Origin: Streptomyces pyxinae
Lineage (GTDB): Bacteria > Actinomycetota > Actinomycetes > Streptomycetales > Streptomycetaceae
Assembly (NCBI RefSeq): GCF_024756275.1
Contig: NZ_JANUGQ010000026.1
Coordinates: forward strand, 1 to 64,000
Direction: 5' to 3'
DNA: 64,000 bases
The notes below the pieces were generated by a model. That model did not search any database and was not told the DNA's origin. It saw only the letters and a program-made list of their open reading frames with translations. This document shows positions 1 through 64,000 of the stretch, piece after piece; the stretch's first letter is position 1, and each line of letters opens with the position of its first letter. A program made the translations under genes and the position numbers.

Positions 1-73
1 CCCATCCCCCTTCCCCGGCCCGGAGGGACGGGGCTTGATGAGGTAGGGAAACCTGTAACAACCCCTACGCCAG

Positions 74-523
74 TCAGCCGGTGAGCCGGTGGCCGTCGTG
101 GGCGCGTACCTGCGGGGCGCCGCCGGTCAGGGCGTCGGTGATGCGGACCGCGTAGACCTCGCCCATGGTCGCGGTGACCTGATCCGGGGCAAGCCACTCG
201 ACGGCGGTGGCTTCGTCGGTGGGGTGCTCGTGCCCGCTCTCAGGAGTGCAGCGGAAGACCAGAGCGACGACGCCCAGGGCCATGTTCTTGTAGACCCCGG
301 TGAGCCGATCGACTCGTACCTTCACGCCGGTCTCTTCGTAGACCTCCCGGCGTACGCCGTCCTCCACCGTCTCGTCCCGCTCCAGCACGCCACCGGGCGG
401 TTCCCAGGTGCCGTTGTCCGCCCTGCGGATCGCCAGGACCCTGCCGTCCTCGCGTACGACGACACCGGCGACCGACACCGAGTGAAGAGGCGTTGACGTG
501 CTCTGCGACCGGCTGTTACTCAT
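74..523 (-). CDS. NUDIX hydrolase of the integrative element
   Basis: A 149-residue NUDIX hydrolase, expected to cleave a nucleoside diphosphate linked to another group in a Mg-dependent way. The Nudix box (G-x5-E-x7-REV-x-EE-x-G-V) is complete at residues about 45-67. It is transcribed away from the GntR repressor gene, with only 30 bp between the two starts. A copy of the element's palindromic operator covers its start codon, so it is probably repressed by the same regulator. NUDIX genes next to the regulator are a known feature of pSAM2-type elements; the substrate cannot be told from sequence. Confidence 0.9.
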   Translation of the reverse strand: MSNSRSQSTSTPLHSVSVAGVVVREDGRVLAIRRADNGTWEPPGGVLERDETVEDGVRREVYEETGVKVRVDRLTGVYKNMALGVVALVFRCTPESGHEHPTDEATAVEWLAPDQVTATMGEVYAVRITDALTGGAPQVRAHDGHRLTG

Positions 524-533
524 GTACAGGAGA
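518..533. promoter_or_regulatory. Operator copy 1 (ACTCATGTACAGGAGA)
   Basis: A 16-bp sequence with the left half identical to the perfect palindrome at 1422-1437. It lies between the divergent NUDIX and GntR genes and overlaps the NUDIX start codon. By position it is a likely binding site for the adjacent GntR protein, allowing autoregulation. Confidence 0.6.
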
Positions 534-553
534 ATAGGAGCACCAGAAGGACT

Positions 554-1333
554 ATGGCGAGCGATGGCACGGCCTCTTCGGCCAAGGCGAAGTATCTTCA
601 GATCGCGGACGATCTAGCGGCGCAGATCCGCTCCGGAGTGCTGGCCCCTGGGGACTCGGTTCCCAGCGAGGCTGAGCTTATGGACCGGTACAAGGTGGCG
701 TCGGGCACGGTCCGCAAAGCGGTCGCTGAACTTCGTACGACTCAGTTGATCGAGACCCACCACGGCCGCGGATCGTTCGTGCGGTCTCGTCCCCCGGTGC
801 AGCGCAAGTCTTCCGACCGTTTCCGCCGCGCTCACCGGAAGGCCGGCAAGGCCGCGTACCTGGCAGAGGCCGAGCAGTCGGGAGGTGTGCCCTCGGTCAA
901 CGTGCTGTTCGTCGGACCGGTGGACGCCCCGGCGGAGATCGCTGAGCGGCTGGAGCTCCCGGAGGGTGCCAAGGTGCTCGCGCGGAAGCGTCGCTACTTC
1001 CGGGGCGGCGTGCCGACCGAGGAAGCCACCTCGTATCTGCCCTGGGACGTGGTGAAGGACATCCCGGAGATGTTCGCGGAGAACCCGGGCGGGGGCGGCA
1101 TCTACGCCCGCCTGGAGGAGCACGGGCACGTGCTGGCTGAGTTCACCGAGACGGTGCGGGCCCGGCTCGCCAGCAAGGCCGAGGGGTCGGCACTGGCCCT
1201 CAGCCCCGGCGCCCCCGTCTTCCACCTCGTCCGGAATGCCGCCGACGCGGCCGGCAGGGTGGTCGAGGTCTGCGACACGATCATGGCTGCTGACCAGTTC
1301 GTCTTGGACTACCGGTTCGCCGCCGGGGACTGA
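554..1333 (+). CDS. GntR-family repressor, KorSA-like, with UTRA domain
   Basis: A 259-residue regulator with an N-terminal GntR winged helix (residues about 12-78; YLQIADDLAAQI and a typical PSEAELMDRYKVASGTVRKA recognition region) and a C-terminal HutC/UTRA ligand-binding domain (about 95-250). In pSAM2 the GntR protein KorSA represses the activator gene pra and its own gene; this protein has the equivalent place at the regulatory end of the element. Three copies of a shared 16-bp operator flank it (518-533, 1386-1401, 1422-1437), which fits repression of itself, the NUDIX gene and the downstream transfer genes. The UTRA domain suggests an effector, unknown here. Confidence 0.9.
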   Translation: MASDGTASSAKAKYLQIADDLAAQIRSGVLAPGDSVPSEAELMDRYKVASGTVRKAVAELRTTQLIETHHGRGSFVRSRPPVQRKSSDRFRRAHRKAGKAAYLAEAEQSGGVPSVNVLFVGPVDAPAEIAERLELPEGAKVLARKRRYFRGGVPTEEATSYLPWDVVKDIPEMFAENPGGGGIYARLEEHGHVLAEFTETVRARLASKAEGSALALSPGAPVFHLVRNAADAAGRVVEVCDTIMAADQFVLDYRFAAGD

Positions 1334-1385
1334 CGCCGCTTCGCCTTCCGCAACCCGTCGCAAGATTCTTTTTCGCGGCGGGTTG

Positions 1386-1401
1386 ACTCATGTATAGGAG
1401 T
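1386..1401. promoter_or_regulatory. Operator copy 2 (ACTCATGTATAGGAGT)
   Basis: An imperfect palindrome matching 14 of 16 positions of the perfect copy at 1422-1437, with centres 36 bp apart. It lies downstream of the GntR gene and upstream of the transfer gene cluster. Confidence 0.6.
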
Positions 1402-1418
1402 GGGTAACTCTTAATCGC

Positions 1419-1440
1419 GTCACTCATGTACATGAGTGAC
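1419..1440. promoter_or_regulatory. Operator copy 3, perfect 22-bp palindrome
   Basis: A perfect inverted repeat of 22 bp whose core is ACTCATGTACATGAGT (1422-1437). It ends 28 bp before the start codon at 1469, well placed to overlap the promoter of the transfer genes. It is the best of three copies of the same motif and the likely primary site of the GntR repressor. Confidence 0.7.
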
Positions 1441-1468
1441 GGAGACCGTCACTTCTACAGGAGGACCC

Positions 1469-1801
1469 ATGCCTTCCTTCAAGGTGGACACCTCGACAGC
1501 TGTGGTGTTCGTGGCCACGGCGCCGGTGCCGAAGCTGGTGAGTAAGCAGACGGGTGAGCGGGCGATGGACCGGGAGACCGGTGCGGGCCTGTCCACGGTG
1601 GGTCTGCTGATCTCGGACGAGGGTGAGGGGAACCTGTACCAGGTGACCGTGCCGGAGACCGGGCTGCCCGAGGGTCTGGCGCCGGGGACGCCGGTGTCGG
1701 TGATCGGGCTGAAGGCGCGGGACTGGGAGAACACGTTCAACGGCCAGGCCCGGCACGGGATTTCATTCCGCGCGGTCGCCGTGACACCGGTCGGGGCCTG
1801 A
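1469..1801 (+). CDS. Small conserved element protein upstream of the translocase
   Basis: A 110-residue protein I do not recognise by name. The start at 1469 is chosen because AGGAGG lies 6 bp upstream; an in-frame upstream codon at 1436 would start inside the operator. The sequence is predicted mostly beta (VVFVATAPV, LYQVTVPETG, TPVSVIGLKA), with no membrane segment. Its length and pattern would be compatible with a small OB-like or DUF961-like fold seen in conjugative elements, but this is a guess. Three bases separate it from the translocase gene, so the two are probably co-transcribed from the operator-controlled promoter. Confidence 0.75.
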   Translation: MPSFKVDTSTAVVFVATAPVPKLVSKQTGERAMDRETGAGLSTVGLLISDEGEGNLYQVTVPETGLPEGLAPGTPVSVIGLKARDWENTFNGQARHGISFRAVAVTPVGA

Positions 1802-1804
1802 GCC

Positions 1805-3151
1805 ATGACGGACCTGACGACGTTACTGGAGATCGCCGCCCCGCTGGCCGGTGCGGGAGGTCTCGGATACGCGAAGGTGCGGGCGCCGCGTGTGTACTGG
1901 CCCCTGGTCGGGCTCCCGGCGGCCTGGACCCGCTTCGGCCTCTCCTACCGGTCCACGATGGACGTGTGCGGGCTGACGGTGCAGCCTTCGCGGCTGCGGG
2001 CGTTCATGGTCCGCAATGTCGCCCGCCGCCGCGATGTGCAGCCCGTGCCGCCGAAGGTGCGCCGGGTGCGGGGTTCTGCGACCGGGATGCGGGTCACCCT
2101 GCGTCTGCCGGCCGGTCTGGAACCCGCCGACATCGCCGCCGCCTCCGAACGGCTGCGCCACGCCTTCGGCGTCCACTCCGTCCACGTCTTCGAGACCCGG
2201 CCGGGCTTCGTGGAACTGCGGATGACCGGCTACGACGTGCTGCGCCGGGTGAAGATGCCCCGCCGCCGCCCCTCGGGTCCGGTGACGGTCGCGGTGGCGC
2301 TGCGGGAGGACGGCACGGCCTTCGTCCGCGACTACCGCAAGGTCCCCCACGCGCTGACGCTGGGGGCGAACCAGTCGGGCAAGTCGATGTATCAGCGCAA
2401 CCTCATCGCCGGGCTGGCCCGGCTCCCGGTGGCTGTGGTGGGTATCGACTGCAAGCGCGGTGTCGAACAGCGCGGCTACACCCCGCGGTTGTCGGCGCTG
2501 GCGGTCACGCCGGATGAGGCGTCCGGGCTGCTGGATGCCCTCGTGGCCATGATGGAAGAGCGCTTCGATCTGCTCAGTGAGCACGGTGCCGCCGATCTGT
2601 GGGCGCTGCCGGTGAAGGTCCGTCCCGTGCCGGTGGTGGTGCTGGTGGACGAGGTGGCCGAGCTGTTCCTGACCGCCGCGAAGAAGGACGAGGAGCGCCG
2701 GGACCGGATGGTGTTGCAGATGATCCGGCTGGCGCAGATGGCCCGCGCGGTCGGCATCTATCTGGAGGTGTGCGGCCAGCGCTTCGGCTCCGACCTGGGC
2801 AGGGGCGCCACCATGCTCCGCGCCCAGCTCACCGGCCGGGTGGTGCACCGGGTCAACGACAAGCAGACCGCCGACATGGGCCTGGGCGACATCGCCCCCG
2901 ACGCCGTGATGGCCGTCACCGCGATCCCGCCCGACCGGCCCGGCGTCGCGGTGGCCGGTGACTCCTCCGGCGGCTGGTCGCGCATCCGTACCCCGGAGAT
3001 GACCCCGGCCGAAGCCGTCGCCATCTGCCGCCAGTACGCCCACCTCACCCCGCGTCTCCCGGCCCTGGCCCCGTTCCGGCCCGCCGTGCCCGCCGACACC
3101 CTGCCGGCCGATCCCTCCCCGCTGGTCACGGCTTTCCCGTCCACCGACTAG
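1805..3151 (+). CDS. FtsK/SpoIIIE-type conjugal DNA translocase (TraB/TraSA-like)
   Basis: A 448-residue motor ATPase that should pump double-stranded element DNA into the recipient, the single-protein transfer mode of Streptomyces plasmids and AICEs. The P-loop GANQSGKS is at residues 187-194 and the Walker B stretch VPVVVLVDEVAEL at about 275-287. The N-terminal region (GAGGLGYAKVRAP, then YWPLVGLPAAW) is weakly hydrophobic, as in membrane-attached Tra proteins. Codon 7 is TTA (1823-1825), extremely rare in Streptomyces and decoded only by the bldA tRNA, so translation may be limited to later development. It follows the operator-controlled small gene by 3 bp. Confidence 0.93.
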   Translation: MTDLTTLLEIAAPLAGAGGLGYAKVRAPRVYWPLVGLPAAWTRFGLSYRSTMDVCGLTVQPSRLRAFMVRNVARRRDVQPVPPKVRRVRGSATGMRVTLRLPAGLEPADIAAASERLRHAFGVHSVHVFETRPGFVELRMTGYDVLRRVKMPRRRPSGPVTVAVALREDGTAFVRDYRKVPHALTLGANQSGKSMYQRNLIAGLARLPVAVVGIDCKRGVEQRGYTPRLSALAVTPDEASGLLDALVAMMEERFDLLSEHGAADLWALPVKVRPVPVVVLVDEVAELFLTAAKKDEERRDRMVLQMIRLAQMARAVGIYLEVCGQRFGSDLGRGATMLRAQLTGRVVHRVNDKQTADMGLGDIAPDAVMAVTAIPPDRPGVAVAGDSSGGWSRIRTPEMTPAEAVAICRQYAHLTPRLPALAPFRPAVPADTLPADPSPLVTAFPSTD

Positions 3152-3283
3152 TCCCCGCGCGGCTCCGGCGGAAGCAACCGCATCGCGTCCCGTCTGCCCG
3201 GCACCGGCGCTGTTCCCAATGTCTGATCGGGCTCGCCTGCCCGCAACGAACAGTTCTCTCCACTTCACCGCGAAGGAACAACT

Positions 3284-3985
3284 GTGATCTATACCGGAAT
3301 CGCCACCCGTGAGGGCACCGCCCTCGACAACGCTGACGCCGCTCGCGTCCACACTCTGGCGAATGGCACCGTCGGCGCGGCCCTCATCGATGGGATGGGC
3401 CACGGCCCCCGCACGTCCGCCACCGCCCCTCTCCTGGCTGAGACTGCCGCCAGGATCTCTGCCCGGCGTAGCCCCCTCTCCGGGCTTCTCACCGCCTCCG
3501 AGCTGATCGCAGACCCGGGCCCGGACGGCGAGGAGGCCGACGCTGTTGCGGTTACCGTCCGCATTCGCCCCAGTGACGCTGTGGCGGTCGTCAACTGGAC
3601 CGGTGACACCCGCGCCTACGGATGGAACGGCGATCGACTGGAGCTGTACACCGACGACCACACGGTCGGGGCCCAACTCCGAGCCAATGGCGTTGCCTTG
3701 GAAATCGCGCGGGAGCACGACAACTGGTTGCGCACGACTCTGGCTCGGGCGACGGTCGGCACGGTCTACACCGCTGGGATCTGCGACCACCTCATCGTCC
3801 TGACCTCCGATGGCGTTCACGATCAGGTTCCGGCCGCTGTGCTGGAAGCTCTCGTCCGCGAACATGCTGCCGCCCCCCAGGCCCTCGCAGACGCCCTCGT
3901 CGCCGCTGCTCGTACGGACGAGGATGGGTACCGCGACGACGCCACTGCGTTGGTTCTCCTTGTCGTCCCTCCCGTCACCTCCTGA
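3284..3985 (+). CDS. PP2C-family protein phosphatase
   Basis: A 233-residue stand-alone PP2C (PPM) phosphatase domain that would remove phosphate from Ser/Thr residues. The metal-binding motifs are visible: DGMGHG (residues 36-41), WTGDTRAY (about 105-112), SDGVHDQV (175-182) and YRDDAT (216-221). There is no membrane or sensor segment. A 132-bp gap separates it from the translocase gene, and a similar gap precedes the DUF2637 gene. Its role in a mobile element is unknown; it could act on host or element phosphoproteins during excision or transfer. Confidence 0.88.
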   Translation: MIYTGIATREGTALDNADAARVHTLANGTVGAALIDGMGHGPRTSATAPLLAETAARISARRSPLSGLLTASELIADPGPDGEEADAVAVTVRIRPSDAVAVVNWTGDTRAYGWNGDRLELYTDDHTVGAQLRANGVALEIAREHDNWLRTTLARATVGTVYTAGICDHLIVLTSDGVHDQVPAAVLEALVREHAAAPQALADALVAAARTDEDGYRDDATALVLLVVPPVTS

Positions 3986-4050
3986 TCCCTGCTTCTGCTG
4001 GCGCTGGCTAGCTCCCGGCACCGGCCTTCCCGGAAAGGGAGGTGACCATC

Positions 4051-4722
4051 GTGTTTCGCGCATTCCGCATCGATCCCGTGCTGGTTCAAGCCGCCATCGC
4101 CGGTGCCCTGTCGTTCGCGCACCTGCATGACCTGGCTGAAGCCGCCGGGCAGGACGGGTGGAAGGCGTGGGCCTACCCAGTCAGTGTGGATCTGCTGCTG
4201 GTCGCGGCCTGGCGGCGGATGCGCAAGGACGCCGACAACCGCGACGCCTGGCTGTGGTTCGCCATCGCCCTGGCCGCCTCGCTCGGTGCCAACATCGCCA
4301 CCGCCGGACTCCTCGACCTCAAAGCCGTCCCAGCCTGGCTGCGCATCCTCGTCGCCGGATGGCCCGCCCTGGCCTTCCTCGGCGGCACCCTCCTCGCCCA
4401 CACACCCACACCCGCCGAACCGGATCCCGAGCCGACGCCCGAACCGGACCCGGCACCTGCGCCGGACATGGTGGTGGACCGGGTTCTCGACCCGGCTCCG
4501 GAACTCCTGCCGGCCGGTCCGCCCGCGGCTGCTGAACGGGCGCCCGCCCCGGTGGCAGCTCCGGCTTCGGTGCCGGTGCCTCCGGCCCTGCTGGACCACG
4601 CCCGCAAGATCGCCGCCGCTCACCAGGCCCGGACCGGCACACCGATCGAGCCGGACACACTCCGCGCCCACCTCGGCATCCCCGCCCCGCTCGCCCACTC
4701 CATCGCCGCGCAACTTGCCTGA
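4051..4722 (+). CDS. DUF2637 membrane protein of AICE transfer region
   Basis: A 223-residue protein of the DUF2637 family, common in Streptomyces conjugative elements. Hydrophobic helices occupy roughly the first 120 residues, including AWLWFAIALAASLGANIATAGLL and AWLRILVAGWPALAFLGGTLL. A Pro/Glu/Ala-rich linker follows and then a C-terminal soluble segment with a helix-turn-helix look (LLDHARKIAAAHQARTGTPI). The GTG at 4051 is preferred because a near-perfect Shine-Dalgarno (AAGGGAGGTGA) ends 5 bp before it. Likely part of the membrane apparatus for transfer or intramycelial spread. Confidence 0.85.
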   Translation: MFRAFRIDPVLVQAAIAGALSFAHLHDLAEAAGQDGWKAWAYPVSVDLLLVAAWRRMRKDADNRDAWLWFAIALAASLGANIATAGLLDLKAVPAWLRILVAGWPALAFLGGTLLAHTPTPAEPDPEPTPEPDPAPAPDMVVDRVLDPAPELLPAGPPAAAERAPAPVAAPASVPVPPALLDHARKIAAAHQARTGTPIEPDTLRAHLGIPAPLAHSIAAQLA

Positions 4723-4739
4723 TTAGGAAGGTGGTTGAT

Positions 4740-4928
4740 GTGTCCCGCCCGAACCGCTTCCGCGACGTGATCCGCATCGGCCCGGTGCAGATCGGCACCC
4801 ACCACGACGGCCGGGGCCGCGACCGGCACACCGCCGCGTGCACCGCGCCCGGCTGCGGCTTCTCCGCCGACTACCCCGACCGCTCCGGCGCGGAACTCGC
4901 CGCCCGGACCCACCGCTGCACCCCCTGA
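4740..4928 (+). CDS. Mobile element transfer protein (62 aa)
   Basis: A small basic protein of the family annotated in Streptomyces elements as mobile element transfer protein, with the pattern RIGPVQIGTHHDGRGR and spaced cysteines (CTAPGCGF ... HRC) that could bind a metal. The GTG at 4740 follows AGGAAGGTGG; an in-frame GTG at 4731 lies inside that ribosome site. It sits 17 bp after the DUF2637 gene in the transfer/spread cluster. Exact molecular role unknown. Confidence 0.8.
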   Translation: MSRPNRFRDVIRIGPVQIGTHHDGRGRDRHTAACTAPGCGFSADYPDRSGAELAARTHRCTP

Positions 4929-4941
4929 AAGGAACCCCATC

Positions 4942-5262
4942 GTGCTCACCCCGAAGTACCCGGCCCCGGACACCGCCCCGGCGGTCCGTCCACCCGACAC
5001 CACCACCATCCCGACCGCCCCGGTCGTCCCCGCCCCGGGCCCGGCGCTCGTGCCGGCCACGGCCGCGGCGTCGTCGCGGCCGGTCATCCGGCTCACCCCC
5101 GCCGCGCTGGCCGGGGCGGTGGCCGGTGGCACCGCCGTCGTCCTCGTCGTCGGCGCGGTGCTGGTCTCGATGCTCCTCGCCGTCGCGGTCACGGCCGCCT
5201 CGGTCGCCCTGTGTGCCGTGGTCCTGCGCTCCCTGCTCGCCCAGCCCGGCAAGGGCAGGTGA
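4942..5262 (+). CDS. SpdD-like spread membrane protein
   Basis: A 106-residue protein with a Pro/Ala/Thr-rich N-terminal half and one or two strongly hydrophobic stretches at about residues 53-95 (VVLVVGAVLVSMLLAVAVTAASVALCAVVL). This layout matches the SpdD-type spread proteins of Streptomyces plasmids, small membrane proteins needed for movement of the element along septate hyphae. It starts with GTG 13 bp after the previous stop, behind AAAGGA, and its stop overlaps the next gene (GTGA), showing translational coupling. Confidence 0.8.
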   Translation: MLTPKYPAPDTAPAVRPPDTTTIPTAPVVPAPGPALVPATAAASSRPVIRLTPAALAGAVAGGTAVVLVVGAVLVSMLLAVAVTAASVALCAVVLRSLLAQPGKGR

Positions 5263-5822
5263 GCGGCGTGGACCTGCCCGCGATCACCGCCGCCTTACCC
5301 GCCCTCGGCTGGGCCGTCCACAGCAGTGTGCTCGGCCGCCGTCTGGCCCGGGCCCGGCGCGATCCGCTCACCGGCCTGCACACCCGCGCCGGATGGACCA
5401 CCCGCGCCGAACGCATCCTGGCCACCTGCCCGACCGCGCTGGTGGTGCTGGTGGACCTGGACAAGTTCAAGACCATCAACGACACCTGGGGCCACGCGAC
5501 CGGTGACGCCGTACTCGCGGCGACCGCCGCCCGCCTGTCCGCCTGGTGCGGCCGTGCCGGCATCCCCGCCCGCCTCGGCGGCGACGAGTTCGCTGTCGTC
5601 ACCACCCGGGCCCTGGACGTCAGTGCCCTCACCACCATGCTCCAGCAGCCTGTGCCCGTCGCCGGGACGCTCGTTCCGGTCGGCGCCTCGGTCGGCTTCT
5701 GCCACCGCGCCCGCCTGCCGCTGCCATCCCTGACCGACGCCCTGTCCGCCGCCGACACTGCGATGTACCGGGCCAAGGGCCACGGCCGCCGCAACCACCA
5801 CCCCGCTGAAAGGAACCGCTGA
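5259..5822 (+). CDS. GGDEF-domain diguanylate cyclase on the element
   Basis: A 187-residue protein that is almost only a GGDEF domain, expected to make cyclic di-GMP from two GTP. The hallmarks are intact: DPLTGLHTR (35-43), DLDKFKTINDTWGHATGD (66-83), RLGGDEF (105-111) and AADTAMYRAKGHGRRN near the C-terminus. The RxxD inhibitory site expected just upstream of the signature is absent (GRAG instead), so product inhibition is probably lost. No sensor or membrane domain is seen. The GTG at 5259 overlaps the previous stop (GTGA). Codon 13 is TTA (5295-5297), implying bldA control. Diguanylate cyclases are known on other conjugative elements such as the SXT family. Confidence 0.9.
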   Translation: MSGVDLPAITAALPALGWAVHSSVLGRRLARARRDPLTGLHTRAGWTTRAERILATCPTALVVLVDLDKFKTINDTWGHATGDAVLAATAARLSAWCGRAGIPARLGGDEFAVVTTRALDVSALTTMLQQPVPVAGTLVPVGASVGFCHRARLPLPSLTDALSAADTAMYRAKGHGRRNHHPAERNR

Positions 5823-6061
5823 TGGGCCTGTTCAACCGCAAGAAGGACACCACCCCGGCCAACCCCGCCATGGCCGAGCTGGGCCGTGAGTTCGCCATCG
5901 CCCGCCGCCACGGCGACCGCAAGACCATGCGCCGCATCGGCCGCGAGTACATGAACGGCGCCTCCACCGAGGCCGACGCCGCCTCGTTCCAGCAGGGCCA
6001 GGACGCCTACGACGCCCTCCCGCCCATCAACCCCCCGCGCCGCAACCAGCGCCGCCGCTGA
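5822..6061 (+). CDS. Small hypothetical element protein (79 aa)
   Basis: A highly charged, soluble 79-residue protein starting MGLFNRKKD and ending in a basic tail (PPRRNQRRR). The middle is helical (AMAELGREFAIARRHGDRKTM). Its ATG overlaps the GGDEF stop codon (TGATG), so it is coupled to that gene. The N-terminus resembles that of the small protein at 6769 (MGIFRRRDDD), suggesting that the two are distant duplicates or share a targeting motif. Function unknown. Confidence 0.75.
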   Translation: MGLFNRKKDTTPANPAMAELGREFAIARRHGDRKTMRRIGREYMNGASTEADAASFQQGQDAYDALPPINPPRRNQRRR

Positions 6062-6066
6062 CGGCC

Positions 6067-6106
6067 CCCGGGGCGGCCTCGGTCGCCAAACTTCCGCCGC
6101 CCCGGG
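6067..6106 (+). terminator. Hairpin with perfect 11-bp arms inside the element operon
   Basis: The arms CCCGGGGCGGC (6067-6077) and GCCGCCCCGGG (6096-6106) flank an 18-nt loop, six bases after a stop codon and before the next small gene. No T-run follows, so it may be a weak terminator, an attenuator or an RNA-stabilising element. Confidence 0.45.
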
Positions 6107-6154
6107 CGCCTGGACCCCCATCAGATCCGAAGGACCCGAAAGGGAACCCCCATC

Positions 6155-6331
6155 ATGCCCCAGACGCCGACCACCTGTGTCTGCTCCCACTGCAACGGCT
6201 TCGCAATCGTCCGGATCACCACCGGCACCACGCCGGACGGCCACCACCTCACCCTGCCCGCCGCCTGCCCGGCCTGCCACGGCACCGGCCACACCACCAC
6301 CCGGACCACGGTCAAGGCGGTGGCGAAGTGA
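6155..6331 (+). CDS. Tiny Cys-rich zinc-finger-like protein (58 aa)
   Basis: A 58-residue protein with two cysteine clusters: CVCSHC at residues 8-13 and CPACHGTGH about 25 residues later, the latter like one repeat of the DnaJ zinc finger (CxxCxGxG). This suggests that it binds zinc. It begins with ATG behind AAAGGGA and its stop overlaps the next start (GTGA). Similar tiny zinc proteins are frequent between spd and rep genes of AICEs; the role is unknown. Confidence 0.72.
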   Translation: MPQTPTTCVCSHCNGFAIVRITTGTTPDGHHLTLPAACPACHGTGHTTTRTTVKAVAK

Positions 6332-6570
6332 AGCACATGGCGGTCTCGGCCCACATCGAGCCGGACACCCACTACGAGGTCACCCCGTTCCCGGGCCCCA
6401 ACTCCTTCGTCAGCCTCCGCGTCGGTGACGGGCTCTTGGCCCTCGCCCTGATCGCCCCGGCTGGTTCCGCCGACGCCCTGCGCGCCCTGGCCACCGCCGC
6501 GACCGAAGCCGCCGGCACCCTGGACGCCCTCACCATCCGGGACGGCTCGGAGGTGACCGGCCGTGACTGA
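6328..6570 (+). CDS. Small hypothetical element protein (80 aa)
   Basis: An 80-residue acidic protein with an alternating strand pattern (SFVSLRVGDGLLALALI) followed by a helix (ADALRALATAATEAAGTLDAL). The GTG start overlaps the previous stop by four bases; an in-frame ATG at 6337 is an alternative. The end overlaps the next gene by 8 bp. It is common in the AICE small-gene cluster and I do not recognise a function. Confidence 0.65.
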   Translation: MKHMAVSAHIEPDTHYEVTPFPGPNSFVSLRVGDGLLALALIAPAGSADALRALATAATEAAGTLDALTIRDGSEVTGRD

Positions 6571-6769
6571 CCTCACCCCCACCCCCGACCGCCCGGGCCT
6601 GCACATCAGCAAGCCGTCCCCGACCGCCACGGCCACCGCGTCCGCCGTCTGCCACTGCGGCGCCTCCGCGACCGCCACGGGTGACGCACAGGTGAGCGCC
6701 CTGATGGCCGGATGGGACACCGCCCACAGTTCCGCTCACACCAAGAGCACCGACGGGGGGACTCTCTGA
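6563..6769 (+). CDS. Small hypothetical element protein (68 aa)
   Basis: A 68-residue Thr/Ala/Ser-rich protein starting with GTG behind GGAGG. It has two close cysteines (VCHCGAS), perhaps a metal site. It overlaps the gene before it by 8 bp and the next start codon by one base (TGATG), so it belongs to the same coupled series. Function unknown. Confidence 0.6.
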   Translation: MTDLTPTPDRPGLHISKPSPTATATASAVCHCGASATATGDAQVSALMAGWDTAHSSAHTKSTDGGTL

Positions 6770-6975
6770 TGGGGATCTTCCGTCGCCGTGACGACGACGT
6801 TCAGGCCGCCGTCGACCGGGCCAAGCGGGAGGCGTTGGAGAAGCGCTGGCAGGACTACGCGCACTACGAAAACAACTGCCCCGGCCCCGGACGGGAGAAG
6901 TCCGAGAAGCCTTCGGGCTCCCCGCAGGCGGCGTGCGCCGACGCGAACACTCCTCGCGGAAGGCGCCGCCGGTGA
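6769..6975 (+). CDS. Small charged element protein (68 aa)
   Basis: A 68-residue protein starting MGIFRRRDDD, helical and highly charged (VDRAKREALEKRWQDYAHYE), with a basic C-terminal tail. Its ATG overlaps the previous stop and its stop overlaps the GTG of the replication initiator (GTGA). The N-terminal motif resembles that of the protein encoded at 5822. Position directly before rep could point to a replication accessory role, but nothing in the sequence proves it. Confidence 0.6.
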   Translation: MGIFRRRDDDVQAAVDRAKREALEKRWQDYAHYENNCPGPGREKSEKPSGSPQAACADANTPRGRRRR

Positions 6976-8375
6976 CCGACTCCGCCACCATGGCGGGCCT
7001 GGACCCGGCCACCCTCAGCGACCTGCTGCGGGTGGCCGGGGCTCCCGGCTTCGACCGCCTTCACGAACAGATCCGCCGCACCGGGGGATGCGCCGCCCCC
7101 ATCCGGCTCTCCGGCGGCACCAAGACCCTCGACCCGGCCACCCGGACCCTGCTGCACGCCTACACCACCGACGCCGAACCCGGCGGGGTCCTGCGGGTCG
7201 CGTGCGGCAACCGACGGGCCTCCCGCTGCCCGGCCTGCGCCTGGACCTACGCGGGCGACACCTACCACCTCATCCGCGCCGGACTCACCGGCGACCCGGC
7301 CAAGGGCACCCCGCACACCGTGCGCGACCACCCCCGCGTCTTCGCCACCCTCACCGCCCCCAGCTTCGGCCCCGTCCACAACCGGCCCGGCACCCGCCCC
7401 TGCCGCTGCGGCACTCGCCACCCCGAGGACGCACCCGAACTCGGTACCCCCATCGACTCCGGCACCTACGACTACGCGGGCGCGGTGCTGTGGAACAACC
7501 ACGCCTCCGACCTGTGGCGCTACTTCACCATCTACCTGCGCCGCGAGATCGCCGCCCGCGCCGGGCTCACCCAGAAAGCCGCCCGCGAACAATCTCGCGT
7601 CTCCTTCGGTAAAGTCGCGGAGTACCAGCGCCGGGGCGCCGTGCACTTCCATGCGGTCATCCGCTTCGACGGCCCCGAAGGACCCGACACTCCGCCGCCC
7701 TCCTGGGCCACCCTCCAGCTGCTCACCGACGCCATCCGGGCCGCCGCCGCCCGCGTCCGCGTCACCGTGCCGGCCGACCCACGCCACGAACTCGCCAGCG
7801 GCTGGGGCCTCCAGTGGGGCGACCAGATCGACGTCCAGCCCATCGCCGCCTTCGGCTCTGGAGAGGACCTGACGGAACAGGCCGTGGCCTCCTACGTCGC
7901 CAAGTACGCCACCAAGGCCGCCGAGACCACTGGGGCCGTGGACCACCCGGTCGGCAACAAGGAAGCACTGGTGCTCCTGGACGTGCCGGAGCATCCCCGG
8001 CGGCTGATGGAAGCCTGCATGGACCTCGACCCTGCCTACCCGAACCGACGGCTGCGGGCCTGGGCCCACATGCTCGGCTTCCGGGGCCACTTCTCCACCA
8101 AGTCCCGCGCCTACTCGACCACCCTCGGCGCCCTCCGCCAGACCCGCGCCGACTACCGCGCCGCCCAGCAACGCGCCGCCCTCGGCCTGCCCGACCCCGA
8201 CGACCATACCGAGACAACCGTCCTCGTCGTCGCCCACTGGTCCTACGCCGGACACGGCCACACCCCCGGCGAGTCCTGGCTCGCCGCCAACGTCCGCCGG
8301 GACCTCCAGGACAACCGCGAACACGCCCGGGAATATCACGCCCAGTTCGCAGCCTCAGCCGAGGAGGAGTGGTGA
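6972..8375 (+). CDS. RepSA-like rolling-circle replication initiator
   Basis: A 467-residue protein resembling RepSA of pSAM2, which nicks the double-strand origin and starts rolling-circle replication after excision. An HUH-type metal motif (HFH, residues 225-227, in AVHFHAVIRF) and the catalytic tyrosine region YVAKYATK (Tyr308 and Tyr312) are visible. A cysteine pair (RCPAC, about 85-89) and CRC near residue 144 suggest a zinc site in the N-terminal region. The GTG at 6972 is chosen because it overlaps the previous stop; an upstream in-frame start lies inside the previous gene. It is followed by the excisionase gene, as in pSAM2 (rep-xis-int). Confidence 0.88.
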   Translation: MTDSATMAGLDPATLSDLLRVAGAPGFDRLHEQIRRTGGCAAPIRLSGGTKTLDPATRTLLHAYTTDAEPGGVLRVACGNRRASRCPACAWTYAGDTYHLIRAGLTGDPAKGTPHTVRDHPRVFATLTAPSFGPVHNRPGTRPCRCGTRHPEDAPELGTPIDSGTYDYAGAVLWNNHASDLWRYFTIYLRREIAARAGLTQKAAREQSRVSFGKVAEYQRRGAVHFHAVIRFDGPEGPDTPPPSWATLQLLTDAIRAAAARVRVTVPADPRHELASGWGLQWGDQIDVQPIAAFGSGEDLTEQAVASYVAKYATKAAETTGAVDHPVGNKEALVLLDVPEHPRRLMEACMDLDPAYPNRRLRAWAHMLGFRGHFSTKSRAYSTTLGALRQTRADYRAAQQRAALGLPDPDDHTETTVLVVAHWSYAGHGHTPGESWLAANVRRDLQDNREHAREYHAQFAASAEEEW

Positions 8376-8377
8376 TC

Positions 8378-8581
8378 ATGGCCGTACGTCTGCTCACCGT
8401 GGAACAGGTCGCCAGCCTGCTCGGCACTTCCGTGCGCTTCCCCCGGAGGCTGATCGAGGAACGGCGCATCGCCTTCGTCAGGGTCGGCCGGCATGTCCGC
8501 ATCCCGGAGCCGGTGATCGAGGCATACATCGAGACCCACACCGTCCCGCCCGTCGAGCGCCGGTTCAGGGCGGTGGGCTGA
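8378..8581 (+). CDS. xis: Excisionase, MerR-like HTH
   Basis: A 67-residue helix-turn-helix protein with the pattern LTVEQVASLLGTS ... RRLIEERRIAFVRVGRHVRIP typical of excisionases. It should bind near the attachment sites and steer the integrase toward excision. The strong ribosome site GAGGAGGAG lies 8 bp before the ATG, overlapping the end of the rep gene. Its stop overlaps the integrase start (TGATG), so both are made together. Confidence 0.87.
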   Translation: MAVRLLTVEQVASLLGTSVRFPRRLIEERRIAFVRVGRHVRIPEPVIEAYIETHTVPPVERRFRAVG

Positions 8582-9726
8582 TGGCGAACCGCAAGGGACG
8601 GCGCCGCCGCTTCGGCAGCGTGCGACAGCTCGCCTCCGGCCGCTGGCAGGCGCGGTACCGCGATCCGCTGACCGCCGAGATGAAGTCGGCGCCACGCACC
8701 TTCGACACCAAGACCGACGCCGACGTGTGGCTGACCACGATCGAGGCGGAGATCGTGCGGGGGACCTACCAGGCCCCGGACGCCGGAAGGGTCGCCTTCG
8801 GGCCGTACGCGGACGACTGGCTGAAGCACCGGAAGCTGGAGGACCGCAGCCGGGAACGGAACGAGAGCGTGATCCGGCTGCACATCAAGCCGACGTTCGG
8901 GGCCGGGACGGTGGCCGCCATCTCCACGCCTCGGGTCAGGGCCTGGCGTACCGGTCTGCTGGAGGCCGGCGTGGGTGAGCCGACCGTGGTCAAGGCGTAC
9001 CAACTGCTGCGGGCGATCCTGAACACCGCCGTGGACGACGAGCTGATCCGCCGTAACCCTTGCCGGATCAAGGGCGCCGACCGCTACGACGTGCCGGAAC
9101 GGCCCGTGTTGACCGTGCCGGAGGTGTACGCGGTGGCCGACGCCATCCAGCCGTGCTACCGGCTGCTGGTGCTGCTCGCCGCGTTCACCACGCTCCGGTT
9201 CGGTGAGCTGGCCGCGCTCCGGCGCCGGGACCTCGATCCGGTCCGCTGCGTCGTCCTGGTCCGCCGCGCCCAGTCGGAGTTGCAGAACGGGCAGCTGAGC
9301 GACAAGGCGCCGAAGTCCGCCGCCGGCATCCGCCCGGTGGCCTTCCCCGCCGAACTCGTCCCGGAGGTGGACCACCACCTGGAGCACTTCGCCGGGGCCG
9401 GGCAGGACGGCCATGTGTTCCGCGGCCCGCGCGGCGGACTGCTGCGGCGCGGCAACTTCCGCGACGACTGGAGCGCCGCCCGGGACAAGGCCGGCGTCCA
9501 CGCCGGTGTGCACTTCCACGATCTGCGGCATACCGGCAACACCCTCGCGTCCAGCGCCGGGGCCAGCACGCGCGAGCTGATGACCAGAATGGGGCACAGC
9601 ACGACACGGGCCGCGCTGATCTACCAGCACATGACCAGCGACCGTGACCAGCACATCGCGGGCAGGCTCGGGGAGATGATCCGCCGTAGCCGGGAGACCG
9701 GCGATCCGCCGCCTTCTGGCACGTAG
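8581..9726 (+). CDS. int: Tyrosine-recombinase integrase
   Basis: A 381-residue tyrosine recombinase that integrates the element into a tRNA gene. An N-terminal core-binding (SAM-like) domain spans about 70-165 and the catalytic domain about 175-355. Active-site residues are present: Arg206 (TTLRFGEL), His312 and Arg315 (HDLRHT), His338 (MGHS) and the nucleophile Tyr347 (ALIYQHM). The gene ends 72 bp from the 3' end of tRNA-Thr, the usual arrangement of int next to its attachment site. Confidence 0.95.
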   Translation: MANRKGRRRRFGSVRQLASGRWQARYRDPLTAEMKSAPRTFDTKTDADVWLTTIEAEIVRGTYQAPDAGRVAFGPYADDWLKHRKLEDRSRERNESVIRLHIKPTFGAGTVAAISTPRVRAWRTGLLEAGVGEPTVVKAYQLLRAILNTAVDDELIRRNPCRIKGADRYDVPERPVLTVPEVYAVADAIQPCYRLLVLLAAFTTLRFGELAALRRRDLDPVRCVVLVRRAQSELQNGQLSDKAPKSAAGIRPVAFPAELVPEVDHHLEHFAGAGQDGHVFRGPRGGLLRRGNFRDDWSAARDKAGVHAGVHFHDLRHTGNTLASSAGASTRELMTRMGHSTTRAALIYQHMTSDRDQHIAGRLGEMIRRSRETGDPPPSGT

Positions 9727-9749
9727 GTGGCACGGCCGTGATCATGCGG

Positions 9750-9790
9750 AAGGGCCAGCATCGGGGAAACCACCCCCTGTGCTGGCCCTT
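9750..9790. terminator. Bidirectional hairpin between int and tRNA-Thr
   Basis: The arms AAGGGCCAGCA (9750-9760) and TGCTGGCCCTT (9780-9790) form a perfect 11-bp stem with A/T tails on both sides. It can end int transcription from the left and tRNA-Thr transcription from the right. It also lies where the attachment core is expected. Confidence 0.75.
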
Positions 9791-9797
9791 CGTCGTG

Positions 9798-9871
9798 AGC
9801 CCCCTGTCGGGTTCGAACCGACGACCCCCGCTTTACAAGAGCGGTGCTCTGGCCAGCTGAGCTAAGGAGGC
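9798..9871 (-). tRNA. tRNA-Thr (anticodon TGT)
   Basis: A complete cloverleaf on the minus strand. The acceptor arm pairs GCCTCCT with AGGGGGC (one T-G wobble); the D-arm is GCTC/GAGC; the anticodon stem CCGCT/AGCGG holds the loop CTTGTAA with anticodon TGT; the T-arm is GTCGG-TTCGAAC-CCGAC. The CCA end is not encoded. The 3' end faces the integrase gene, so the 3' part of this gene is the likely attachment (attR-side) core of the element, with a duplicate expected at its left end outside the window. Confidence 0.95.
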
Positions 9872-10092
9872 GTTGCCGACGAGTGTAACCGGAACGGGGT
9901 CGTGGCGGCCCGGAATCGGGCCGGGGCAGGGCCGGGGGCGGGCGGGAGGAGTCGTGGACCGGGGGCGCGAGGTGCTGACAGGCGGGGGGGGGGAGGGTAG
10001 CGTCACCTCGGGTTCACGCAGGTGGGCCCGGTCCATTCCTTCCTTTACTCGGATCGTCCGGCACGTTCCTGCCGGTGAAGGGAATTCTCACC

Positions 10093-11229
10093 ATGGCTTC
10101 TGTCACCTTCGACAAGGCGACCCGGCTCTACCCCGGTTCGACCAAGCCCGCCGTCGACCAGCTGGAGATCGAGATCGCGGACGGCGAGTTCCTCGTCCTC
10201 GTCGGTCCCTCCGGCTGCGGCAAGTCCACCTCGCTGCGCATGCTGGCGGGCCTGGAGGACGTCAACGACGGCGCCATCCGCATCGGGGAGCGGGACGTCA
10301 CGCACCTGCCGCCGAAGGACCGGGACATCGCCATGGTGTTCCAGAACTACGCGCTCTACCCGCACATGACCGTCGCCGACAACATGGGCTTCGCGCTCAA
10401 GATCGCGGGCGTCAACAAGACGGAGATCCGCGCCAAGGTCGAAGAGGCCGCCAAGATCCTGGACCTCACGGAGTACCTGGACCGGAAGCCGAAGGCGCTC
10501 TCCGGCGGGCAGCGGCAGCGGGTGGCGATGGGCCGGGCGATCGTGCGGGAGCCGCAGGTCTTCCTGATGGACGAGCCGCTCTCCAACCTGGACGCCAAGC
10601 TCCGGGTCTCCACCCGCACCCAGATCGCCTCGCTCCAGCGGCGGCTGGGCATCACCACCGTCTACGTCACCCACGACCAGGTCGAGGCGCTGACGATGGG
10701 CGACCGGGTGGCGGTGCTCAAGGACGGGCTGCTCCAGCAGGTGGACACCCCGCGCAACATGTACGACCGCCCCGCCAACCTCTTCGTCGCCGGGTTCATC
10801 GGCTCCCCCGCCATGAACCTGGTCGAGGTCCCGATCACCGACGGCGGTGTGAAGTTCGGCAACAGCGTGGTACCGGTCTCCCGCGAGGCCCTCGCGGCCG
10901 CCGCCGACCGGGGCGACACCACGGTGACCGTGGGCGTCCGCCCCGAGCACTTCGACGTGGTCGAGCACGGGGGCGCCGCCGCCGCGTCGCTCTCCAAGGA
11001 CACGGCCGGCGACCCGGCCGGGCTGGCCGTCTCCGTCAACGTCGTCGAGGAACTGGGCGCCGACGGCTATGTCTACGGCTCCGCCCGCGTCGGCGGCGAC
11101 GACAAGGACCTGGTGGTCCGGGTCGGCGGCCGTGCCATCCCGGAGAAGGGCTCCGAGCTGCATGTCGTACCGCGCCCGGACGAGATCCATGTCTTCGCCA
11201 CCTCGACCGGCGAGCGGCTGACCGGCTGA
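10093..11229 (+). CDS. msiK: MsiK, shared ATPase of sugar ABC importers
   Basis: A 378-residue ABC ATPase that in Streptomyces energises several carbohydrate importers (cellobiose, maltose, chitobiose and others). The Walker A GPSGCGKS (38-45), Q-loop region VFQNYAL, signature LSGGQ (136-140), Walker B FLMDEP (157-162) and switch His (VTHDQ) are intact. The C-terminal part is the MalK-type OB/TOBE regulatory domain. No permease genes are beside it, as expected for a stand-alone multi-system ATPase. The ATG at 10093 follows GAAGGGA; an in-frame GTG at 10075 is less well placed. Confidence 0.95.
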   Translation: MASVTFDKATRLYPGSTKPAVDQLEIEIADGEFLVLVGPSGCGKSTSLRMLAGLEDVNDGAIRIGERDVTHLPPKDRDIAMVFQNYALYPHMTVADNMGFALKIAGVNKTEIRAKVEEAAKILDLTEYLDRKPKALSGGQRQRVAMGRAIVREPQVFLMDEPLSNLDAKLRVSTRTQIASLQRRLGITTVYVTHDQVEALTMGDRVAVLKDGLLQQVDTPRNMYDRPANLFVAGFIGSPAMNLVEVPITDGGVKFGNSVVPVSREALAAAADRGDTTVTVGVRPEHFDVVEHGGAAAASLSKDTAGDPAGLAVSVNVVEELGADGYVYGSARVGGDDKDLVVRVGGRAIPEKGSELHVVPRPDEIHVFATSTGERLTG

Positions 11230-11616
11230 CGCCCGGGATCGCGTCCCGGCAAGTCCCCCCTCCGGTCCCGCGGTTGTCCCGCACGCGGGGCCGGAGGCGT
11301 ACCAGGAGGGGCGCACCGCCGCCGTCCCCGAACGCGCGTACCGGACCGCCGCCCGGGAGGGCCGTACCGGCACCGGGGACCGCATCGGCGAGGGCGCCGG
11401 CGAGCACACCGGGAGGGCGTCGGTGAGCACATCGGGCGGGCACCAGGAGAGCGCCAGAGGGCGCCGCCCACCATGATCCACTTGTCGACAAATACCCTGG
11501 CACACCCGGCAATTCACCCCACCCCGTCAACCTGCGTTTCGAAAAGAGCCCTCGAACCATCCCTCGTCGGGGTGACTAAGCGTCTGCAAAACATCACCGC
11601 CCGCTACGCTCGCTCC
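11230..11616. other. Gene-free gap after msiK
   Basis: G/C-rich sequence with short degenerate repeats (GGCGAGGGCGCCGGCGAGCAC type). A small GGGAT/GTCCC inverted repeat lies just after msiK. In-frame codons upstream of 11617 (11473 and 11572) lack clear ribosome sites and I do not treat this stretch as coding. Confidence 0.4.
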
Positions 11617-12036
11617 GTGACCCACTCAGCTCGCCGTATCGGCCGTTCCCTCGCCCTCGTCCTCCCTCTCGTCCTGGTGCTCTCCGGAACTCTCGCCGTC
11701 ACCAGCGTCCCGTGGGCGGGCTCCCCCTCCGAGTCGCAGATCCTGACCGCCGCCGCCGAGGCGGACGACGTCTCGGTGCCCGCCAAGCAGCGGGCCCCGC
11801 AGGACGTGCTGCGCGACCGGCTCCTCGTCCAGCTCCAGGAGGAGGACCCGGGCGCCGCGCTGACGGGCCTCCAGCGGGCCGTGGAGGACCGTCCGTCGCT
11901 CGCCAGGCACTGCATGTCGATCGCCCGCTCCCTGGGCCGCGCGGCCGTCCAGCACTACGGCCCGACCCGCGCCCAGTCCTACGCGCGGCCGGTCTGCGAC
12001 ACCTCCTTCGCCTCCGGCGTCCTGCACGCGAGCTGA
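11617..12036 (+). CDS. Small exported protein
   Basis: A 139-residue protein with a signal-like N-terminus (HSARRIGRSLALVLPLVLVL) and a soluble mature part rich in charged residues, ending with two cysteines (HCMSIARSL and VCDTSFAS). No lipobox cysteine follows the hydrophobic stretch. The GTG at 11617 is chosen because it gives a compact signal peptide; no good ribosome site precedes it, and an in-frame GTG at 11572 is possible. It lies between msiK and the nucleotidyltransferase gene. I do not recognise a function. Confidence 0.65.
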   Translation: MTHSARRIGRSLALVLPLVLVLSGTLAVTSVPWAGSPSESQILTAAAEADDVSVPAKQRAPQDVLRDRLLVQLQEEDPGAALTGLQRAVEDRPSLARHCMSIARSLGRAAVQHYGPTRAQSYARPVCDTSFASGVLHAS

Positions 12037-12079
12037 CCACCATCCCGCCCGTGCCCGGGGTGCGCCTATCGTGCGCGGT

Positions 12080-12796
12080 ATGCACACCTCTCCCACGCAG
12101 GCCGTGGTCCTGGCGGGCGGCCAGGGCTCGCGACTGCGCCCGTACACCGACGACCGCCCCAAGCCGATGGTCGAGATCCCCGGAACCGGGGTCCCGATCA
12201 TCGGCCATCAGCTTTCCTGGCTGGCCGCCGAGGGAGTGACGGACGCCGTCGTCTCCTGCGGCCACCTCGCCGGCGTCCTCCAGCAGTGGCTGGCGGAGGC
12301 CGAACTCCCGCTGCGCGTCTCCACCGTGGTGGAGTCCGAGCCCCTCGGCCGGGGCGGCGGACTCAAGCACGCCGCCGCGCGGCTGCCGCACCCCGACGAG
12401 CCGTGGTACGCCACCAACGGCGACATCTGGACCCGTTTCTCGCTGCGCGAGATGGCCGCCTTCCACACCGAGCGGGACGCCACCGCCACGCTGGCCCTGG
12501 CCCGTCCCCGGATCCCGTGGGGTGCCGTGGAGACCGACGCCTTCGGCCACATCACCGACTTCATCGAGGCGCCCCCGTCGCCGTTTCTGATCAACGCCGG
12601 GGTGTATGTCTTCTCGCCGGAGTTCACCGCGCTGCTGCCCGATGTGGGCGATCACGAGCGCACCACCTTCCCCCGCCTCGCCCGCGAACGCCGGCTGGCC
12701 GGCTACCCGCTGCCGCAGGGCGCGTACTGGCGGGCCATCGACACCGCCAAGGACCTCACCGAGGCCGCGAAGGAACTGACCGCCGGCCGCGCCTGA
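12080..12796 (+). CDS. Sugar-phosphate nucleotidyltransferase
   Basis: A 238-residue NTP-transferase with the signature LAGGQGSRLRPYTDDRPKPM (residues about 10-29) that binds the nucleotide, and an acidic metal-binding site NGDIW. Such enzymes join a sugar-1-phosphate to an NTP, forming an NDP-sugar for cell-surface or secondary metabolism. It lacks the C-terminal beta-helix of bifunctional GlmU-type enzymes. Start: ATG at 12080; a GTG 9 bp upstream is in frame. The sugar specificity cannot be read from sequence. Confidence 0.85.
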   Translation: MHTSPTQAVVLAGGQGSRLRPYTDDRPKPMVEIPGTGVPIIGHQLSWLAAEGVTDAVVSCGHLAGVLQQWLAEAELPLRVSTVVESEPLGRGGGLKHAAARLPHPDEPWYATNGDIWTRFSLREMAAFHTERDATATLALARPRIPWGAVETDAFGHITDFIEAPPSPFLINAGVYVFSPEFTALLPDVGDHERTTFPRLARERRLAGYPLPQGAYWRAIDTAKDLTEAAKELTAGRA

Positions 12797-13017
12797 CCCC
12801 CGCCCCGGCCCCCGGCCGTCCCGTCCACCCCCGTCGCCGGTCGCCCCCTCACACCGAGGGATACGGCTCCGAGGCGCACCCCCGTCGAAGCCTCCCCGCC
12901 CTCCCCTCCCCGCCCCGAAGCCCCCACACCGGCCATGGACGGACCGGCCGGCCGACCCGCCGGCCCGCCACCCCGCCGGCCGGGAAGAGGCCCCCGCCCC
13001 CGCCGGACGCACGCCGG

Positions 13018-13048
13018 AGGGGCGGCCACCGTCCACGGTGACCGCCCC
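13018..13048. terminator. Terminator between convergent genes
   Basis: Complementary arms GGGGCGG..ACCGT and ACGGT..CCGCCCC form a long hairpin followed by TTCG. It lies between the nucleotidyltransferase gene (plus) and the DoxX gene (minus). A second small inverted repeat CCCCAGG/CCTGGGG follows at 13053-13070. Confidence 0.6.
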
Positions 13049-13071
13049 TTCGCCCCAGGCAATCCCTGGGG

Positions 13072-14844
13072 TCAGCCCAGCAGGCCGCCCAGCGGGTTCC
13101 GGTTGCCGCCGCCTCCGGAGGTGGAGCCGCTCTCGTCGGAGCCGTCCGAACCGGTCTCGTCGCCCCCGCCGCCGGAGCCCGAGCCACCGCCCGAACCACC
13201 GCTGGAGGAGGGGCCGGCGCTGCTGCTGGGCGGCGGCTCCGGCTGGTACTGCTTCTGCTCCTCCGGCTCCTCCTGGCCCGTGCCCTGGGTGGCGGTCGGC
13301 TGCTCGACCTCCGCCCGCTCGGGCTCGGCCGGGGCCTCCTCCTCGGCGGCCGGCGGCCGGGTCTCGTCGGTCGGCCCCTCGGAGGCCGAGACGCTCGGCT
13401 CGGGGCTCGTCTCCTCGGACGCCTCCGCCGACGGGGAGCTCGCGTCCGGCTCCTGGGGCAGCGACTGGCCCGGCAGGTGGTTGGTGGGCGCGTCGTCCGG
13501 ACCCGGCACGGTGACCATCTCGGTGGAGCGCACCGCGCCGCCCAGGATCGAACCGACCAGCAGGGTCAGCCCGATCACCACGGAGCCGACCACCAGCCCG
13601 CGCCGCAGCACCCGGCGGCGCAGCTCCCAGAGGGCGGACCGCGGGCCCAGGGTCCGCCACGCCTCACCGGCCAGCCGGCCGTCCAGCGAGTAGACCGGGG
13701 CACCGGCGATGACCAGCGGCGACCAGGCGGCCAGATAGATGAAGTCGGGCGCCTCGTAGACCGGGACGCTCTTCCAGCTGACGGTGAGGATCAGCGCGGC
13801 CGAGAGCAGCGCACCGAAGGCCGCGGCGACCCGCTGCCAGAGCCCGAGCACGGTCAGCACGCCGACCACCACCTGGGCGAAGGCGATGGTGAGTCCGGCG
13901 CCCACCGGGTGGTCCAGGGCGAAGTCGCGCAGCGGCTCGGCCAGCGGCCAGGGATGGAGCGAGTTGAGCCAGTTGACCATGGAGCCGCGCTCGCCGCCGT
14001 CGAAGTAGACGGGGTCGCTGAGCTTGCCCATGCCGGCGTAGATCGAGATGAAGCCGAGGAAGACCCGGAGCGGCAGCAGCACCACCCCGAGGTTCATCCG
14101 GCGGCCGGGGTAATAGGCGTGCCGGTGACTCGCCCCGGCCCGGTCCCGCTCGCCGTCCTCGTCGGCGTACGGCCCGTCGGCGTCGTAGGAGGACTCGCCG
14201 TAGCCGGACTCGTCGTAGGACCCGTCGTAGGGCTCCCCGTAGGCGGACGCGTCGTAGGCGCCGTCGTACGCCGGGCCGGACGGGCCGTGGTGGGCGTCGT
14301 GACCGCCGGAGCCGTAACCCTGGCCGGAGCCGTACGAACCGTCGTACGTCTGCTCCTCGGCCTGCTCGTCATAGGCGCCGACCGCCCGGCGCATCGGGGG
14401 CAGCAGCGGGGAGCTGGAGGTGCGCTGGGCGCCGACGACCGGGTTCGGCATGGTGTCCTCGGTGGCGCTCCCGCCGGACCGCCCGGCCGAGCCGAGGCGC
14501 GGGATGACCCGGGTGGCGCCGACCACCTCGCGCGGGGTGCCGACGCCGCCGCCCGGCGCGGCCGACCGGCGCACCGCCTGGAGCAGACCGGACGCCACCG
14601 GGTCGCCGGGCGCGGACTTGCCGCTCCAGACGACGGGCGCGCGCCGCCGGGCCGCCGTGGTCGCCGTGCTCATCACGGGCCGCCGCGCGGGATCGGCGAA
14701 CCGGGGTTTCCGGACCGGGGCCAGCTGCACCCGGAAACTGGCGTGGTTCACGATGACCTGCGCGGGGTCGCAGTCCACCTTGACCATGCTCAGCGCAGGC
14801 TGGTCGTCGAATCCGGGCTTGGGCGTTCTGGTGTCCACACTCAT
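13072..14844 (-). CDS. DoxX-family membrane protein with long disordered ends
   Basis: A 590-residue protein. Residues about 1-245 are soluble and low in complexity, with Tyr/Gly/Asp/Ser repeats (YDESGYGESSYDADG type). About four membrane helices follow between roughly 250 and 400 with DoxX features (PLRVFLGFISIYAGMGKL). One more helix near 425-445 (VVIGLTLLVGSILGG) precedes a Ser/Pro/Glu-rich tail ending in glycine repeats. DoxX proteins are membrane proteins linked to redox or thiol stress in actinobacteria. The gene stands alone, convergent with the nucleotidyltransferase. Confidence 0.85.
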   Translation of the reverse strand: MSVDTRTPKPGFDDQPALSMVKVDCDPAQVIVNHASFRVQLAPVRKPRFADPARRPVMSTATTAARRRAPVVWSGKSAPGDPVASGLLQAVRRSAAPGGGVGTPREVVGATRVIPRLGSAGRSGGSATEDTMPNPVVGAQRTSSSPLLPPMRRAVGAYDEQAEEQTYDGSYGSGQGYGSGGHDAHHGPSGPAYDGAYDASAYGEPYDGSYDESGYGESSYDADGPYADEDGERDRAGASHRHAYYPGRRMNLGVVLLPLRVFLGFISIYAGMGKLSDPVYFDGGERGSMVNWLNSLHPWPLAEPLRDFALDHPVGAGLTIAFAQVVVGVLTVLGLWQRVAAAFGALLSAALILTVSWKSVPVYEAPDFIYLAAWSPLVIAGAPVYSLDGRLAGEAWRTLGPRSALWELRRRVLRRGLVVGSVVIGLTLLVGSILGGAVRSTEMVTVPGPDDAPTNHLPGQSLPQEPDASSPSAEASEETSPEPSVSASEGPTDETRPPAAEEEAPAEPERAEVEQPTATQGTGQEEPEEQKQYQPEPPPSSSAGPSSSGGSGGGSGSGGGGDETGSDGSDESGSTSGGGGNRNPLGGLLG

Positions 14845-14948
14845 CTAACCGAGTGACGCCGGGTTAGGACACTGCCTTGACGGCCCGGATCTGTCCGAGA
14901 CCCGTCAAGATCATGACGGGTCCCGGAAGGCGGCCTCCGGGCAGCCGC

Positions 14949-15905
14949 TCAGGCGCGGCGGCGGGCCGCCTCGTAGAGCACCACACCGGCCGCGACCCCG
15001 GCGTTCAGCGACTCGGCGCCGCCCGGCATCGGGATGCGGACCAGGAAGTCGCAGGTCTCGCCGACCAGCCGGGACAGGCCCTTGCCCTCGCTGCCGACCA
15101 CCACGACCACCGGACCGCCGAGCGCCTCCAGCTCCCCGACCTCGGTGTCGCCGTCGGCGGAGAGGCCGACCACGGTGAGGCCGGCCTTCTGGTACGCCTC
15201 CAGGGCCCGGGTGAGGTTGGTGGCGCGGGCCACCGGGGTGCGGGCCGCGGTACCGGCGGAGGTCTTCCAGGCACCGGCGGTCATCCCGGCGGCACGCCGC
15301 TCGGGCACCACCACGCCATGGCCGCCGAAGGCCGAGACCGAGCGGACCACGGCGCCCAGGTTCCGCGGGTCGGTGACCCCGTCCAGGGCGACGATCAGCG
15401 GGTCCTCGCCCTCGTCGAAGGCGGCCGCCGCCAGATCGTCCGGGTGCGCGTACTCGTACGGCGGCACCTGGAGGACCAGGCCCTGGTGGTTGAGGCCGTT
15501 GGTCATCCGGTCCAGCTCGGGGCGGGGGGCCTCCATCAGATGGATGCCGCCGCGCTGCTGGGCGAGCTGAAGCGCCTCGCGCACCCGCTCGTCGTTGTCG
15601 ATGAACTGCTGGACGTAGAGGGTGCTGGCGGGCACGCCGTCGCGCAGCGCCTCGAAGACCGGGTTACGGCCGACGACCATCTCGGAGGTGCCCTTGCCGC
15701 CGCGCCGGGCGATGGCGCGGCGCTGGCCCTGCTGAGCCTTGGACTTGGCGTTGGCGATGCGGTTCTTCACATGCCCCTTGCGGGCGGAGGCGGGCGGCGT
15801 GGGGCCCTTGCCCTCCAGGCCACGGCGCCGCTGGCCACCGCTGCCGACCTGCGCGCCCTTCTTGTTGGACGTGCGGCGGTTCCTGCGCTGGCTGTTCCCG
15901 GCCAT
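14949..15905 (-). CDS. rlmB: 23S rRNA Gm2251 methyltransferase (TrmH/SpoU family)
   Basis: A 318-residue SPOUT methyltransferase that should 2'-O-methylate a guanosine in 23S rRNA. A basic, probably disordered N-terminal extension (about 75 residues) precedes the substrate-binding domain ([10 protein letters not shown]) and the trefoil-knot domain. Family motifs are seen: [29 protein letters not shown] and [22 protein letters not shown]. It lies downstream of cysS on the same strand, an order conserved in actinobacteria. Confidence 0.92.
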
Positions 15906-16252
15906 GACCTACCTACTTCGTGAAATCGTGCGGGTGCCGGAACCGGCACTCGTGGTGTGCTGCTGGTGCGGTCCGCGCACCCGCCGTACGGACAGACGGA
16001 CGAACGTACAGACGGACGAACGGATGAACGGACGGACAGACGGACGGTTGAATCGGCCGGCGGACGGACAGACCGACGGACGAACGGACGAACGGTCGAC
16101 CGACAGAACCGGTCCGGCCGGCTCGCGGCGGACGTACGGGAGGGGCCGGAGCCCGCCTCGTACGCACACCCACCTAGCAGTGTGCCGCCCGTTCGCCCGA
16201 ACGGCACACCTGGGGGCTCCCGGGACGGGCCCGGTCGCGTGTCCCGCGGGCC
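15906..16252. other. Gap between cysS and rlmB, mostly tetranucleotide repeat
   Basis: A 347-bp spacer between two genes of the same strand. Most of it is the degenerate four-base repeat listed separately at 15986-16110; no gene is supported in it. Confidence 0.6.
15986..16110. repeat. Degenerate (ACGG)n tetranucleotide repeat
   Basis: About 125 bp in which most four-base units are ACGG, ACGA, ACAG or a one-base variant (for example GACGGACAGACGGACGAACG). It lies upstream of rlmB and downstream of cysS. The four-base period means that no frame can be read without repetitive residues, so apparent coding frames here are not genes. Confidence 0.85.
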
Positions 16253-17653
16253 TCAGCGGGCGCCGAGGGACCAGCGGGGCCCGTCCGGGCCGTCCTCGAT
16301 GGCCAGCCCGGACTGGCCGAGCTGGTCGCGGATGGCGTCGGCGGTCGCCCAGTCCTTGCGCGCCCGCGCCGACTCCCGCTGCTGGAGCACCAGCCGTACG
16401 AGCGTGTCCACGACGCCGTGCAGGTCCTCGCCCCGGTCGGCCTCGCCCGCCCAGTGCGGGTCGAGCGGGTCCAGACCGAGGACACCGAGCATGGCCCGGA
16501 CCTCCGCCAGCCGCTCGACGGCGCCCTCCTTGTCGTCGGCGGCCAGCGCGCTGTTGCCCTGCCGCACGGTGGTGTGCAGCACGGCCAGTGCCTGCGGGAC
16601 GCCCAGGTCGTCGTCCATCGCCTCGGCGAAGGCGGGCGGCACCTCGGCGGCGGGCTCGACGACCCCGCCGGCCTTCTCCACCACCCGCTGCACGAAGCCC
16701 TCGACGCGCGCGAACGCGGACTCGGCCTCCCGCAGCGCCTCCTCGCTGTACTCGATCATCGAGCGGTAGTGCGGGGTGCCGAGGTAGTAACGGAGCACGA
16801 TCGGCCGCCAGCGCTTGGTCATCTCGCTGACCAGCACCGAGTTGCCGAGCGACTTCGACATCTTCTCGCCGCTCATGGTGACCCAGGCGTTGTGCAGCCA
16901 GTAGCGGGCGAACTCGTCGCCGTACGCCTTGGCCTGCGCGATCTCGTTCTCATGGTGCGGGAAGACCAGGTCGAGGCCGCCGCCGTGGATGTCGAAGGCG
17001 GTGCCCAGGTACTTGTGGGCCATCGCCGAGCACTCCAGGTGCCAGCCGGGCCTGCCCCGGCCCCAGGGCGTCTCCCAGGACGGCTCGCCCGGCTTGGCCG
17101 CCTTCCACATGGCGAAGTCGCGCGGGTCCCGCTTGCCGGTCTCCCCCTCGCCGGACGGCTGGCGGAGGTCGTCCAGGTCCTGGTTGGACAGCTCCAGATA
17201 GCCGGGGAAGGAGCGGACGTCGAAGTAGACGTTCCCGTCGGCCTCGTAGGCGTGGCCGCGCTCGATCAGCCCGCGCATCATCTCGACCATCTCGGTGACA
17301 TGGCCGGTGGCGCGGGGCTCGTAGGTGGCGGGCAGGCAGCCGAGGACGTCGTAACCGCTGTTGAAGGCGCGCTCGTTCGCGTACCCGATCGCCCACCAGG
17401 GGCGGCCCTGCTCGGCCGACTTGGTGATGATCTTGTCGTCGATGTCCGTGACATTGCGGACGAACGTGACGTCGTAGCCCCGGTAGGCGAACCAGCGGCG
17501 CAGAATGTCGAAATTGAGCCCCGACCGGATGTGGCCGATGTGCGGGGCGGCCTGCACGGTGGCACCACACAGGTAGATCGAGACACAGCCCGGGGTCAGC
17601 GGGATGAAGTCGCGGATCTGCCGGGCGCTGGTGTCGTACAGACGAATAGTCAC
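16253..17653 (-). CDS. cysS: Cysteinyl-tRNA synthetase
   Basis: A 466-residue class I aminoacyl-tRNA synthetase charging tRNA-Cys. The HIGH motif (PHIGH, 37-41) and KMSKS (about 262-266) are present, together with the zinc-binding cysteine near residue 29 (LCGATVQ), ECSAMA and the histidines in FPHHENE. Length is normal for the family. It begins with GTG and is followed on the same strand by rlmB. It is clearly a synthetase and not the MshC mycothiol ligase, which has a divergent end and is usually shorter. Confidence 0.95.
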
Positions 17654-18050
17654 CCCTCCAGGGTAGTGGGCGACCGGCCGTGCCCAGTCCCCGTACGGAA
17701 AATCCGGCCCGGGAAGCCCGCCGGAAAGCCAGCCGGGGAGGCGGTGCAGGGCCCCGCCGGGCCGTTCCGGGGCGGTGGCCGGATGTGGCCGGGCGGCACG
17801 GCCCGGCGGCGGACCCGGTGTCCGGCCGCCTCCGCCGGTGGCCCGACGGCCCGGGCGGCCGGTCGCCGCCGGGGCGGCCCGGACCCGGTGGCTCCCGGGG
17901 GTGTGGGGCCGGGTCGCCCTCCGGGGGCCCGGGCGGGTGGCGGGCCGGGACCGGGGGCGGGTGGCCTTCCGGGAGCCCGGGCGGGTGGCCTTGCGGGGCC
18001 GGGGGCAGGGGGCGCTCCCCGAGCCCGCGTCCGGTGGCTCCCGGCGGGTC
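17654..18050. other. Gene-free G-rich gap upstream of cysS
   Basis: Nearly 400 bp of G-rich low-complexity DNA with units like GGGAGCCCGGGCGGGTGGCC repeated imperfectly between about 17910 and 18010. I see no gene. The part next to 17653 should hold the cysS promoter. Confidence 0.5.
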
Positions 18051-18455
18051 TCAGAGGCGGCCGACGACCTTCTCCGGAGTGATCCGGACGACCACCCGTT
18101 CCGCGTCCTGGCCCGCGTCCGGGTTGAACTCCGCGTACTTCTTTCCGGTGTACTTCTGCGACAGCTCGTCGATCAGCTGCTGGCCGCCCTCGGTGGTGAC
18201 CTCCGCGGTGCCCCGGATCTCGGCATAGGTGTACGGGGCGTCGAACGGCTGGAGCAGAACGGTGACCCGTGGATCGCGGCGGAGGTTCTTCTCCTTCTGG
18301 CGCCCGACGGTGGTGGAGATCAGCACCTGATCGCCGTCCCGCTTCACCCAGACCGGGGACACCTGGGGGCGTCCGTCCGGCTGAATGGTGGCGATGTTGA
18401 CGAAGACGGCGCTGTCGAGCAGCGCCTTGATGTGGTCGTTGAGCTGGGCGGTCAT
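18051..18455 (-). CDS. PPOX-class F420/flavin-dependent oxidoreductase
   Basis: A 134-residue split-barrel protein of the PPOX/FDOR family. Family features are visible: [21 protein letters not shown] near the N-terminus, [16 protein letters not shown], and a final [10 protein letters not shown] strand pair. In actinobacteria these small proteins bind F420 or a flavin and reduce diverse substrates. It is a single gene with G-rich spacers on both sides. Confidence 0.88.
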
Positions 18456-19564
18456 GCTGGCCTCTCTCTCACGGTCTCGTGCTCACGGTCTCGTGCGGGG
18501 TGGTGCGCTCGCGTACGGCCGATCGGCGGACCGGCGGGTCCGTCACTCCGTCCCGCCCCGGCCGTCCGGGCCGCCGCTTCCCGCCGGGGCGGCCCGGCTC
18601 CCGGGGACGTCCGGAGCCGGGCGCCCGGCCCTGGGAGCGGGTACCTCCGGCTACCTATCGGTACTCACTGCCACCCGCGCCAAACGCGGAAGCTCCGTCC
18701 GCTGCTTCCCCTCGGCCCGGAAGCCGCACGGATGGAGCACCGGCGAGCCGGGAGGGGCGCCGGCCGGGCAGGGCTCGCCCACGGGGCCGCCGGGGCGGAA
18801 GACGTACCGGCTCCGGGAGATCCGGGCAGCGCCGTACCCTCGGCCGCTTCCGACTCCGCAGCGCCGGACGGCCGGAGCTCGACCACCCGGTTCGCGAGCG
18901 GGAGCAGGGCCGGGCGGTGGACGACCAGCAGCACGGTCCGGCCGGCCGGCGCACCGCCGCCACCACCGCCGCCTCGGTCTCGCCGTCCAGCGCCGCCGTC
19001 GGCTCGTCCAGCAGCAGCACCGGCCGGACATCCACGGCCTCCGGGCGGAGCGGGCGCGGCGCCCGGCGGATACGGGCGGACACCGGCGGACGGCCCCGCC
19101 CGGCAGCGGCGGGCCTGGCCCACGAACGCCCACGAGCGCCCACGGACGGCGGCCGGGCATGACCGGCGGCCTCCGGGGCGGCCGGCGCCGGCGGGCCCGG
19201 CGCACGGTCGGCGCAAGCGGGCGCCGGCCGACGTCCCGCACGGGCGTCGGCATCGCGCGGGAACGACGGGCGGCCCCCACGGGCGCGGGTCGGCACCGGC
19301 GGGTGGCCCGCCCGGTCACCGCGCGAGCGCCGGCCGGCGGGCGTCGATCGGCACCCGGCACTCGGCGCTCGGCGCCGGGCGAGGAACAGCCGGCGGACCG
19401 CACCGGCGCGGACCGTCACCGGCCGGCGGACCGCGGCGGACGCCGCGCCGGCGCCCGCACCGGGGACCGCGCAGCCGCGCGCCCGGCGTCGGCGCCGGTG
19501 TCGTACGAAAGTACGGGAAACAACCGGCAGCCCGTCCCCGGGGGCGGCAGCCCGTCCCGGGGCC
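18456..19564. other. Large gap without an intact gene
   Basis: About 1.1 kb in which no convincing full-length gene is found. Long open frames exist in several frames only because stop codons are rare at this GC content. The only recognisable coding signal is the decayed ABC-ATPase piece at about 18866-19090. Confidence 0.6.
18866..19090 (-). pseudogene. Relic of an ABC exporter ATPase (CydC/CydD-like C-terminus)
   Basis: On the minus strand one frame reads RPVLLLDEPTAALDGETEAA (Walker B and D-loop). After a frame change the next frame reads AGRTVLLVVHRPALLPLANR followed by VVELR, the switch-histidine region and C-terminus of an ABC ATPase. The order and spacing match CydC/CydD-type exporters, but a few residues are missing at the junction and the signature motif upstream is degraded. 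No Walker A or membrane domain is found nearby. This is a decayed gene remnant. Confidence 0.75.
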
Positions 19565-20125
19565 TCAGACCGCCGAGGGGCCGGGCCCGTCGGTGCGGAC
19601 CAGGAGGGCGGTGGCGATCGCGGCGAGGCCCTCCGCGCGGCCGGTCAGCCCGAGGCCGTCGGTGGTGGTGCCGGAGACCGAGACGGGCGCGCCGGCCGCC
19701 GTCGAGAGGGCCCGCCGGGCTTCGTCCCGGCGCTTGCCGATCTTCGGCCGTACGCCGATCACCTGGACCGCGATGTTGCCGATGGTGAAGCCCTCGGCCC
19801 GGACGATCCGGGCCGCCTCGGTGAGCAGGGCGACACCGGAGGCGCCGGACCACTCGGGGCGGTCGGTGCCGAAGTGGGCGCCGAGGTCACCGATCCCGGC
19901 GGCCGAGAAGAGCGCGTCGCAGGCGGCGTGGGCGGCCACATCGCCGTCGGAGTGGCCGGCCAGGCCGTACTCCTCGCCCTCCCAGAGCAGACCGGCGCAC
20001 CACAGCGGCCGGCCCCGCTCGAAGGCGTGCACATCGGTGCCGACGCCGATCAGCGGCAGCGCGGGCAGACCGGCGGGGACCGCCGGTGCCTCAAGGGGCG
20101 GCTCAAGGGGCGTGTCAGAAGCCAT
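19565..20125 (-). CDS. ispF: 2-C-methyl-D-erythritol 2,4-cyclodiphosphate synthase
   Basis: A 186-residue enzyme of the MEP isoprenoid pathway that cyclises CDP-methylerythritol phosphate to the 2,4-cyclodiphosphate with release of CMP. The metal-binding signature GTDVHAF (Asp31, His33), [16 protein letters not shown] and the loop [16 protein letters not shown] are conserved. It has an unusual Pro/Ala-rich N-terminal extension of about 20 residues. Its start lies inside the end of ispD (11-bp overlap), so the two are translationally coupled. Confidence 0.94.
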
Positions 20126-20870
20126 CGTTGGCCCTCCTCCGGGCGAGTACCGCCTCGGCCAGCACCAGATCGAGCGGCCGGGTGACCTTGAACGCCTCCT
20201 CGTGGCCCGGCACCACCACCACGGGCTCACCGAGCCGCTCGACCATGCCGGCGTCGTCGGTGACGGCCTCGGTGACCGTGCGGTGGGCGCGCAGCAGGGT
20301 CTCGTGCGCGAAGCCCTGCGGGGTCTGTACGGCACGGAGCCGGGCCCGGTCCGGGGTGGCCACCACCGGCTCGGGGGCGCCCCCGGCTCCCTCGGCGGCG
20401 GGTTCGACCTCCTTGACCGTGTCGGCGAGCGGCACGGCCGGCACCACGGCCACCGCGCCCTCCTGGACGGCCTCGATGACCGCGTCCACGGTCTCCACCG
20501 GGACCAGGGGGCGGGCGGCGTCATGGACGAGAACGGTCGTCACGCCCTCGGGCAGCGCCTCCAGACCGAGCCGTACGGACTCCTGGCGGGTCTCGCCGCC
20601 GGGCACGACCAGATAGTCGGTGCGCTCGGGCAGGGCGTGCGCGTCGAGCAGGTTCTTGACCTCGGCGGCGCCGTCCGGCGGGGCGACCACGACGACGAGC
20701 GAGACGGCGCGGGAGGCGGCCATCGCCCGGACGGCGTGGATGAGGATCGGGGTGCCGTTCAGCGCGCGGAGCGCCTTGGGGGTTCCCGGTCCGAGCCGTA
20801 CGCCACGGCCCGCCGCGGGGATCACCACGGCGGTGCGGGAGCGACGCGCTGAGTCTGACATCGGTTGCAC
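20115..20870 (-). CDS. ispD: 2-C-methyl-D-erythritol 4-phosphate cytidylyltransferase
   Basis: A 251-residue cytidylyltransferase acting before IspF in the MEP pathway; it joins CTP and methylerythritol phosphate. Motifs: [18 protein letters not shown] (nucleotide binding), [11 protein letters not shown], and [14 protein letters not shown]. The GTG at 20870 is preferred because GGAGAG lies 6 bp upstream, whereas the ATG at 20861 is 15 bp away. The intervening enzymes of the pathway are not in the window. It overlaps ispF by 11 bp. Confidence 0.93.
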
Positions 20871-21508
20871 TGGTTGCTCTCCGGCAGGTTTGTGTCCTCG
20901 GCCGGCATGGGTATGGCCAGAAGCGAGCCGGACATGACATCCCGGCTCTTCCGGCCGGGGGCCGCGTACCTGCCCCCTGACCGGAGCCCCTTGACCGGCC
21001 CCTTCCGTGACCATGGGTCGACAATGGGCCGAACATGCCGCAGCGCCCGGCGGCAGCTTCATGAACCGCGCCGCACCACCGAGGGGCCGTGCCCTCGTCG
21101 TGGTCCCGCGGGCCTGTCTCGTGTGTCGAGCGAGACATGAGGCCGCGATGCGGACGGAGCGACGGGGTCACTACGGGCCACGACGGTCGGTGGCGGCGTA
21201 CGGATCACGGTCTGCCGACGGGCGACCGCCGGCGGGTTGTACCGCTGATACCACGGGCGCCGCCGTACCCGCTGACGCGTCGACGACTCCTGGAGCTCTC
21301 CAGGAGTCGGACACGCCGGTACGGGACGGCGCGCGCGTGAGACGGACGATGCGCACGGGTCCCGGTGGACGCGTGGCACCGGTATCCGGGCCGCTGCCCT
21401 GCTCCCGAGCCGGAGTCCCGGCGCGGGACGGCGCCGGGGGTGGGGTCGGGAGCACTCCCCCGGCCGCTGGGCGGCGCGGGAGAGTTCAGAGCAGAAGGGG
21501 GGCCGGTC
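20871..21508. other. Gap between carD and ispD
   Basis: A 638-bp spacer between two minus-strand genes. It holds a near-perfect hairpin at 21285-21308 and presumably the ispDF promoter close to 20871. No gene is supported. Confidence 0.5.
21285..21308. terminator. Inverted repeat downstream of carD
   Basis: GACTCCTGGAG and CTCCAGGAGTC are separated by only two bases, a perfect 11-bp inverted repeat. The tiny loop is unusual for a terminator (a few pairs would have to open), so it may instead be a protein-binding palindrome. Confidence 0.45.
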
Positions 21509-21991
21509 TCAGGAGGCGAGCACCTCGTCGAGCAGGGCCTCGGCCTTGTCCTCGTTGGTGTTCTCCGCGAGGGCGAGTTCACTGACCAGGATCTGCCGGG
21601 CCTTGGCGAGCATGCGCTTCTCACCGGCGGAGAGACCACGCTCGCGCTCACGGCGCCAGAGATCCCGGACGACCTCGGCGACCTTGATGACATCGCCGGA
21701 GGCGAGCTTCTCCAGGTTCGCCTTGTAGCGACGGGACCAGTTCGTCGGCTCCTCGGCGTACGGCGCGCGCAGCACCTCGAACACCCGGTCCAGCCCGTCC
21801 TGCCCGACCACGTCGCGCACCCCGACGAACTCCGCGTTGTCCGCGGGAACGCGGACCGTCAGGTCGCCCTGGGCGACCTTGAGCACCAAGTAGGTCTTGT
21901 CCACGCCTTTGATCTGACGAGTTTCGATGGCCTCGATCAGCGCGGCCCCGTGATGGGGATAGACCACGGTGTCGCCAACCTTGAACGTCAT
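21509..21991 (-). CDS. carD: CarD/CdnL-family RNA polymerase-binding regulator
   Basis: A 160-residue global transcription factor. The N-terminal RNA-polymerase-interacting Tudor-like domain ([21 protein letters not shown]) is followed by the helical DNA-binding domain ([31 protein letters not shown]), with the tryptophan that in Mycobacterium CarD wedges into the promoter bubble. It stabilises open complexes, mainly at rRNA and housekeeping promoters. It sits next to ispDF, as in other actinobacteria. Essential in mycobacteria. Confidence 0.95.
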
Positions 21992-22597
21992 GTGACAGGT
22001 ACCCCTTCCGTGGCTATCCAGAGTAACACGGATACGGCATCTTCTGAATGGCGTTTTCGCAGGTCAGGGCATATCTCGGGGCTTGACAACAGCGCCGCGG
22101 ACGTGCTGCGGACGGCTTCCGGAAGGAGGTATTCGCAGGTCGGAGCCGCTGTGCGGGCATCGGGAAACGCGTACCGTACACCCATCCGGGAGGGGTCTGT
22201 CGAGGGGGAAACGTCCGGATTCGCCGGGTTCGAAGCGGTGAATCTCACATACTCCGTTCGGAGGCCGCTCACCCGCTCGGACGCAACCACCACCGTTTCC
22301 GGAATTGATCACCTCGGGCGCGTGGCGGCTTTTTCGGCCGAGAATGCCGGGGACCCGGAATTGATCAAGGAACGCTTATCCGGACGCTCCCCCCGGGCCC
22401 GGCTCCGGACCGCGGGGCGGGTCGGGTGCGGGCCGCGCGGGGCGGGTCGGTAACCTGAGCCCGCTGACCGCCCCTTGATCGCGGGCCCGGTCGCCGTCGG
22501 GAAGCCCGTCGGCCGACCCGGTGCCGGCGGCGGGGAGCGGAGAGCGCTCGCAGTCCGCCCGTTCCGAACGTCCTACGTCCTAGGAGTTGCCGCCGCC
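21992..22597. other. Divergent spacer between carD and the lipoprotein gene
   Basis: A 606-bp region that should hold promoters in both directions. A TTGACA hexamer is seen at 22083-22088, without a clear -10 partner. On the minus strand TACTCT upstream of carD is a possible -10. No gene is supported. Confidence 0.4.
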
Positions 22598-23263
22598 GTG
22601 AGCCGCAGCCTTCGACGCGGCACCATCGCCGCCACCGCCATCGTGATCTCGATCGCCTCGCTCTCCGCCTGCGGCGCCGGCAACGACGCCCAGACGCTGC
22701 AGATCCGGCCGGACAACGCGGCCACCACCGTGGGGCACATCAAGATCCAGAACGCGACCGTGATCACCCAGGGGCAGCCCGGCACCGAGGGGCCCGCGGT
22801 CGTCTCCGCGCGCCTCTTCAACGACGGTGCCAAGGACCAGACCCTGGAGGGCGTCGAGCTCCCCGGCGCCGACGCCCCGGTGAAGCTCTCCCCCGCCCAG
22901 GGCTCGGGCCCGGTGACGGTGCCGGCGCACGGCTCGCTGATGCTCGGCGGCGAGAACAACCCCTCCGCCGTCATCGAGAACCCGAACGAGGCCGCCGTCA
23001 ACGGCGATGTCCGCGAGGTCGTCTTCAAGCTCAGCGAGACCGGCGACGTCAAGCTTCAGGCGTTCGTCGTCCCGGCGAGCGGCTACTACCAGGACTTCGG
23101 CCCCACCGGTGCCCCGTCCGCCCCGGCGTCCGGCGCGGCCTCGGGCAAGCCGTCCGCCCCGGCCTCGGCGGGCACCGAGGGCACCGGAACCGCCGGAACC
23201 ACCGGAGGCACGACCGGCAAGCCGTCGGCCGCCGCCTCGGCCTCGCACTCCGCCGGGCACTGA
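22598..23263 (+). CDS. Secreted lipoprotein (DUF461-like)
   Basis: A 221-residue lipoprotein. The signal peptide ends in the lipobox LSAC with the lipidated Cys at residue 25. The middle is a beta-sandwich-like domain (VVSARLFNDGAKDQTLEGVEL, VPAHGSLMLGG) resembling the copper-chaperone-like proteins seen at this locus in Streptomyces. The last 55 residues are a Ser/Ala/Gly/Thr-rich tail likely to span the cell wall. The GTG at 22598 follows AGGAG by 11 bp. It is convergent with phoP across a strong terminator. Confidence 0.82.
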   Translation: MSRSLRRGTIAATAIVISIASLSACGAGNDAQTLQIRPDNAATTVGHIKIQNATVITQGQPGTEGPAVVSARLFNDGAKDQTLEGVELPGADAPVKLSPAQGSGPVTVPAHGSLMLGGENNPSAVIENPNEAAVNGDVREVVFKLSETGDVKLQAFVVPASGYYQDFGPTGAPSAPASGAASGKPSAPASAGTEGTGTAGTTGGTTGKPSAAASASHSAGH

Positions 23264-23389
23264 CACCGGGCGTGGGCCCGGGCCCACGCCGTACCCGCTC
23301 GCCCCTGCCGCAGGCGTCCCGTGCGCGTCCTCTGCACGCCGTACGGGACGCGTGGACGCGCAGATGTCCGAGCGGTTCCGGACCACCCG

Positions 23390-23430
23390 AAAGGGGTGCC
23401 CCGCCGGTCCTCCCGGCGGGGCACCCCTTT
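23390..23430. terminator. Strong bidirectional terminator
   Basis: A perfect 18-bp inverted repeat, from AAAGGGGTGCCCC to GGGGCACCCCTTT at the outer ends, with the 5-nt loop TCCTC. A-run and T-run tails occur at each side, so it can stop both the lipoprotein transcript and the phoRP transcript. Confidence 0.9.
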
Positions 23431-23517
23431 GTCGTACGTTTGTCGTACGGCGGCCCTTCAGCCGTCGCCCGGACATGCCGCACGAACGTGCGTACGGACG
23501 CGCCGTACGAAGACTCT

Positions 23518-24198
23518 TTACGGCTCGAACTTGTAGCCGAGGCCCCGCACGGTGACCAGGTAGCGCGGGGCACCCGGGTCCGGCTCGATCTTGGCGCGCA
23601 GCCGCTTCACATGGACATCCAGGGTCTTGGTGTCACCCACGTAGTCGGCCCCCCAGACCCGGTCGATGAGCTGCATCCGGGTGAGCACCCGGCCGGCGTT
23701 CCGCAGCAGCATCTCCAACAGGTCGAACTCCTTGAGCGGCAGATCGACCTTGCCGCCCGAGACGGTGACCACGTGCCGGTCCACGTCCATGCGGACCGGG
23801 CCGGCCTCCAGGGCGGCGGGGGCGACCTCCTCGGGCTCACCCCGGCGGCGCAGCACCGCGCGGATCCGGGCGACCAGCTCCCGGGAGGAGAACGGCTTGG
23901 TGACGTAGTCGTCCGCCCCTATCTCCAGACCCACGACCTTGTCGATCTCGCTGTCCTTGGCGGTGACCATGATGACCGGCACGTTCGACCGGCCGCGCAG
24001 CTGCCGGCAGACCTCCGTGCCGGGCAGCCCCGGCAGCATCAGGTCCAGCAGGACGAGGTCGGCGCCGTTGCGCTCGAACTCGTCCAGCCCGTCGGGGCCG
24101 GTGGCCGCGACGGCGACCTCGAACCCTTCCTTGCGGAGCATGTAGGACAGGGCGTCGCTGAAGGATTCCTCATCCTCGACGACAAGCACTCGGGTCAC
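23518..24198 (-). CDS. phoP: Phosphate response regulator PhoP
   Basis: A 226-residue OmpR-type regulator. The receiver domain (about 1-120) has the acidic pocket VVEDEE, the phosphorylated Asp52 (LLDLMLPG), and the conserved Thr/Lys (VTAKD, VTKPF). The C-terminal winged helix (about 135-226) ends with DVHVKRLRAKIEPDP. In Streptomyces PhoP activates phosphate scavenging genes and affects antibiotic production and nitrogen genes by binding PHO boxes. Its ATG overlaps the phoR stop by 4 bp. Confidence 0.96.
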   Translation of the reverse strand: MTRVLVVEDEESFSDALSYMLRKEGFEVAVAATGPDGLDEFERNGADLVLLDLMLPGLPGTEVCRQLRGRSNVPVIMVTAKDSEIDKVVGLEIGADDYVTKPFSSRELVARIRAVLRRRGEPEEVAPAALEAGPVRMDVDRHVVTVSGGKVDLPLKEFDLLEMLLRNAGRVLTRMQLIDRVWGADYVGDTKTLDVHVKRLRAKIEPDPGAPRYLVTVRGLGYKFEP

Positions 24199-25544
24199 GG
24201 AAGGACCTCCGGGGCGGGAAGCGGTTCGACGTGGAACGGCGATGGGGACGGGGGCAGGGACGACGGTGATGACGGTGATGACGGTGATGACAAGGAGGAG
24301 GTCGGGGACGACGGCGAGGAGAGGGCCGAGGCGGACGACGCCGGGGGCGCGGAGGACGACGGCGGCTCGCGGTCACGGACGGCACGCTCGCGCGCGACGC
24401 CGGCCTCGGGCAGCCGCAGGGTGAAGGTGGAGCCCTGGCCCTCGGTGCTCCAGACCGTGACCTCCCCGCCGTGCGAGGCGGCCACGTGCTTGACGATGGC
24501 CAGACCCAGGCCCGTACCGCCGGTGGCGCGGGAGCGGGCGGGGTCGACGCGGTAGAAGCGCTCGAAGATGCGCTCCTTGTCCTTGTCGGGGATGCCGATG
24601 CCCTGGTCGGTGACGGACAGCTCGATCAGCGGCCCGCCGGGGGCGGCGACCCGGCGCGCGGCGATGCCGACCCGGGTGTGGGCCGGGGAGTAGTTGACGG
24701 CGTTCTCCACCAGGTTGCCCAGGGCGGCGGCGAGCTGGCCCCGGTTGCCCCACACATGCAGTCCGGCGGGGCCGCCGGGGGCCAGGGTGATGTGCTTGGT
24801 GGAGGCGGTGTGCCGGGACCGGTCGACCGCCTCGGCGACCAGCTCGTCCACCCGTACCGGCTCGGCGTCCTCCAGCGGGTCGTCGTTCTGCACCCGGGAG
24901 AGGTCGATCAGCTCCTGTACGAGATTGGTGAGCCGGGTCGCCTCGATCTGCATCCGCCCGGCGAAGCGCGTCACCGCCTCGGGGTCGTCGGAGGCGTCCA
25001 TCACCGCCTCGGAGAGCAGGGAGAGGGCGCCCACCGGAGTCTTGAGCTCATGGCTGACATTGGCGACGAAGTCCCGGCGCACCGCCTCGATCCGGCGGGC
25101 CTCGGTGAGATCCTCGACCAGCAGCAGCACCAGCCGGGAGCCCAGCGGGGCGACCCGGGCGGAGACGGCGAGCGCCTCGCCGCGTCCGGTGCCGCGCCGG
25201 GGGAGATCCAGCTCCACCTGCCTTATCTCGCCGTCCCGCCGGGTGTCCCGCGCCATGTGCAGCATCGGTTCGACGGCGAGCTTGCCGCCGCGTACGAGCC
25301 CCAGCGCATACGCCGCCGAGCTGGCCTTCACGACCGCGTCGCCCTCGTCCAGCACCACCGCCGATGAGCGGAGGACCGAGAGCACCGTGTCCACCCCGGG
25401 CGGCAGCACCGCGTCAGTGTGCAGGGAGCTCCGGGTGGGGCGGGCCTGGTCGCGCTCACTCCAGCGGAACGCCAGCATGGCGATGACACCGGTACAGAGC
25501 CCGGCGATCGCTGCCGCTGCGGCGACCGCCGCGTTCACGTCCAT
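24195..25544 (-). CDS. phoR: Phosphate sensor histidine kinase PhoR
   Basis: A 449-residue kinase. One N-terminal membrane helix (about 5-27) is followed by a PAS-like region and the dimerisation domain with phospho-acceptor His165 (VSHELKTPVG). The ATPase domain has the N-box (NLVENAVNYS), G1 (DQGIGIPDKD) and G2 (GTGLGLAIVKH) boxes. The C-terminus is an unusual Ser/Pro-rich low-complexity tail encoded by GAT/GAC-type repeats. It is first in the phoR-phoP operon, whose promoter shares the PHO-box region with phoU. Confidence 0.95.
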   Translation of the reverse strand: MDVNAAVAAAAAIAGLCTGVIAMLAFRWSERDQARPTRSSLHTDAVLPPGVDTVLSVLRSSAVVLDEGDAVVKASSAAYALGLVRGGKLAVEPMLHMARDTRRDGEIRQVELDLPRRGTGRGEALAVSARVAPLGSRLVLLLVEDLTEARRIEAVRRDFVANVSHELKTPVGALSLLSEAVMDASDDPEAVTRFAGRMQIEATRLTNLVQELIDLSRVQNDDPLEDAEPVRVDELVAEAVDRSRHTASTKHITLAPGGPAGLHVWGNRGQLAAALGNLVENAVNYSPAHTRVGIAARRVAAPGGPLIELSVTDQGIGIPDKDKERIFERFYRVDPARSRATGGTGLGLAIVKHVAASHGGEVTVWSTEGQGSTFTLRLPEAGVARERAVRDREPPSSSAPPASSASALSSPSSPTSSLSSPSSPSSPSSLPPSPSPFHVEPLPAPEVLP

Positions 25545-25895
25545 GTCTTCAGGTTATGCGGGCCCGCCGACAGCCTCCCAGCCGTCCAGGGGCCTACTCG
25601 AACACTCGTCGCCCAGAGTTCACCGAGGGGAAAGTGCGGGTTCACTTGGGAGGGTGGCCCCGGTCTCCCGGGCCCCGGAATGTGGAGGCCACGGGCCCAG
25701 GACGGGCGGTTTCCGGCCCGGCCCCGACCGGAGTGTGCGATTCCGGAACGGCGCCGGACCGGTCGTGCCGCCCGGGGCCCGGTGGGGCCGCCGGCGTACC
25801 GTCCGGGGCCCGTCGGGGAGACCGGCCGCACGGCCCGGGCCCCGCGGGGGTCGGCACCCCCGGAGCGAAGACCCCTGTAGGTGAGAGAGGGAACC
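25545..25895. other. phoR-phoU divergent control region
   Basis: A 351-bp spacer with the PHO box at 25618-25650. The rest is G/C-rich and contains no supported gene. Confidence 0.7.
25618..25650 (+). promoter_or_regulatory. PHO box (PhoP-binding direct repeats)
   Basis: Three adjacent 11-bp units: GTTCACCGAGG, GGAAAGTGCGG and GTTCACTTGGG. The first and third match the Streptomyces PhoP direct-repeat consensus GTTCACC closely; the middle is degenerate. The position between phoR and phoU agrees with the bidirectional PhoP site described in S. coelicolor, giving autoregulation of phoRP and control of phoU. Confidence 0.88.
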
Positions 25896-26585
25896 ATGCG
25901 GGACGCGTACCACGAGGAACTGGACTCGATCGGCGAGGACCTGGTCGAGATGGCCCGGCTGGTCGGTTCGGCGGTCGGGCGCGCCACGACGGCGATGCTG
26001 GACGCCGATCTGAAGCTGGCCGAGGCGGTGATCGCGGCCGACCAGAAGGTCGACGACCTCCAGCACGACCTGGAGGCCCGGGCGATCGCCCTGCTGGCCC
26101 GGCAGCAGCCGGTGGCGACGGACCTGCGGATCGTGGTGACCTCGCTGCGGATGAGCGCCGACCTGGAGCGCTCCGGCGACCTGGCCCAGCATGTCGCCAA
26201 GCTGGCCCGGCTGCGCTTCCCGGACGCGGCGGTGCCCCGGGACCTGCACGCCACCATCCTGGAGATGGGCCAGCTCGCCCAGCGGCTGATGGCCAAGGCG
26301 GGCGAGGTGATCATCACCAAGGACGTCGATCTGGCGCTCCAGCTGGAGCAGGACGACGACGAGATGGACCGGCTGCACCGGACGCTCTTCCAGCACCTGA
26401 TGGACGACCGCTGGAAGCACGGCATCGAGACGGCCGTGGACGTGACGCTGCTGGGCCGCTACTACGAGCGGTTCGCCGACCACGCGGTGTCGGTGGCCAA
26501 GCGGGTCGTCTACCTGGTGACGGGCGAGCACGCCGACGAACTCCAGCCCACCACCGACCCGACCCCGCCGGTGGACGGCGCCTGA
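25896..26585 (+). CDS. phoU: Phosphate signalling protein PhoU
   Basis: A 229-residue all-helical PhoU with two three-helix repeats. Metal-cluster motifs are recognisable in each half (DLERSGDLAQHVAKLA and YYERFADHAVSVAKR). PhoU dampens PhoR signalling and links it to the phosphate transporter. The ATG at 25896 follows GAGAGGG; a GTG 15 bp upstream is in frame. It diverges from phoR across the PHO box, so it is probably induced on phosphate starvation. Confidence 0.94.
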   Translation: MRDAYHEELDSIGEDLVEMARLVGSAVGRATTAMLDADLKLAEAVIAADQKVDDLQHDLEARAIALLARQQPVATDLRIVVTSLRMSADLERSGDLAQHVAKLARLRFPDAAVPRDLHATILEMGQLAQRLMAKAGEVIITKDVDLALQLEQDDDEMDRLHRTLFQHLMDDRWKHGIETAVDVTLLGRYYERFADHAVSVAKRVVYLVTGEHADELQPTTDPTPPVDGA

Positions 26586-27007
26586 GCCCTGCGGCGCGGG
26601 CGGTATCTGAGCTCGGGGGCTCCTGACGGGACCCGGGCCGGCGCCGGGCGCCCCGGAGGCAGGCACCGGAGGCCGGCCGGAGGCAGGTGCCGGGGCCCCG
26701 GGCCGGGAGGGGCAGGTTCCGGGCGGGCCCGGGTCCGGAAGGGGCAGGCACCGGAGGCCGGCCCGGAGCAGGTGCCGGGGCCCCGGTCCAGGGGGCGTGC
26801 ACTGCGGGCCCGGACCGGAGGGGAGGCGCCGGGCGACGGGGAACAGGCGCCGGGGCTTCCGTGCGCCGTTGATGCGCCCTGCCGGGCGGGCGTCCAATGG
26901 ACCCGGTGGAGGGCCGTACGGGAGGGCGCCGCGCGGTGCGGTGGTCCGTCCGTGCCCGCCCGCTCGTCCGCCGTCCGCCGCCCCGCCCGCTCCCTGAAGG
27001 AGGACCC
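26586..27007. repeat. G-rich spacer with an 85-bp-period direct repeat
   Basis: Two copies of a roughly 44-bp unit starting GGCAGGCACCGGAGGCCGGCC lie at about 26658-26701 and 26743-26786; they differ by about two positions. The remaining spacer is similar in composition. No gene is supported until the ribosome site at about 26996. Confidence 0.7.
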
Positions 27008-27148
27008 ATGGACGAGACGCCCATGACCGAGCCCGAGCCGGAGGCACCCGCCGAGGTGGTGCGGCTGCCGTTGCTCGGCGCCTGCGGCTGCGGCTCGGGC
27101 TGCGGCTGCGGCTGCCAGTCGGGCGCCCCCTGTCAGTGCGGCGGCTGA
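27008..27148 (+). CDS. Cys-rich metallothionein-like peptide (46 aa)
   Basis: A 46-residue peptide with an acidic N-terminus (MDETPMTEPEPEAPAE), a short middle (VVRLPLLGA) and a C-terminus made of Cys/Gly with seven cysteines (CGCGSGCGCGCQSGAPCQC). It begins with ATG behind an excellent GAAGGAGG site. The Cys-X-Cys density suggests binding of a soft metal such as copper or zinc, but the peptide matches no metallothionein I can name. It follows phoU after a repeat-rich spacer on the same strand. Confidence 0.75.
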   Translation: MDETPMTEPEPEAPAEVVRLPLLGACGCGSGCGCGCQSGAPCQCGG

Positions 27149-27367
27149 CCCCGGCCGGCCGCCTCCTCCGTACCGCTGCCGCTCCGGAGCCGTACGACTC
27201 CCGTACGGCCTTCTCCGTCGTACTTCTCCGTCGTACGGCTCCGGTGCCGGGCGCGGCGTACCCGGCCGCCCTCGCCCGGGCGCCGGGCCTGCCACCGGCG
27301 CCCTCTTCGGCCCGGGCCGCCCCTTGAGCCACCGACGCGTGCGGGACGCCCTGCCCGCCGTACGGCA

Positions 27368-27406
27368 GAGCCCCCTGTTCGCGGGGGCACCGCGGGCAGG
27401 GGGCTC
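27368..27406 (-). terminator. Terminator of gpmA
   Basis: The arms GAGCCCCCTG (27368-27377) and CAGGGGGCTC (27397-27406) form a perfect 10-bp stem 11 bp beyond the gpmA stop codon. Confidence 0.75.
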
Positions 27407-27417
27407 GTTCGGGTGGG

Positions 27418-28179
27418 CTACTTCTTCTTGCCCTGGTTCTTGACGGCCTCGATCGCGGCCTTGGCGGCGTCGGGGTCGAGGTACGTGCCGCCGGCGACGA
27501 CCGGCTTGAAGTCGGCGTCCAGCTCGTAGGCGAGCGGGATGCCGGTCGGGATGTTGAGGCCCGCGATGTCCTCGTCCGAGATGCCGTCGAGGTGCTTGAC
27601 CAGGGCGCGGAGGCTGTTGCCGTGCGCGGCGACCAGGACGGTGCGGCCGGCCAGCAGGTCGGGGACGATGCCGTCGTACCAGTACGGCAGCATCCGGACC
27701 ACGACGTCCTTCAGGCACTCGGTGCGCGGCCGCAGCTCCGGCGGGATCGTGGCGTAGCGGGCGTCGGTGGCCTGCGAGAACTCGCTGTCGTCCGAGAGGG
27801 CCGGCGGCGGGGTGTCGTACGAGCGGCGCCAGAGCATGAACTGCTCCTCGCCGAACTCGGCGAGCGTCTGCGCCTTGTCCTTGCCCTGGAGGGCGCCGTA
27901 GTGGCGCTCGTTCAGCCGCCAGGAGCGGTGGACCGGGATCCAGTGGCGCTCGGCGGTGTCCAGCGCGAGCTGCGCGGTGCGGATGGCGCGCCGCTGGAGC
28001 GAGGTGTGGAGTACGTCGGGAAGCAGGCCGGCGTCCTTCAGCAGCTCACCGCCGCGGATCGCCTCCTTCTCGCCCTTCTCGGTGAGGTTGACGTCCACCC
28101 AGCCGGTGAACAGGTTCTTCGCGTTCCACTCGCTCTCGCCGTGGCGGAGGAGGATCAGCTTGTACGGTGCGTCGGCCAT
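27418..28179 (-). CDS. gpmA: 2,3-bisphosphoglycerate-dependent phosphoglycerate mutase
   Basis: A 253-residue cofactor-dependent phosphoglycerate mutase of glycolysis. The phosphohistidine motif [10 protein letters not shown] is near residue 10, [12 protein letters not shown] near 90, and the second catalytic His in [13 protein letters not shown]. The C-terminal Lys-rich tail is typical. The start is set at 28179 because homologues begin MADAPYKL; a longer frame extends upstream without a ribosome site. Divergent from the MFS transporter gene. Confidence 0.95.
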
Positions 28180-28303
28180 GCGTACGAGGTTAATCGACGC
28201 TCGACGCTTGACCGCTCCCGTCAATCCGATGGCCCTCCGGACGGGGCGCTCAGTAACGTGCGCGTGTCGATGCCGGCACTTACCGATGCATACAGGGGGG
28301 AAC

Positions 28304-29632
28304 ATGTCGGTCGCCACGCTCAGACGAGCGGCGAGGGACAGCGTCTCGGGGCTGCCCAGGGAGTTCTGGTGGCTGTGGCTCAGCACCCTGGTCAACCGGC
28401 TGGGCGGCTTCGTCGCCACCTTCATGGCGCTCTACCTCACGCTCGACCGGGGGTACTCGGCCGCGTACGCCGGACTGGTGGCCTCCCTGCACGGGCTCGG
28501 CGGCGTGGTGTCGTCCCCGGCCGCCGGGGTGCTGGCCGACCGGCTGGGGCGCCGGCCCACCCTGCTGATCGCGCAGCTGTCGACGGCGGTCTCGGTCGCC
28601 GTCCTCGGCTTCATGCGGGACCCGGTGGCGATCGCGGCCGTGGCGTTCTTCGTGGGCGCCGCCTCCAGCGCCTCCCGGCCGGCCGTGCAGGCGATCATGG
28701 CGGACATCGTGCGCCCGGCGGACCGGGTGCGGGCGTTCTCGCTGAACTACTGGGCCATCAACCTGGGCTTCGCCGTCTCGGCGGCGGTCGCCGGGTTCGT
28801 CGCCGAGTACAGCTACCTCGTCGGTTTCCTGGGCGAGGCGGTGCTGACCCTGACCTGCGCCGTCCTGGTCTTCGTCACCATCCCGGAGTCCCGTCCGGAG
28901 TCCCTGGCGGGATCCCGTCCGGGGCACGGCCCGAACGCCTCCCCGGCGGCGGCCGGCGCGGCGCCGGAGCCCGCCGCGGGGATGGGCGCGGTGCTCCGCG
29001 ACGGACGGTTCATGGGCGTGGTCGGGCTCTCGTTCCTGACCTCGGTCATCTTCCTGCAGGCGTATGTGGCGCTCCCGGTCGCCATGGGCGCCGACGGCTT
29101 CAGCAGCGGCGACTACGGCGCCGTCATCGCCGTCAACGGGGTGCTGATCGTCGCCCTCCAGATCCCGGTGACCCGGTTCATCGAGCACCGCGACCCCCGG
29201 TCGCTGCTGGTCTTCTCCGCGCTGCTCACCGGGTACGGCTTCGGGCTCACCGCCTTCGCCGGTTCGGTGGGCGTCTACGCGCTGACCATCTGCGTCTGGA
29301 CCCTCGCCGAGATCGTGAACGCCCCGACCCAGAGCAGTCTGGTGGTCCGGCTGTCGCCCCGCCGGGCGCGCGGCCGGTACCAGGGCGTCCACACCATGTC
29401 CTGGTCGGTCGCCGCGCTGGTCGCCCCGCTGGTGTCCGGCTGGGTGATCGACCGGTACGGCGCCGCCTGGCTGTGGGGCGGCTGCGCGGCGCTCGGCACG
29501 GTGGCGGGCCTCGGCTACTGGCTGCTGATGCGCGGGCTGCCCGCCCGGGACCCGGAGGACCCCGGGCCCGTCCCGGCGGCGGCGCCCGGCGCCGAACTGC
29601 CGGACCGGAAGGACGCCGTCACCGCGACGTGA
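28304..29632 (+). CDS. Major facilitator superfamily transporter
   Basis: A 442-residue MFS permease with about twelve membrane helices and the loop motif [13 protein letters not shown] between helices 2 and 3. A hydrophilic Pro/Ala-rich loop near residues 200-235 separates the halves. The sequence is like drug-proton antiporters of the MdtH/DHA1 type, so export of a small molecule is likely; the substrate is unknown. Start: ATG at 28304 behind AGGGGGG. Confidence 0.88.
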
Positions 29633-30203
29633 CCCCGGCCGCGCGCAGCGCGGTACGACGAGGTCCCCGCCCCCCGACCTTCGCCGTCCGCGGTCCGAGC
29701 GGCCCGGGGAATTACTGATTGGCGGTTCAGTAGCGCGAGGAGGGGGCGGCGGTGGGCGAGGGGGCGGCGGGGCGGCTGCCTTCATGGACGGGCGGGGAGT
29801 TTACGGAAGCAGGGGCCGGGGCGGGCAAATGTATGTGCCGCCGACGGCCTGGGGGATTCCTTCCCGAAGGCAGAGAGAAGGCCGCACAGAATGGGCGGAT
29901 TTTCCGTTTCGGACACCCGGGGTGCTTCCGCCCGGAAGACACCCGGAGCATGTCCGGAATGGGGCATTCCGGGGCGCTCACCACGGCGTACGCCTTAACA
30001 GTTATTACGAAACTCTGTTGAAAATCTCTCCGGCCGGAGACCTTGAACCGTAGTGGCGCGCTGGGCCAGAGTCAGGGCGCGGCGAAGCCCCCCACCTTCG
30101 CCGCCAGGCAAGCGCCCACCTTTCGGAGAAACGCACTCAAATCCCCACCCGTTTCCCGTCGATCCCCCGCATGGGCGCTTGCCTGCTACCGGAAGGAATT
30201 AGT
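29633..30203. other. Long upstream region of the secreted protease
   Basis: About 570 bp without a supported gene. A markedly A/T-rich island (about 29993-30025, CTTAACAGTTATTACGAAAC onward) stands out and could be the protease promoter; this would leave a 5' untranslated leader of about 170 nt. No riboswitch family is recognised in the leader. Confidence 0.45.
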
Positions 30204-31394
30204 GTGCGCATTTCGCGTAAGTACGCCGTCGTAGCCGCCGCCGGCGCCCTGCTTTCGGTTTCCGCCGTGACCGGAACCCAGGCCCAGGCCAGCGAGGCCG
30301 CCCCGCGCTATCAGCCGGAGATGGTACGGGCGCTCGCCGCGTCGCTCGGGGTCAGCGAGGACACCGCCGTCCAGCGGCTGGAGCGGCAGGACGCGCAGCA
30401 GGCGAGACTCGCGGGCCTGGCCAAGAACGGCATAGCGGCCGACGGCGCCTTCTTCGACGCCACGGGCAGGCTGACCGTCAACGCCGACGACGCCACCGAG
30501 GCGGCGAAGATCGAGAAGGCCGGTCTGGACGCCAGGGTCCCGGCCCGGGGACAGGCCGATCTCGACCGGATCAAGGCGAAGCTGGACACCCTCGCCGCCA
30601 AGCGGGTGCCGGCGGGCGTGGCCTCCTGGGGCGTCGACCTGGCCTCGGACACGGTCACCGTCGAGGTCAACAGCGACCGGGGCGCCGCCGCCAAGGCGTT
30701 CCTCGCCGAGGCCGCCGCGTACGGCTCCGCGGTGAAGATCGTGCGCGGCCAGGAGAAGCTCTCCCCGCAGGCCGTGATCTACCCGGGCAGCCGGATGACC
30801 TTCAACGGCTACCTCTGCTCGGTCGGCTACGGCGCTCGCGACAGGAACGGCAAGCAGTACCTGGTCACCGCCGGGCACTGCGTCGAGGACCTGCCCGTGC
30901 TGTCGTATGACAACGTTCGCTTCGCCAAGGGGACGCACTCCCGCTTCGCGCTCGGCAGCCGCAGCGTGGACATGGGCATCGCCGCCGTCGACTCCGGCAA
31001 CTCCATCGCCACCAGCGTCGGCACCTGGGGCAACGGCAGCTCGGTCGCCGTCCAGGGCAGCCGCCGGGCCGCCTCGGGCGCCGCACTCTGCAAGTCCGGC
31101 CAGACCACCGGCTGGACCTGCGGCAAGGTCAGCTCGTACAACGTCAGCGTGACGTACACCGACCAGAACGGCGGCCCCGACACCGTGGTCACCGGCCTCG
31201 GCAGCTCCACCGTCTGCACCCAGGGCGGAGACAGCGGCGGCGCCTACATCTCCGGCAACCAGGCCCAGGGCATGACCTCGGGCGGGCCCAGCAGCCAGAA
31301 GTGCACCGGTGGCGTGAACTCCCGCGGCTCCTCGTACTTCCAGCCGCTGGACGACGCGCTCAGCTACTACGGGCTGACGCTGAACACCAACTGA
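30204..31394 (+). CDS. Secreted alpha-lytic/streptogrisin-type serine protease precursor
   Basis: A 396-residue S1-family (S1E) pre-pro-protease. A signal peptide (about 1-30, cleavage near AQAS) is followed by an alpha-lytic-type prodomain (about 35-195; VASWGVDLASDTVTVEVNSD) that folds the enzyme and is then removed. The catalytic triad is His225 (VTAGHC), Asp256 (SVDMGIA) and Ser344 (GGDSGG). Cysteines around the His and Ser sites form the family disulfides. GTG at 30204 follows GGAAGGA. A strong terminator follows the gene. Confidence 0.93.
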   Translation: MRISRKYAVVAAAGALLSVSAVTGTQAQASEAAPRYQPEMVRALAASLGVSEDTAVQRLERQDAQQARLAGLAKNGIAADGAFFDATGRLTVNADDATEAAKIEKAGLDARVPARGQADLDRIKAKLDTLAAKRVPAGVASWGVDLASDTVTVEVNSDRGAAAKAFLAEAAAYGSAVKIVRGQEKLSPQAVIYPGSRMTFNGYLCSVGYGARDRNGKQYLVTAGHCVEDLPVLSYDNVRFAKGTHSRFALGSRSVDMGIAAVDSGNSIATSVGTWGNGSSVAVQGSRRAASGAALCKSGQTTGWTCGKVSSYNVSVTYTDQNGGPDTVVTGLGSSTVCTQGGDSGGAYISGNQAQGMTSGGPSSQKCTGGVNSRGSSYFQPLDDALSYYGLTLNTN

Positions 31395-31415
31395 GTCCCG
31401 TTCCCCGGACGACAA

Positions 31416-31447
31416 GGGGCCGTTCGCCGGATACGGTGAGCGGCCCC
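31416..31447 (+). terminator. Terminator of the protease gene
   Basis: GGGGCCGTTCGCCG pairs with CGGTGAGCGGCCCC around a 4-nt loop (about 14 pairs, two G-T wobbles), beginning 21 bp after the stop codon. Confidence 0.75.
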
Positions 31448-31554
31448 CGCTCGGCGTACGGCCCGGGGACCGCAACCGGCCTTCCGCGCTCCCCCGGCGC
31501 GGAACCACCGGCCCGGCCGTCGACGGGCGCCCCCCGTGCCCACCGAAAGACGCC

Positions 31555-32691
31555 ATGCCGAACGTCCCCCACCCCAGAGACCCCGAAGATCACCCCAGCG
31601 ACCCCGAAGATTTCGACGACTCCGGAGAGCCCCGGAAGTCCACAGAGCCCCATGACCCCGGTGGGCCCGGCGAGTCCGGCGTGCCCGATGCCCCCGGGAC
31701 GCCCGCCGGGCGCGGCCGGTCCGGGGCCGGGGAGCGCGTGCGGGAGCGGGAGCCGGGGCCTCCCGGCGCTCCCCGGGGCGCCGGACCCCGCGGCCCCAGG
31801 GACCACCCCGAGGCGAGCTTCGCCGTGGTCTTCCGGGACGCCCTGCGGCAGCGCGGGCTGTCCCTGGAGCGGATACGCGACCACCTCCAGGCCCAGGGGA
31901 TCAGCGTCAGCCTCGCCACGCTCAGCTACTGGCAGCGCGGCCGCAGCCAGCCGGAGCGGGCCCAGTCGCTGCGGGCGGTCGACGCGCTGGAGCCCATGCT
32001 CGGACTGGCGCCGGGCACCCTGCGCTCGCTGCTCGGTCCGCACCGTCCGCGCGGCCGGGCGGTGCCCCACGACCCGGCCGCCGCCCGGTGCGTACTCGGC
32101 GAGAACTCCGATGTCGAACAGGCCCTCGGTGAGGCGTTCCTGCACTTCAACGCCGATGTCCAGTCGATCGTCATCCATGAGACGGTGAATCTGGACGAGC
32201 ACCGCTCCATCCGCGAGACCACGGTGACCAATGTGCTGCGCGCGGTCCGGGACGGCGCCCGCCACCTGACGGTCGTTCACTTCCTGGACGCGCTCCCGGC
32301 CGACGCCGTGGACATCGTCGTACGGTACGGAGAGCTGGCCGGCATCCGATTCCTGCCGGAGCTGCGGAGTGTGGTGGCCGACATCTCGTTCGGGCGGCCG
32401 CTGGCCCGGAACGAGACGGCGGTGGTCGAGTACACCATCCGCACCGGGCGCTCCCCCGTCGCCTCCCAGCACCACGAACGCCGCACCCGGGTGCCGCTCC
32501 GGGCTTATTTACTGCATGTACGGTTCCACCCGCTGGCCCCGCCGGTCAGCTGCCACCACTACTACCGGGAACGGATCGGCGCCGAGCCCCGGCACCGGCA
32601 CCGGGTGGTGCTGGACGTCTCCGGCACCGCCCATCTGCTCCCCGCCAAGTGCCCGCCGGGGGTGTACGGGATCGAGTGGGAGTGGGGCTGA
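31555..32691 (+). CDS. HTH-domain regulator with a TTA (bldA) codon
   Basis: A 378-residue protein. Residues 1-90 are disordered and Pro/Asp/Glu/Gly-rich. A helix-turn-helix region follows (about 90-135; RQRGLSLERIRDHLQAQGI, LATLSYWQRGRSQPER), then a conserved C-terminal domain of unknown fold (about 190-370) with many His and Arg residues. Codon 319 is TTA (32509-32511) inside a short A/T-rich run, so full translation should need the bldA tRNA. It is likely a developmental regulator specific to streptomycetes. The start is uncertain because the ribosome site is weak. Confidence 0.8.
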   Translation: MPNVPHPRDPEDHPSDPEDFDDSGEPRKSTEPHDPGGPGESGVPDAPGTPAGRGRSGAGERVREREPGPPGAPRGAGPRGPRDHPEASFAVVFRDALRQRGLSLERIRDHLQAQGISVSLATLSYWQRGRSQPERAQSLRAVDALEPMLGLAPGTLRSLLGPHRPRGRAVPHDPAAARCVLGENSDVEQALGEAFLHFNADVQSIVIHETVNLDEHRSIRETTVTNVLRAVRDGARHLTVVHFLDALPADAVDIVVRYGELAGIRFLPELRSVVADISFGRPLARNETAVVEYTIRTGRSPVASQHHERRTRVPLRAYLLHVRFHPLAPPVSCHHYYRERIGAEPRHRHRVVLDVSGTAHLLPAKCPPGVYGIEWEWG

Positions 32692-33102
32692 GGGCGGGAC
32701 TGGCCGCCGGCGGCCCCGCCCCTCCCCCGGCTCGGCTCCCCGGTTCGGGCTCGGCCCCGTCCCGTCCTGGCTCGGCCCACGGCCCGTCCCGGCTCAGCAT
32801 GGGTCAGGATCGTGCCGAAGACCGCCATGCCGTAGAAGACGCCCTGGTTGGCCTCGGCGAAGTCCGTCCGGATCGCGCCCATCACGTCCCGCATCACCGT
32901 CGCCACCGGCGGATCCGGCCGCCCCGCTGCAACGGGTGGCGACCCGCGCGGCGGTGGGCGGACGGCGGCCACGCCGAGCCGCCGGGGCACGCCTCCGGCG
33001 GCTCCGGTACGGGGCCCGGGACTGCGGGTCACACCTCCGGGGACTCCGGCGACTCCGGGTCACGCCTCCGGGGACTCCGGTACGCGGTCCCGGGACTCCG
33101 GG
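32692..33102. other. Gap with an MFS relic and a 43-bp tandem repeat
   Basis: Contains the gene remnant listed at 32797-32911 and most of the repeat listed at 33026-33150. Otherwise G/C-rich without a gene. Confidence 0.5.
32797..32911 (-). pseudogene. C-terminal relic of a DHA2-type MFS transporter
   Basis: The minus strand encodes AIRTDFAEANQGVFYGMAVF, very like the end of the last loop and last helix of EmrB/QacA-type exporters (DFAxAtxxVFYxMA). The helix is then interrupted and no other transporter segment is present. This looks like the last trace of a deleted gene. Confidence 0.55.
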
Positions 33103-33150
33103 TCACGCCTCCGGGGACTCCGGTACGCGGTCCCGGGACTCCGGCGACTC
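33026..33150. repeat. 43-bp tandem repeat reaching into the YbjN gene
   Basis: Two exact 43-bp units (33057-33099 and 33100-33142, each starting GGGTCACGCCTCCGGGGACT) plus a shorter related unit before them. The stop codon of the YbjN-like gene (33103) lies in the last unit, so the repeat encodes the C-terminal PESPES-type residues of that protein. Confidence 0.85.
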
Positions 33151-33768
33151 CGGCGACCCCTGGGCCGACGACGGCCGGGTCAGATGGGCGAAGGCGGCGA
33201 GGTTGCGGGTGGACTCGCCGCGCGCGACCCGCCAGGCGTACTCCTTGCGGATGGCGGAGGCGAAGCCCAGCTCCAGCAGGGTGTTGAAGGCGCCGTCCGC
33301 AGCCTCCAGGACCGAGCCGAGCAGCCGGTCCAGCTCCTCCGGGGTCACCGCCGCGCGGGGCAGCTTGCCGGTCAGATAGATGTCACCGAGGCCGTCGACG
33401 GCGTACCCGACGCCGTACAGCTTGAGGTTGCGCTCCAGCAGCCAGCGGTGGACGCCGGACGCGTTCTCGTCGGGGTGCCGGACGACGAAGGCGTTGAGCG
33501 AGAGGGAGTGGTTGCCCAGCCGGAGGGAGAGCGTGGTGGAGAGCTTGTGGGTGCCGGGCAGGGTGACGACGTACGACCCCGGGGCCGGGGACTCCCAGCT
33601 CAGCCCGGCGTCGTCCAGGGTGCCCTCGATGACCCGGCGGGCGTCGGCGTCCCGGGCGGCGGCCGGCGACTCCGCCGATCCCGCGGGATCGGTGGTTCCC
33701 ATGGGGCCGGTCGGGCCCGTGGGGCCGGTGGGTTCCGGGCGACCGGTGGGTCCTGCGGTCTCAGCCAT
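33103..33768 (-). CDS. YbjN-domain protein
   Basis: A 221-residue protein with a Gly/Pro/Thr-repeat N-terminus ([11 protein letters not shown]), a YbjN domain (about 45-190; [40 protein letters not shown]) and a repetitive C-terminus from a tandem repeat. YbjN proteins resemble type III secretion chaperones in fold; the role in actinobacteria is unknown. Its ATG overlaps the mshA stop by 8 bp, and it follows mshA in other Streptomyces, so the two form an operon. Confidence 0.85.
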
Positions 33769-35128
33769 GGTGGGAGCGTACGGGACGGCGCGGTTCGCCC
33801 CGGCGGCGGCGCCGGTGGCTCTGCAGCGCGGCCGCGTACACCTCGGCGGTGGTGGCGGCCGAGGCATCCCAGCCGAAGCCCTGGGCATGGCGGGCCGCCG
33901 CCTCGCCCAGCCGCTCCGAAAGCCCCGGGTCGGCGGTGAACCGGCCGAGGGCGCGGGCGTAGTCGGCCGGGTCGTGGCCGGGGACCAGAATGCCGGTCTC
34001 GCCGTCCCGCACCGCCACCGGCAGACCGCCCACCGCGGCTGCCACGACCGGGGTGCCGGCCGCCTGCGCCTCGATGGCGACCAGCCCGAAGGACTCGCTG
34101 TACGAGGGCATGACCAGCGCCGATGCCGCCCGGAACCAGTCGGCCAGCCGGTCCTGGCCGACCGGCGGGTGGAAGCGCACCAGGTCCGCGATGCCCAGCC
34201 GGGCGGCCAGCTTCTGGAGCTCCTCCGGCTTGGCGAGGCCGCTGCCGCTGGGGCCACCGACCACCGGTACGACCATCCGGGTGCGCAGCGACGGGTCCCG
34301 CTCCAGCAGCAGGGCGGCGGCGCGCAGCAGGATGTCCGGGGCCTTCAGGGGCTGTATGCGCCCGGCGAAGACCGGGATGAACGCGTCGGCCGGCAGCCCC
34401 AGCCGGGCCCGGGCCGCCGCCCGGCCGTCGGCGGGGCGGAACCGGTCCAGGTTGACCCCCGGGTGGACCACGGCGACCTTGTCCCGCTCGGCGTCGTAGA
34501 AGCGGACCAGTTCCTCCGCCTCCTCGGCGGTGTTGGCGATCAGCCGGTCGGCGGCCCGCACGATCTGGGTCTCCCCGATGACCCGGGCGGCCGGCTCGGG
34601 GCTGTCGCCCTCGGCGAGCGCGGCGTTCTTGACCTTGGCCATGGTGTGCATCGCGTGGACCAGCGGGACGCCCCACCGCTCGGCGGCGAGCCAGCCGACA
34701 TGGCCGGAGAGCCAGTAGTGGGAGTGGACCAGGTCGTAGTGGCCGGGCCGGTGCCCCGCCCAGGCCCGCATCACGCCATGGGTGAAGGCGCAGAGCTGGG
34801 CGGGCAGCTCCCCCTTGTCGAGCCCCTCGTAGGGACCCGCGTCGACGTGCCGGACGAGGACCCCGGGGGCCAGCTCCACGGCGGGCTCCAGCCCTCCGGT
34901 GGTGGCCCGGGTGAAGATCTCGACCTCGATGCCCAGCTCGGCCAGCCGGCGGGCCAGCTCCACGATGTAGACGTTCATACCGCCGGCGTCGCCCGTACCG
35001 GGCTGGTGCAGCGGCGAGGTGTGGACGCTCAGCATGGCGACCCGGCGGGGCAGCCGGGACCGGCCGGGGAACCGGAGGCGGGGCGACGCCGCCAGGGTGC
35101 CGGCGAACCGGGAGACGTACTGGCTCAC
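33761..35128 (-). CDS. mshA: D-inositol-3-phosphate glycosyltransferase (mycothiol)
   Basis: A 455-residue GT-B (GT4) glycosyltransferase that starts mycothiol synthesis by joining UDP-GlcNAc and 1-L-inositol-1-phosphate. Features: [20 protein letters not shown] near the N-terminus, [22 protein letters not shown], and the donor-binding [20 protein letters not shown]. The N-terminal 25 residues and the Arg-rich tail are extensions. It starts with GTG behind GGAAGGAG and overlaps the following YbjN-type gene by 8 bp. Confidence 0.95.
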
Positions 35129-35594
35129 GTCGGCGCTCCTTCCGCTCTTCCGCTCGGGGCCGGGGGGCCGCCGGGCGGGCTCCCGGACGGCTCCGCCGTC
35201 TGTCTGTCTTCCTGCTGACTTCTTGCTGTCCTGCTGCCTACTCGCTGCCCTCTTGGCTTCTTGCTGTCTTTTTGCGCCTCTTCGGCTTCTGCTCTTCTGC
35301 TCTTCATCACGCTTCCGGGATCCGGCGCGGCTCGCATCCCGGGCATGACGACCGGAGGGGCGGGGGCGCTCCTCCGGGTCTGCGCAACACCGGAACGTGC
35401 TCTTTCATTTCCGGCGGACGGCTGCTTTGCCAATTCGTTGCACCGGGCCGGCACCGGACCGACACCGGGGCCGGCCGTACCGGACCGGTATCCGGCCCCG
35501 CTCGGCCCCAGTCGTACGGGCTCCGCGCCGGGCACCGGCCCCCGGCGGCCGACCGCGTCCCCGGCCCCGTACCGCCACGGCATACGCTCGTCCC
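35129..35594. other. Divergent spacer upstream of mshA with a strand-biased tract
   Basis: A 466-bp region between mshA (minus) and the methyltransferase gene (plus). About 35195-35310 is strikingly pyrimidine-rich on the plus strand (CTTCTGCTCTTCTGCTCTTC type), purine-rich on the mshA side, and much lower in GC than its surroundings. A 60-codon frame on the minus strand here ends by overlapping the mshA start but has rare codons; see findings. Confidence 0.55.
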
Positions 35595-36395
35595 ATGGCC
35601 CCGCGCTCCACCCGCCCCGTCGGCACTCCGACCCGCGGGACCACCCACCCCAACCGGCTCCGGCGCATGGACCGCTGGATCGCCGCCGTGCACGCTCCCG
35701 CCCTGCGCCGGTCCGCCGGGGCGCCGGTCGCGGTGGACCTCGGGTACGGGGCCGCGCCCTGGACCGCCGTCGAGCTGCTCCAGCGGCTCCGCCGGGACGC
35801 CGACCCGCGCACCCGGGTGGTCGGTGTGGAGATCGACCCGGCCCGGGTCGCCGCCGCGCGGCCGTACGAACGGGACGGGCTCACCTTCCGGCACGGCGGC
35901 TTCGAGGTGCCGGTGCCGGGCGCGCCCGCGCTGATCCGGGCGGCCAATGTGCTGCGCCAGTACGACGAGGACGAGGTGCGGGAGGTGTGGGCGCGGCTCT
36001 GCGGGCGGCTGGCGCCGGACGGGCTCCTGGTGGAGGGCACCTGCGACGAGATCGGGCGCCGGCACGTCTGGGTGGCGCTCGGGCCCGAGGGGCCGCGCAC
36101 GGTGACCTTCGCAACCCGGCTCGGCTCCCTGGACCGGCCCTCCGACCTGGCGGAACGGCTGCCGAAGGCGCTGATCCACCGCAATGTGCCCGGCGAACCG
36201 GTGCACGCCTTCCTCCGGGACTTCGACCGGGCCTGGGCGGCGGCCGCCCCGTACGCCTCGCTGGGCGCCCGGCAGCGCTGGATCCGTACCGCGCGGGAAC
36301 TCGCCGCCGACTGGCCGCTGGTGGACCACCGGGGACGGCTGCGCCAGGGCGAGCTGACGGTCCGCTGGTCCGCCCTCGCCCCGAACGAGACCTGA
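35595..36395 (+). CDS. Class I SAM-dependent methyltransferase
   Basis: A 266-residue protein with a Rossmann-type methyltransferase core: motif I VAVDLGYGAAPWTAVELL (about 40-57), motif II VVGVEIDPARV, and ANVLRQYDEDEV near 120. Substrate unknown. It lies between mshA and an NlpC/P60 gene, as in S. coelicolor by memory. ATG at 35595 follows no strong ribosome site; upstream in-frame codons would run into the spacer. Confidence 0.8.
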   Translation: MAPRSTRPVGTPTRGTTHPNRLRRMDRWIAAVHAPALRRSAGAPVAVDLGYGAAPWTAVELLQRLRRDADPRTRVVGVEIDPARVAAARPYERDGLTFRHGGFEVPVPGAPALIRAANVLRQYDEDEVREVWARLCGRLAPDGLLVEGTCDEIGRRHVWVALGPEGPRTVTFATRLGSLDRPSDLAERLPKALIHRNVPGEPVHAFLRDFDRAWAAAAPYASLGARQRWIRTARELAADWPLVDHRGRLRQGELTVRWSALAPNET

Positions 36396-36663
36396 GGCTC
36401 TGTCAACCCCCGTCCGAGTGACGCGTACCGCAGCGGTCCGGGGGAACGTACGACCCCGGTCCTCCGTCTCGGGAACGGGAAGCCGGGGTGTGCCGCGAAC
36501 CTGTTGCTTTGCCGCAGGGCATGGCACCATCACGGAGACCCACCAAGTTACTGACGGTTAATAAGCTGTGAGCAGGTCTCGCGTGTCCCGGACGGCCCGG
36601 AAGCCGGGCTTCCGGCACTCCGGCGCGGGGCCGGGGAGACATCGTGTCCGGAGGGGGACGCCA

Positions 36664-37803
36664 GTGAACCGACGCCGTTGGACGACGGCCGCCGTCATGG
36701 TGGTCTGCGCACTGAGCGCGCTCGCGGTGCCCGCCCACACGGCGTACGCGGCCCCGCTGCCACCGCCCTCCCCCGGCGCGTCCCCCTCCACCGGCGGCTC
36801 CGCGAGCGCGTCCGCCGTGCCGAGGCCGCTGGAGGAGGTGCGGAAGGAGATCGACGCGCTCTACCGCCAGGCGGCCTCCGCGACCGACGCCTACAACCTG
36901 GCCAAGGAGCAGACCGAGAAGCAGTCCGCCCGGATCGCCCGGCTGAGCCGCTCCATCATCGACGGCCAGCTGCGGATCGAGGACCTGCGCAAGCGGGCGG
37001 GCGCGGCGGCCCGGGAACAGTACCGGGGCGGCGGTATCCCCGAGTCCGCCCGGCTGGTACTGACCAGCGACCCGGAACTCTTCCTGGACGGCGCCGGGCG
37101 GCTGCTCCAGGGCCAGAAGGCCACCCGGGACCTGCTGGCCGAGCTGGAGCGGGCCCAGGCCGACCTGGAGTCGTACACCCGCGAGGCCGGCGTCCAGTGG
37201 GACCGGCTGGAGGCCAACCGGGTCAAGCAGGCGGACGCCAAGAAGCGCATCGAGAGCCGGATCACCGCCGCCAAGCAGCTGGAGTCCCGGCTGGCCGCCG
37301 CCGAGCGCGCCCGGCTGCTGCGGCTGGAGCAGGAGGAGGAGCGGCGCGCCCAGACCGCCTGGCTCGGCTCCGGGGCGCTCAAGGACGCCGGGGCCGGGAC
37401 CGCCGCCACCGAGGCCGGCCGGAAGGCGATCCGGTTCGCCGAGGAACAGCTCGGCAAGCCGTACGTGTGGGGCGCCGAGGGTCCGGAGTCGTACGACTGC
37501 TCGGGGCTGACCTCGCAGGCGTGGCTGGCGGCCGGCCGGGCCATCCCGCGCACCTCGCAGGAGCAGTGGCGGCTGCTGCCCCATGTGGAGATCAGGGACA
37601 TGCGGCCGGGCGATCTGATCATCTACCACGAGGACGCCAGCCATGTCGGCCTCTACATCGGCAACGGCTCGATCATCCACGCCCCGCGCCCGGGCCGGAA
37701 TGTGACGGTGACCGGCGCCGGCTCGATGACCATCCTCGGAGTCGTACGCCCCGACGACGGGGGCGACCCGTCCACCGGCCGGGGCCCGGACTCCGAGCGG
37801 TGA
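36664..37803 (+). CDS. Secreted NlpC/P60 peptidoglycan endopeptidase
   Basis: A 379-residue cell-wall hydrolase. A signal peptide (about 1-30, ending near YAA) is followed by a Ser/Pro linker, a long coiled-coil (about 55-230; heptads rich in Gln, Glu, Arg) and the NlpC/P60 domain (about 255-370). The catalytic Cys279 (YDCSGL) and His327 (DASHVGLYIG) are present. This layout is that of the RipA/Cwl-like D,L-endopeptidases that cleave stem peptides at septa. The GTG at 36664 follows GGAGGGGG; an upstream in-frame start would hide the signal peptide. Confidence 0.92.
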   Translation: MNRRRWTTAAVMVVCALSALAVPAHTAYAAPLPPPSPGASPSTGGSASASAVPRPLEEVRKEIDALYRQAASATDAYNLAKEQTEKQSARIARLSRSIIDGQLRIEDLRKRAGAAAREQYRGGGIPESARLVLTSDPELFLDGAGRLLQGQKATRDLLAELERAQADLESYTREAGVQWDRLEANRVKQADAKKRIESRITAAKQLESRLAAAERARLLRLEQEEERRAQTAWLGSGALKDAGAGTAATEAGRKAIRFAEEQLGKPYVWGAEGPESYDCSGLTSQAWLAAGRAIPRTSQEQWRLLPHVEIRDMRPGDLIIYHEDASHVGLYIGNGSIIHAPRPGRNVTVTGAGSMTILGVVRPDDGGDPSTGRGPDSER

Positions 37804-38376
37804 GCCGCCGCAGCCCCGGGCCAGTGAGCCACCGGGGCCCCCGGCCGGTGCGCCGCCGAAGCCCCTGCCCGGCGGGCCGCCGAAGCCTCCGGCCCGTGAG
37901 CCACCGGCGCCCCGGCCGGTGAGCCGCCCGGGCGGGACGGGTCGGGCCGGTGCCCGGCGGGCCGACGCCCCGCGGGGTCACTCCCGGCGGGCCGACGCCC
38001 GGCGGGGTGGCGCGCACCGCACCCGAGCCTGAGCCGGAGCACGCACCGGAGCCACCGCCCGTACGCGTACGAAGCGCGGCGCACGACCTCGCGGGCCACC
38101 TCCCGGCAGCCCCCGCGAGCCGGGCTCGCACGGCGCGCGAGCCGGGTCCGTACGGCGCACGCGCCGGGGCCCGGATACGTGAGCCAGGTCTCCCCGAACG
38201 CGTGATGTTCATCATGGGCGGCTGCCCAACTCCGTCCCACTGTGCGGCATATGCCGTAGGCGTTTCCCGGAACGCCATTCCGCCGGGACCCCACCGACCG
38301 CTATCGTCCCTCGTCTGGCGGTGTGCCGACCGGCGCCCCGCCGCGCCCTCGGGGGGAGGGAAGGAAACCACCACCG
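37804..38376. repeat. Gene-free gap with short imperfect repeats
   Basis: From 37801 to about 37930 a unit of about 24-26 bp (GTGAGCCACCGGGGCCCCCG type) is repeated five or six times with changes. At about 37950-38010 a CCCGGCGGGCCGACGCCC unit recurs. The remainder up to the ribosome site at 38358 holds no supported gene. Confidence 0.65.
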
Positions 38377-39648
38377 ATGTCCGTACCCGTACCGCGCCAG
38401 AGGACCGACGACACGCTCGGGCCGGCCGCTGTCGCGGAGTCCGGCGGCACCGGCGAGCTGACGCTGCTGGTCGTCGGGGACGACCCCGCGGGCACCTTCA
38501 CCGCACCCGAGCTGATCGACGCGTCCGGCACCCGGGTGCGCATCCGCAGGGCCCGGAACCTCACCGAGGCCGCCCGGCTGCTCACCGACGACGTGCAGTG
38601 CGTCCTGGTCGACCTGGCGCTGCCCGGCGGCGACGACCCGCTGGCGGCGCTGCGCCAGGTGCTGGCGCTCACCTCCCGGCACGCCGTACTGGCGCTGGCC
38701 GCCACGGGCCAGGCCGCGCTGGCCGCCGAGGCGGTACGGGCCGGGGCCCAGGACCATCTGTTCCGCGAGGAGCTGGACGGGCCGCTGCTGAGCCGGGCCA
38801 TCCGGTACGCGGTGGAGCGCAAGCGGGCCGACTCGGTCCAGGTGAAGCTGGCCGAGTCCCGGCTGCGCGCCCAGGAGAACGCCCGGCTGGAGCGGGGGCT
38901 GCTGCCCACCCCGCTGCTGGAGGGCTCCGATCTGCGGTTCGCGGCCCGCTACCGGCCGGGGCGGTCCCGGGCGCTGCTGGGCGGCGACTTCTACGACACG
39001 GTCCGGACGCCGGACGGCACCGTGCACGCCATGATCGGTGACGTCTGCGGGCACGGCCCGGACGAGGCGGCGCTCGGGGTGGAGCTGCGGATAGCGTGGC
39101 GGGCGCTGACCTTCGCGGGGCTCTGCGGGGACGAGCTGCTCTCCACGCTCCAGCGGGTGCTGGAGCACGAGCGGGAGAGCGAGGAGATCTTCGCGACCCT
39201 CTGCACCGTGGACATCGCACCCGACGGGCGGCGCGCCGGGCTCTGCCTGGCCGGCCACCCGGCGCCGCTGATCACCCGGCGCGGCAAGCCCGCGCGGCTG
39301 CTGCCGTACGAGGACGGGGGCCCGGCCCTGGGGCTGCTGCCGCGCGCCCGCTGGCCGCGCCGTCAGGTGGAGCTGGGCGGCACCTGGAGCCTGATGATGT
39401 ACACCGACGGGCTGATCGAGGGCCGCTCGGCCGGGCCCGGCTCGCCCCGGCTGGGCCAGGACGGCATGGTCGACCTGATCAACGACCTGCTGGCCCGGGG
39501 CCTGAACGGCGAGGACCTGCTGGAGGCCGCCATGGCCCGGGCCCGGGAGTTCAACGGCGGCGAGCTGACCGACGACGTGGCCGTACTGCTGCTGGACCGC
39601 GCCGAGGGCGGGCGCCGGCGCGGCGGCCGTACCCGCCCGCGCGCGTAG
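38377..39648 (+). CDS. Receiver-like domain fused to a PP2C/SpoIIE phosphatase
   Basis: A 423-residue protein. Residues about 25-145 form a response-regulator receiver fold (LLVVGDDP, VLVDLALPGGDDP); a short linker helix (AESRLRAQENARLERGLLP) leads to a SpoIIE-type PP2C domain (about 190-410) with GGDFYD, GDVCGHG, YTDGLIEG and TDDVAVLLL. This is the architecture of RsbU/RssB-like regulators that dephosphorylate anti-sigma-factor antagonists. The typical acidic pocket is partly replaced (GDDP), so phosphorylation is uncertain. ATG at 38377 follows GAAGGAAA. Confidence 0.88.
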   Translation: MSVPVPRQRTDDTLGPAAVAESGGTGELTLLVVGDDPAGTFTAPELIDASGTRVRIRRARNLTEAARLLTDDVQCVLVDLALPGGDDPLAALRQVLALTSRHAVLALAATGQAALAAEAVRAGAQDHLFREELDGPLLSRAIRYAVERKRADSVQVKLAESRLRAQENARLERGLLPTPLLEGSDLRFAARYRPGRSRALLGGDFYDTVRTPDGTVHAMIGDVCGHGPDEAALGVELRIAWRALTFAGLCGDELLSTLQRVLEHERESEEIFATLCTVDIAPDGRRAGLCLAGHPAPLITRRGKPARLLPYEDGGPALGLLPRARWPRRQVELGGTWSLMMYTDGLIEGRSAGPGSPRLGQDGMVDLINDLLARGLNGEDLLEAAMARAREFNGGELTDDVAVLLLDRAEGGRRRGGRTRPRA

Positions 39649-39681
39649 TGGCGTGAGCGGGCGGGGCCGGAGCGGTACGGC

Positions 39682-40044
39682 TCAGCGCCCGCCGTTGTAG
39701 GGACCGTACGGGCCGTCGCTGCTGGACCCGCCCCGGCGGCGGCCCCAGCGGCCCTTGCCGCCGCCCCCGGAGACCCGCTGGAGCGCGGGCCGTACGTCGA
39801 CCATGAAGACGATGGACGCCACCAGTCCGATGATCTGAAGGAAGAGCATCGGCACGAACACATTCACCGCCACGGTCACGCCCAGCAGCACCAGCCAGAA
39901 CGGCTTGGTCTGCTTGTCGGCCGCCCGGAACGCGTCCTCACGGGACATCAGCGCGATGACGAAGGCGATCACCGCGATGAACAGGATGGCCAGGTTGAGC
40001 AGCCAGAGAAACGTGCCGAAACCTTGCATCAACATCGGGAGCAC
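39682..40044 (-). CDS. DUF2516 membrane protein
   Basis: A 120-residue protein with two or three hydrophobic helices (LWLLNLAILFIAVIAFVIAL, FWLVLLGVTVAVNVFVPML, LVASIVFMVDV) and a Gly/Arg/Ser-rich tail. It matches the DUF2516 family of actinobacterial membrane proteins of unknown function. The start is uncertain: GTG at 40044, or ATG at 40035 or 40029; AGGCGG precedes the 40035 codon. It lies upstream of the phosphatase gene in the opposite direction. Confidence 0.8.
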   Translation of the reverse strand: MLPMLMQGFGTFLWLLNLAILFIAVIAFVIALMSREDAFRAADKQTKPFWLVLLGVTVAVNVFVPMLFLQIIGLVASIVFMVDVRPALQRVSGGGGKGRWGRRRGGSSSDGPYGPYNGGR

Positions 40045-40224
40045 CGCCTAGTCAGTGGGTGAAGCGCCTCGCCGCCACGGTACAGCCGGGCCGCTCGGGC
40101 ACCACCGGAACGCCCCGGACCCCGCCAGGGTGCCCGGGGCGTTCCGTACCGCGCATACGCACACGGACGGGGCACGGACACCGACCGCGTCCGCATTCGC
40201 GTCCGTGCCCGTGTCCGTGCTCGC

Positions 40225-40827
40225 TCAGCTCTCCGTGGGGGTGACCGGCTTCTTGGCGGCCGGCTTGCGGGCGGCGGGGGTCTTGCGCGCCTTGGGCTCC
40301 GCCACGCCCGGTTCCCCGGTGACCACCGGCTCCCCGGCCCCGGCGGCCTGCTCCGCCCCGGCGGTCCGCTCGGCGTGGACCACCCGGCCGGCGTCCGGCT
40401 CCGGGTCGGGCTCGACGGCGACGGCGATCTCGTTGATCTCCTCGGCCGCCTCGCCGCGCCAGGTCCTCACGGTCTGCTCACCGTGCTCCGCGACCCGCTC
40501 GTACGCCTCCCGGGCCCGGACGGCGTACTCGGCGGCCACGCCCACGCCCCGCAGGGCCAGGCCCTGGGCCGTCTCGCCCAGCTTCTTGAGGTCGGTGTCG
40601 AGCGTGCCGAGCGCCGCCGTGACCCGCGCCTGGGCCTCCTTGGCCTGGTCGGTCACCCGCTCCTGCACGGCCTTGGGGTCGGTCTTGCGCACCGCGTCGA
40701 ACCGGGCCGGCGCCTCGGCCGCGACCCGCTCGATCAGCCCGGGTACCTTCCTGGCCTGCTGCACGGCTAGGTCGGCCGTACCGGCGGCGAAGTAGAGGGG
40801 GGTGCGGAGTTCGTCGATGATGGCCAT
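40225..40827 (-). CDS. HBHA-like protein with Lys/Ala/Pro tail
   Basis: A 200-residue helical protein similar to the actinobacterial heparin-binding haemagglutinin family: a long amphipathic helix region (about 5-125) with heptad pattern and a basic C-terminal tail (ARKTPAARKPAAKKP) preceded by a Pro/Glu/Gly linker. In mycobacteria this tail binds sulfated glycans; in Streptomyces the role is unclear and may concern DNA, membrane or lipid bodies. It follows the XRE gene on the same strand across a hexanucleotide repeat. Confidence 0.8.
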   Translation of the reverse strand: MAIIDELRTPLYFAAGTADLAVQQARKVPGLIERVAAEAPARFDAVRKTDPKAVQERVTDQAKEAQARVTAALGTLDTDLKKLGETAQGLALRGVGVAAEYAVRAREAYERVAEHGEQTVRTWRGEAAEEINEIAVAVEPDPEPDAGRVVHAERTAGAEQAAGAGEPVVTGEPGVAEPKARKTPAARKPAAKKPVTPTES

Positions 40828-40900
40828 GCCTGCTGGTCCTCCTGGATCGCGTGGTGCGGTGTGCGGAGTTCGGGGTCAGGTGCTGGTGCTGGTACTGCTT

Positions 40901-40959
<59 letters not shown>

Positions 40960-40973
40960 CGGATGGTCCGGCG

Positions 40974-41420
40974 TCATTGCCGGAGGCCGTCACCGGCCGC
41001 CGCGGACCCGTCCGCCGCAGGGCCCTCCGTCTTCGGAGCCGCCCCCGGCGCGGATGCCTTGGCCGCCGCCGCGTCGTAGCCGTTCTCCTTGCGGAACGAG
41101 TCGTAGATCTGGAGCAGCACCTGCTTCTGCCGCTCGTTGATCGACGGGTCGGCGAGGATGACGGCCCGCGTCTCCAGTTCCTCGCGCTCCCGCTCGTCCA
41201 GGATCCCGGCGCGGACGTACAGCGTCTCCGCGGAGATCCGCAGCGCCTTGGCGACCTGCTGCAACACCTCCGCGCTCGGCTTCCGCAGCCCGCGCTCGAT
41301 CTGGCTCAGATACGGGTTCGACACCCCGGCCGCCTCCGCGAGCTGCCGCAACGACAACTGCGCGTTGCGGCGCTGCTCACGGAGATAGTCCCCGAGATTG
41401 CCGACGTTGAGAGACGCCAT
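40974..41420 (-). CDS. XRE-family HTH regulator
   Basis: A 148-residue regulator. The N-terminal XRE helix-turn-helix (about 8-65) reads LREQRRNAQLSLRQLAEAAG, VSNPYLSQIERGLRKPS; a helical middle region follows and then an Ala/Gly-rich tail. Two TTGCAAG-type sites lie directly upstream (41422-41429 and 41451-41457), which could be its own operators. The HBHA-like gene downstream on the same strand may be its target. Confidence 0.88.
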   Translation of the reverse strand: MASLNVGNLGDYLREQRRNAQLSLRQLAEAAGVSNPYLSQIERGLRKPSAEVLQQVAKALRISAETLYVRAGILDEREREELETRAVILADPSINERQKQVLLQIYDSFRKENGYDAAAAKASAPGAAPKTEGPAADGSAAAGDGLRQ

Positions 41421-41863
41421 GCTTGCAAGGGTGCCTCCACTCGCTAACTTTTGCAAGCGAGCCCCGAGTCGCCCCGGGCCGGAGCACGGCACCCGAGCGC
41501 CTCAGGCGGCCCGTGATCGGTTCAGTCGGCCCGTGAACGGTTCGGCCGGCCCAGCCGCGCTCGGCGTCAGGCCGGGCGCCGGCGATCAGGCGCGAGGCCG
41601 ATCGCGCTCCCGGAGCAGGGCGGCGATCGTGGCCGGGACCGCTGTCAGGGCCCGGATGGCCACCTCATCACCACCGGCCGGGCGCCGGAGGCGTCACCAC
41701 CACGCCGGCAGGGCCGGACAGGGGCTCCAGGTCCGGGCCCAGTCGACAGCGCCGGCGACAACGAGGGCGCCGCGTCTGCGTGAAGCCCGTCGTGCCCGGT
41801 CGACGCCGGCGCGCCTCGGACTGTGCTCGGCAGGAAGTCATTGGCGCCCCCTGCCCGCCGGCG
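41421..41863. other. Divergent gap between XRE regulator and phosphotransferase
   Basis: Holds two TTGCAAG sites beside the XRE start and then about 400 bp of G/C-rich sequence with a short repeat (CGGCCCGTGA twice near 41510-41535). No gene is supported. Confidence 0.45.
41422..41457. promoter_or_regulatory. Paired TTGCAAG sites at the XRE gene start
   Basis: A perfect palindrome CTTGCAAG (41422-41429) lies 1 bp before the XRE start codon and a second TTGCAAG at 41451-41457, 28 bp apart. The positions suggest autoregulation. Confidence 0.45.
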
Positions 41864-42784
41864 ATGAGACTTCGGGACGTGACACTGCACGAGAACGAGA
41901 TTCCGGTCGACGAGCCGCTGGTCCGGTCGCTGTTGAGGGCACAGCGGCCGGAGTGGGCCGGCCTGCCGCTGTCGCCGGCCGGATCGGGCACGGACAACAC
42001 CATGTACCGGCTGGGCGACGACCTGCTGGTACGGCTGCCGCGAGCCGCCGGCAAGGGACAGTCCGTACGCAAGGAGCAGAAATGGCTTCCCCGGCTGGCC
42101 CCCTTCCTGGCGTGCGCGATCCCCGAGCCCCTCCACGCGGGGACGCCGACCGGCGCCTTCCCGGTCGTCTGGTCGGTCCAGCGCTGGATCGACGGTGCCG
42201 AAGCCGGTCCGGAGACCGTTCGGGACTGGGCCGCCTTCGGAGCAGACCTGGCGGCGGCCGTACGGGAACTCCACCGCACCGACCTCATGGGAGCGACCCG
42301 GGCGGGCGACCTCAGCTGGTACCGGGGAGGAAGCCTGATCCCCTGCGGCCAGTGGGTCGGCCGGGCCTTCGACGACTGCCGGACGACCGTGGGTGCCGAG
42401 CTCGACATCGACACGCTGGAAGAGTTGTGGCGGACCGCGCTCGCGTTGCCCGAGCCGGCCGGGCCGCAGGTGTGGCTGCACGGCGACCTGAAGCCGACCA
42501 ATCTCCTGGTCCGGGAGGGCAGGCTCCACGCGCTCATCGACTTCGGGGGCCTCTCGGTCGGCCTGCCCGACGCCGAGCACGCCACCGTCTGGGACCTGCC
42601 GCCGCGAGCGCGCAGGGCTTACCGGGACGCCCTGAATCTCGACGAGCCGACCTGGGCCCGCGCCCGGGCCTGGGCGATCGCGGTGGGCGTCAGCGGGATC
42701 TCGTACTACTGGCACACCTTCCCCGCCTTTGTCGCGGAGTGCCGGGCACGGCTTCAGGCGATCCTCACCGACGCCGCGCGCTGA
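41864..42784 (+). CDS. Aminoglycoside-phosphotransferase-fold kinase
   Basis: A 306-residue APH-family kinase that would move phosphate from ATP or GTP onto a small hydroxyl compound. The catalytic loop HGDLKPTN (His206 to Asn213) and the metal-binding DFG-like IDFGG (about 224) are intact, as is the N-terminal lobe (SGTDNTMYRLGDDLLVRLP). Family members include antibiotic kinases and primary-metabolism kinases; resistance cannot be assumed. ATG at 41864 is used; an in-frame GTG at 41879 is possible. Confidence 0.87.
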   Translation: MRLRDVTLHENEIPVDEPLVRSLLRAQRPEWAGLPLSPAGSGTDNTMYRLGDDLLVRLPRAAGKGQSVRKEQKWLPRLAPFLACAIPEPLHAGTPTGAFPVVWSVQRWIDGAEAGPETVRDWAAFGADLAAAVRELHRTDLMGATRAGDLSWYRGGSLIPCGQWVGRAFDDCRTTVGAELDIDTLEELWRTALALPEPAGPQVWLHGDLKPTNLLVREGRLHALIDFGGLSVGLPDAEHATVWDLPPRARRAYRDALNLDEPTWARARAWAIAVGVSGISYYWHTFPAFVAECRARLQAILTDAAR

Positions 42785-42843
42785 GCCTCCCGGCGGATTC
42801 CCGCGACCGGCCGGAGCGGGAAGGCCGGTGGGGCGGGGGCGGG

Positions 42844-43326
42844 TCAGGGGGTGCGGTCGTGGGGGGCGCCGGTGGGGGTGCCGGGGGTGGTGAGGGCGGC
42901 ATCGGCGGCGGCCAGGACGGAGCCGAAGACATGGGCGATGACGGGCTTGGCGACCGTCCGGGTGAGGGTGGCGCCGATCAGGGGGACGCCGACCCCGAAG
43001 GTGGTCGTCCAGTCGACCCGGGTGCCGCCGGGGACCTCGGTGAAGGTCATGCGACCGAGGTCGTGCCGGGCCGGCGGGAAGGAGCGTTCGACGGTGTAGT
43101 CGAAGTCGTACGGGGGGTGGTACGCGGTGATCCGCTCGCGGAACCAGCCGATCAGCCAGGTGTGCAGCCGGACGGCGCCCACCCCGTACGGCGCGCCCTC
43201 GCCCGGCCGGGCCAGCCGGGCCCGGAGGACGAAGGGCGAGCGGGTGTAGTGGGTGGTCGTCGCGCACCAGTCGAACACCTCGGTGATCGGTGCCGCGATG
43301 ACCCGTCGTACGGTCAGGGTTTCCAT
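42844..43326 (-). CDS. SRPBCC-family (START-like) protein
   Basis: A 160-residue helix-grip protein: ETLTVRRVIAAPITEVFDWC at the start, FTEVPGGTRVDWTTTF in the barrel and a long C-terminal helix. Such proteins bind hydrophobic ligands or act as cyclases. Its start overlaps the end of the ECF41 sigma factor gene by 13 bp, so the two are one operon, and it is a plausible main target of that sigma factor. The last residues (TPGTPTGAP) are low complexity. Confidence 0.82.
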   Translation of the reverse strand: METLTVRRVIAAPITEVFDWCATTTHYTRSPFVLRARLARPGEGAPYGVGAVRLHTWLIGWFRERITAYHPPYDFDYTVERSFPPARHDLGRMTFTEVPGGTRVDWTTTFGVGVPLIGATLTRTVAKPVIAHVFGSVLAAADAALTTPGTPTGAPHDRTP

Positions 43327-44222
43327 GTCTCGTCCGCCTCGTTCCTCGTTCGGACCAGCCGGCGCGGCACGGTCGCCGTGCCCAGCTTGTGGGGGTTGCG
43401 CACCGCGTACATACCGTGGATCAGGCCGTCCGCGATCTCGAAGAGCAGTACGTGGTCGAGCCGGTCGCCCCGGTGGGTCAGCACGGCCGGCAGGGCGTTG
43501 TGGGTGGTGAACTCGGACCGGGTGCCCGGCAGGTTCCGCCGGGCGACCCCGGCGATGAAGCGGGCGACGCGCTCCCGGCCCCGGACCGGGCGGCGGGCGG
43601 CAGCGACCTGGCCCCCGCCGTCGGAGACATGGACCACGCCCGGTGCCAGCAGGCTCATCAGGCCCGCGATGTCCCCGGTGCCGGCGGCGCGCAGAAACCG
43701 GCCGACGACCTCCCGCGCCGTGCCCGGGTCGGGTTCGAAACGCCTGCGCCGCGCCCGTACGCGCTCCCGCGCGCGGTGCGCGATCTGCCGGACGGCGGGC
43801 TCCGGCCTGCCGACCAGGCCCGCGATCTCCCGGTGCGAGTACGCGAACACCTCACGCAGCACGAACACCGCCCGCTCGTCCGGGCTCAGCGTCTCCAGGA
43901 CCAGCAGCATCGCCATGGAGACCGACTCCGCGAGCACCAGGTCCTCGCTCACATCCGGCTCGGTGCGGACCGGCTCGGGCAACCAGGGCCCGACGTACTC
44001 CTCCCGCCGCCGGCGCGCCGCCCGCAGCTGGTTCAGCGCCTGCCGGGTGACCGTCCGCACCAGATAGGCGCGCGGGTGCCCGACGGCCTCCCCGGGTACG
44101 CCGTGCCACCGCAGGTAGCTGTCCTGGACCACGTCCTCGGCGTCGGCCGCGCTGCCGAGGATCTCGTAGGCGATCGTGAACAGCAACGGCCGGCACTCGG
44201 CGAAGACCCGTTCCCCGCTCAC
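43314..44222 (-). CDS. ECF41-type sigma factor with SnoaL-like C-terminal domain
   Basis: A 302-residue sigma factor. Sigma region 2 (about 1-75; EILGSAADAEDVVQDSYLRW) and region 4 (about 110-165; YSHREIAGLVGRPEPAVRQIAHRAR) are followed by a SnoaL/NTF2-like domain. ECF41 signatures are present: WLPEPV in the linker and DGGGQ in the extension. In this group the C-terminal domain, rather than a separate anti-sigma factor, adjusts activity. The GTG at 44222 follows GGAG by 8 bp. The gene after it encodes a SRPBCC protein rather than the usual carboxymuconolactone decarboxylase or oxidoreductase partner. Confidence 0.9.
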   Translation of the reverse strand: MSGERVFAECRPLLFTIAYEILGSAADAEDVVQDSYLRWHGVPGEAVGHPRAYLVRTVTRQALNQLRAARRRREEYVGPWLPEPVRTEPDVSEDLVLAESVSMAMLLVLETLSPDERAVFVLREVFAYSHREIAGLVGRPEPAVRQIAHRARERVRARRRRFEPDPGTAREVVGRFLRAAGTGDIAGLMSLLAPGVVHVSDGGGQVAAARRPVRGRERVARFIAGVARRNLPGTRSEFTTHNALPAVLTHRGDRLDHVLLFEIADGLIHGMYAVRNPHKLGTATVPRRLVRTRNEADETWKP

Positions 44223-44300
44223 GCCCCGTGCTCCATGCCCGTACCTCCCTGTGGCCCCGGTCCGGCCGGGCCCGGCGCGGCGGACACGGCTCACCCTGTG

Positions 44301-44327
44301 GACACCGCGCCCCGGCGAAGTGTGACA
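44301..44327 (-). promoter_or_regulatory. Candidate ECF41 autoregulated promoter
   Basis: The minus strand has TGTCACA (44327-44321), matching the -35 element known for ECF41 promoters, and TGTC 16 bp further on, close to the CGTC-type -10. It lies about 80 bp upstream of the sigma gene. Confidence 0.45.
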
Positions 44328-44441
44328 CCGGGCACAGTGGCGTGCGTCACAGGCCGTCGGGCTCCGGGCAGATCCTCTTTCGCGGGTACGCGGCGGATTT
44401 CGCCGCTACAAGGCAGGATCCGACGGCGAACCCGGCGCCGC

Positions 44442-45020
44442 TCAGTCGTCGTCGCGCAGGCCGAGCGCCCGGAGGGACCCCGGCGGTACGTCCGTCTCCC
44501 GCACGGCCTCCGCCAGCCGCAGCGCCAGATCCGCGACCACCAGCTCCGGCACCTGCTCCGGCACCGTGTCCCCAATGCTCCGCAAAAACCCGGCGATCTC
44601 CCGCCAGGAATAGAACGGCGGGAACTCCGGCCCCGGGTCGGAGACCGGCTCCGGAAACCCGCCGGCCCCGCGCCGCTCTCGGGCCAGCCGCTCCAGGGAC
44701 TCCTCGCTCCGGTCACAGCGCTGGGCGGCCTCCTTCAGCACCACCATGTCCTGGTGGACGACACCGACGGCACGCAGGCCGGGGATGGCCGGCAGCTCCC
44801 GAGCCACCTGGGCGACGGCGTCCAGCAGCGTCGGAGCCTCGATGTCGCACGGCAGTTGCAGAAGCTCGGGGTCGGAGCGGATCGGACGCAACTCGGGGTC
44901 CCCCGACCAGAAGATGCACCCGACCGCGCCGATGCCGAACATGTCCCAGTGATCGAAGGCAGCGGCCTGCTCACGGGTGAGCGACTCGTTGATGACGATG
45001 TGAAAGCTCCATGTGGGCAC
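44442..45020 (-). CDS. HTH-containing partner of the HicA-like protein
   Basis: A 192-residue protein of a type frequent in Streptomyces. The N-terminal half begins TWSFHIVINESLTREQAAAF and contains DIEAPTLLDAVAQVARELPAI; the C-terminal half has a DNA-binding region (MVVLKEAAQRCDRSEESLERL) followed by ERRGAGGFPEPV and a YSWREIAGFL segment. It starts with GTG behind AAAGGA, 13 bp after the HicA-like gene, so the two are co-expressed. By arrangement it could be the antitoxin and repressor of a two-gene module. This is inferred, not proven. Confidence 0.7.
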   Translation of the reverse strand: MPTWSFHIVINESLTREQAAAFDHWDMFGIGAVGCIFWSGDPELRPIRSDPELLQLPCDIEAPTLLDAVAQVARELPAIPGLRAVGVVHQDMVVLKEAAQRCDRSEESLERLARERRGAGGFPEPVSDPGPEFPPFYSWREIAGFLRSIGDTVPEQVPELVVADLALRLAEAVRETDVPPGSLRALGLRDDD

Positions 45021-45033
45021 GCGGGCGGTCCTT

Positions 45034-45252
45034 TCAGTGCCGGTGCTTGCTGACGAAGTTGCTGACGCGCTTGGCCTCGGCACCGGAATTCTTGGGTGTA
45101 CCGGACACGATGATGGTGTCGCTGCAAGGACAGCACACCACCCACCCCCACCGGTGCCCGCTCTTGTCGGGGACCACGTGGAGACCGGCCTTCCTGGCGC
45201 GGTCGAGTGCTGCCGCGACGTCCTTCTTCTGGTGTCGCCCAGGGGAGATCAT
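45034..45252 (-). CDS. Small HicA-like protein (72 aa)
   Basis: A 72-residue basic protein with a HicA-like layout: an N-terminal helix (KKDVAAALDRARKAG), then GLHVVPDKSGHRWGWVVC (in place of the catalytic His region of HicA toxins), then a short strand and a basic C-terminus (SKHRH). HicA toxins are mRNA-cleaving dsRBD-fold proteins; here the match is remote. The ATG follows AAAGGAGG. Its partner gene follows 13 bp later. Confidence 0.65.
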   Translation of the reverse strand: MISPGRHQKKDVAAALDRARKAGLHVVPDKSGHRWGWVVCCPCSDTIIVSGTPKNSGAEAKRVSNFVSKHRH

Positions 45253-45410
45253 CCGAAGAACCTCCTTTCAGGCGGCAGCGTCGCGGGGGGCCGATTCCTG
45301 AGCCAAATTGGTGAGTAGCGAAGTTGACGAGTCCCGGGGAGACGACGGCGCACGCTGCCAGAAGGAGGGAATTCGGAACCAGGGGCTGGGGCAGCGCGTC
45401 ACCCATTGGC

Positions 45411-46034
45411 ATGACAGAACTCGCCCCTCGGTACCTCTACCTCGCCCGGCACGGAGAGGCGACGGCGGACGAATCCGCGCTGACCGCGAACGGCCGCCGG
45501 CAGGCGGCGCTGCTCGGGGAGCGGTTGCGGGACGTGCCGCTGGCCGTCGTCCACCACGGACCGCTCGCCCGGGCGGCCGAGACCGCGCGGCTGGTGGGCG
45601 CCCGGTTGCCGGGGGTGCCGCTGCGCGTCTCGGAACTGGCGGGCGACTATGTGCCGTACGTCCCCGAGCCGGCCGAGCTGCCGTCCGACGCGGCCGGCCG
45701 GCTCATGGAGTTCCTGGCCCCGGTCACGGTGGAGGAGCGCCGGAGGGGGGCGGAGCTGGCCCGGGAGGCGCTGGCCGCGTTCACCGGACCGGTCCCGGGC
45801 GACGAGCCGCGCCATGAGCTGGTCGTCACCCACGCGTTCCTCATCGGCTGGCTGCTCCGGGCCGCCCTGGACGCCCCCGCCTGGCGCTGGCTGGGCGTCA
45901 ACCAGGCCAACGCGGCCCTGACCGTGCTGCGTTATGCCCCGGGCCGGTCCTCGTCCGTGCTGCTCTTCAACGACCTGAGCCACCTTCCCCCGGAGCTGCG
46001 GTGGACCGGGTTCCCGCCCGAACTGCGGGTGTGA
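45411..46034 (+). CDS. Histidine phosphatase family protein
   Basis: A 207-residue phosphoglycerate-mutase-fold phosphatase. The phosphohistidine motif LARHGEAT is near residue 13, a second motif HHGPLARAAETAR near 50 and the second catalytic His in LVVTHAFLIGWLL. It lacks gpmA-specific insertions and so is a phosphatase on some small phosphate ester. Weak ribosome site before the ATG at 45411. A Cys-rich small gene follows after 57 bp. Confidence 0.87.
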   Translation: MTELAPRYLYLARHGEATADESALTANGRRQAALLGERLRDVPLAVVHHGPLARAAETARLVGARLPGVPLRVSELAGDYVPYVPEPAELPSDAAGRLMEFLAPVTVEERRRGAELAREALAAFTGPVPGDEPRHELVVTHAFLIGWLLRAALDAPAWRWLGVNQANAALTVLRYAPGRSSSVLLFNDLSHLPPELRWTGFPPELRV

Positions 46035-46091
46035 GGTGCACGGTCGCGGAATGCCGATGCCGGTGCCGGGCGGGGTGGTTACGCCGGCGGA

Positions 46092-46424
46092 ATGCCGCCC
46101 GCCAAGACCTCGTACGTCTGCCTGCCCTGCCGCGCCTCGTACAAGCAGCCGTACGACAGTTGGCGCCCGGAGCGGCTGTGTCCGCGCTGCGCCGGGGCGC
46201 TGGTCCATGTCGGCTCGGCCTTCGCCCCGCCCCGGCGCCGGGACACCGCGGCCTGGCGGGCACTGGCGGTGCTGCTCCACGCCGGTGTCGGGTTCCACAA
46301 GTCATGCTGCGGCGGGCCGGGTTACCGCCCCCGCACCCCGCGCGAGGTACGGGAGCGTCTGATGTACGCCCGTCGTACCGGGGAGCCGGCCCACCGGGCC
46401 CTGGTCCGGTGCGAGTTGCCCTGA
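46092..46424 (+). CDS. Zinc-ribbon protein (110 aa)
   Basis: A 110-residue basic protein with a zinc ribbon formed by CLPC (residues about 10-13) and CPRC (about 30-33) and a further pair SCC near residue 72. It has a conserved central helix (AAWRALAVLLHAGVGF). Similar proteins occur widely in Streptomyces and have sometimes been wrongly named deoxyxylulose-phosphate synthase; no such domain is present. Function unknown. Confidence 0.75.
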   Translation: MPPAKTSYVCLPCRASYKQPYDSWRPERLCPRCAGALVHVGSAFAPPRRRDTAAWRALAVLLHAGVGFHKSCCGGPGYRPRTPREVRERLMYARRTGEPAHRALVRCELP

Positions 46425-46434
46425 GCGGTGGCCG

Positions 46435-47328
46435 TCACCGCAGCAGCGCCACCTCCTCCGGAGTGAGGCGGAGTGCGCCTGCGGCCAGATTGTCGTCGAG
46501 GTGGTCGGGGTTGCCCGTGCCCGGGATGGCCAGCACATGGGCGCCCCGGTGCAGGGTCCAGGCCAGCCGCACCCGGGCGGGCGAGACCCCGTGGGCGCGG
46601 GCCACGGCCCGCACCCGTTCGTCGGGTTCGTCGGTCGCGCCGGCCTCGGCGCCCGTACCGGCGATCGCGAAGTACGGGACGAACGCGATGCCTTGCTCCC
46701 CGCAGGCGTCCGCGAACGCGTGCCGGGCCTCCGGGGCACCGGCACCGTACTGGTTCTGCACGCACACCACCGGGGCGATCGCCCGTGCCTCGGCCAGCTG
46801 CTCGGGCGCGACGTGGGAGACGCCCAGGTGCCGGACGAGCCCGGCCGCCCGCAGTTCGGCCAGCGCTCCGAAGTGCTCGGCGATCGAGGCGTTCGCCCGG
46901 CTCCGGGGGACACGCAGGTTCACCAGGTCCAGGTGGTCCCGGCCCAGTTGGCGCAGGTTCTCCTCGACCTGGCCGCGCAGTTGGTCCGGGGTGGCCCAGA
47001 CCCACTCACCCCGGGCGTCCCGGCCCGGCCAGACCTTGGTGGCGATCACCAGGTCCTCGGGGTAGGGCGCCAGGGCCCGGTGGATCAGCTCATTGGCGGA
47101 GCCGCGCGGTGAGAAGTAGAAGGCGGCGGTGTCGATGTGGTTCACCCCCCGTTCCACCGCCCGGCGCAGCACGGCGACCGCCCGGTCCGGATCGACGGCC
47201 GGCAGTCGCATCGCGCCGAACCCGATCCGCCTGACGGTGAGTTCACCGAGCCGCCAGGTGCCGGGAGTGAGCGGGGAGGGTGGGCTGGAGGCCGAGGTCG
47301 CGGCGGGGGTCATGGGTGCGGAGGTCAT
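46435..47328 (-). CDS. Aldo/keto reductase, YdbC/PdxI-like subgroup
   Basis: A 297-residue (alpha/beta)8-barrel NADPH reductase. Catalytic Asp (HIDTA), Tyr (AFYF) and Lys (ATKVW) are present. The usual catalytic His is replaced in DLVNLRVP, as in E. coli YdbC (PdxI, a pyridoxine 4-dehydrogenase), so pyridoxal reduction is possible. The cofactor site near the C-terminus (AIPGTGNPDHLDDNL) is typical. The first 20 residues are a Ser/Pro-rich extension. It is convergent with the zinc-ribbon gene. Confidence 0.85.
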   Translation of the reverse strand: MTSAPMTPAATSASSPPSPLTPGTWRLGELTVRRIGFGAMRLPAVDPDRAVAVLRRAVERGVNHIDTAAFYFSPRGSANELIHRALAPYPEDLVIATKVWPGRDARGEWVWATPDQLRGQVEENLRQLGRDHLDLVNLRVPRSRANASIAEHFGALAELRAAGLVRHLGVSHVAPEQLAEARAIAPVVCVQNQYGAGAPEARHAFADACGEQGIAFVPYFAIAGTGAEAGATDEPDERVRAVARAHGVSPARVRLAWTLHRGAHVLAIPGTGNPDHLDDNLAAGALRLTPEEVALLR

Positions 47329-47442
47329 GGGCGGAGTGTGCGCACAGATGGCGCCCGGCGCGCCAGTGCCGGCCCCCGGGAGCGCCGGCGCCTGGGCAGC
47401 GTACGGCGCGGGCGGCCGGGCTCCCGGAACCGTGCCCGGCGC

Positions 47443-48786
47443 TCAGAAGATGTCCGGGCACCAGGGGCGTCGGGCGGTACGGAAGAGCAGCTCCGCCAGG
47501 GCCGCCGCGCCCGGCCGCTCCTCGGTGACCCGGCCCAGAGCGGCCAGCCGTACCGCCGACCCCTCGCCCAGCAGCAGGGCGCCCAACTCCCGCACCGGCA
47601 GCACCAGGTCGGCGTCCCGGTCGGTCCGGACGCACTCGGCGCCCCCGGGTCCGGCCGTCAGCAGATAGCGGCCGTCCGCCGGCCCCGACGGGTCCCGGAC
47701 GTCCAGCACCAGGGCCCCGTCGGTCGCGTACGTCCGCGCTTCCAGCGCCCGTACGACATCGAGCACCCGCACCCAGAGCAGATCGACCTCGGTGGTGAGC
47801 CCGGCCGCCCGCGGGTCGGGCAGCAGGTCCGGGACCAGGTCGTCGGGGGCCCGAAGGCCGGTCCTGACGGTGGTGACCCAGTCGATGGCGAAGAGATACT
47901 CCCAGAGCGCCCGCTCGGCCGCCGGGTCCGCCGCGATCAGATCCCGGACGGTCGCGGTGACCATCGGCTGCTTGGCGTCGGCCCAGCGTTCGTCGGCCGT
48001 GTACGCCGCATAGCCGTCGATCTCACCGGAGGCCGCGCGGTGGAAGGCGAAGAACGGCTCCCGCCAGGGGTCACCCGGGAATTCGACGGCGCCGGTGAGC
48101 AGGTCCCAGCGCCGCGCCGACCGGTCGATCACCCCGGCCCGTACGGCACGGAGCCGGTCGTGCACCCCGGGGGCCAGCCGCCTGGCCTCCGCCGGGTCCA
48201 CCAGCTCGACCCGGCCGCCGTCCTCCCGGCCCGGCCCCGGGCGTCGCGGGTCGAGCCCGGCCCGGGTCAGGTCGACGGTCCACTCGGCGGCCCGGGTGGC
48301 GGGGCCGAAGCCGTACCGCCCGTAGATCGGGTACTCGGCGGCGACCAGGGTGGCGAGCGGTTCGCCGCGCTCCCGGGCGGCCGCCAGCTCGGCCGCGATC
48401 AGCCGGTTCAGCAGCCCGCGCCGCCGGTGGGTGGGCGAGACGGTCACCTGGGTGACGGCACTTGCCGCCATGGCCACCCCGCCGGCGGCGGTGAGGCGCT
48501 GCGGAAAGGACCGCAGGGTCGCCACGCAGCGGGCCCCGTCGAAGACCCCCAGCGTCCGGCCCAGATCCGTGGTCGCCCGGCGCAGCGCCACCTCCTCGCC
48601 CGTGACCGAGGGCGGCCGGAGGAAGCCGGTACGCGCGGCCCGCAGCCAGTCCGGGAACTCGGCGTCGGTAACGGTACGGAGGTCGAGGGCTCTCGCACCG
48701 GACACGGGCGCCGCGGAGTTCACGGCGGCCACGGGCGCCGGGGAGTCGATGGCGGTCGCGCGGGGGACGGGCGGCACGGCGGTCAT
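47443..48786 (-). CDS. Eis-type GNAT N-acetyltransferase
   Basis: A 447-residue enhanced-intracellular-survival (Eis)-like enzyme with three parts: an N-terminal GNAT domain with the acetyl-CoA loop SPTHRRRGLLNRL (about 118-130), a second GNAT-like domain, and a C-terminal sterol-carrier-like domain. The tyrosine in YGRYGFGPAT corresponds to the general acid of Mycobacterium Eis, and the protein ends in Phe (PWCPDIF), whose C-terminal carboxylate is the proposed general base. Eis enzymes acetylate several amines of aminoglycosides and peptides; the natural substrate here is unknown. An Ala-rich N-terminal extension of about 30 residues is present. Confidence 0.87.
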   Translation of the reverse strand: MTAVPPVPRATAIDSPAPVAAVNSAAPVSGARALDLRTVTDAEFPDWLRAARTGFLRPPSVTGEEVALRRATTDLGRTLGVFDGARCVATLRSFPQRLTAAGGVAMAASAVTQVTVSPTHRRRGLLNRLIAAELAAARERGEPLATLVAAEYPIYGRYGFGPATRAAEWTVDLTRAGLDPRRPGPGREDGGRVELVDPAEARRLAPGVHDRLRAVRAGVIDRSARRWDLLTGAVEFPGDPWREPFFAFHRAASGEIDGYAAYTADERWADAKQPMVTATVRDLIAADPAAERALWEYLFAIDWVTTVRTGLRAPDDLVPDLLPDPRAAGLTTEVDLLWVRVLDVVRALEARTYATDGALVLDVRDPSGPADGRYLLTAGPGGAECVRTDRDADLVLPVRELGALLLGEGSAVRLAALGRVTEERPGAAALAELLFRTARRPWCPDIF

Positions 48787-49726
48787 GGGGGCACGCTAGG
48801 CGCGCGGCCCCGGGATACGAACCGATTTTCCGGGAGACCGGGGAGGCCGGGCCGCCTCGGACGAGGGCTCCGGGAGACCGGGCCGGCCGGGAGACCGGGC
48901 CGGTCCTCGGACCCGCGCCCCGAGCCGGGCCGCCCGGGGCCGGGCCGCCTCGGGCCGGACTACCTGGGGCCAGGCCGCCTGGAACCGGGCCACCTGGAGC
49001 CGGGGGCGCGGGGCCCCGGCCCCGGTGAACGGCTCCCGCCAGGAACCTCCGGCGGGTGATCTCCCGAGGGGAGCGGCCCTACAGGCGCGGGCCACGCACG
49101 GCCGGGGCCACGCCCATCGTTGGCCCCTCAGCACCCGCGTCGCGCGGTCGGAGCCACGCACGGTCGGAGCCACGCACGGTCGGCCCGCGCTGGGAACCTG
49201 CCCCGATCCCGGGCTCGGTTCCGAAACCGGGATCGGGGGACCCGGCAGGACCGGGCAGAACCGGCCCGGGCAAGGGCCCGCCACCCTTGCGCGGGCTCAC
49301 CCGGCGACGGCTCACCGCACCGGCCACCGGGGGTGCCCGCCCCCGACGCCGGGCCCACCGGAACGGGCACACCGGCCAGGGCCACCGGCACGCGGGTCCC
49401 ACCGGAACGGGCCCATCGGCACGGGACCACCGGCGCGCGGGCCCACCGGCACAAGTCCCACCCACCGGCACAGGCCCTGCCCGACGCAAGCTCCGCCCAA
49501 CACAGGCCCCGACCGGCCCAGGGCCCCACCGGCACAAGCCCCGCCCAGCACAGGGCCCGGCCCGGCGCAGGTCCCGCCCAACACAGGACCCGCCCGGCAT
49601 AAGCTCCACCCCACACAGGACCCGGCCCGGCGCGGGCGGCTCACCGGCCCCGGCCGACCGCCCCACCCCGCGCACCGCCCCAGCCGCGCACGGCCCCCGC
49701 GTTCCCCCCACCCCGCGAGAGGCGGC
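48787..49726. repeat. Large gene-free region of degenerate tandem repeats
   Basis: About 940 bp with no supported gene. At 48840-49010 a unit near CCGGGCCGCCTGGGGCC is repeated; at 49080-49190 a CGGTCGGAGCCACGCA unit occurs twice exactly with further variants; at 49390-49650 units like CCCACCGGCACAAG and CCGCCCAACACAGG recur. Long open frames exist on both strands in all phases and give only Pro/Ala/Gly/Arg/Thr repeats. Confidence 0.7.
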
Positions 49727-50689
49727 TCAGAACGCCGCGCGGACCTCGCCCACCCGTGCGGCGCCGCCCAGCAGCGGGGCGTCGGCGATGCGGGCGACGA
49801 CCGGGGAGGTCACGCCCAGCAGTTCGAGGCCCCGCGCCAGGACCGGGCCGAGCGCGCGGGTGGCACCGTCCTCGATCTTGAAGGCCAGCGCCCGGCCGTC
49901 CGGCAGCGCCACCGCCTGGACCGCCTCGGCGCCCATCTTGGAGAGCACCCCCGGCACTTCCCGCATCAGCCAGGTGTCGGGCCGCCGGGTGCCGGCCACG
50001 TACTCGGGGTGGGCGCGCATGGCGTCCGCGACCCGCCGCCCGGGCGTGCCCGGCTCGGCCAGCACATAGCTCCGGAAGGCGCGGGCCAGGCCCACCAGGC
50101 CGACCGCCATGAGCGGTGCCCCGCAGCCGTCCGTGCCGACCGACGCCACCGTCTCTCCCGTCGCCGCCTCGACCTCGTCGTGGACCAGCCGCTGGAGCGG
50201 GTGGGCCGGGTGCAGATAGGTGGCCGGGTCCCAGCCGTTGAGGGCGCAGGCGGCCAGCATCGCGGTGTGCTTGCCGGAGCAGTTCATGGTGATCCGCTCC
50301 CGCACCCGCCCGGCCGCCAGGTACGCCTCCGCCTCCACCGGGTCCAGCGGCAGATCGGGCGGGGTCTGGAGGTCGGCCTCGGTCAGGCCGTACTGGGCCA
50401 GCATGACCCGGACCAGGTCGAGGTGAAACGTTTCGCCCGAGTGGCTGGCGGCCGCCAGGGCCAGCCGCTCCCCGGCGAGCTCCAGCCCGGCCCGGAGCAG
50501 CGCGGCGGCCTGCATCGGCTTGTTGGAGGAGCGCGGGTAGACCGGCGCCGCCGGATCACCGAGCGCCAGCTCGACCCGGCCGTCCGCGTCCAGCACCACC
50601 AGGGAGCCCCGGTGGAGCCCCTCGGTGAAGCCGGAACGGACGACCTCCGCGAGTACGGGAGAGGCCGGGGGCGGGGCGGACGTGGCCAT
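49727..50689 (-). CDS. Rhizobial-type (class 3) L-asparaginase
   Basis: A 320-residue enzyme of the thermolabile rhizobial asparaginase family (PF06089), unrelated in fold to E. coli AnsA/AnsB and related to Ser-Lys hydrolases. Conserved pieces: RSSNKPMQAAA (Ser-x-x-Lys), AAASHSGE, MNCSGKHTAML with the zinc-site cysteine, and GTDGCGAPL. It should hydrolyse asparagine to aspartate and ammonia. Start: ATG at 50689. Its upstream spacer has a short GTACAG repeat. Confidence 0.88.
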   Translation of the reverse strand: MATSAPPPASPVLAEVVRSGFTEGLHRGSLVVLDADGRVELALGDPAAPVYPRSSNKPMQAAALLRAGLELAGERLALAAASHSGETFHLDLVRVMLAQYGLTEADLQTPPDLPLDPVEAEAYLAAGRVRERITMNCSGKHTAMLAACALNGWDPATYLHPAHPLQRLVHDEVEAATGETVASVGTDGCGAPLMAVGLVGLARAFRSYVLAEPGTPGRRVADAMRAHPEYVAGTRRPDTWLMREVPGVLSKMGAEAVQAVALPDGRALAFKIEDGATRALGPVLARGLELLGVTSPVVARIADAPLLGGAARVGEVRAAF

Positions 50690-50799
50690 GGGTCGGTACA
50701 CCTTCCAGGACGGTGGGGACCTGCCCGGGAGCCCCGGTACGGCTCGGCGGCGGCCGTGATCGGCCGACGTCCGGTCCCGTGCCGGCGAACGCCCGTACA

Positions 50800-50880
50800 G
50801 CCACATGAGCACATGAACGTACAGACATGCAGATGTACAGATGTACAGCCGTACGAACATGCGGGCGTACGGGCATACGA
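50800..50880. repeat. ATG/GTACAG-rich short repeat upstream of asparaginase
   Basis: A region less GC-rich than its surroundings with interleaved copies of ACATG, GTACAG and CATACG (for example CAGATGTACAGATGTACAG at about 50830-50848). Confidence 0.6.
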
Positions 50881-50897
50881 ACCCGAGGCCGACGGAG

Positions 50898-50928
50898 CGT
50901 CCCGGGCGGGCGCGGGCCCGGCGGGACG
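50898..50928 (-). terminator. Terminator of rsiG
   Basis: CGTCCCG (50898-50904) pairs with CGGGACG (50922-50928), with further G/C pairing inside. It starts 11 bp after the rsiG stop codon. Confidence 0.5.
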
Positions 50929-50939
50929 TCCCGGCCGCC

Positions 50940-51806
50940 TCAGCCGAGCAGGTCGTCTACTTGTGCTTCGCCTTCACGGTACCTGCGGGCGATCTCGGCA
51001 CTGCAATCGTCCGCCGTCCGCTGGAACTGCTGGCGCCGCAGCGAGACCTGCTGTTCATAGCCGGCGAGCCGGCCCATCGCCACGCGCAGCTCCTCGTCCG
51101 TCCGGGCGGTCAGGTCGGACAGCTCGACCTCACCGAGCATCGCGGTGGCCAGCCGCCGGTACTCCTCGCCGCGCGGGGTGGAGACCGTCACATGCCGGGT
51201 CGAGGTGCGGTGCCGGGAGGGGGCGTCGGCCAGGATCTCGGAGAGCCGGTCCACCACCGGCATCTCGGCGCCGCCCCGGCGGGCCAGCTCGGCGCGGAGG
51301 ATGTCGATCCGGCCCTGGAGCAGCCGCCGTACATAGCTGAGGTCGGCCTCGTCGGCGCCTGAGTCGCGGCGCAGCGCCCGCAGCTCCGGCAGCCGCAGGG
51401 CGGCGACATCGTGCTCGGCGGGCTCCGGCGGCAGCATCGTCAGGGTCCCGGTGCCAGCCACCGTCCCCGTCCCGGTCACCGCCGCGCCGGCGCCGGGACC
51501 GGCGACCGGCTCCGGACCGACGACCGGCTCGGAACCGGCGAACGGCTCGGGACCGACCACGGCTCCCGAACCCGCGACCGGCTCGGGACCGGCGAACGGC
51601 CCCGGACCGACGACCGGCTCGGAACCGGCGAACGGCTCGGGACCGACCACGGCTCCCGAACCCGCGACCGGCTCGGAGCCGGCGAAGGGGCCGGGACCGG
51701 CGAGCGGCTCGGGACCGGGGCCCGGACCGGTCGCACCGGCCCGGGTGGTCACTGCCGGTACGGTCCGCGTGCGCGACGACTGCCCGGCGGCGCCAGGTGT
51801 GCTCAT
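50940..51806 (-). CDS. rsiG: RsiG, c-di-GMP-dependent anti-sigma factor for WhiG
   Basis: A 288-residue protein whose C-terminal half is an antiparallel helical hairpin with two copies of the c-di-GMP-binding motif E-x3-S-x2-R-x3-Q-x3-D: Glu153/Ser157/Arg160/Gln164/Asp168 and Glu251/Ser255/Arg258/Gln262/Asp266, both complete. In Streptomyces RsiG loaded with c-di-GMP holds the sporulation sigma factor WhiG inactive. The N-terminal part (about 20-110) is a Gly/Pro/Ala/Glu repeat caused by a 90-bp DNA tandem duplication and is probably disordered. It diverges from dtd. Confidence 0.92.
   Translation of the reverse strand: MSTPGAAGQSSRTRTVPAVTTRAGATGPGPGPEPLAGPGPFAGSEPVAGSGAVVGPEPFAGSEPVVGPGPFAGPEPVAGSGAVVGPEPFAGSEPVVGPEPVAGPGAGAAVTGTGTVAGTGTLTMLPPEPAEHDVAALRLPELRALRRDSGADEADLSYVRRLLQGRIDILRAELARRGGAEMPVVDRLSEILADAPSRHRTSTRHVTVSTPRGEEYRRLATAMLGEVELSDLTARTDEELRVAMGRLAGYEQQVSLRRQQFQRTADDCSAEIARRYREGEAQVDDLLG
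51512..51676. repeat. 90-bp tandem duplication in rsiG
   Basis: A unit starting CCGGACCGACGACCGGCTCG at 51512 recurs at 51602 and is identical over about 70 bp. It adds about 30 residues to the disordered N-terminal tail of RsiG without changing frame. Confidence 0.85.
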
Positions 51807-52042
51807 GAAGTTCCGTCCCCTCGACCGGTGCGCGCAGCAAGCGCACCGCCTGACAGGCATGGTGCCATTGCCGCGCCTGCCCGTGCAGGGACTCTGCACC
51901 CGTATGGACCTGCGTCCGTTCCGCGTACTCCGGATCCTCCCCGCACCCGGGACATCCGTGTGCTCCCCATCCCCCGCACCCGGCACGTCCGCGTACCCCG
52001 GCACTGCCCATGGGCCGTCCGGGGGAGCGTAGGTTGGGCCGT

Positions 52043-52468
52043 ATGCGAGCAGTGGTGCAGAGAGTGGACGGCGCGAGTGTCGTCGTGGCCGGGGAGACGG
52101 TCGGGGAGATCGTCGGCGAGGGGCTGTGCGTGCTGGTGGGCGTGACCCACGAGGACACCCCCGAGAAGGCGGCCCAGCTGGCCAGGAAGCTCTGGTCGGT
52201 ACGGATCCTGGAGGGCGAGAAGTCCTGCTCGGACGTGAACGCGCCACTGCTGGTGATCTCGCAGTTCACCCTCTACGGGGACGCCCGCAAGGGCCGCCGC
52301 CCCACCTGGAACGCGGCGGCCCCCGGCGAGGTGGCGGAGCCGCTGGTCGACGAGGTGGTGGCACGGCTGCGGGAGCTGGGCGCCACGGTGGAGACGGGCC
52401 GGTTCGGCGCGGACATGCGGGTGTCGCTCACCAACCACGGCCCGTTCACCGTACTGATCGAGGTCTGA
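52043..52468 (+). CDS. dtd: D-aminoacyl-tRNA deacylase
   Basis: A 141-residue DTD enzyme that frees tRNA from mischarged D-amino acids or glycine. The SQFTLYGD motif (about residues 73-80) and the Gly-cisPro-type motif NHGPFT near 132-137 are present, and the start [13 protein letters not shown] is typical. The Asp often seen in NDGPVT is His here. Diverges from rsiG. Confidence 0.93.
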
Positions 52469-52591
52469 ACGGCCCGGCGGGCCCGGGCCGCCCCGGACCG
52501 GCACGGTCCGCCCCGCCCCCGCCCCGAACCCGCCCGGCGCAGGAACGGGCCCGGGCCGTCCCGGGCTTCCGGGCGGGGGAACGCCCGGCCC

Positions 52592-53557
52592 CTACGGCTC
52601 GACCACCGTCTCCTGGGCGGCGGCCGTGTCGCCTGCGAGGAGCGGGGCGTCCACCGCGACGTTCCGCTTCACCAGGGCGAGCGCGATCGGGCCCAGCTCG
52701 TGGTGGCGCACCGCCGTGGTGACGAAGCCGAGCTGCCGCCCCTCCGCGCCGTCCGCCGCCAGCCGTACGGGGGTGCCGTGGACCGGGAGGTGCACCTCGC
52801 TGCCGTCCAGGTGGAGGAAGACCAGCCGGCGCGGCGGCTTGCCGAGGTTCTGCACCCGCGCCACCGTCTCCTGGCCCCGGTAGCAGCCCTTCTGGAGGTG
52901 CACGGCGGAGCCGATCAGGCCCAGCTCGTGCGGGATGGTGCGGTGGTCGGTCTCGAAGCCGAGGCGGGGCCGGTGCGCCTCCACCCGCAGCGCCTCGTAC
53001 GCCAGGATCCCGGCGAGCGGGCCGTTCTCCGCCGCGTACGCCGCCAGCCCGGCGCGCGGCAGGAAGAGATCGCGGCCGTACGGGGTCTCCCGGACGACCA
53101 CGCCCTCGGGCACCTCGGCGATGGAGCCGGCCGGGAGGTGGACGACGGCGAAGTCGGCGGTCCGGTCGGCCACGTCGACCCGGTAGAAGAACTTCATCGA
53201 CTCCAGGTACGCGATGAGCGGTTCCTGCGCCCCCGGCTCCACATGCGCCCAGACCGTGGTGCCGTCGTCCACCAGGGAGAGGGCGTGCTCGATGTGGCCG
53301 TTGGCGGTGAGGATCAGCGCCTCGGTGGCCCGGCCCGCGGGAAGCTCGCTGACATGCTGGGTGAGCAGCAGATGCAGCCAGGCCAGCCGGTCCTCGCCGG
53401 TGACGGTGACGACTCCGCGGTGGCTCAGGTCGACCAGCCCGGTGCCGCCGGCGAGGGCGCGCTGTTCGCGGAACAGGTCACCGTAGTGCGCGGCGATCCC
53501 TTCGTCGCGCCCCTCGGCGGGCACCGCTCCGGGCAGAGAGAGGAGAGGGCTCTTCAT
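52592..53557 (-). CDS. ygfZ: YgfZ/GcvT-type folate-binding protein
   Basis: A 321-residue protein of the YgfZ family, which uses tetrahydrofolate in repair or assembly of iron-sulfur clusters. The signature KGCYRGQETVAR (about residues 223-234) with its conserved Cys is present, and the N-terminal domain is GcvT-like (LVDLSHRGVVTVTGEDRLAWL). It lies 51 bp downstream of nur on the same strand, so possibly co-transcribed. Confidence 0.9.
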   Translation of the reverse strand: MKSPLLSLPGAVPAEGRDEGIAAHYGDLFREQRALAGGTGLVDLSHRGVVTVTGEDRLAWLHLLLTQHVSELPAGRATEALILTANGHIEHALSLVDDGTTVWAHVEPGAQEPLIAYLESMKFFYRVDVADRTADFAVVHLPAGSIAEVPEGVVVRETPYGRDLFLPRAGLAAYAAENGPLAGILAYEALRVEAHRPRLGFETDHRTIPHELGLIGSAVHLQKGCYRGQETVARVQNLGKPPRRLVFLHLDGSEVHLPVHGTPVRLAADGAEGRQLGFVTTAVRHHELGPIALALVKRNVAVDAPLLAGDTAAAQETVVEP

Positions 53558-53608
53558 ACCAGTAAGACTACGACCCGTGAGCGAGCCTCAGGGCGGCCCC
53601 GGCGCCGG

Positions 53609-54160
53609 TCAGGACGGCTCAGCGACCCCGGCGGCCCCGCCCCCGACAGGTCCGCCCCCGACGGGTCCGGTCCCAGCTCCGCTCCCCGGACCGGTCCCGG
53701 GGCCGGCCTCAGCTCCGGTCCCGGCCGCCCGGGCGGCCTCCGCGGCCTTGTCCGTGCACCGCGCGCACCGGCCGAAGATCGCGAAGTGCTTGAGGTCGGT
53801 GTCGAAGCCGAACGTCTCCCGGAGCCTGCCGGTGAACTCGTCGGCCACCTCGGTGTCCGCCTCGATCACGTCCGTGCAGTCCCGGCAGACCAGATGCAGA
53901 TGGTGGTGCCGGTCCGCCAGATGGTAGGTCGGGGCGCCGTGCCCGAGGTGGGCGTGGCTGACCAGGGCCAGCTCCTCCAGCAGCTCCAGCGTCCGGTAGA
54001 CGGTGGAGATGTTGATCCCGGAGGCCGTCTTGCGCACCTCGCAGAGGATGTCGTCGGGCGTGGCGTGCCCCAGCACGTCCACCGCTTCCAGGACCAGCTG
54101 GCGCTGGGGAGTCAGCCGGTAACCACGCGCGCGCAGATCGCTCTTCCAGTCGGTGCTCAC
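53609..54160 (-). CDS. nur: Nur, nickel-responsive Fur-family regulator
   Basis: A 183-residue Fur-family repressor. The winged helix reads YRLTPQRQLVLEAVD and ISTVYRTLELLEELALV; the dimerisation domain has the His-rich metal site HHHLHLVCRDC and the structural CxxC pair (CRDC, CARC). The sequence is very close to what I recall of S. coelicolor Nur (SCO4180), which represses nickel uptake and the iron superoxide dismutase sodF. An extra Gly/Pro/Ala tail of about 40 residues is unusual. The GTG at 54160 has GGGAG 5 bp upstream; the adjacent GTG at 54163 is an alternative. Confidence 0.9.
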   Translation of the reverse strand: MSTDWKSDLRARGYRLTPQRQLVLEAVDVLGHATPDDILCEVRKTASGINISTVYRTLELLEELALVSHAHLGHGAPTYHLADRHHHLHLVCRDCTDVIEADTEVADEFTGRLRETFGFDTDLKHFAIFGRCARCTDKAAEAARAAGTGAEAGPGTGPGSGAGTGPVGGGPVGGGAAGVAEPS

Positions 54161-54286
54161 CACGGCTCCCAGTGTAGGAGAACGGAGGAAAGGGTGCCCT
54201 AACCTGAGCGACACCGACGCGCCGACGCGCACGGCGACCGGCCCGCACGCCCCGGGAAACCCAGGAGAACCCCGGGGGCGGCCCGC

Positions 54287-54859
54287 CTACTTGAAGAAGG
54301 CGATCCCGTCGTCCGGCAGGTCACCCAGGTCCTTGGCCCACTCCTCGACCTGCTCCGGAGTGACGACCTTCTTCAGGTGCGCCGACATGTACGGCCGGAG
54401 CGGGACGTCCGGGGTGGACTTCTCGCCGACCCACATCAGGTCGCCCTTCACATAGCCGTAGAGCCGCTTGCCGCCGTTGTACGGGCCCGAGGCCGCGGTG
54501 CGGGCGATGGCGTCGGTGGCCAGGTCGATCTGCGGCTTCTGGTCCGCCAGCTCGCCGTACCAGACCTCGACGACGCCCTGGTCGCGCACCATCACGACCT
54601 CCAGCTTGCGGTCCTTGTCGATGCGCCAGTAGCCGCTCTCGCTCTCCAGCGGGCGAACCTTCTTGCCCTCGGCGTCCAGGACCCAGGAGTGCGAGACGTA
54701 CTCGATGAAGTCCCGGCCGTCGTGGCTGAAGGTGACGGACTGGCCGAAGTTGCACTTCTCGGCGCCGGGGAAGTCGGAGACACCCGCGCCCTCCCAGGTG
54801 CCGAGGAGGAAGGCCAGGGGGACGAGGCCCGGGTTCAGGTCGGACGGAATCTCGATCAT
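54287..54859 (-). CDS. Nitrobindin-like (FABP-family) haem protein
   Basis: A 190-residue beta-barrel protein of the nitrobindin/THAP4 family. The signature GTWEGAG (about residues 20-26) and the C-terminal SAHLKKV with the presumed haem-ligand His are present. Nitrobindins bind ferric haem and isomerise peroxynitrite to nitrate. It stands upstream of nur in the same direction, with a 126-bp gap. Confidence 0.88.
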   Translation of the reverse strand: MIEIPSDLNPGLVPLAFLLGTWEGAGVSDFPGAEKCNFGQSVTFSHDGRDFIEYVSHSWVLDAEGKKVRPLESESGYWRIDKDRKLEVVMVRDQGVVEVWYGELADQKPQIDLATDAIARTAASGPYNGGKRLYGYVKGDLMWVGEKSTPDVPLRPYMSAHLKKVVTPEQVEEWAKDLGDLPDDGIAFFK

Positions 54860-54997
54860 GTCAGCTCAGACGATCTCTGGAGTACGGGAAGTGCCGGAGG
54901 GGTGAGGAGTACGGGACGTGCCGTGCGCACCGGACGTACCGGCGCACGGAGCGTCCCGGCGCACGCGACGGAGTGCGCGGGGCGCCGGACGGACGGG

Positions 54998-55099
54998 TCA
55001 GCGCTGGCCCTGGTACAGCTTCTTCACGGTCAGGCCGACGAAGGCGAGGACGCCGACGCAGACCAGGACCAGCAGGGCGGAGAAGAATGCCTCAAGCAC
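54998..55099 (-). CDS. 33-residue single-span membrane peptide
   Basis: A 33-residue peptide: a hydrophobic helix (FFSALLVLVCVGVLAFVGL) with a basic C-terminal end (TVKKLYQGQR). The GTG follows GAGGAG by 6 bp, a good ribosome site. It sits between the nitrobindin and DsrE-like genes and is transcribed alone on the minus strand. Small membrane peptides of this layout often bind larger membrane partners; none is identifiable here. Confidence 0.7.
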   Translation of the reverse strand: MLEAFFSALLVLVCVGVLAFVGLTVKKLYQGQR

Positions 55100-55252
55100 G
55101 GTGTGCTCCTCGGTGAGCGGTGTGGGCTGTACACATGGGCCACCGACCAGCCTACTGGGTACCCCCGAACCGCTCTCCGCGAGGCATGCCCCCGGTGCCG
55201 GCCGGCCCCGCCCCGGCCCGTCCCGCTCCGGGAGCTGCCCTAGAGTGCGGCC

Positions 55253-55615
55253 ATGGCGAAGAAGCTGGTGATCAAGGTGACGGCGGGGGCCGAGGCCCCG
55301 GAGCGCTGCTCGCAGGCGTTCACGGTGGCGGCGGTGGCCGTGGCGAGCGGGGTGGACGTCTCGCTCTGGCTGACCGGCGAGTCCTCGTGGTTCGCGCTGC
55401 CGGGCCGGGCGGCCGAGTTCGAGCTGCCGCACGCCGCCCCGCTTCCGGACCTGCTGGACTCGCTGCTGGCGGGCGGGCGGATCACCCTCTGCACCCAGTG
55501 CGCGGCGCGCCGGGAGATCACCGAGGCGGATGTGCTCCGGGGCGTCCGGATCGCGGGCGCGCAGGTCTTCGTCAGCGAGATCATGGCGGACGGCGTACAG
55601 GCGCTCGTCTACTGA
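55253..55615 (+). CDS. DsrE-family protein
   Basis: A 120-residue DsrE/DsrF-like protein with the pattern LVIKVTAGAEAPERCSQAFTVAAVAVASG and a CTQC motif near residue 82, both suitable for thiol or sulfur chemistry. Family members relay sulfur or act as regulators. Other sulfur-related genes (rhodanese, MoaD-like) lie within 6 kb. Start: ATG at 55253. Confidence 0.83.
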   Translation: MAKKLVIKVTAGAEAPERCSQAFTVAAVAVASGVDVSLWLTGESSWFALPGRAAEFELPHAAPLPDLLDSLLAGGRITLCTQCAARREITEADVLRGVRIAGAQVFVSEIMADGVQALVY

Positions 55616-55653
55616 ACCCGGCGGACGAGCCCCCGTAGGGCACGTGCGGGCGG

Positions 55654-55914
55654 CTACCGGGGCTTGCGCCTGCCGTCGAGCTCGTCCCACCACTCGTCGG
55701 ACTTCGGGTCCCCGGAGGGGTCGTCCCACCAGCGGTCCTCCGGGCCCCGGCGGTTGGCGACCACGGCGGCGAACGGCGGGATGACCATGGCGACCACGCA
55801 CATGGCGACGGCGGCGGGCACCGACCAGAGCCGGACCACGGCCCAGGCGCCCACGAAGAGCCCCAGACAGACCGCCATCATCGTGAAATAGACGTGCCTG
55901 CGCCGCCGGTACAT
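55654..55914 (-). CDS. DUF3099 membrane protein
   Basis: An 86-residue protein with two hydrophobic helices (VYFTMMAVCLGLFVGAWAVV, VPAAVAMCVVAMVIPPFAAVVA) and an acidic, Trp-rich C-terminus (RWWDDPSGDPKSDEWWDEL). It matches the DUF3099 family of actinobacteria; function unknown. Convergent with the DsrE-like gene. Confidence 0.82.
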   Translation of the reverse strand: MYRRRRHVYFTMMAVCLGLFVGAWAVVRLWSVPAAVAMCVVAMVIPPFAAVVANRRGPEDRWWDDPSGDPKSDEWWDELDGRRKPR

Positions 55915-55999
55915 GCCTTCCAGCGTACGACCGGACCCGGCGGCCGGTACCGGACGGCCGGTGCCGGGCCGCGCACGGTCTCCGGCCCCGGGCATGCCG

Positions 56000-56056
56000 G
56001 AGGGGCCGCACCCCGCGTTCCGGTGAGCGTCCAACTCCCAGGAGGTGCGGCCCCTC
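56000..56056 (-). terminator. Inverted repeat after the DUF1416 gene
   Basis: GAGGGGCCGCACC (56000-56012) and GGTGCGGCCCCTC (56044-56056) form a perfect 13-bp stem around a 31-nt loop, about 57 bp past the DUF1416 stop. Confidence 0.6.
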
Positions 56057-56112
56057 GGCCGTTTCGGCGAATCGCGATGCGGTGCCCCGCGTCAGAGATT
56101 CGGTGACCCGCG

Positions 56113-56400
56113 TCAGACGGCGATGGCCACCTCGGCCAGGCCGCCCGTCCGCGCCACGACCGTACGGTCGGCGGTGCCGCCCGGCACCAGCGCGCGCACG
56201 GTCCAGGTGCCCTCGGCCGCGTAGAAGCGGAACTGGCCGGTCGCGGAGGTCGGGACCTCGGCGGTGAACTCGCCGGTCGAGTCCAGCAGCCGGACGTACC
56301 CGGTCACGGGCTCGCCGTTCCTGGTCACCTGGCCCTGGATGGTGGTCTCACCGGGTTTGATCGTCGAAGCGTCCGGGCCGCCGGCCTGTGCTCCACACAT
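56113..56400 (-). CDS. DUF1416 protein downstream of the rhodanese
   Basis: A 95-residue beta-sandwich-like protein (DUF1416) beginning MCGAQAGG, with prealbumin/carboxypeptidase-regulatory-like strands (QGQVTRNGEPVTGYVRLLD, EGTWTVRALVPGG). In actinobacteria it follows the thiosulfate sulfurtransferase gene, here 60 bp downstream, and may assist sulfur transfer through its N-terminal Cys. Confidence 0.88.
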   Translation of the reverse strand: MCGAQAGGPDASTIKPGETTIQGQVTRNGEPVTGYVRLLDSTGEFTAEVPTSATGQFRFYAAEGTWTVRALVPGGTADRTVVARTGGLAEVAIAV

Positions 56401-56460
56401 GGGTACTCGCTCTCCTACGGGGTGGCGGGGTGGCTGGGGGGTCGCGGTGGTCGCGGGTGG

Positions 56461-57300
56461 CTACTTGGCGGCGCCGAGTTCGATCGGGACGCCGACCAGG
56501 GAGCCGTACTCGGTCCAGGAACCGTCGTAGTTCTTGACGTTCGGCTGGTCGAGCAGCTCGTGCAGGACGAACCAGGTCAGCGCGGAACGCTCACCGATGC
56601 GGCAGTAGGCGATGGTGTCCTTGGACAGATCGACCTGCTCCTGCTCGTAGAGCGCCTTGAGCTGGTCGTCCGACTTGAAGGTGCCGTCGTCGTTGGCGTT
56701 CTTGGACCAGGGGATGTTCCGGGCGCTCGGCACGTGGCCGGGGCGCTGCGACTGCTCCTGCGGGAGGTGCGCCGGGGCGAGCAGCTTGCCGCTGAACTCG
56801 TCGGGCGAGCGCACGTCGACCAGGTTGAGGGCACCGATCGCGGCCACCACGTCGTCCCGGTAGGCGCGGATCGAGGTGTCCTGGGCCTTGGCCCGGTACT
56901 CGGTGGCCGGCCGCTGCGGGACCTCGGCGACCAGGTCGCGCGAGTCCAGCTCCCACTTCTTGCGGCCGCCGTCGAGCAGCTTGACGTTCCGGTGGCCGTA
57001 GAGCTTGAAGTACCAGTAGGCGTACGCGGCGAACCAGTTGTTGTTGCCGCCGTAGAGGACGACGGTGTCGTCGTTGCCGATGCCCTTGGCGGACAGCAGC
57101 TTCTCGAAGCCCTCCTGGTCCACGAAGTCCCGGCGGACCGGGTCCTGGAGGTCCTTCTTCCAGTCGATGCGTACGGCGTTCTTGATGTGGTTCTTGTCGT
57201 ACGCCGAGGTGTCCTCGTCCACCTCGACGATGACCACCTGGGGGTCCTCGATGTGGGCCTCGACCCAGTCGGCGTCGACAAGGACGTCGCTGCGGCTCAT
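56461..57300 (-). CDS. Thiosulfate sulfurtransferase (two-domain rhodanese)
   Basis: A 279-residue enzyme with two rhodanese domains (about 1-125 inactive; about 150-279 active). The active cysteine is in YCRIGERSALTW near residue 237. It transfers sulfane sulfur from thiosulfate to acceptors, as in the CysA2/SseC system of mycobacteria. The ATG follows GGAGG. About 335 bp upstream lies a short gene for a Cys-containing leader peptide, so expression is probably controlled by cysteine supply. Confidence 0.92.
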   Translation of the reverse strand: MSRSDVLVDADWVEAHIEDPQVVIVEVDEDTSAYDKNHIKNAVRIDWKKDLQDPVRRDFVDQEGFEKLLSAKGIGNDDTVVLYGGNNNWFAAYAYWYFKLYGHRNVKLLDGGRKKWELDSRDLVAEVPQRPATEYRAKAQDTSIRAYRDDVVAAIGALNLVDVRSPDEFSGKLLAPAHLPQEQSQRPGHVPSARNIPWSKNANDDGTFKSDDQLKALYEQEQVDLSKDTIAYCRIGERSALTWFVLHELLDQPNVKNYDGSWTEYGSLVGVPIELGAAK

Positions 57301-57635
57301 GCTGTTCTCCTCCGGGGCAGTGGACGGCGGATCTGCTGCGAGATGTGCTGCGCGTTGCGTTGGGCGGTGCCGGCGGGACGGTTCCCGGTGCCGGGAGGGT
57401 CCCCGGTGTCGCGGGTGCGCCGGCCGTGCGAGGGAGCGGTACGGCTCCGGACCGGCCGCGCGGTGCGCCCGGGCCGGGCGCGGGGCCCGGGTTCGGACAC
57501 CTGCCGGGCCGGACCGACCGGCGTACAGGTGACCGGGCGGGCATCCGCGCCGGCACGGGCGGGACACGGGCACGGGACGCGGAGCCCGACGGGCGGTCGG
57601 GGCCGGACGGCCCGGGGCGCGGGAAGGGCTCCCGC
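57301..57635. other. Leader region between the uORF and the rhodanese gene
   Basis: A 335-nt G/C-rich stretch that would be the 5' leader of the rhodanese mRNA. It is expected to hold attenuator structures, but I cannot choose a single hairpin by eye. No gene is supported. Confidence 0.5.
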
Positions 57636-57743
57636 TCAGCTGGAGCGACAGAGCATGGCGGCGACGCGGCACAGGTCGACTGCCCGCCGCTTCGTGAGGT
57701 CCGCCTGCCCCCGGTGACGGGGACGGCTCGGATAGCGCTGCAT
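57636..57743 (-). CDS. Cysteine-responsive leader peptide (35 aa)
   Basis: A 35-residue peptide starting MQRYPSRPRHRG and containing LTKRRAVDLCRVAAMLCRSS. This C-terminal pattern is that of the family annotated in actinobacteria as putative leader peptide. Cysteine codons near the end allow ribosomes to stall when charged tRNA-Cys is low, changing downstream expression. The promoter places the transcription start at or within one base of the ATG, so it is probably leaderless, as described for mycobacterial poly-Cys uORFs. It precedes the rhodanese/DUF1416 operon. Confidence 0.85.
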   Translation of the reverse strand: MQRYPSRPRHRGQADLTKRRAVDLCRVAAMLCRSS

Positions 57744-57750
57744 GGCTCCG

Positions 57751-57780
57751 ATCGTAGGGACGGACCGGGGGTCGTGTCAC
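57751..57780 (-). promoter_or_regulatory. Promoter of the leader peptide/rhodanese operon
   Basis: On the minus strand, GTGACA (57780-57775) and TACGAT (57756-57751) are spaced 18 bp. The -10 ends 7 bp before the uORF ATG, so transcription should start at the start codon. Confidence 0.6.
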
Positions 57781-58008
57781 CGATGTGTCAGATGGCGAGA
57801 CGAAAACATCCGCGATACGGGACAGGGGCGGGCGGACGCCACTCGGCGCCGGGGCCGGGAGACCGGTCGGACCCGGCACCGACTGCGGAGCGGACACCGC
57901 CGTCTCACCATGTGGAGGACCGCGCGGCCGGGGCGGACCCGGAGGGTGAGGTTCCACCGGCCCGGAATGAGGAGCTGAAACAGGACCCGGACCCGGATCG
58001 GGGCGTGG

Positions 58009-58050
58009 GCCCCGTCCCCGTCCCCGTCCCCGTCCCCGTCCCCGTCCCCG
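58009..58050. repeat. Hexanucleotide microsatellite (CCCCGT)n
   Basis: About seven uninterrupted tandem copies of CCCCGT ending 3 bp before the stop codon of the LmeA-like gene. Confidence 0.93.
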
Positions 58051-58053
58051 GGA

Positions 58054-58746
58054 TCAGCCCGCCAGGTCGACGCCGGTGCCGGCGACCGTGATCCAGAGGC
58101 CGTCCGCCCGGGGCTCGGCCGACACGAGCTTCAGGCCGGCCGGCAGTCCGCTGATCTTGCGGTCGAAGTCGGTGCGCTCGCGGACCAGGTCCTCCAGGCC
58201 CGGGATGCCCTCGCCGGGCACCTCGTCGGCCCGGACCCGCAGGGCGCTGCCGTTGTCGGTGACGGTGACGCCGGACAGCACGCTCCGGGTGAGGGTGCGG
58301 CCCAGGACGTTCACGGTGCCGGTGACCTTGATCTTGCCGGTCCCGCCGTAGCCGAGGTCGACGTTCTCCTCGGAGACGCTGCGCAGGTCGTCGTAGGAGA
58401 TCCGGGCGGCGCCGGAGGCGTTGGCGGCCTTGGCCGAGGAGAAGTTGTTCTCCAGCCGCACCTGGTGGAGCGTGGCGTTCATCTCGGTGATCCGGACCTT
58501 GCGCTCGCCGACGGTCGCCTCCACACCGTCCAGGCCGATGTCCACCTGGTCGAGTTCCTTGCCCGCCACCTGGGTCAGGAACGGGAAGCCCTTGATCGAG
58601 ACATCGGGAGTGGCGGTGAGCCCCTGACTGGCGCGTATCTTCTTCGCCACCTCGTCCTCGGCGTAGTTCAGCGCCAGCCGGTCGGCCGCCACGAACAGGC
58701 CGCCGAGTATGACGGCGGTGATGAGAAGTATGCGAAGTGCTCTCAT
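58054..58746 (-). CDS. LmeA-like (DUF2993) secreted or membrane-anchored protein
   Basis: A 230-residue protein with an N-terminal signal anchor (LRILLITAVILGGLFVAADRL) and a DUF2993 domain made of long beta strands and helices (PDVSIKGFPFLTQVAGKELDQVDI). Mycobacterial LmeA binds phospholipids and helps mannan elongation in lipomannan. Only the family is clear; the role in Streptomyces, which has simpler glycolipids, is open. Confidence 0.85.
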   Translation of the reverse strand: MRALRILLITAVILGGLFVAADRLALNYAEDEVAKKIRASQGLTATPDVSIKGFPFLTQVAGKELDQVDIGLDGVEATVGERKVRITEMNATLHQVRLENNFSSAKAANASGAARISYDDLRSVSEENVDLGYGGTGKIKVTGTVNVLGRTLTRSVLSGVTVTDNGSALRVRADEVPGEGIPGLEDLVRERTDFDRKISGLPAGLKLVSAEPRADGLWITVAGTGVDLAG

Positions 58747-58792
58747 GGCTCGGTGTCCCCACCCTTGTGTCGTGCCGGCTTCCGTCCCGTCC

Positions 58793-58905
58793 CCGATCAC
58801 GGCGATCACCGTGATCGGGGTGATCACCGTGATCGAAGCGATCCGCGTGCTCGACGTGGTCGACGTGCTCGACGTGCTCGACGCGGTTCACCGTGATCGA
58901 CGTGC
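58793..58905. repeat. GATCACCGTGATC palindromes and GTGCTCGAC tandem repeats
   Basis: Two GATCACCGTGATC palindromes lie close together at about 58803-58833, followed by four to five tandem nine-base units (GTGCTCGAC, GTGGTCGAC) at about 58848-58885 and another GTGATCGAC. Located between the LmeA-like gene start and the next gene's stop. Confidence 0.8.
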
Positions 58906-58967
58906 CGGGAGCGGCGTTGGTTCCTCCCTGTCCCGTGCCCGCCCGGGGCGGACGCACCCCGGCCGGT

Positions 58968-60641
58968 TCAGCCGAGGGCGCGGCCCAGCAGACAGACGGC
59001 GGGCGCGGCGACGGCCAGCGGCAGCGCCACTCCGGCCGTCAGGTGGACGAAGCGCGAAGGATAGTCGTAGCTCGCCGCCCGGTGGCCCACCAGGGCGCAG
59101 ACCCCGGTCCCGAGGCCCAGCAGTGCGCCCCCGGAGCCCAGGCCGGTCGCCCCGCCCAGCGCGAAGCCCGCACCGGCCGCGGCCGCCAGGGCCACCGCCA
59201 CGGAGAGGGCACCCGGCAGCGGGAGGGCGCGGAACAGGATCGCGGCCGCCACCGCCAGGCCGCCGGTCAGCACCGCGGCCCCGGTCGCCGTCCCGGTCCC
59301 GCCCGGCGCGGCCAGCACGGAGGCCAGATAGCCGGCGGCCACGATGGCGAGCGCCGAGGAGACCAGGGTGACCATCAGCCCGTAGAGACGCTCGTCGGCC
59401 CCGGCCCGGCTGCGCAGCTGGAGCACCAGCACCAGCAGCACCCACACCCCGAGGGTGCCGAGCAGCGCGGCGGGCGCGTGCTCCTCGCCGGCGACCAGCA
59501 GGGCGGCGTCCGCCACCAGGCCGCCCAGGAAGGCGAGGGCGATGCCCTGGCGGGCCGGCCACATGCCGTTGAGCCGGAACCAGCCGGCCGCGGTCACCGC
59601 CTGGAGCAGCACCAGCGGGAGGAGCAGCCCGTACGGGCCGAGGGCGGCGCCCCCGGCCAGCAGGGCGCCCAGCACCGCGGTGAGCGCGGCGGGCTGGAGC
59701 CCGGGCTCGACGATGATCGGCCGGCCCTCGGCCCGGGCCTTCTCGGCGGCGGTCGGCGGAGCGGAAGCGGTCACCGGGGTGCCCGCCGGCCGCCCGGGAC
59801 CGCCCGGCCCGTCCCCGACCGGCCGCAGCAGCGCGGTGGCCGGGTCACCGGGGCCGCCGGCCAAGGACCCGGGCGCTCCGGCCGGTCCTGGCCCGTCGCT
59901 GACCGGGCGCAGCAGCGCGGTGGGGGCGTCCTGCCCGGTGCCGGGCGCCTCGGGCGGCAGCGGCCCCGGCCCCTGGCCCGGCCCCTGCTCGTGTCCCCGC
60001 GGCGCGTCCTGGTACGCCCCGGGGATGTCGTACGACTGCCCGGCATAGGACTCATAGGACTCATAGGGCGCATAGGCCGGTCCGGCATGCGACTGCCCGG
60101 GCTGCCCGGCATGCGGCTGCCCGGGCGCGGGACCGCCCGCCGGGCCGTAGGAGCCATGGGAGTCGTGGGAGTCGTGGGAGTCGAAGGAGTCGTGCGAGTT
60201 CTCGGAGCCGTAGGAGTCCCCCGAGCCGTAGGAGCCCTGGGTGCCGGGGACCTCCTGAGGGCTCCGGGAGCCGTGGGAGCCCTGCGGGGCGTAGGAGCCG
60301 TACGGGTCGGCCGGGGCGGAGGAGCCGTAGGAGGCGTAGGGGTCCTGAGAGCCGGGAGCGTACGGGTCGGCCGGGGCGCCGGGCGCCGGGACGACGGGCT
60401 GGTAGGCGGTGTCCCAGGTCTCGCCCTGCCAGGTCTGGTGCACCTGGCCGTCGGGGGCCTCGGACCCACGGGGAGCCCGCGGCTCGCCCGGGGCCCCGTA
60501 CCCCCCGTGGCCGTCCTGCCCGCCGGGGGCCTGCCGGCCGCCGGGCTCGGGCTCGTACCCGGGCTCGTACCCGTACGGCTCCGACCCGGGGCGCGGCCGG
60601 TACGGATACGGCTGGTCGTACTGCTGATCGCTGCTGCTCAT
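58968..60641 (-). CDS. Large membrane protein with disordered Tyr/Gly/Ser N-terminus
   Basis: A 557-residue protein. The first about 310 residues are low complexity, rich in Gly, Pro, Ser, Tyr, Asp and Gln with repeats such as DSHDSHDSHGSYG, and two TALLRPV repeats near the end of that part. About eight or more membrane helices fill residues 320-557. The ATG at 60641 lies 11 bp after the MoaD-like stop. I do not recognise a function; the layout resembles actinobacterial membrane scaffold-like proteins. Confidence 0.8.
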   Translation of the reverse strand: MSSSDQQYDQPYPYRPRPGSEPYGYEPGYEPEPGGRQAPGGQDGHGGYGAPGEPRAPRGSEAPDGQVHQTWQGETWDTAYQPVVPAPGAPADPYAPGSQDPYASYGSSAPADPYGSYAPQGSHGSRSPQEVPGTQGSYGSGDSYGSENSHDSFDSHDSHDSHGSYGPAGGPAPGQPHAGQPGQSHAGPAYAPYESYESYAGQSYDIPGAYQDAPRGHEQGPGQGPGPLPPEAPGTGQDAPTALLRPVSDGPGPAGAPGSLAGGPGDPATALLRPVGDGPGGPGRPAGTPVTASAPPTAAEKARAEGRPIIVEPGLQPAALTAVLGALLAGGAALGPYGLLLPLVLLQAVTAAGWFRLNGMWPARQGIALAFLGGLVADAALLVAGEEHAPAALLGTLGVWVLLVLVLQLRSRAGADERLYGLMVTLVSSALAIVAAGYLASVLAAPGGTGTATGAAVLTGGLAVAAAILFRALPLPGALSVAVALAAAAGAGFALGGATGLGSGGALLGLGTGVCALVGHRAASYDYPSRFVHLTAGVALPLAVAAPAVCLLGRALG

Positions 60642-60651
60642 GGTGTGTGCG

Positions 60652-60906
60652 TCACCCTCCTGCGAACGGGGGGAGCACCTCGACCGTGCCGCCCTCGGCA
60701 AGCCGTACGGTCTCATGTCCGCGGGTGCCCACCGGGTCCCCGTCGACCAGGAACGAGCACCGGCGCAGCACCTGGACGAGCTCGCCCGGGTGACGCTCGC
60801 GCGCGGCCCGGAGCGCCTCGGCCAGGTTCTCCGCCGCGTACGGCTCCTCGGCGGTCCCGGCGGCGGCCCTGGCCGCGGCCCAGTAGCGGATGATGCCCGC
60901 TGCCAT
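60652..60906 (-). CDS. MoaD/ThiS-family sulfur carrier
   Basis: An 84-residue beta-grasp protein ending in PPFAGG. The C-terminal Gly-Gly can be adenylated and thiocarboxylated, so it should carry sulfur for molybdopterin, thiamine or cysteine synthesis. The N-terminus (GIIRYWAAARAAAG) is MoaD-like. It lies 26 bp after the alpha/beta hydrolase gene and 11 bp before the membrane-protein gene, apparently one operon. Confidence 0.88.
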   Translation of the reverse strand: MAAGIIRYWAAARAAAGTAEEPYAAENLAEALRAARERHPGELVQVLRRCSFLVDGDPVGTRGHETVRLAEGGTVEVLPPFAGG

Positions 60907-60932
60907 GGTGACGCTCCTTTCGTCGGCATCCA

Positions 60933-62030
60933 TCATGGGCCATCCCCCTGACAGCCCCGCTCCGTCCGGCAGGCCCACTCCGCGATGCGGGTGAGCAGGC
61001 CCTCGTCCGCCGCGTTCTCGGCGTGCCCCATGCCCGGCTCCACCCACAGCTCGGCCGGGCCGGCGGCGGCCAGCGAGCGCGGGTGGTCGAGCGGGAAGTA
61101 GGGGTCCCGGTCGCCGTGCACCACCAGCAGCGGGACCGGGGCGATCAGCGGCACCGCCCGGACCGGCGGGAGCGGCACCGGGTCCCAGTCGTACGGCTGG
61201 ATCCGGGTGCGCAGCCCCCAGCGGCCGACCAGCCGCCCGGCGGGCCGGGTCACCACCCAGTGCAGCCGCCGCATCGGAGCCGTACCCCGGTAGTACCAGC
61301 GGGCCGGCGCGCTCACGGCGACGACCGCGTCGGTGCGGGTGGCGGGGTCGTCCCGGTGCAGGGCGGCATGGCGCAGCGCCACCGAGCCGCCCATCGAGAA
61401 GCCGACGGTGACCACCCGGGCGTGGCCCAGCTCGCGCGCCCAGCCGACCGCCGCCGCCAGGTCCAGCACCTCCCGGTCCCCGACCGTGGAGCGGCCACCC
61501 GAACGGCCGTGTCCCCGGAAGGAGAAGGTCACCACCGCCGCGTACCGGCCGAAGACCCCGGCGGCCCGCCGCACGGCCGGGCGGTCCACGGAGCCGGTGA
61601 AGCCGTGCGCCAGCACCACGGCGGTGTCCGGCCGGCCGGACCCGCGCCCGGAGCCGTCCCCGGACCGGAACCTGGAGCGATCGTCGGAGCCGTCCCCGGG
61701 GGCATGGTCACCGGGCGGAACGGTCCCGCCCCCGCCACCATGGGCGTACGGGCCGCCCGTGCCCTCGTACGGCGGCGCGGGAGCGGCGTACGGCTGGTGG
61801 AGCGCGTCCAGCGGCACCCCGTCCGAGGTGCGCAGAAAAGTACGGAGCGGGGCACGGAGGGAGTCGGGATCGGTGGTGGAGCGGGGACCGGTGCGGGAGA
61901 GCGGGACGCCCGGACCGCACGGGACACACGGACCGCCCGGGAGGTCCGGGTGGCCCGTGACACCGGCGAAACTCGGCGTACACCCGGCGTTTTCCACAGT
62001 CTGGGACGCCCCCTCCGGCTCGGAGCTCAT
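60933..62030 (-). CDS. Alpha/beta hydrolase
   Basis: A 365-residue hydrolase. After a low-complexity Gly/Pro/Ser stretch (about 75-132) the fold begins at VVLAHGFTGSVDRP (oxyanion loop). The catalytic triad is Ser in GFSMGG (about 216), Asp in HGDRDPYF and His in GMGHAENA. The sequence resembles serine esterases and lysophospholipases. The substrate is unknown. The actual start may be further downstream, since residues 1-70 lack family features. Confidence 0.85.
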   Translation of the reverse strand: MSSEPEGASQTVENAGCTPSFAGVTGHPDLPGGPCVPCGPGVPLSRTGPRSTTDPDSLRAPLRTFLRTSDGVPLDALHQPYAAPAPPYEGTGGPYAHGGGGGTVPPGDHAPGDGSDDRSRFRSGDGSGRGSGRPDTAVVLAHGFTGSVDRPAVRRAAGVFGRYAAVVTFSFRGHGRSGGRSTVGDREVLDLAAAVGWARELGHARVVTVGFSMGGSVALRHAALHRDDPATRTDAVVAVSAPARWYYRGTAPMRRLHWVVTRPAGRLVGRWGLRTRIQPYDWDPVPLPPVRAVPLIAPVPLLVVHGDRDPYFPLDHPRSLAAAGPAELWVEPGMGHAENAADEGLLTRIAEWACRTERGCQGDGP

Positions 62031-62100
62031 GTGAGCTATTGTGCTGGGCGGAGGATCCGGGCACCGCAGCCCCCGGGTCCTTTTGCGTTTTCCGGCCGTT

Positions 62101-62172
62101 GTTACAGGCAGGTGAACCCAGGCGTTACGAAGAGATGAATCGATGACTCACAGCGTTACCGACAGGTGAACC
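62101..62172 (+). promoter_or_regulatory. Repeated GTTAC-n6-RTGAAY sites upstream of glnR
   Basis: GTTAC occurs at 62101, 62124 and 62155, each followed after 6 bp by GTGAAC or ATGAAT. The outer two copies are near identical (GTTACAGGCAGGTGAACC and GTTACCGACAGGTGAACC). The half-site GTTAC and the 23-bp spacing resemble the GlnR a-site/b-site pattern, suggesting autoregulation. Confidence 0.5.
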
Positions 62173-62249
62173 GGGGCCCCGGGCGCGGGGGCACCACGTA
62201 CGAAGCAGTGCCGCGACGTCCTCGCAGGGACCGAGGAGGAACCAACGTT

Positions 62250-62378
62250 ATGGGCCAGCGAACCGTGCACCACGAAAGTCCGACCGACACCAGTCCGACC
62301 GACACCAGTCCGCCCGGCATCGACCCGACCGACACCGGTCCGAGCGATGCCGGCCCGGCCGGGGCGGGTGAGCGGTGA
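62250..62378 (+). CDS. Short upstream reading frame coupled to glnR (42 aa)
   Basis: A possible 42-residue peptide starting [10 protein letters not shown], followed by [11 protein letters not shown]-type repeats. A very good GAGGAGGAA site lies 9 bp before the ATG, and the stop overlaps the glnR start codon (TGATG). GlnR itself has only a weak ribosome site, so translation of this frame may deliver ribosomes to glnR. Whether the peptide has a function of its own is unknown. Confidence 0.5.
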
Positions 62379-63292
62379 TGAGCTCCCTGCTGCTGCTGAC
62401 CAACGCCCTCCAGCCCTCCACCGAGGTGCTGCCCGCGCTCGGCCTCCTGCTGCACAACGTGCGGGTCGCCCCCGCCGAGGGGCCGGCCCTGGTGGACACC
62501 CCGGGCGCCGATGTGATCCTGGTCGACGGGCGCCGCGATCTGCCGCAGGTGCGGTCGCTCTGCCAGCTGCTCCGCTCCACCGGACCCGGCTGTCCGCTGC
62601 TGCTGGTGGTCACCGAGGGCGGACTCGCCGCCGTCACCGCCGACTGGGGCATCGACGACGTCCTGCTGGACACGGCCGGCCCCGCCGAGGTGGAGGCGCG
62701 GCTGCGGCTGGCCCTGGGCCGCCGACAGCTCTCCGCCGACGACTCCCCGATGGAGATCCGCAACGGCGACCTGTCGGTGGACGAGGCGACGTACAGCGCC
62801 AAGCTGAAGGGCCGGGTGCTGGACCTGACCTTCAAGGAGTTCGAGCTGCTGAAGTACCTCGCCCAGCACCCGGGCCGGGTCTTCACCCGGGCCCAGCTCC
62901 TCCAGGAGGTCTGGGGATACGACTACTTCGGCGGTACCCGGACGGTCGACGTCCATGTACGGCGGCTGCGCGCCAAACTGGGGCCGGAGCACGAGTCGCT
63001 GATCGGCACCGTGCGGAACGTCGGCTACCGGTTCGTCTCCCCGGAACGGCCGGAAAAGGCCGGACAGCCGGGGCAGGCGGGGCAGGCAGAGAAGACGGGA
63101 CGACCGGGACAGCCGGGGCAGGCGGAGAGGCCCGGGCAGACGGGCCAGGAAGGCCAGTCGGGGCGGACGGGACGGACAGGACCGACGGGACGGGCGGAAA
63201 ATCCGGAGCGCACCGAGCCGACCGAGCGGACCGGGCCGGCGGACCGGGCCGGGCGGCCGGAGGCAGCCGCCGCACGACCTGCCCAGAGGTAG
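62378..63292 (+). CDS. glnR: GlnR, global nitrogen regulator
   Basis: A 304-residue OmpR-family orphan regulator. The N-terminal receiver-like domain has Asp50 ([11 protein letters not shown]) but lacks the full acidic pocket, as in S. coelicolor GlnR, which is not controlled by a partner kinase. The winged-helix domain (about 125-225; [36 protein letters not shown]) binds promoters of glnA, amtB and nitrite genes. The last about 80 residues are a Gly/Gln/Arg/Pro/Glu-rich repeat tail, longer than I expect for GlnR. The start overlaps the stop of a small upstream frame. Confidence 0.93.
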
Positions 63293-63316
63293 GTCACCCC
63301 GCGTAGACTGCCGCGC

Positions 63317-64000
63317 GTGGCCAAGGTGACGCGGGACGATGTAGCACGACTGGCGGGTACCTCGACCGCGGTCGTGAGCTACGTCATCAACAATGGACCC
63401 CGGCCGGTCGCCCCGGCCACGCGCGAGCGGGTGCTCGCCGCGATCAAGCAGCTGGGCTACCGGCCCGACCGGGTCGCCCAGGCGATGGCCTCGCGGCGCA
63501 CCGACCTCATAGGCATGATCGTCCCGGACGCCCGGCAGCCGTTCTTCGCGGAGATGGCCCACGCGGTGGAACGGGCCGCCGCCGACCGGGGAAAAATGGT
63601 CCTGGTCGGGAACTCCGACTACCGCGACGAGCGCGAGGTCCACTATCTGCGGGCCTTTCTGGGCATGCGGGTGGCCGGGCTGATCCTGGTGAGCCAGGGT
63701 CCCAGCGAGCGCGCCGCCCAGGAGATCGAGGCGTGGGACGCCCGGGTGGTGCTGCTCCACGAGCGGCCGGAGGCCATCGACGACGTGGCGGTGGTCACCG
63801 ACGACATCGGCGGCGCCCAGCTCGCCACCCGCCATCTGCTGGAGCACGGCCATCCGTACGTCGCCTGCTTCGGCGGCATCGAGTCGACCCCGTCGGTGGG
63901 CGACCCGGTGGCCGACCACGAGGAGGGCTGGCGCCGGGCCATGCTGGAGGCCGGCCTCTCGGTGGAGGGCCGCCTCCACCAGGCCCCGTACAACCGGTAC
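63317..64000 (+). CDS. LacI-family regulator (partial, cut by window end)
   Basis: The first 228 codons of a LacI-type regulator; the frame stays open to the last base. The N-terminal helix-turn-helix reads [20 protein letters not shown], and the periplasmic-binding-like effector domain begins at [16 protein letters not shown]. Such regulators usually control carbohydrate uptake or breakdown. GTG at 63317 is 24 bp after the glnR stop. The ligand domain's C-terminal part and the end of the gene are outside the window. Confidence 0.92.

Follow-up and report, generated by a model that had tools for sequence, protein, structure and literature searches.

The left end of the window (the whole 64,000-nucleotide stretch analysed, from Streptomyces pyxinae contig NZ_JANUGQ010000026.1) carries a mobile element in which two genes have a TTA codon close to their start. 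It raises an old question, namely when AICEs move in the life cycle of their host and what sets that time, in a form testable by one synonymous codon change.

Identity and gene content of the element

Based on its predicted genes, the element is an AICE of the pSAM2 type. RepSA, KorSA/Pra-type regulators beside tra, an FtsK/SpoIIIE translocase, int, xis and a tRNA-Thr gene were all found in the window, and the gene order korSA-pra-tra matches that reported for SCO3932-3934. A gene for a NUDIX hydrolase (Pif-like; 74..523, minus strand; PF00293) is followed, on the plus strand, by genes for a GntR/UTRA regulator (KorSA-like; 554..1333; PF00392, PF07702) and an SCO3933-family regulator (Pra-like; 1469..1801; NF051478, 140.8 bits, cut-off 80), the latter ending directly 5' of tra, with its stop at 1801 and the tra ATG at 1805. 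The tra gene (1805..3151, plus strand) encodes a predicted FtsK/SpoIIIE-type translocase of 448 aa (TraSA-like), with the domain for dsDNA transfer (PF01580, E 1.4e-29); against the TraB equivalog model NF041214 the product scored 44 bits, below the cut-off of 800. Downstream, also on the plus strand, are genes for a DUF2637 membrane protein (4042..4722; PF10935), a GGDEF diguanylate cyclase (5268..5822; PF00990, E 1.6e-29; alternative start GTG 5259), the repSA replication initiator (6972..8375; NF041486, 793.5 bits, cut-off 700), an xis excisionase gene with an open frame (8378..8581; TIGR01764) and an int tyrosine integrase gene (8581..9726; PF00589). A tRNA-Thr(TGT) gene found by ARAGORN (9797..9871, minus strand) adjoins int and is likely the attachment site; the left end of the element is beyond the contig.

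Direct codon reading from the ATG at 1805 (ATG ACG GAC CTG ACG ACG TTA) placed the TTA of tra at codon 7 (1823-1825), as a preliminary description of this DNA had stated. The TTA of the GGDEF gene was likewise found at 5295-5297, but the codon number 13 given in that description, counted from the GTG at 5259, probably does not stand: since an ATG or GTG occupies the column of the window's GTG 5268 in all 45 distinct aligned GGDEF genes, and nothing aligns at the column of GTG 5259 in 20 of the 45, the start is more likely at 5268, which would make the TTA codon 10. No TTA was read in any other element gene of the window, including xis and a small ORF at 4731-4928, in agreement with the earlier reading.

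TTA codons in related elements

A TTA codon was present in 101 of 170 distinct tra sequences, window included, and in 50 of the 57 with at least 78% identity; 69/170 had none, and just one gene of the 170 had two. Of the 101 genes with TTA, 81 carried it within the first 20 codons. At the codon-7 column, among 135 tra with at least 70% identity (window included), TTA was used in 27 of 40 Leu rows. All 53 rows of the window's own clade (SH-aLRT 99, first 24 codons left out of the tree) had exactly one TTA, 26 at codon 7 and 27 at codon 14, and sister genes differed in its place: codon 14 in L130 vs codon 7 in L132 (support 100), with a further difference in the pair L218/L252 (support 98). With TTA-less clades included, the codon-change rates of columns 7 and 14 fell inside the range of other Leu columns. 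In records annotated by others, FtsK genes carried TTA at codon 9 (S. formicae), codon 46 (NBC_01635) and codon 151 (a plasmid labelled Kutzneria but given in its description as Streptomyces sp. NL15-2K). Absence of the codon from the orthologues of close relatives, which the preliminary description had named as refuting its reading, was clearly not observed: across the near family TTA was retained, or had shifted by a few codons inside the gene. With the host's own genome counted, 302 of 392 Streptomyces genomes had a tra relative at E<=1e-80.

The GGDEF gene carried TTA in 41 of 46 distinct sequences, window included, always in the first 20 codons, and lacked it in 5/46. At the window's column, TTA was used in 36 of the 38 Leu rows, and five further genes had it two codons downstream. 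The two codon changes in 38 Leu rows correspond to 5.3 per 100, vs a median of 17.7 (range 6.5–35.3) for 22 other Leu columns of the gene. The GGDEF motif was present in 46/46 predicted products and the fuller pattern D-x-D-x-F-K-x-x-N-D / GD in 35/46, the window having both. A simple pattern search found no RxxD product-inhibition site in these 46 family members, an observation that touches on the c-di-GMP loop considered below.

The earlier claim that, among element genes, TTA is confined to the transfer motor and the second-messenger enzyme held for this element but not for its relatives, in which rep was a third TTA gene (48 of 134 distinct sequences; 86/134 without, among them the window's own rep), never within the first 20 codons. 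The TTA set of these elements therefore comprises transfer, replication and second-messenger genes. Elsewhere the codon was nearly absent, with 0/120 distinct korSA-like (gntR), 0/168 pra-like, 0/171 DUF2637, 0/61 TM, 0/28 nudix and 0/38 xis sequences, window included, and 1/71 int sequences, the one not being the window's. The count across this and related AICEs that the preliminary description had proposed thus points to tra, GGDEF and rep. Fisher P was below 1e-9 for each of the 12 pairs compared, uncorrected for relatedness, and row counts overstate independence because relatives share ancestry. Distinct TTA alignment columns, whose number depends on the alignment, were 25 in tra, GGDEF and rep vs 2 in other element genes (binomial P 1.4e-5). 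The pattern varied among elements: as read, L098, L215 and L094 had no TTA in tra, rep or GGDEF, and L123 had lost it from GGDEF and retained it in tra. An HTH regulator, an AIPR gene and a recombinase of more distant plasmids also carried TTA, at codons 186, 44 and 6, respectively.

Candidate gating by bldA and its alternatives

The incidence of TTA in tra and GGDEF is far beyond chance when set against published genome-wide rates of 1.7–3.4% of genes in three species (PMC6662830, in part) and 51–505 TTA-bearing genes in a genome, on average 177 (PMC10327506, in part). The host has a tRNA-Leu(UAA) gene (L150, 441-523, anticodon taa); no second TAA anticodon was found among sets of 15 and 30 tRNA loci read, out of 67 matches, and one of the loci read (L151) was without a clear anticodon. 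As a UUA-reading tRNA is present and TTA is missing from the regulator, the pra-like gene, xis and nearly all int, the placement is targeted rather than compositional.

That the codons are functionless leftovers of an AT-rich foreign ancestry, not yet ameliorated, is the published view of many island TTA genes, and mobile Streptomyces TTA codons have so far been read as poorly conserved foreign leftovers (PMC1934918 and PMC10327506, both in part). Variable regions are indeed not TTA-free: with a crude gene caller taking the farthest start, TTA made up 15 of the 5058 Leu codons of 160 predicted flanking genes and 5 of the 1261 of 44 host genes of the window. We nevertheless rejected this explanation as very improbable here, for GC3 was 0.92 in the element's tra and 0.90 in its GGDEF gene, adjoining genes of the same elements are TTA-free, and the codon is conserved and re-placed inside the gene. 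In addition, the tra family at E<=1e-50 occurred in 11 of the 396 genomes of a phylum sample, all of the same genus and none outside it; a distant Nonomuraea relative (49%), the sole non-streptomycete relative read and hence one case, exists but is without TTA. A generic slow-codon ramp or a relaxed mRNA start, for which any rare or AT-rich codon would suffice, agrees with TTA being early in GGDEF and most tra, within stretches judged hydrophobic by eye, with the known bias of TTA to gene starts in Streptomyces (PMC4255298, in part), and with the AT3 of tra without TTA (0.179 in codons 2-20 vs 0.105 in the rest). Against it, CTA, also rare, occurred in codons 2-20 just twice in tra and once in GGDEF vs 78 and 41 times for TTA, which rejects a rare-codon ramp; AT3 without TTA in codons 2-20 of GGDEF (0.076) was under that of the remaining gene (0.092), and rep TTAs never lie in the first 20 codons. 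Relaxed structure was rejected from predicted energies: the tra start was not loosened by TTA (-35.9 vs -32.7 to -34.9 with five synonyms), and GGDEF was mixed (-47.2 vs -45.6 to -51.9). Both forms are thus improbable, if slightly less so than foreign ancestry.

Least probable of all is that TTA acts not as a codon but within a DNA or RNA signal (an operator, a cleavage site or an antisense stop). On the complementary strand the two codons read TAA and do terminate long ORFs (at 1823 and 5295), but antisense ORFs of such length abound in the GC-rich window, and CTA, which could equally supply an antisense stop (TAG), is hardly used; third bases around the TTA vary, its site shifts between columns, and TTA trinucleotides in codons 2-20 were exclusively in frame (78/78 in tra, 41/41 in GGDEF). 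The signal was rejected on these grounds, and because nearby third bases vary, early TTAs are in frame and CTA is avoided, the conserved thing is the TTA codon and not the residue or a DNA motif. A more serious rival, still unlikely, is a safety lock, with TTA as a dose limiter on toxic tra, a potential Kil function, and on rep, and developmental timing as a by-product. It is consistent with the occurrence of TTA in tra and rep and its scarcity in int, xis and the regulators, and with the korSA homologue SCO3932 being undeletable and the traSA homologue SCO3934 a proposed possible kil gene (PMC8584621, in part). Dose limiting alone leaves the GGDEF gene unexplained, however, and a single UUA limits dose solely when the tRNA is scarce, so that a safety lock implies timing too.

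We consider it quite probable that the host tRNA-Leu(UAA), the product of bldA, controls the translation of the element's tra and GGDEF genes, and conclude that selection apparently acts on bldA-dependent translation of its genes for transfer and the second messenger and, in relatives, also of those for replication. Gating of tra is common and not universal, because 69 of the 170 tra lack TTA. The single UUA in tra and GGDEF would stall translation until the bldA tRNA becomes available, rep in relatives would often be gated likewise, and the repressor, the pra-like gene, xis and nearly always int would remain outside this control, which would sit on top of transcriptional repression by the KorSA-like protein. 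Less Tra and GGDEF protein would be made without the bldA tRNA, and transfer would thereby be tied to the developmental or stationary stage. Some TTA genes are translated without bldA, e.g., ccaR of S. clavuligerus. Since TTA, whose tRNA has been linked to host development in other studies, has repeatedly been preserved or re-placed by evolution, the spread of the element is probably timed by host development.

BldD reportedly binds at bldA and controls adpA. A doubtful extension is a loop in which the bldA tRNA would license Tra and the cyclase, the cyclase would raise c-di-GMP, and this, acting via BldD, would hold a vegetative, transfer-competent mycelium and act back on bldA; whether the feedback is positive or negative is uncertain because bldA transcription fell in an S. 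ghanaensis bldD mutant (PMC7026642, in part). If true, the loop would make the period of transfer self-limited and would account in molecular terms for pocks, in which delayed sporulation becomes visible.

Comparison with known systems

Compared with the leftover view, what is new is a widespread element family in whose transfer gene a single TTA is often retained and has repeatedly arisen anew, with TTAs also in replication and second-messenger genes, which suggests that AICEs read a host developmental checkpoint. The literature search found nothing joining AICEs with a TTA codon, or actinomycete integrative and conjugative elements with diguanylate cyclase. The parts of PMC1934918 consulted held nothing on gating for pSAM2 and bldA, and those of PMC2000904 and PMC11836424 nothing for conjugative elements. 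pSAM2 and the AICE remnant SCO3929-3937 have a korSA, pra, traSA, repSA and pif-type set like that of the element (PMC8584621 and PMC3218068, in part); a term search of the available text of these two papers found no mention of TTA or bldA.

In adpA, which requires the bldA tRNA, and in other conserved Streptomyces TTA genes, UUA is kept across species, as in the element (PMC4255298 and PMC10327506, in part). The amf/ram (SapB) clusters also keep a TTA, in the ramR-like or the ramC gene, its place varying like that of the element (PMC4255298, in part); there the codon changes place among the genes of one chromosomal cluster, whereas in the conjugative element it also moves between codons of one gene. 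Like the element's GGDEF gene, rmdB is a TTA-bearing gene for a c-di-GMP enzyme and is bldA-gated, the bldA-dependent translation of this phosphodiesterase gene having been shown with TTA-to-CTG fusions (PMC7026642, in part); rmdB, however, encodes a host phosphodiesterase, and the element gene a putative cyclase on a mobile element. More generally, the listed bldA-regulon genes are mostly chromosomal with a fixed TTA, whereas those of the element are mobile transfer, replication and c-di-GMP genes in which the TTA moves within the gene.

The element and its TTA codons

The window opens a contig of a 7.38 Mb genome in 78 contigs and carries a pSAM2-type AICE at positions 74–9726, which adjoins a tRNA-Thr gene (9797–9871) and whose left end lies outside the contig. 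The gene order was NUDIX, GntR/UTRA (KorSA-like), SCO3933-family (Pra-like), FtsK/SpoIIIE translocase (tra, TraSA-like; 1805–3151, forward strand), SpoIIE-like phosphatase, DUF2637, small hydrophobic protein, GGDEF (5268–5822, forward strand), small ORFs, RepSA, excisionase and integrase. Homologies given for SCO3932–3934 (PMC8584621) are the basis for naming genes KorSA-, Pra- and TraSA-like.

The tra gene begins ATG ACG GAC CTG ACG ACG TTA, and the GGDEF ORF has TTA at 5295–5297. Direct reading of the codons thus bore out the preliminary description for both genes and for the absence of TTA from every other element gene read in frame, while its numbering of the GGDEF codon as 13 should probably be revised to codon 10, because relatives start at the column of the window's GTG 5268 (ATG in 35 and GTG in 10 of 45 distinct genes).

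An 18-base sequence with the core ACTCATGTAYA.GAG occurred three times around the GntR gene (515–532, 1383–1400 and 1419–1436), one copy lying within a perfect 24-base palindrome (1418–1441); these are likely operators of the KorSA-like regulator. The phosphatase gene (SpoIIE/PP2C-like, PF07228; 3284–3985), between tra and DUF2637, had a lower GC3 (0.77) and a match of at least 150 residues in the window alone among 233 sources, and is probably recent cargo.

TTA codons in related elements

Relatives of tra were present in 302 of 392 genus genomes (E ≤ 1e-80) and relatives of GGDEF in 46 of 392 (E ≤ 1e-40), own genome counted. The full set of 233 sources, window included and many too short for every gene, combined 80 named loci (the best 80 of 306 confirmed), loci from genus and phylum searches, and fetched stretches. 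Each distinct nucleotide sequence entered the counts a single time, and matches below a minimum length were removed; shortened near-copies may persist.

In the first set, 78 of 110 tra genes had TTA, one each, at codon 7 (33), 14 (43) or 271 (2), and alignment column 7 held TTA in 33 rows, CTG in 9, CTA in 1 and non-leucine codons in 67. In the full set, TTA occurred in tra (101/170), GGDEF (41/46) and rep (48/134), and at most once in any other gene set: gntR (0/120), pra-like (0/168), DUF2637 (0/171), TM (0/61), nudix (0/28), xis (0/38), int (1/71), phosphatase (0/1) and the small ORFs o6155 (1/102), o5822 (0/30), o6337 (0/10) and o6563 (0/37). With each TTA column taken as one origin, tra, GGDEF and rep accounted for 25 and the remaining genes for 2 (leucine share of the three genes 53.6%, binomial P = 1.4e-5). 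Close relatives mostly retained a TTA codon, which was found in 50/57 tra genes at least 78% identical to that of the window, in 35/78 at 70–78%, 10/25 at 58–70% and 6/10 at 40–58%.

Among RepSA relatives (loci L062–L141), TTA recurred mostly at codons 74 and 388. It was present in rep in 26 of 41 rep-bearing elements with TTA in tra vs. 3 of 24 without. A second GGDEF copy in the same genome (G000:C28:34000-46000, 5787–6320 therein) had TTG at the TTA column, no match to any other window element gene within 12 kb around it and a tRNA match nearby (C28:40450-40523), and is apparently an orphan without a TTA codon.

FtsK genes in plasmid records annotated by others had TTA at codon 9 (S. formicae, whose rep has TTA at codon 361), codon 46 (NBC_01635) and codon 151 (a Kutzneria-labelled record with the description Streptomyces sp. 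NL15-2K); TTA was absent from a Nonomuraea relative. Further TTA codons in these distant records, one each in genes for an HTH regulator, an AIPR protein and a recombinase, count against strict gene restriction there. The 27.8 kb S. formicae record (NZ_CP071873.1) repeats one AICE-like unit every 10,384 bases and may be a concatemer or an assembly artefact. An element labelled Microtetraspora glauca was nested deep within Streptomyces tra genes in the tree, and may reflect recent transfer or a mislabelled strain.

Conservation of the codon

A tree of 97 tra sequences, made without the first 24 codons, placed the window in a clade of 53 (SH-aLRT 99), of which 26 had TTA at codon 7 (support 92, window inside) and 27 at codon 14 (support 96), with exactly one TTA in all 53. 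Beyond this clade TTA comes and goes, with 11 changes among four states on this tree and 23 among seven states on a tree of 135. In the sister loci L130 (codon 14) and L132 (codon 7; support 100), the TTA of L132 sits opposite TGG in L130. In GGDEF, TTA occupied a main column (36 genes) or two codons downstream (5), never both, and the main column showed 2 codon changes in 38 leucine rows, a per-row rate below all 22 other leucine columns. Rates at tra columns 7 (4 in 40) and 14 (18 in 100) were inside the range of other leucine columns because the family contains clades without TTA.

All TTA trinucleotides within codons 2–20 were in frame (78/78 in tra, 41/41 in GGDEF), and CTA occurred there 2 times and once, respectively. 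In silico, replacing TTA by any of five synonyms slightly lowered the predicted stability of the tra start, so the codon does not serve to loosen it; predictions for GGDEF were mixed. What is conserved is the codon, not the residue, and TTA codons are kept by selection in much of the element family. The TTA finding thus holds, and is stronger than a reading of the one sequence could know.

Probable gating by bldA and published systems

The bldA tRNA reads UUA, and the gene for it is present in this genome. The TTA pattern probably reflects bldA gating of the element, as the preliminary description had proposed for transfer; that such gating times conjugation in nature is less certain, though perhaps still rather likely.

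No transfer, FtsK or RepSA annotation occurs among the conserved TTA genes in the available parts of published surveys (11 sites in PMC10327506; Table 2 of PMC4255298), some of these genes being annotated merely as ATP-binding or hypothetical, and the terms FtsK and conjug are absent from the main text of PMC10327506. A term search of the main texts of two AICE papers (PMC3218068, PMC9513070) found no TTA, bldA or GGDEF. Searches of open-licence literature found no papers on AICEs with TTA codons or with diguanylate cyclases; subscription papers (e.g., Chater and Chandra, 2008) lie outside this scope, and priority is unproven.

A TTA codon makes translation of rmdB, encoding a c-di-GMP phosphodiesterase, bldA-dependent (PMC7026642), and the c-di-GMP receptor BldD binds near or in bldA (PMC7026642, PMC4255298). 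With AICEs, recipient mycelium sporulates late, forming pocks (PMC9513070), and the traSA homologue, under the KorSA homologue, has been suggested to be a potential kil gene (PMC8584621). From these findings we infer a double lock, in which KorSA/Pra-type regulators would act on transcription and bldA on translation; on a bolder reading, the cyclase may feed back on the host clock. For one phage, a 2026 paper suggests, as a suggestion only, that its TTA genes may tie infection to solid-medium growth (PMC13350457).
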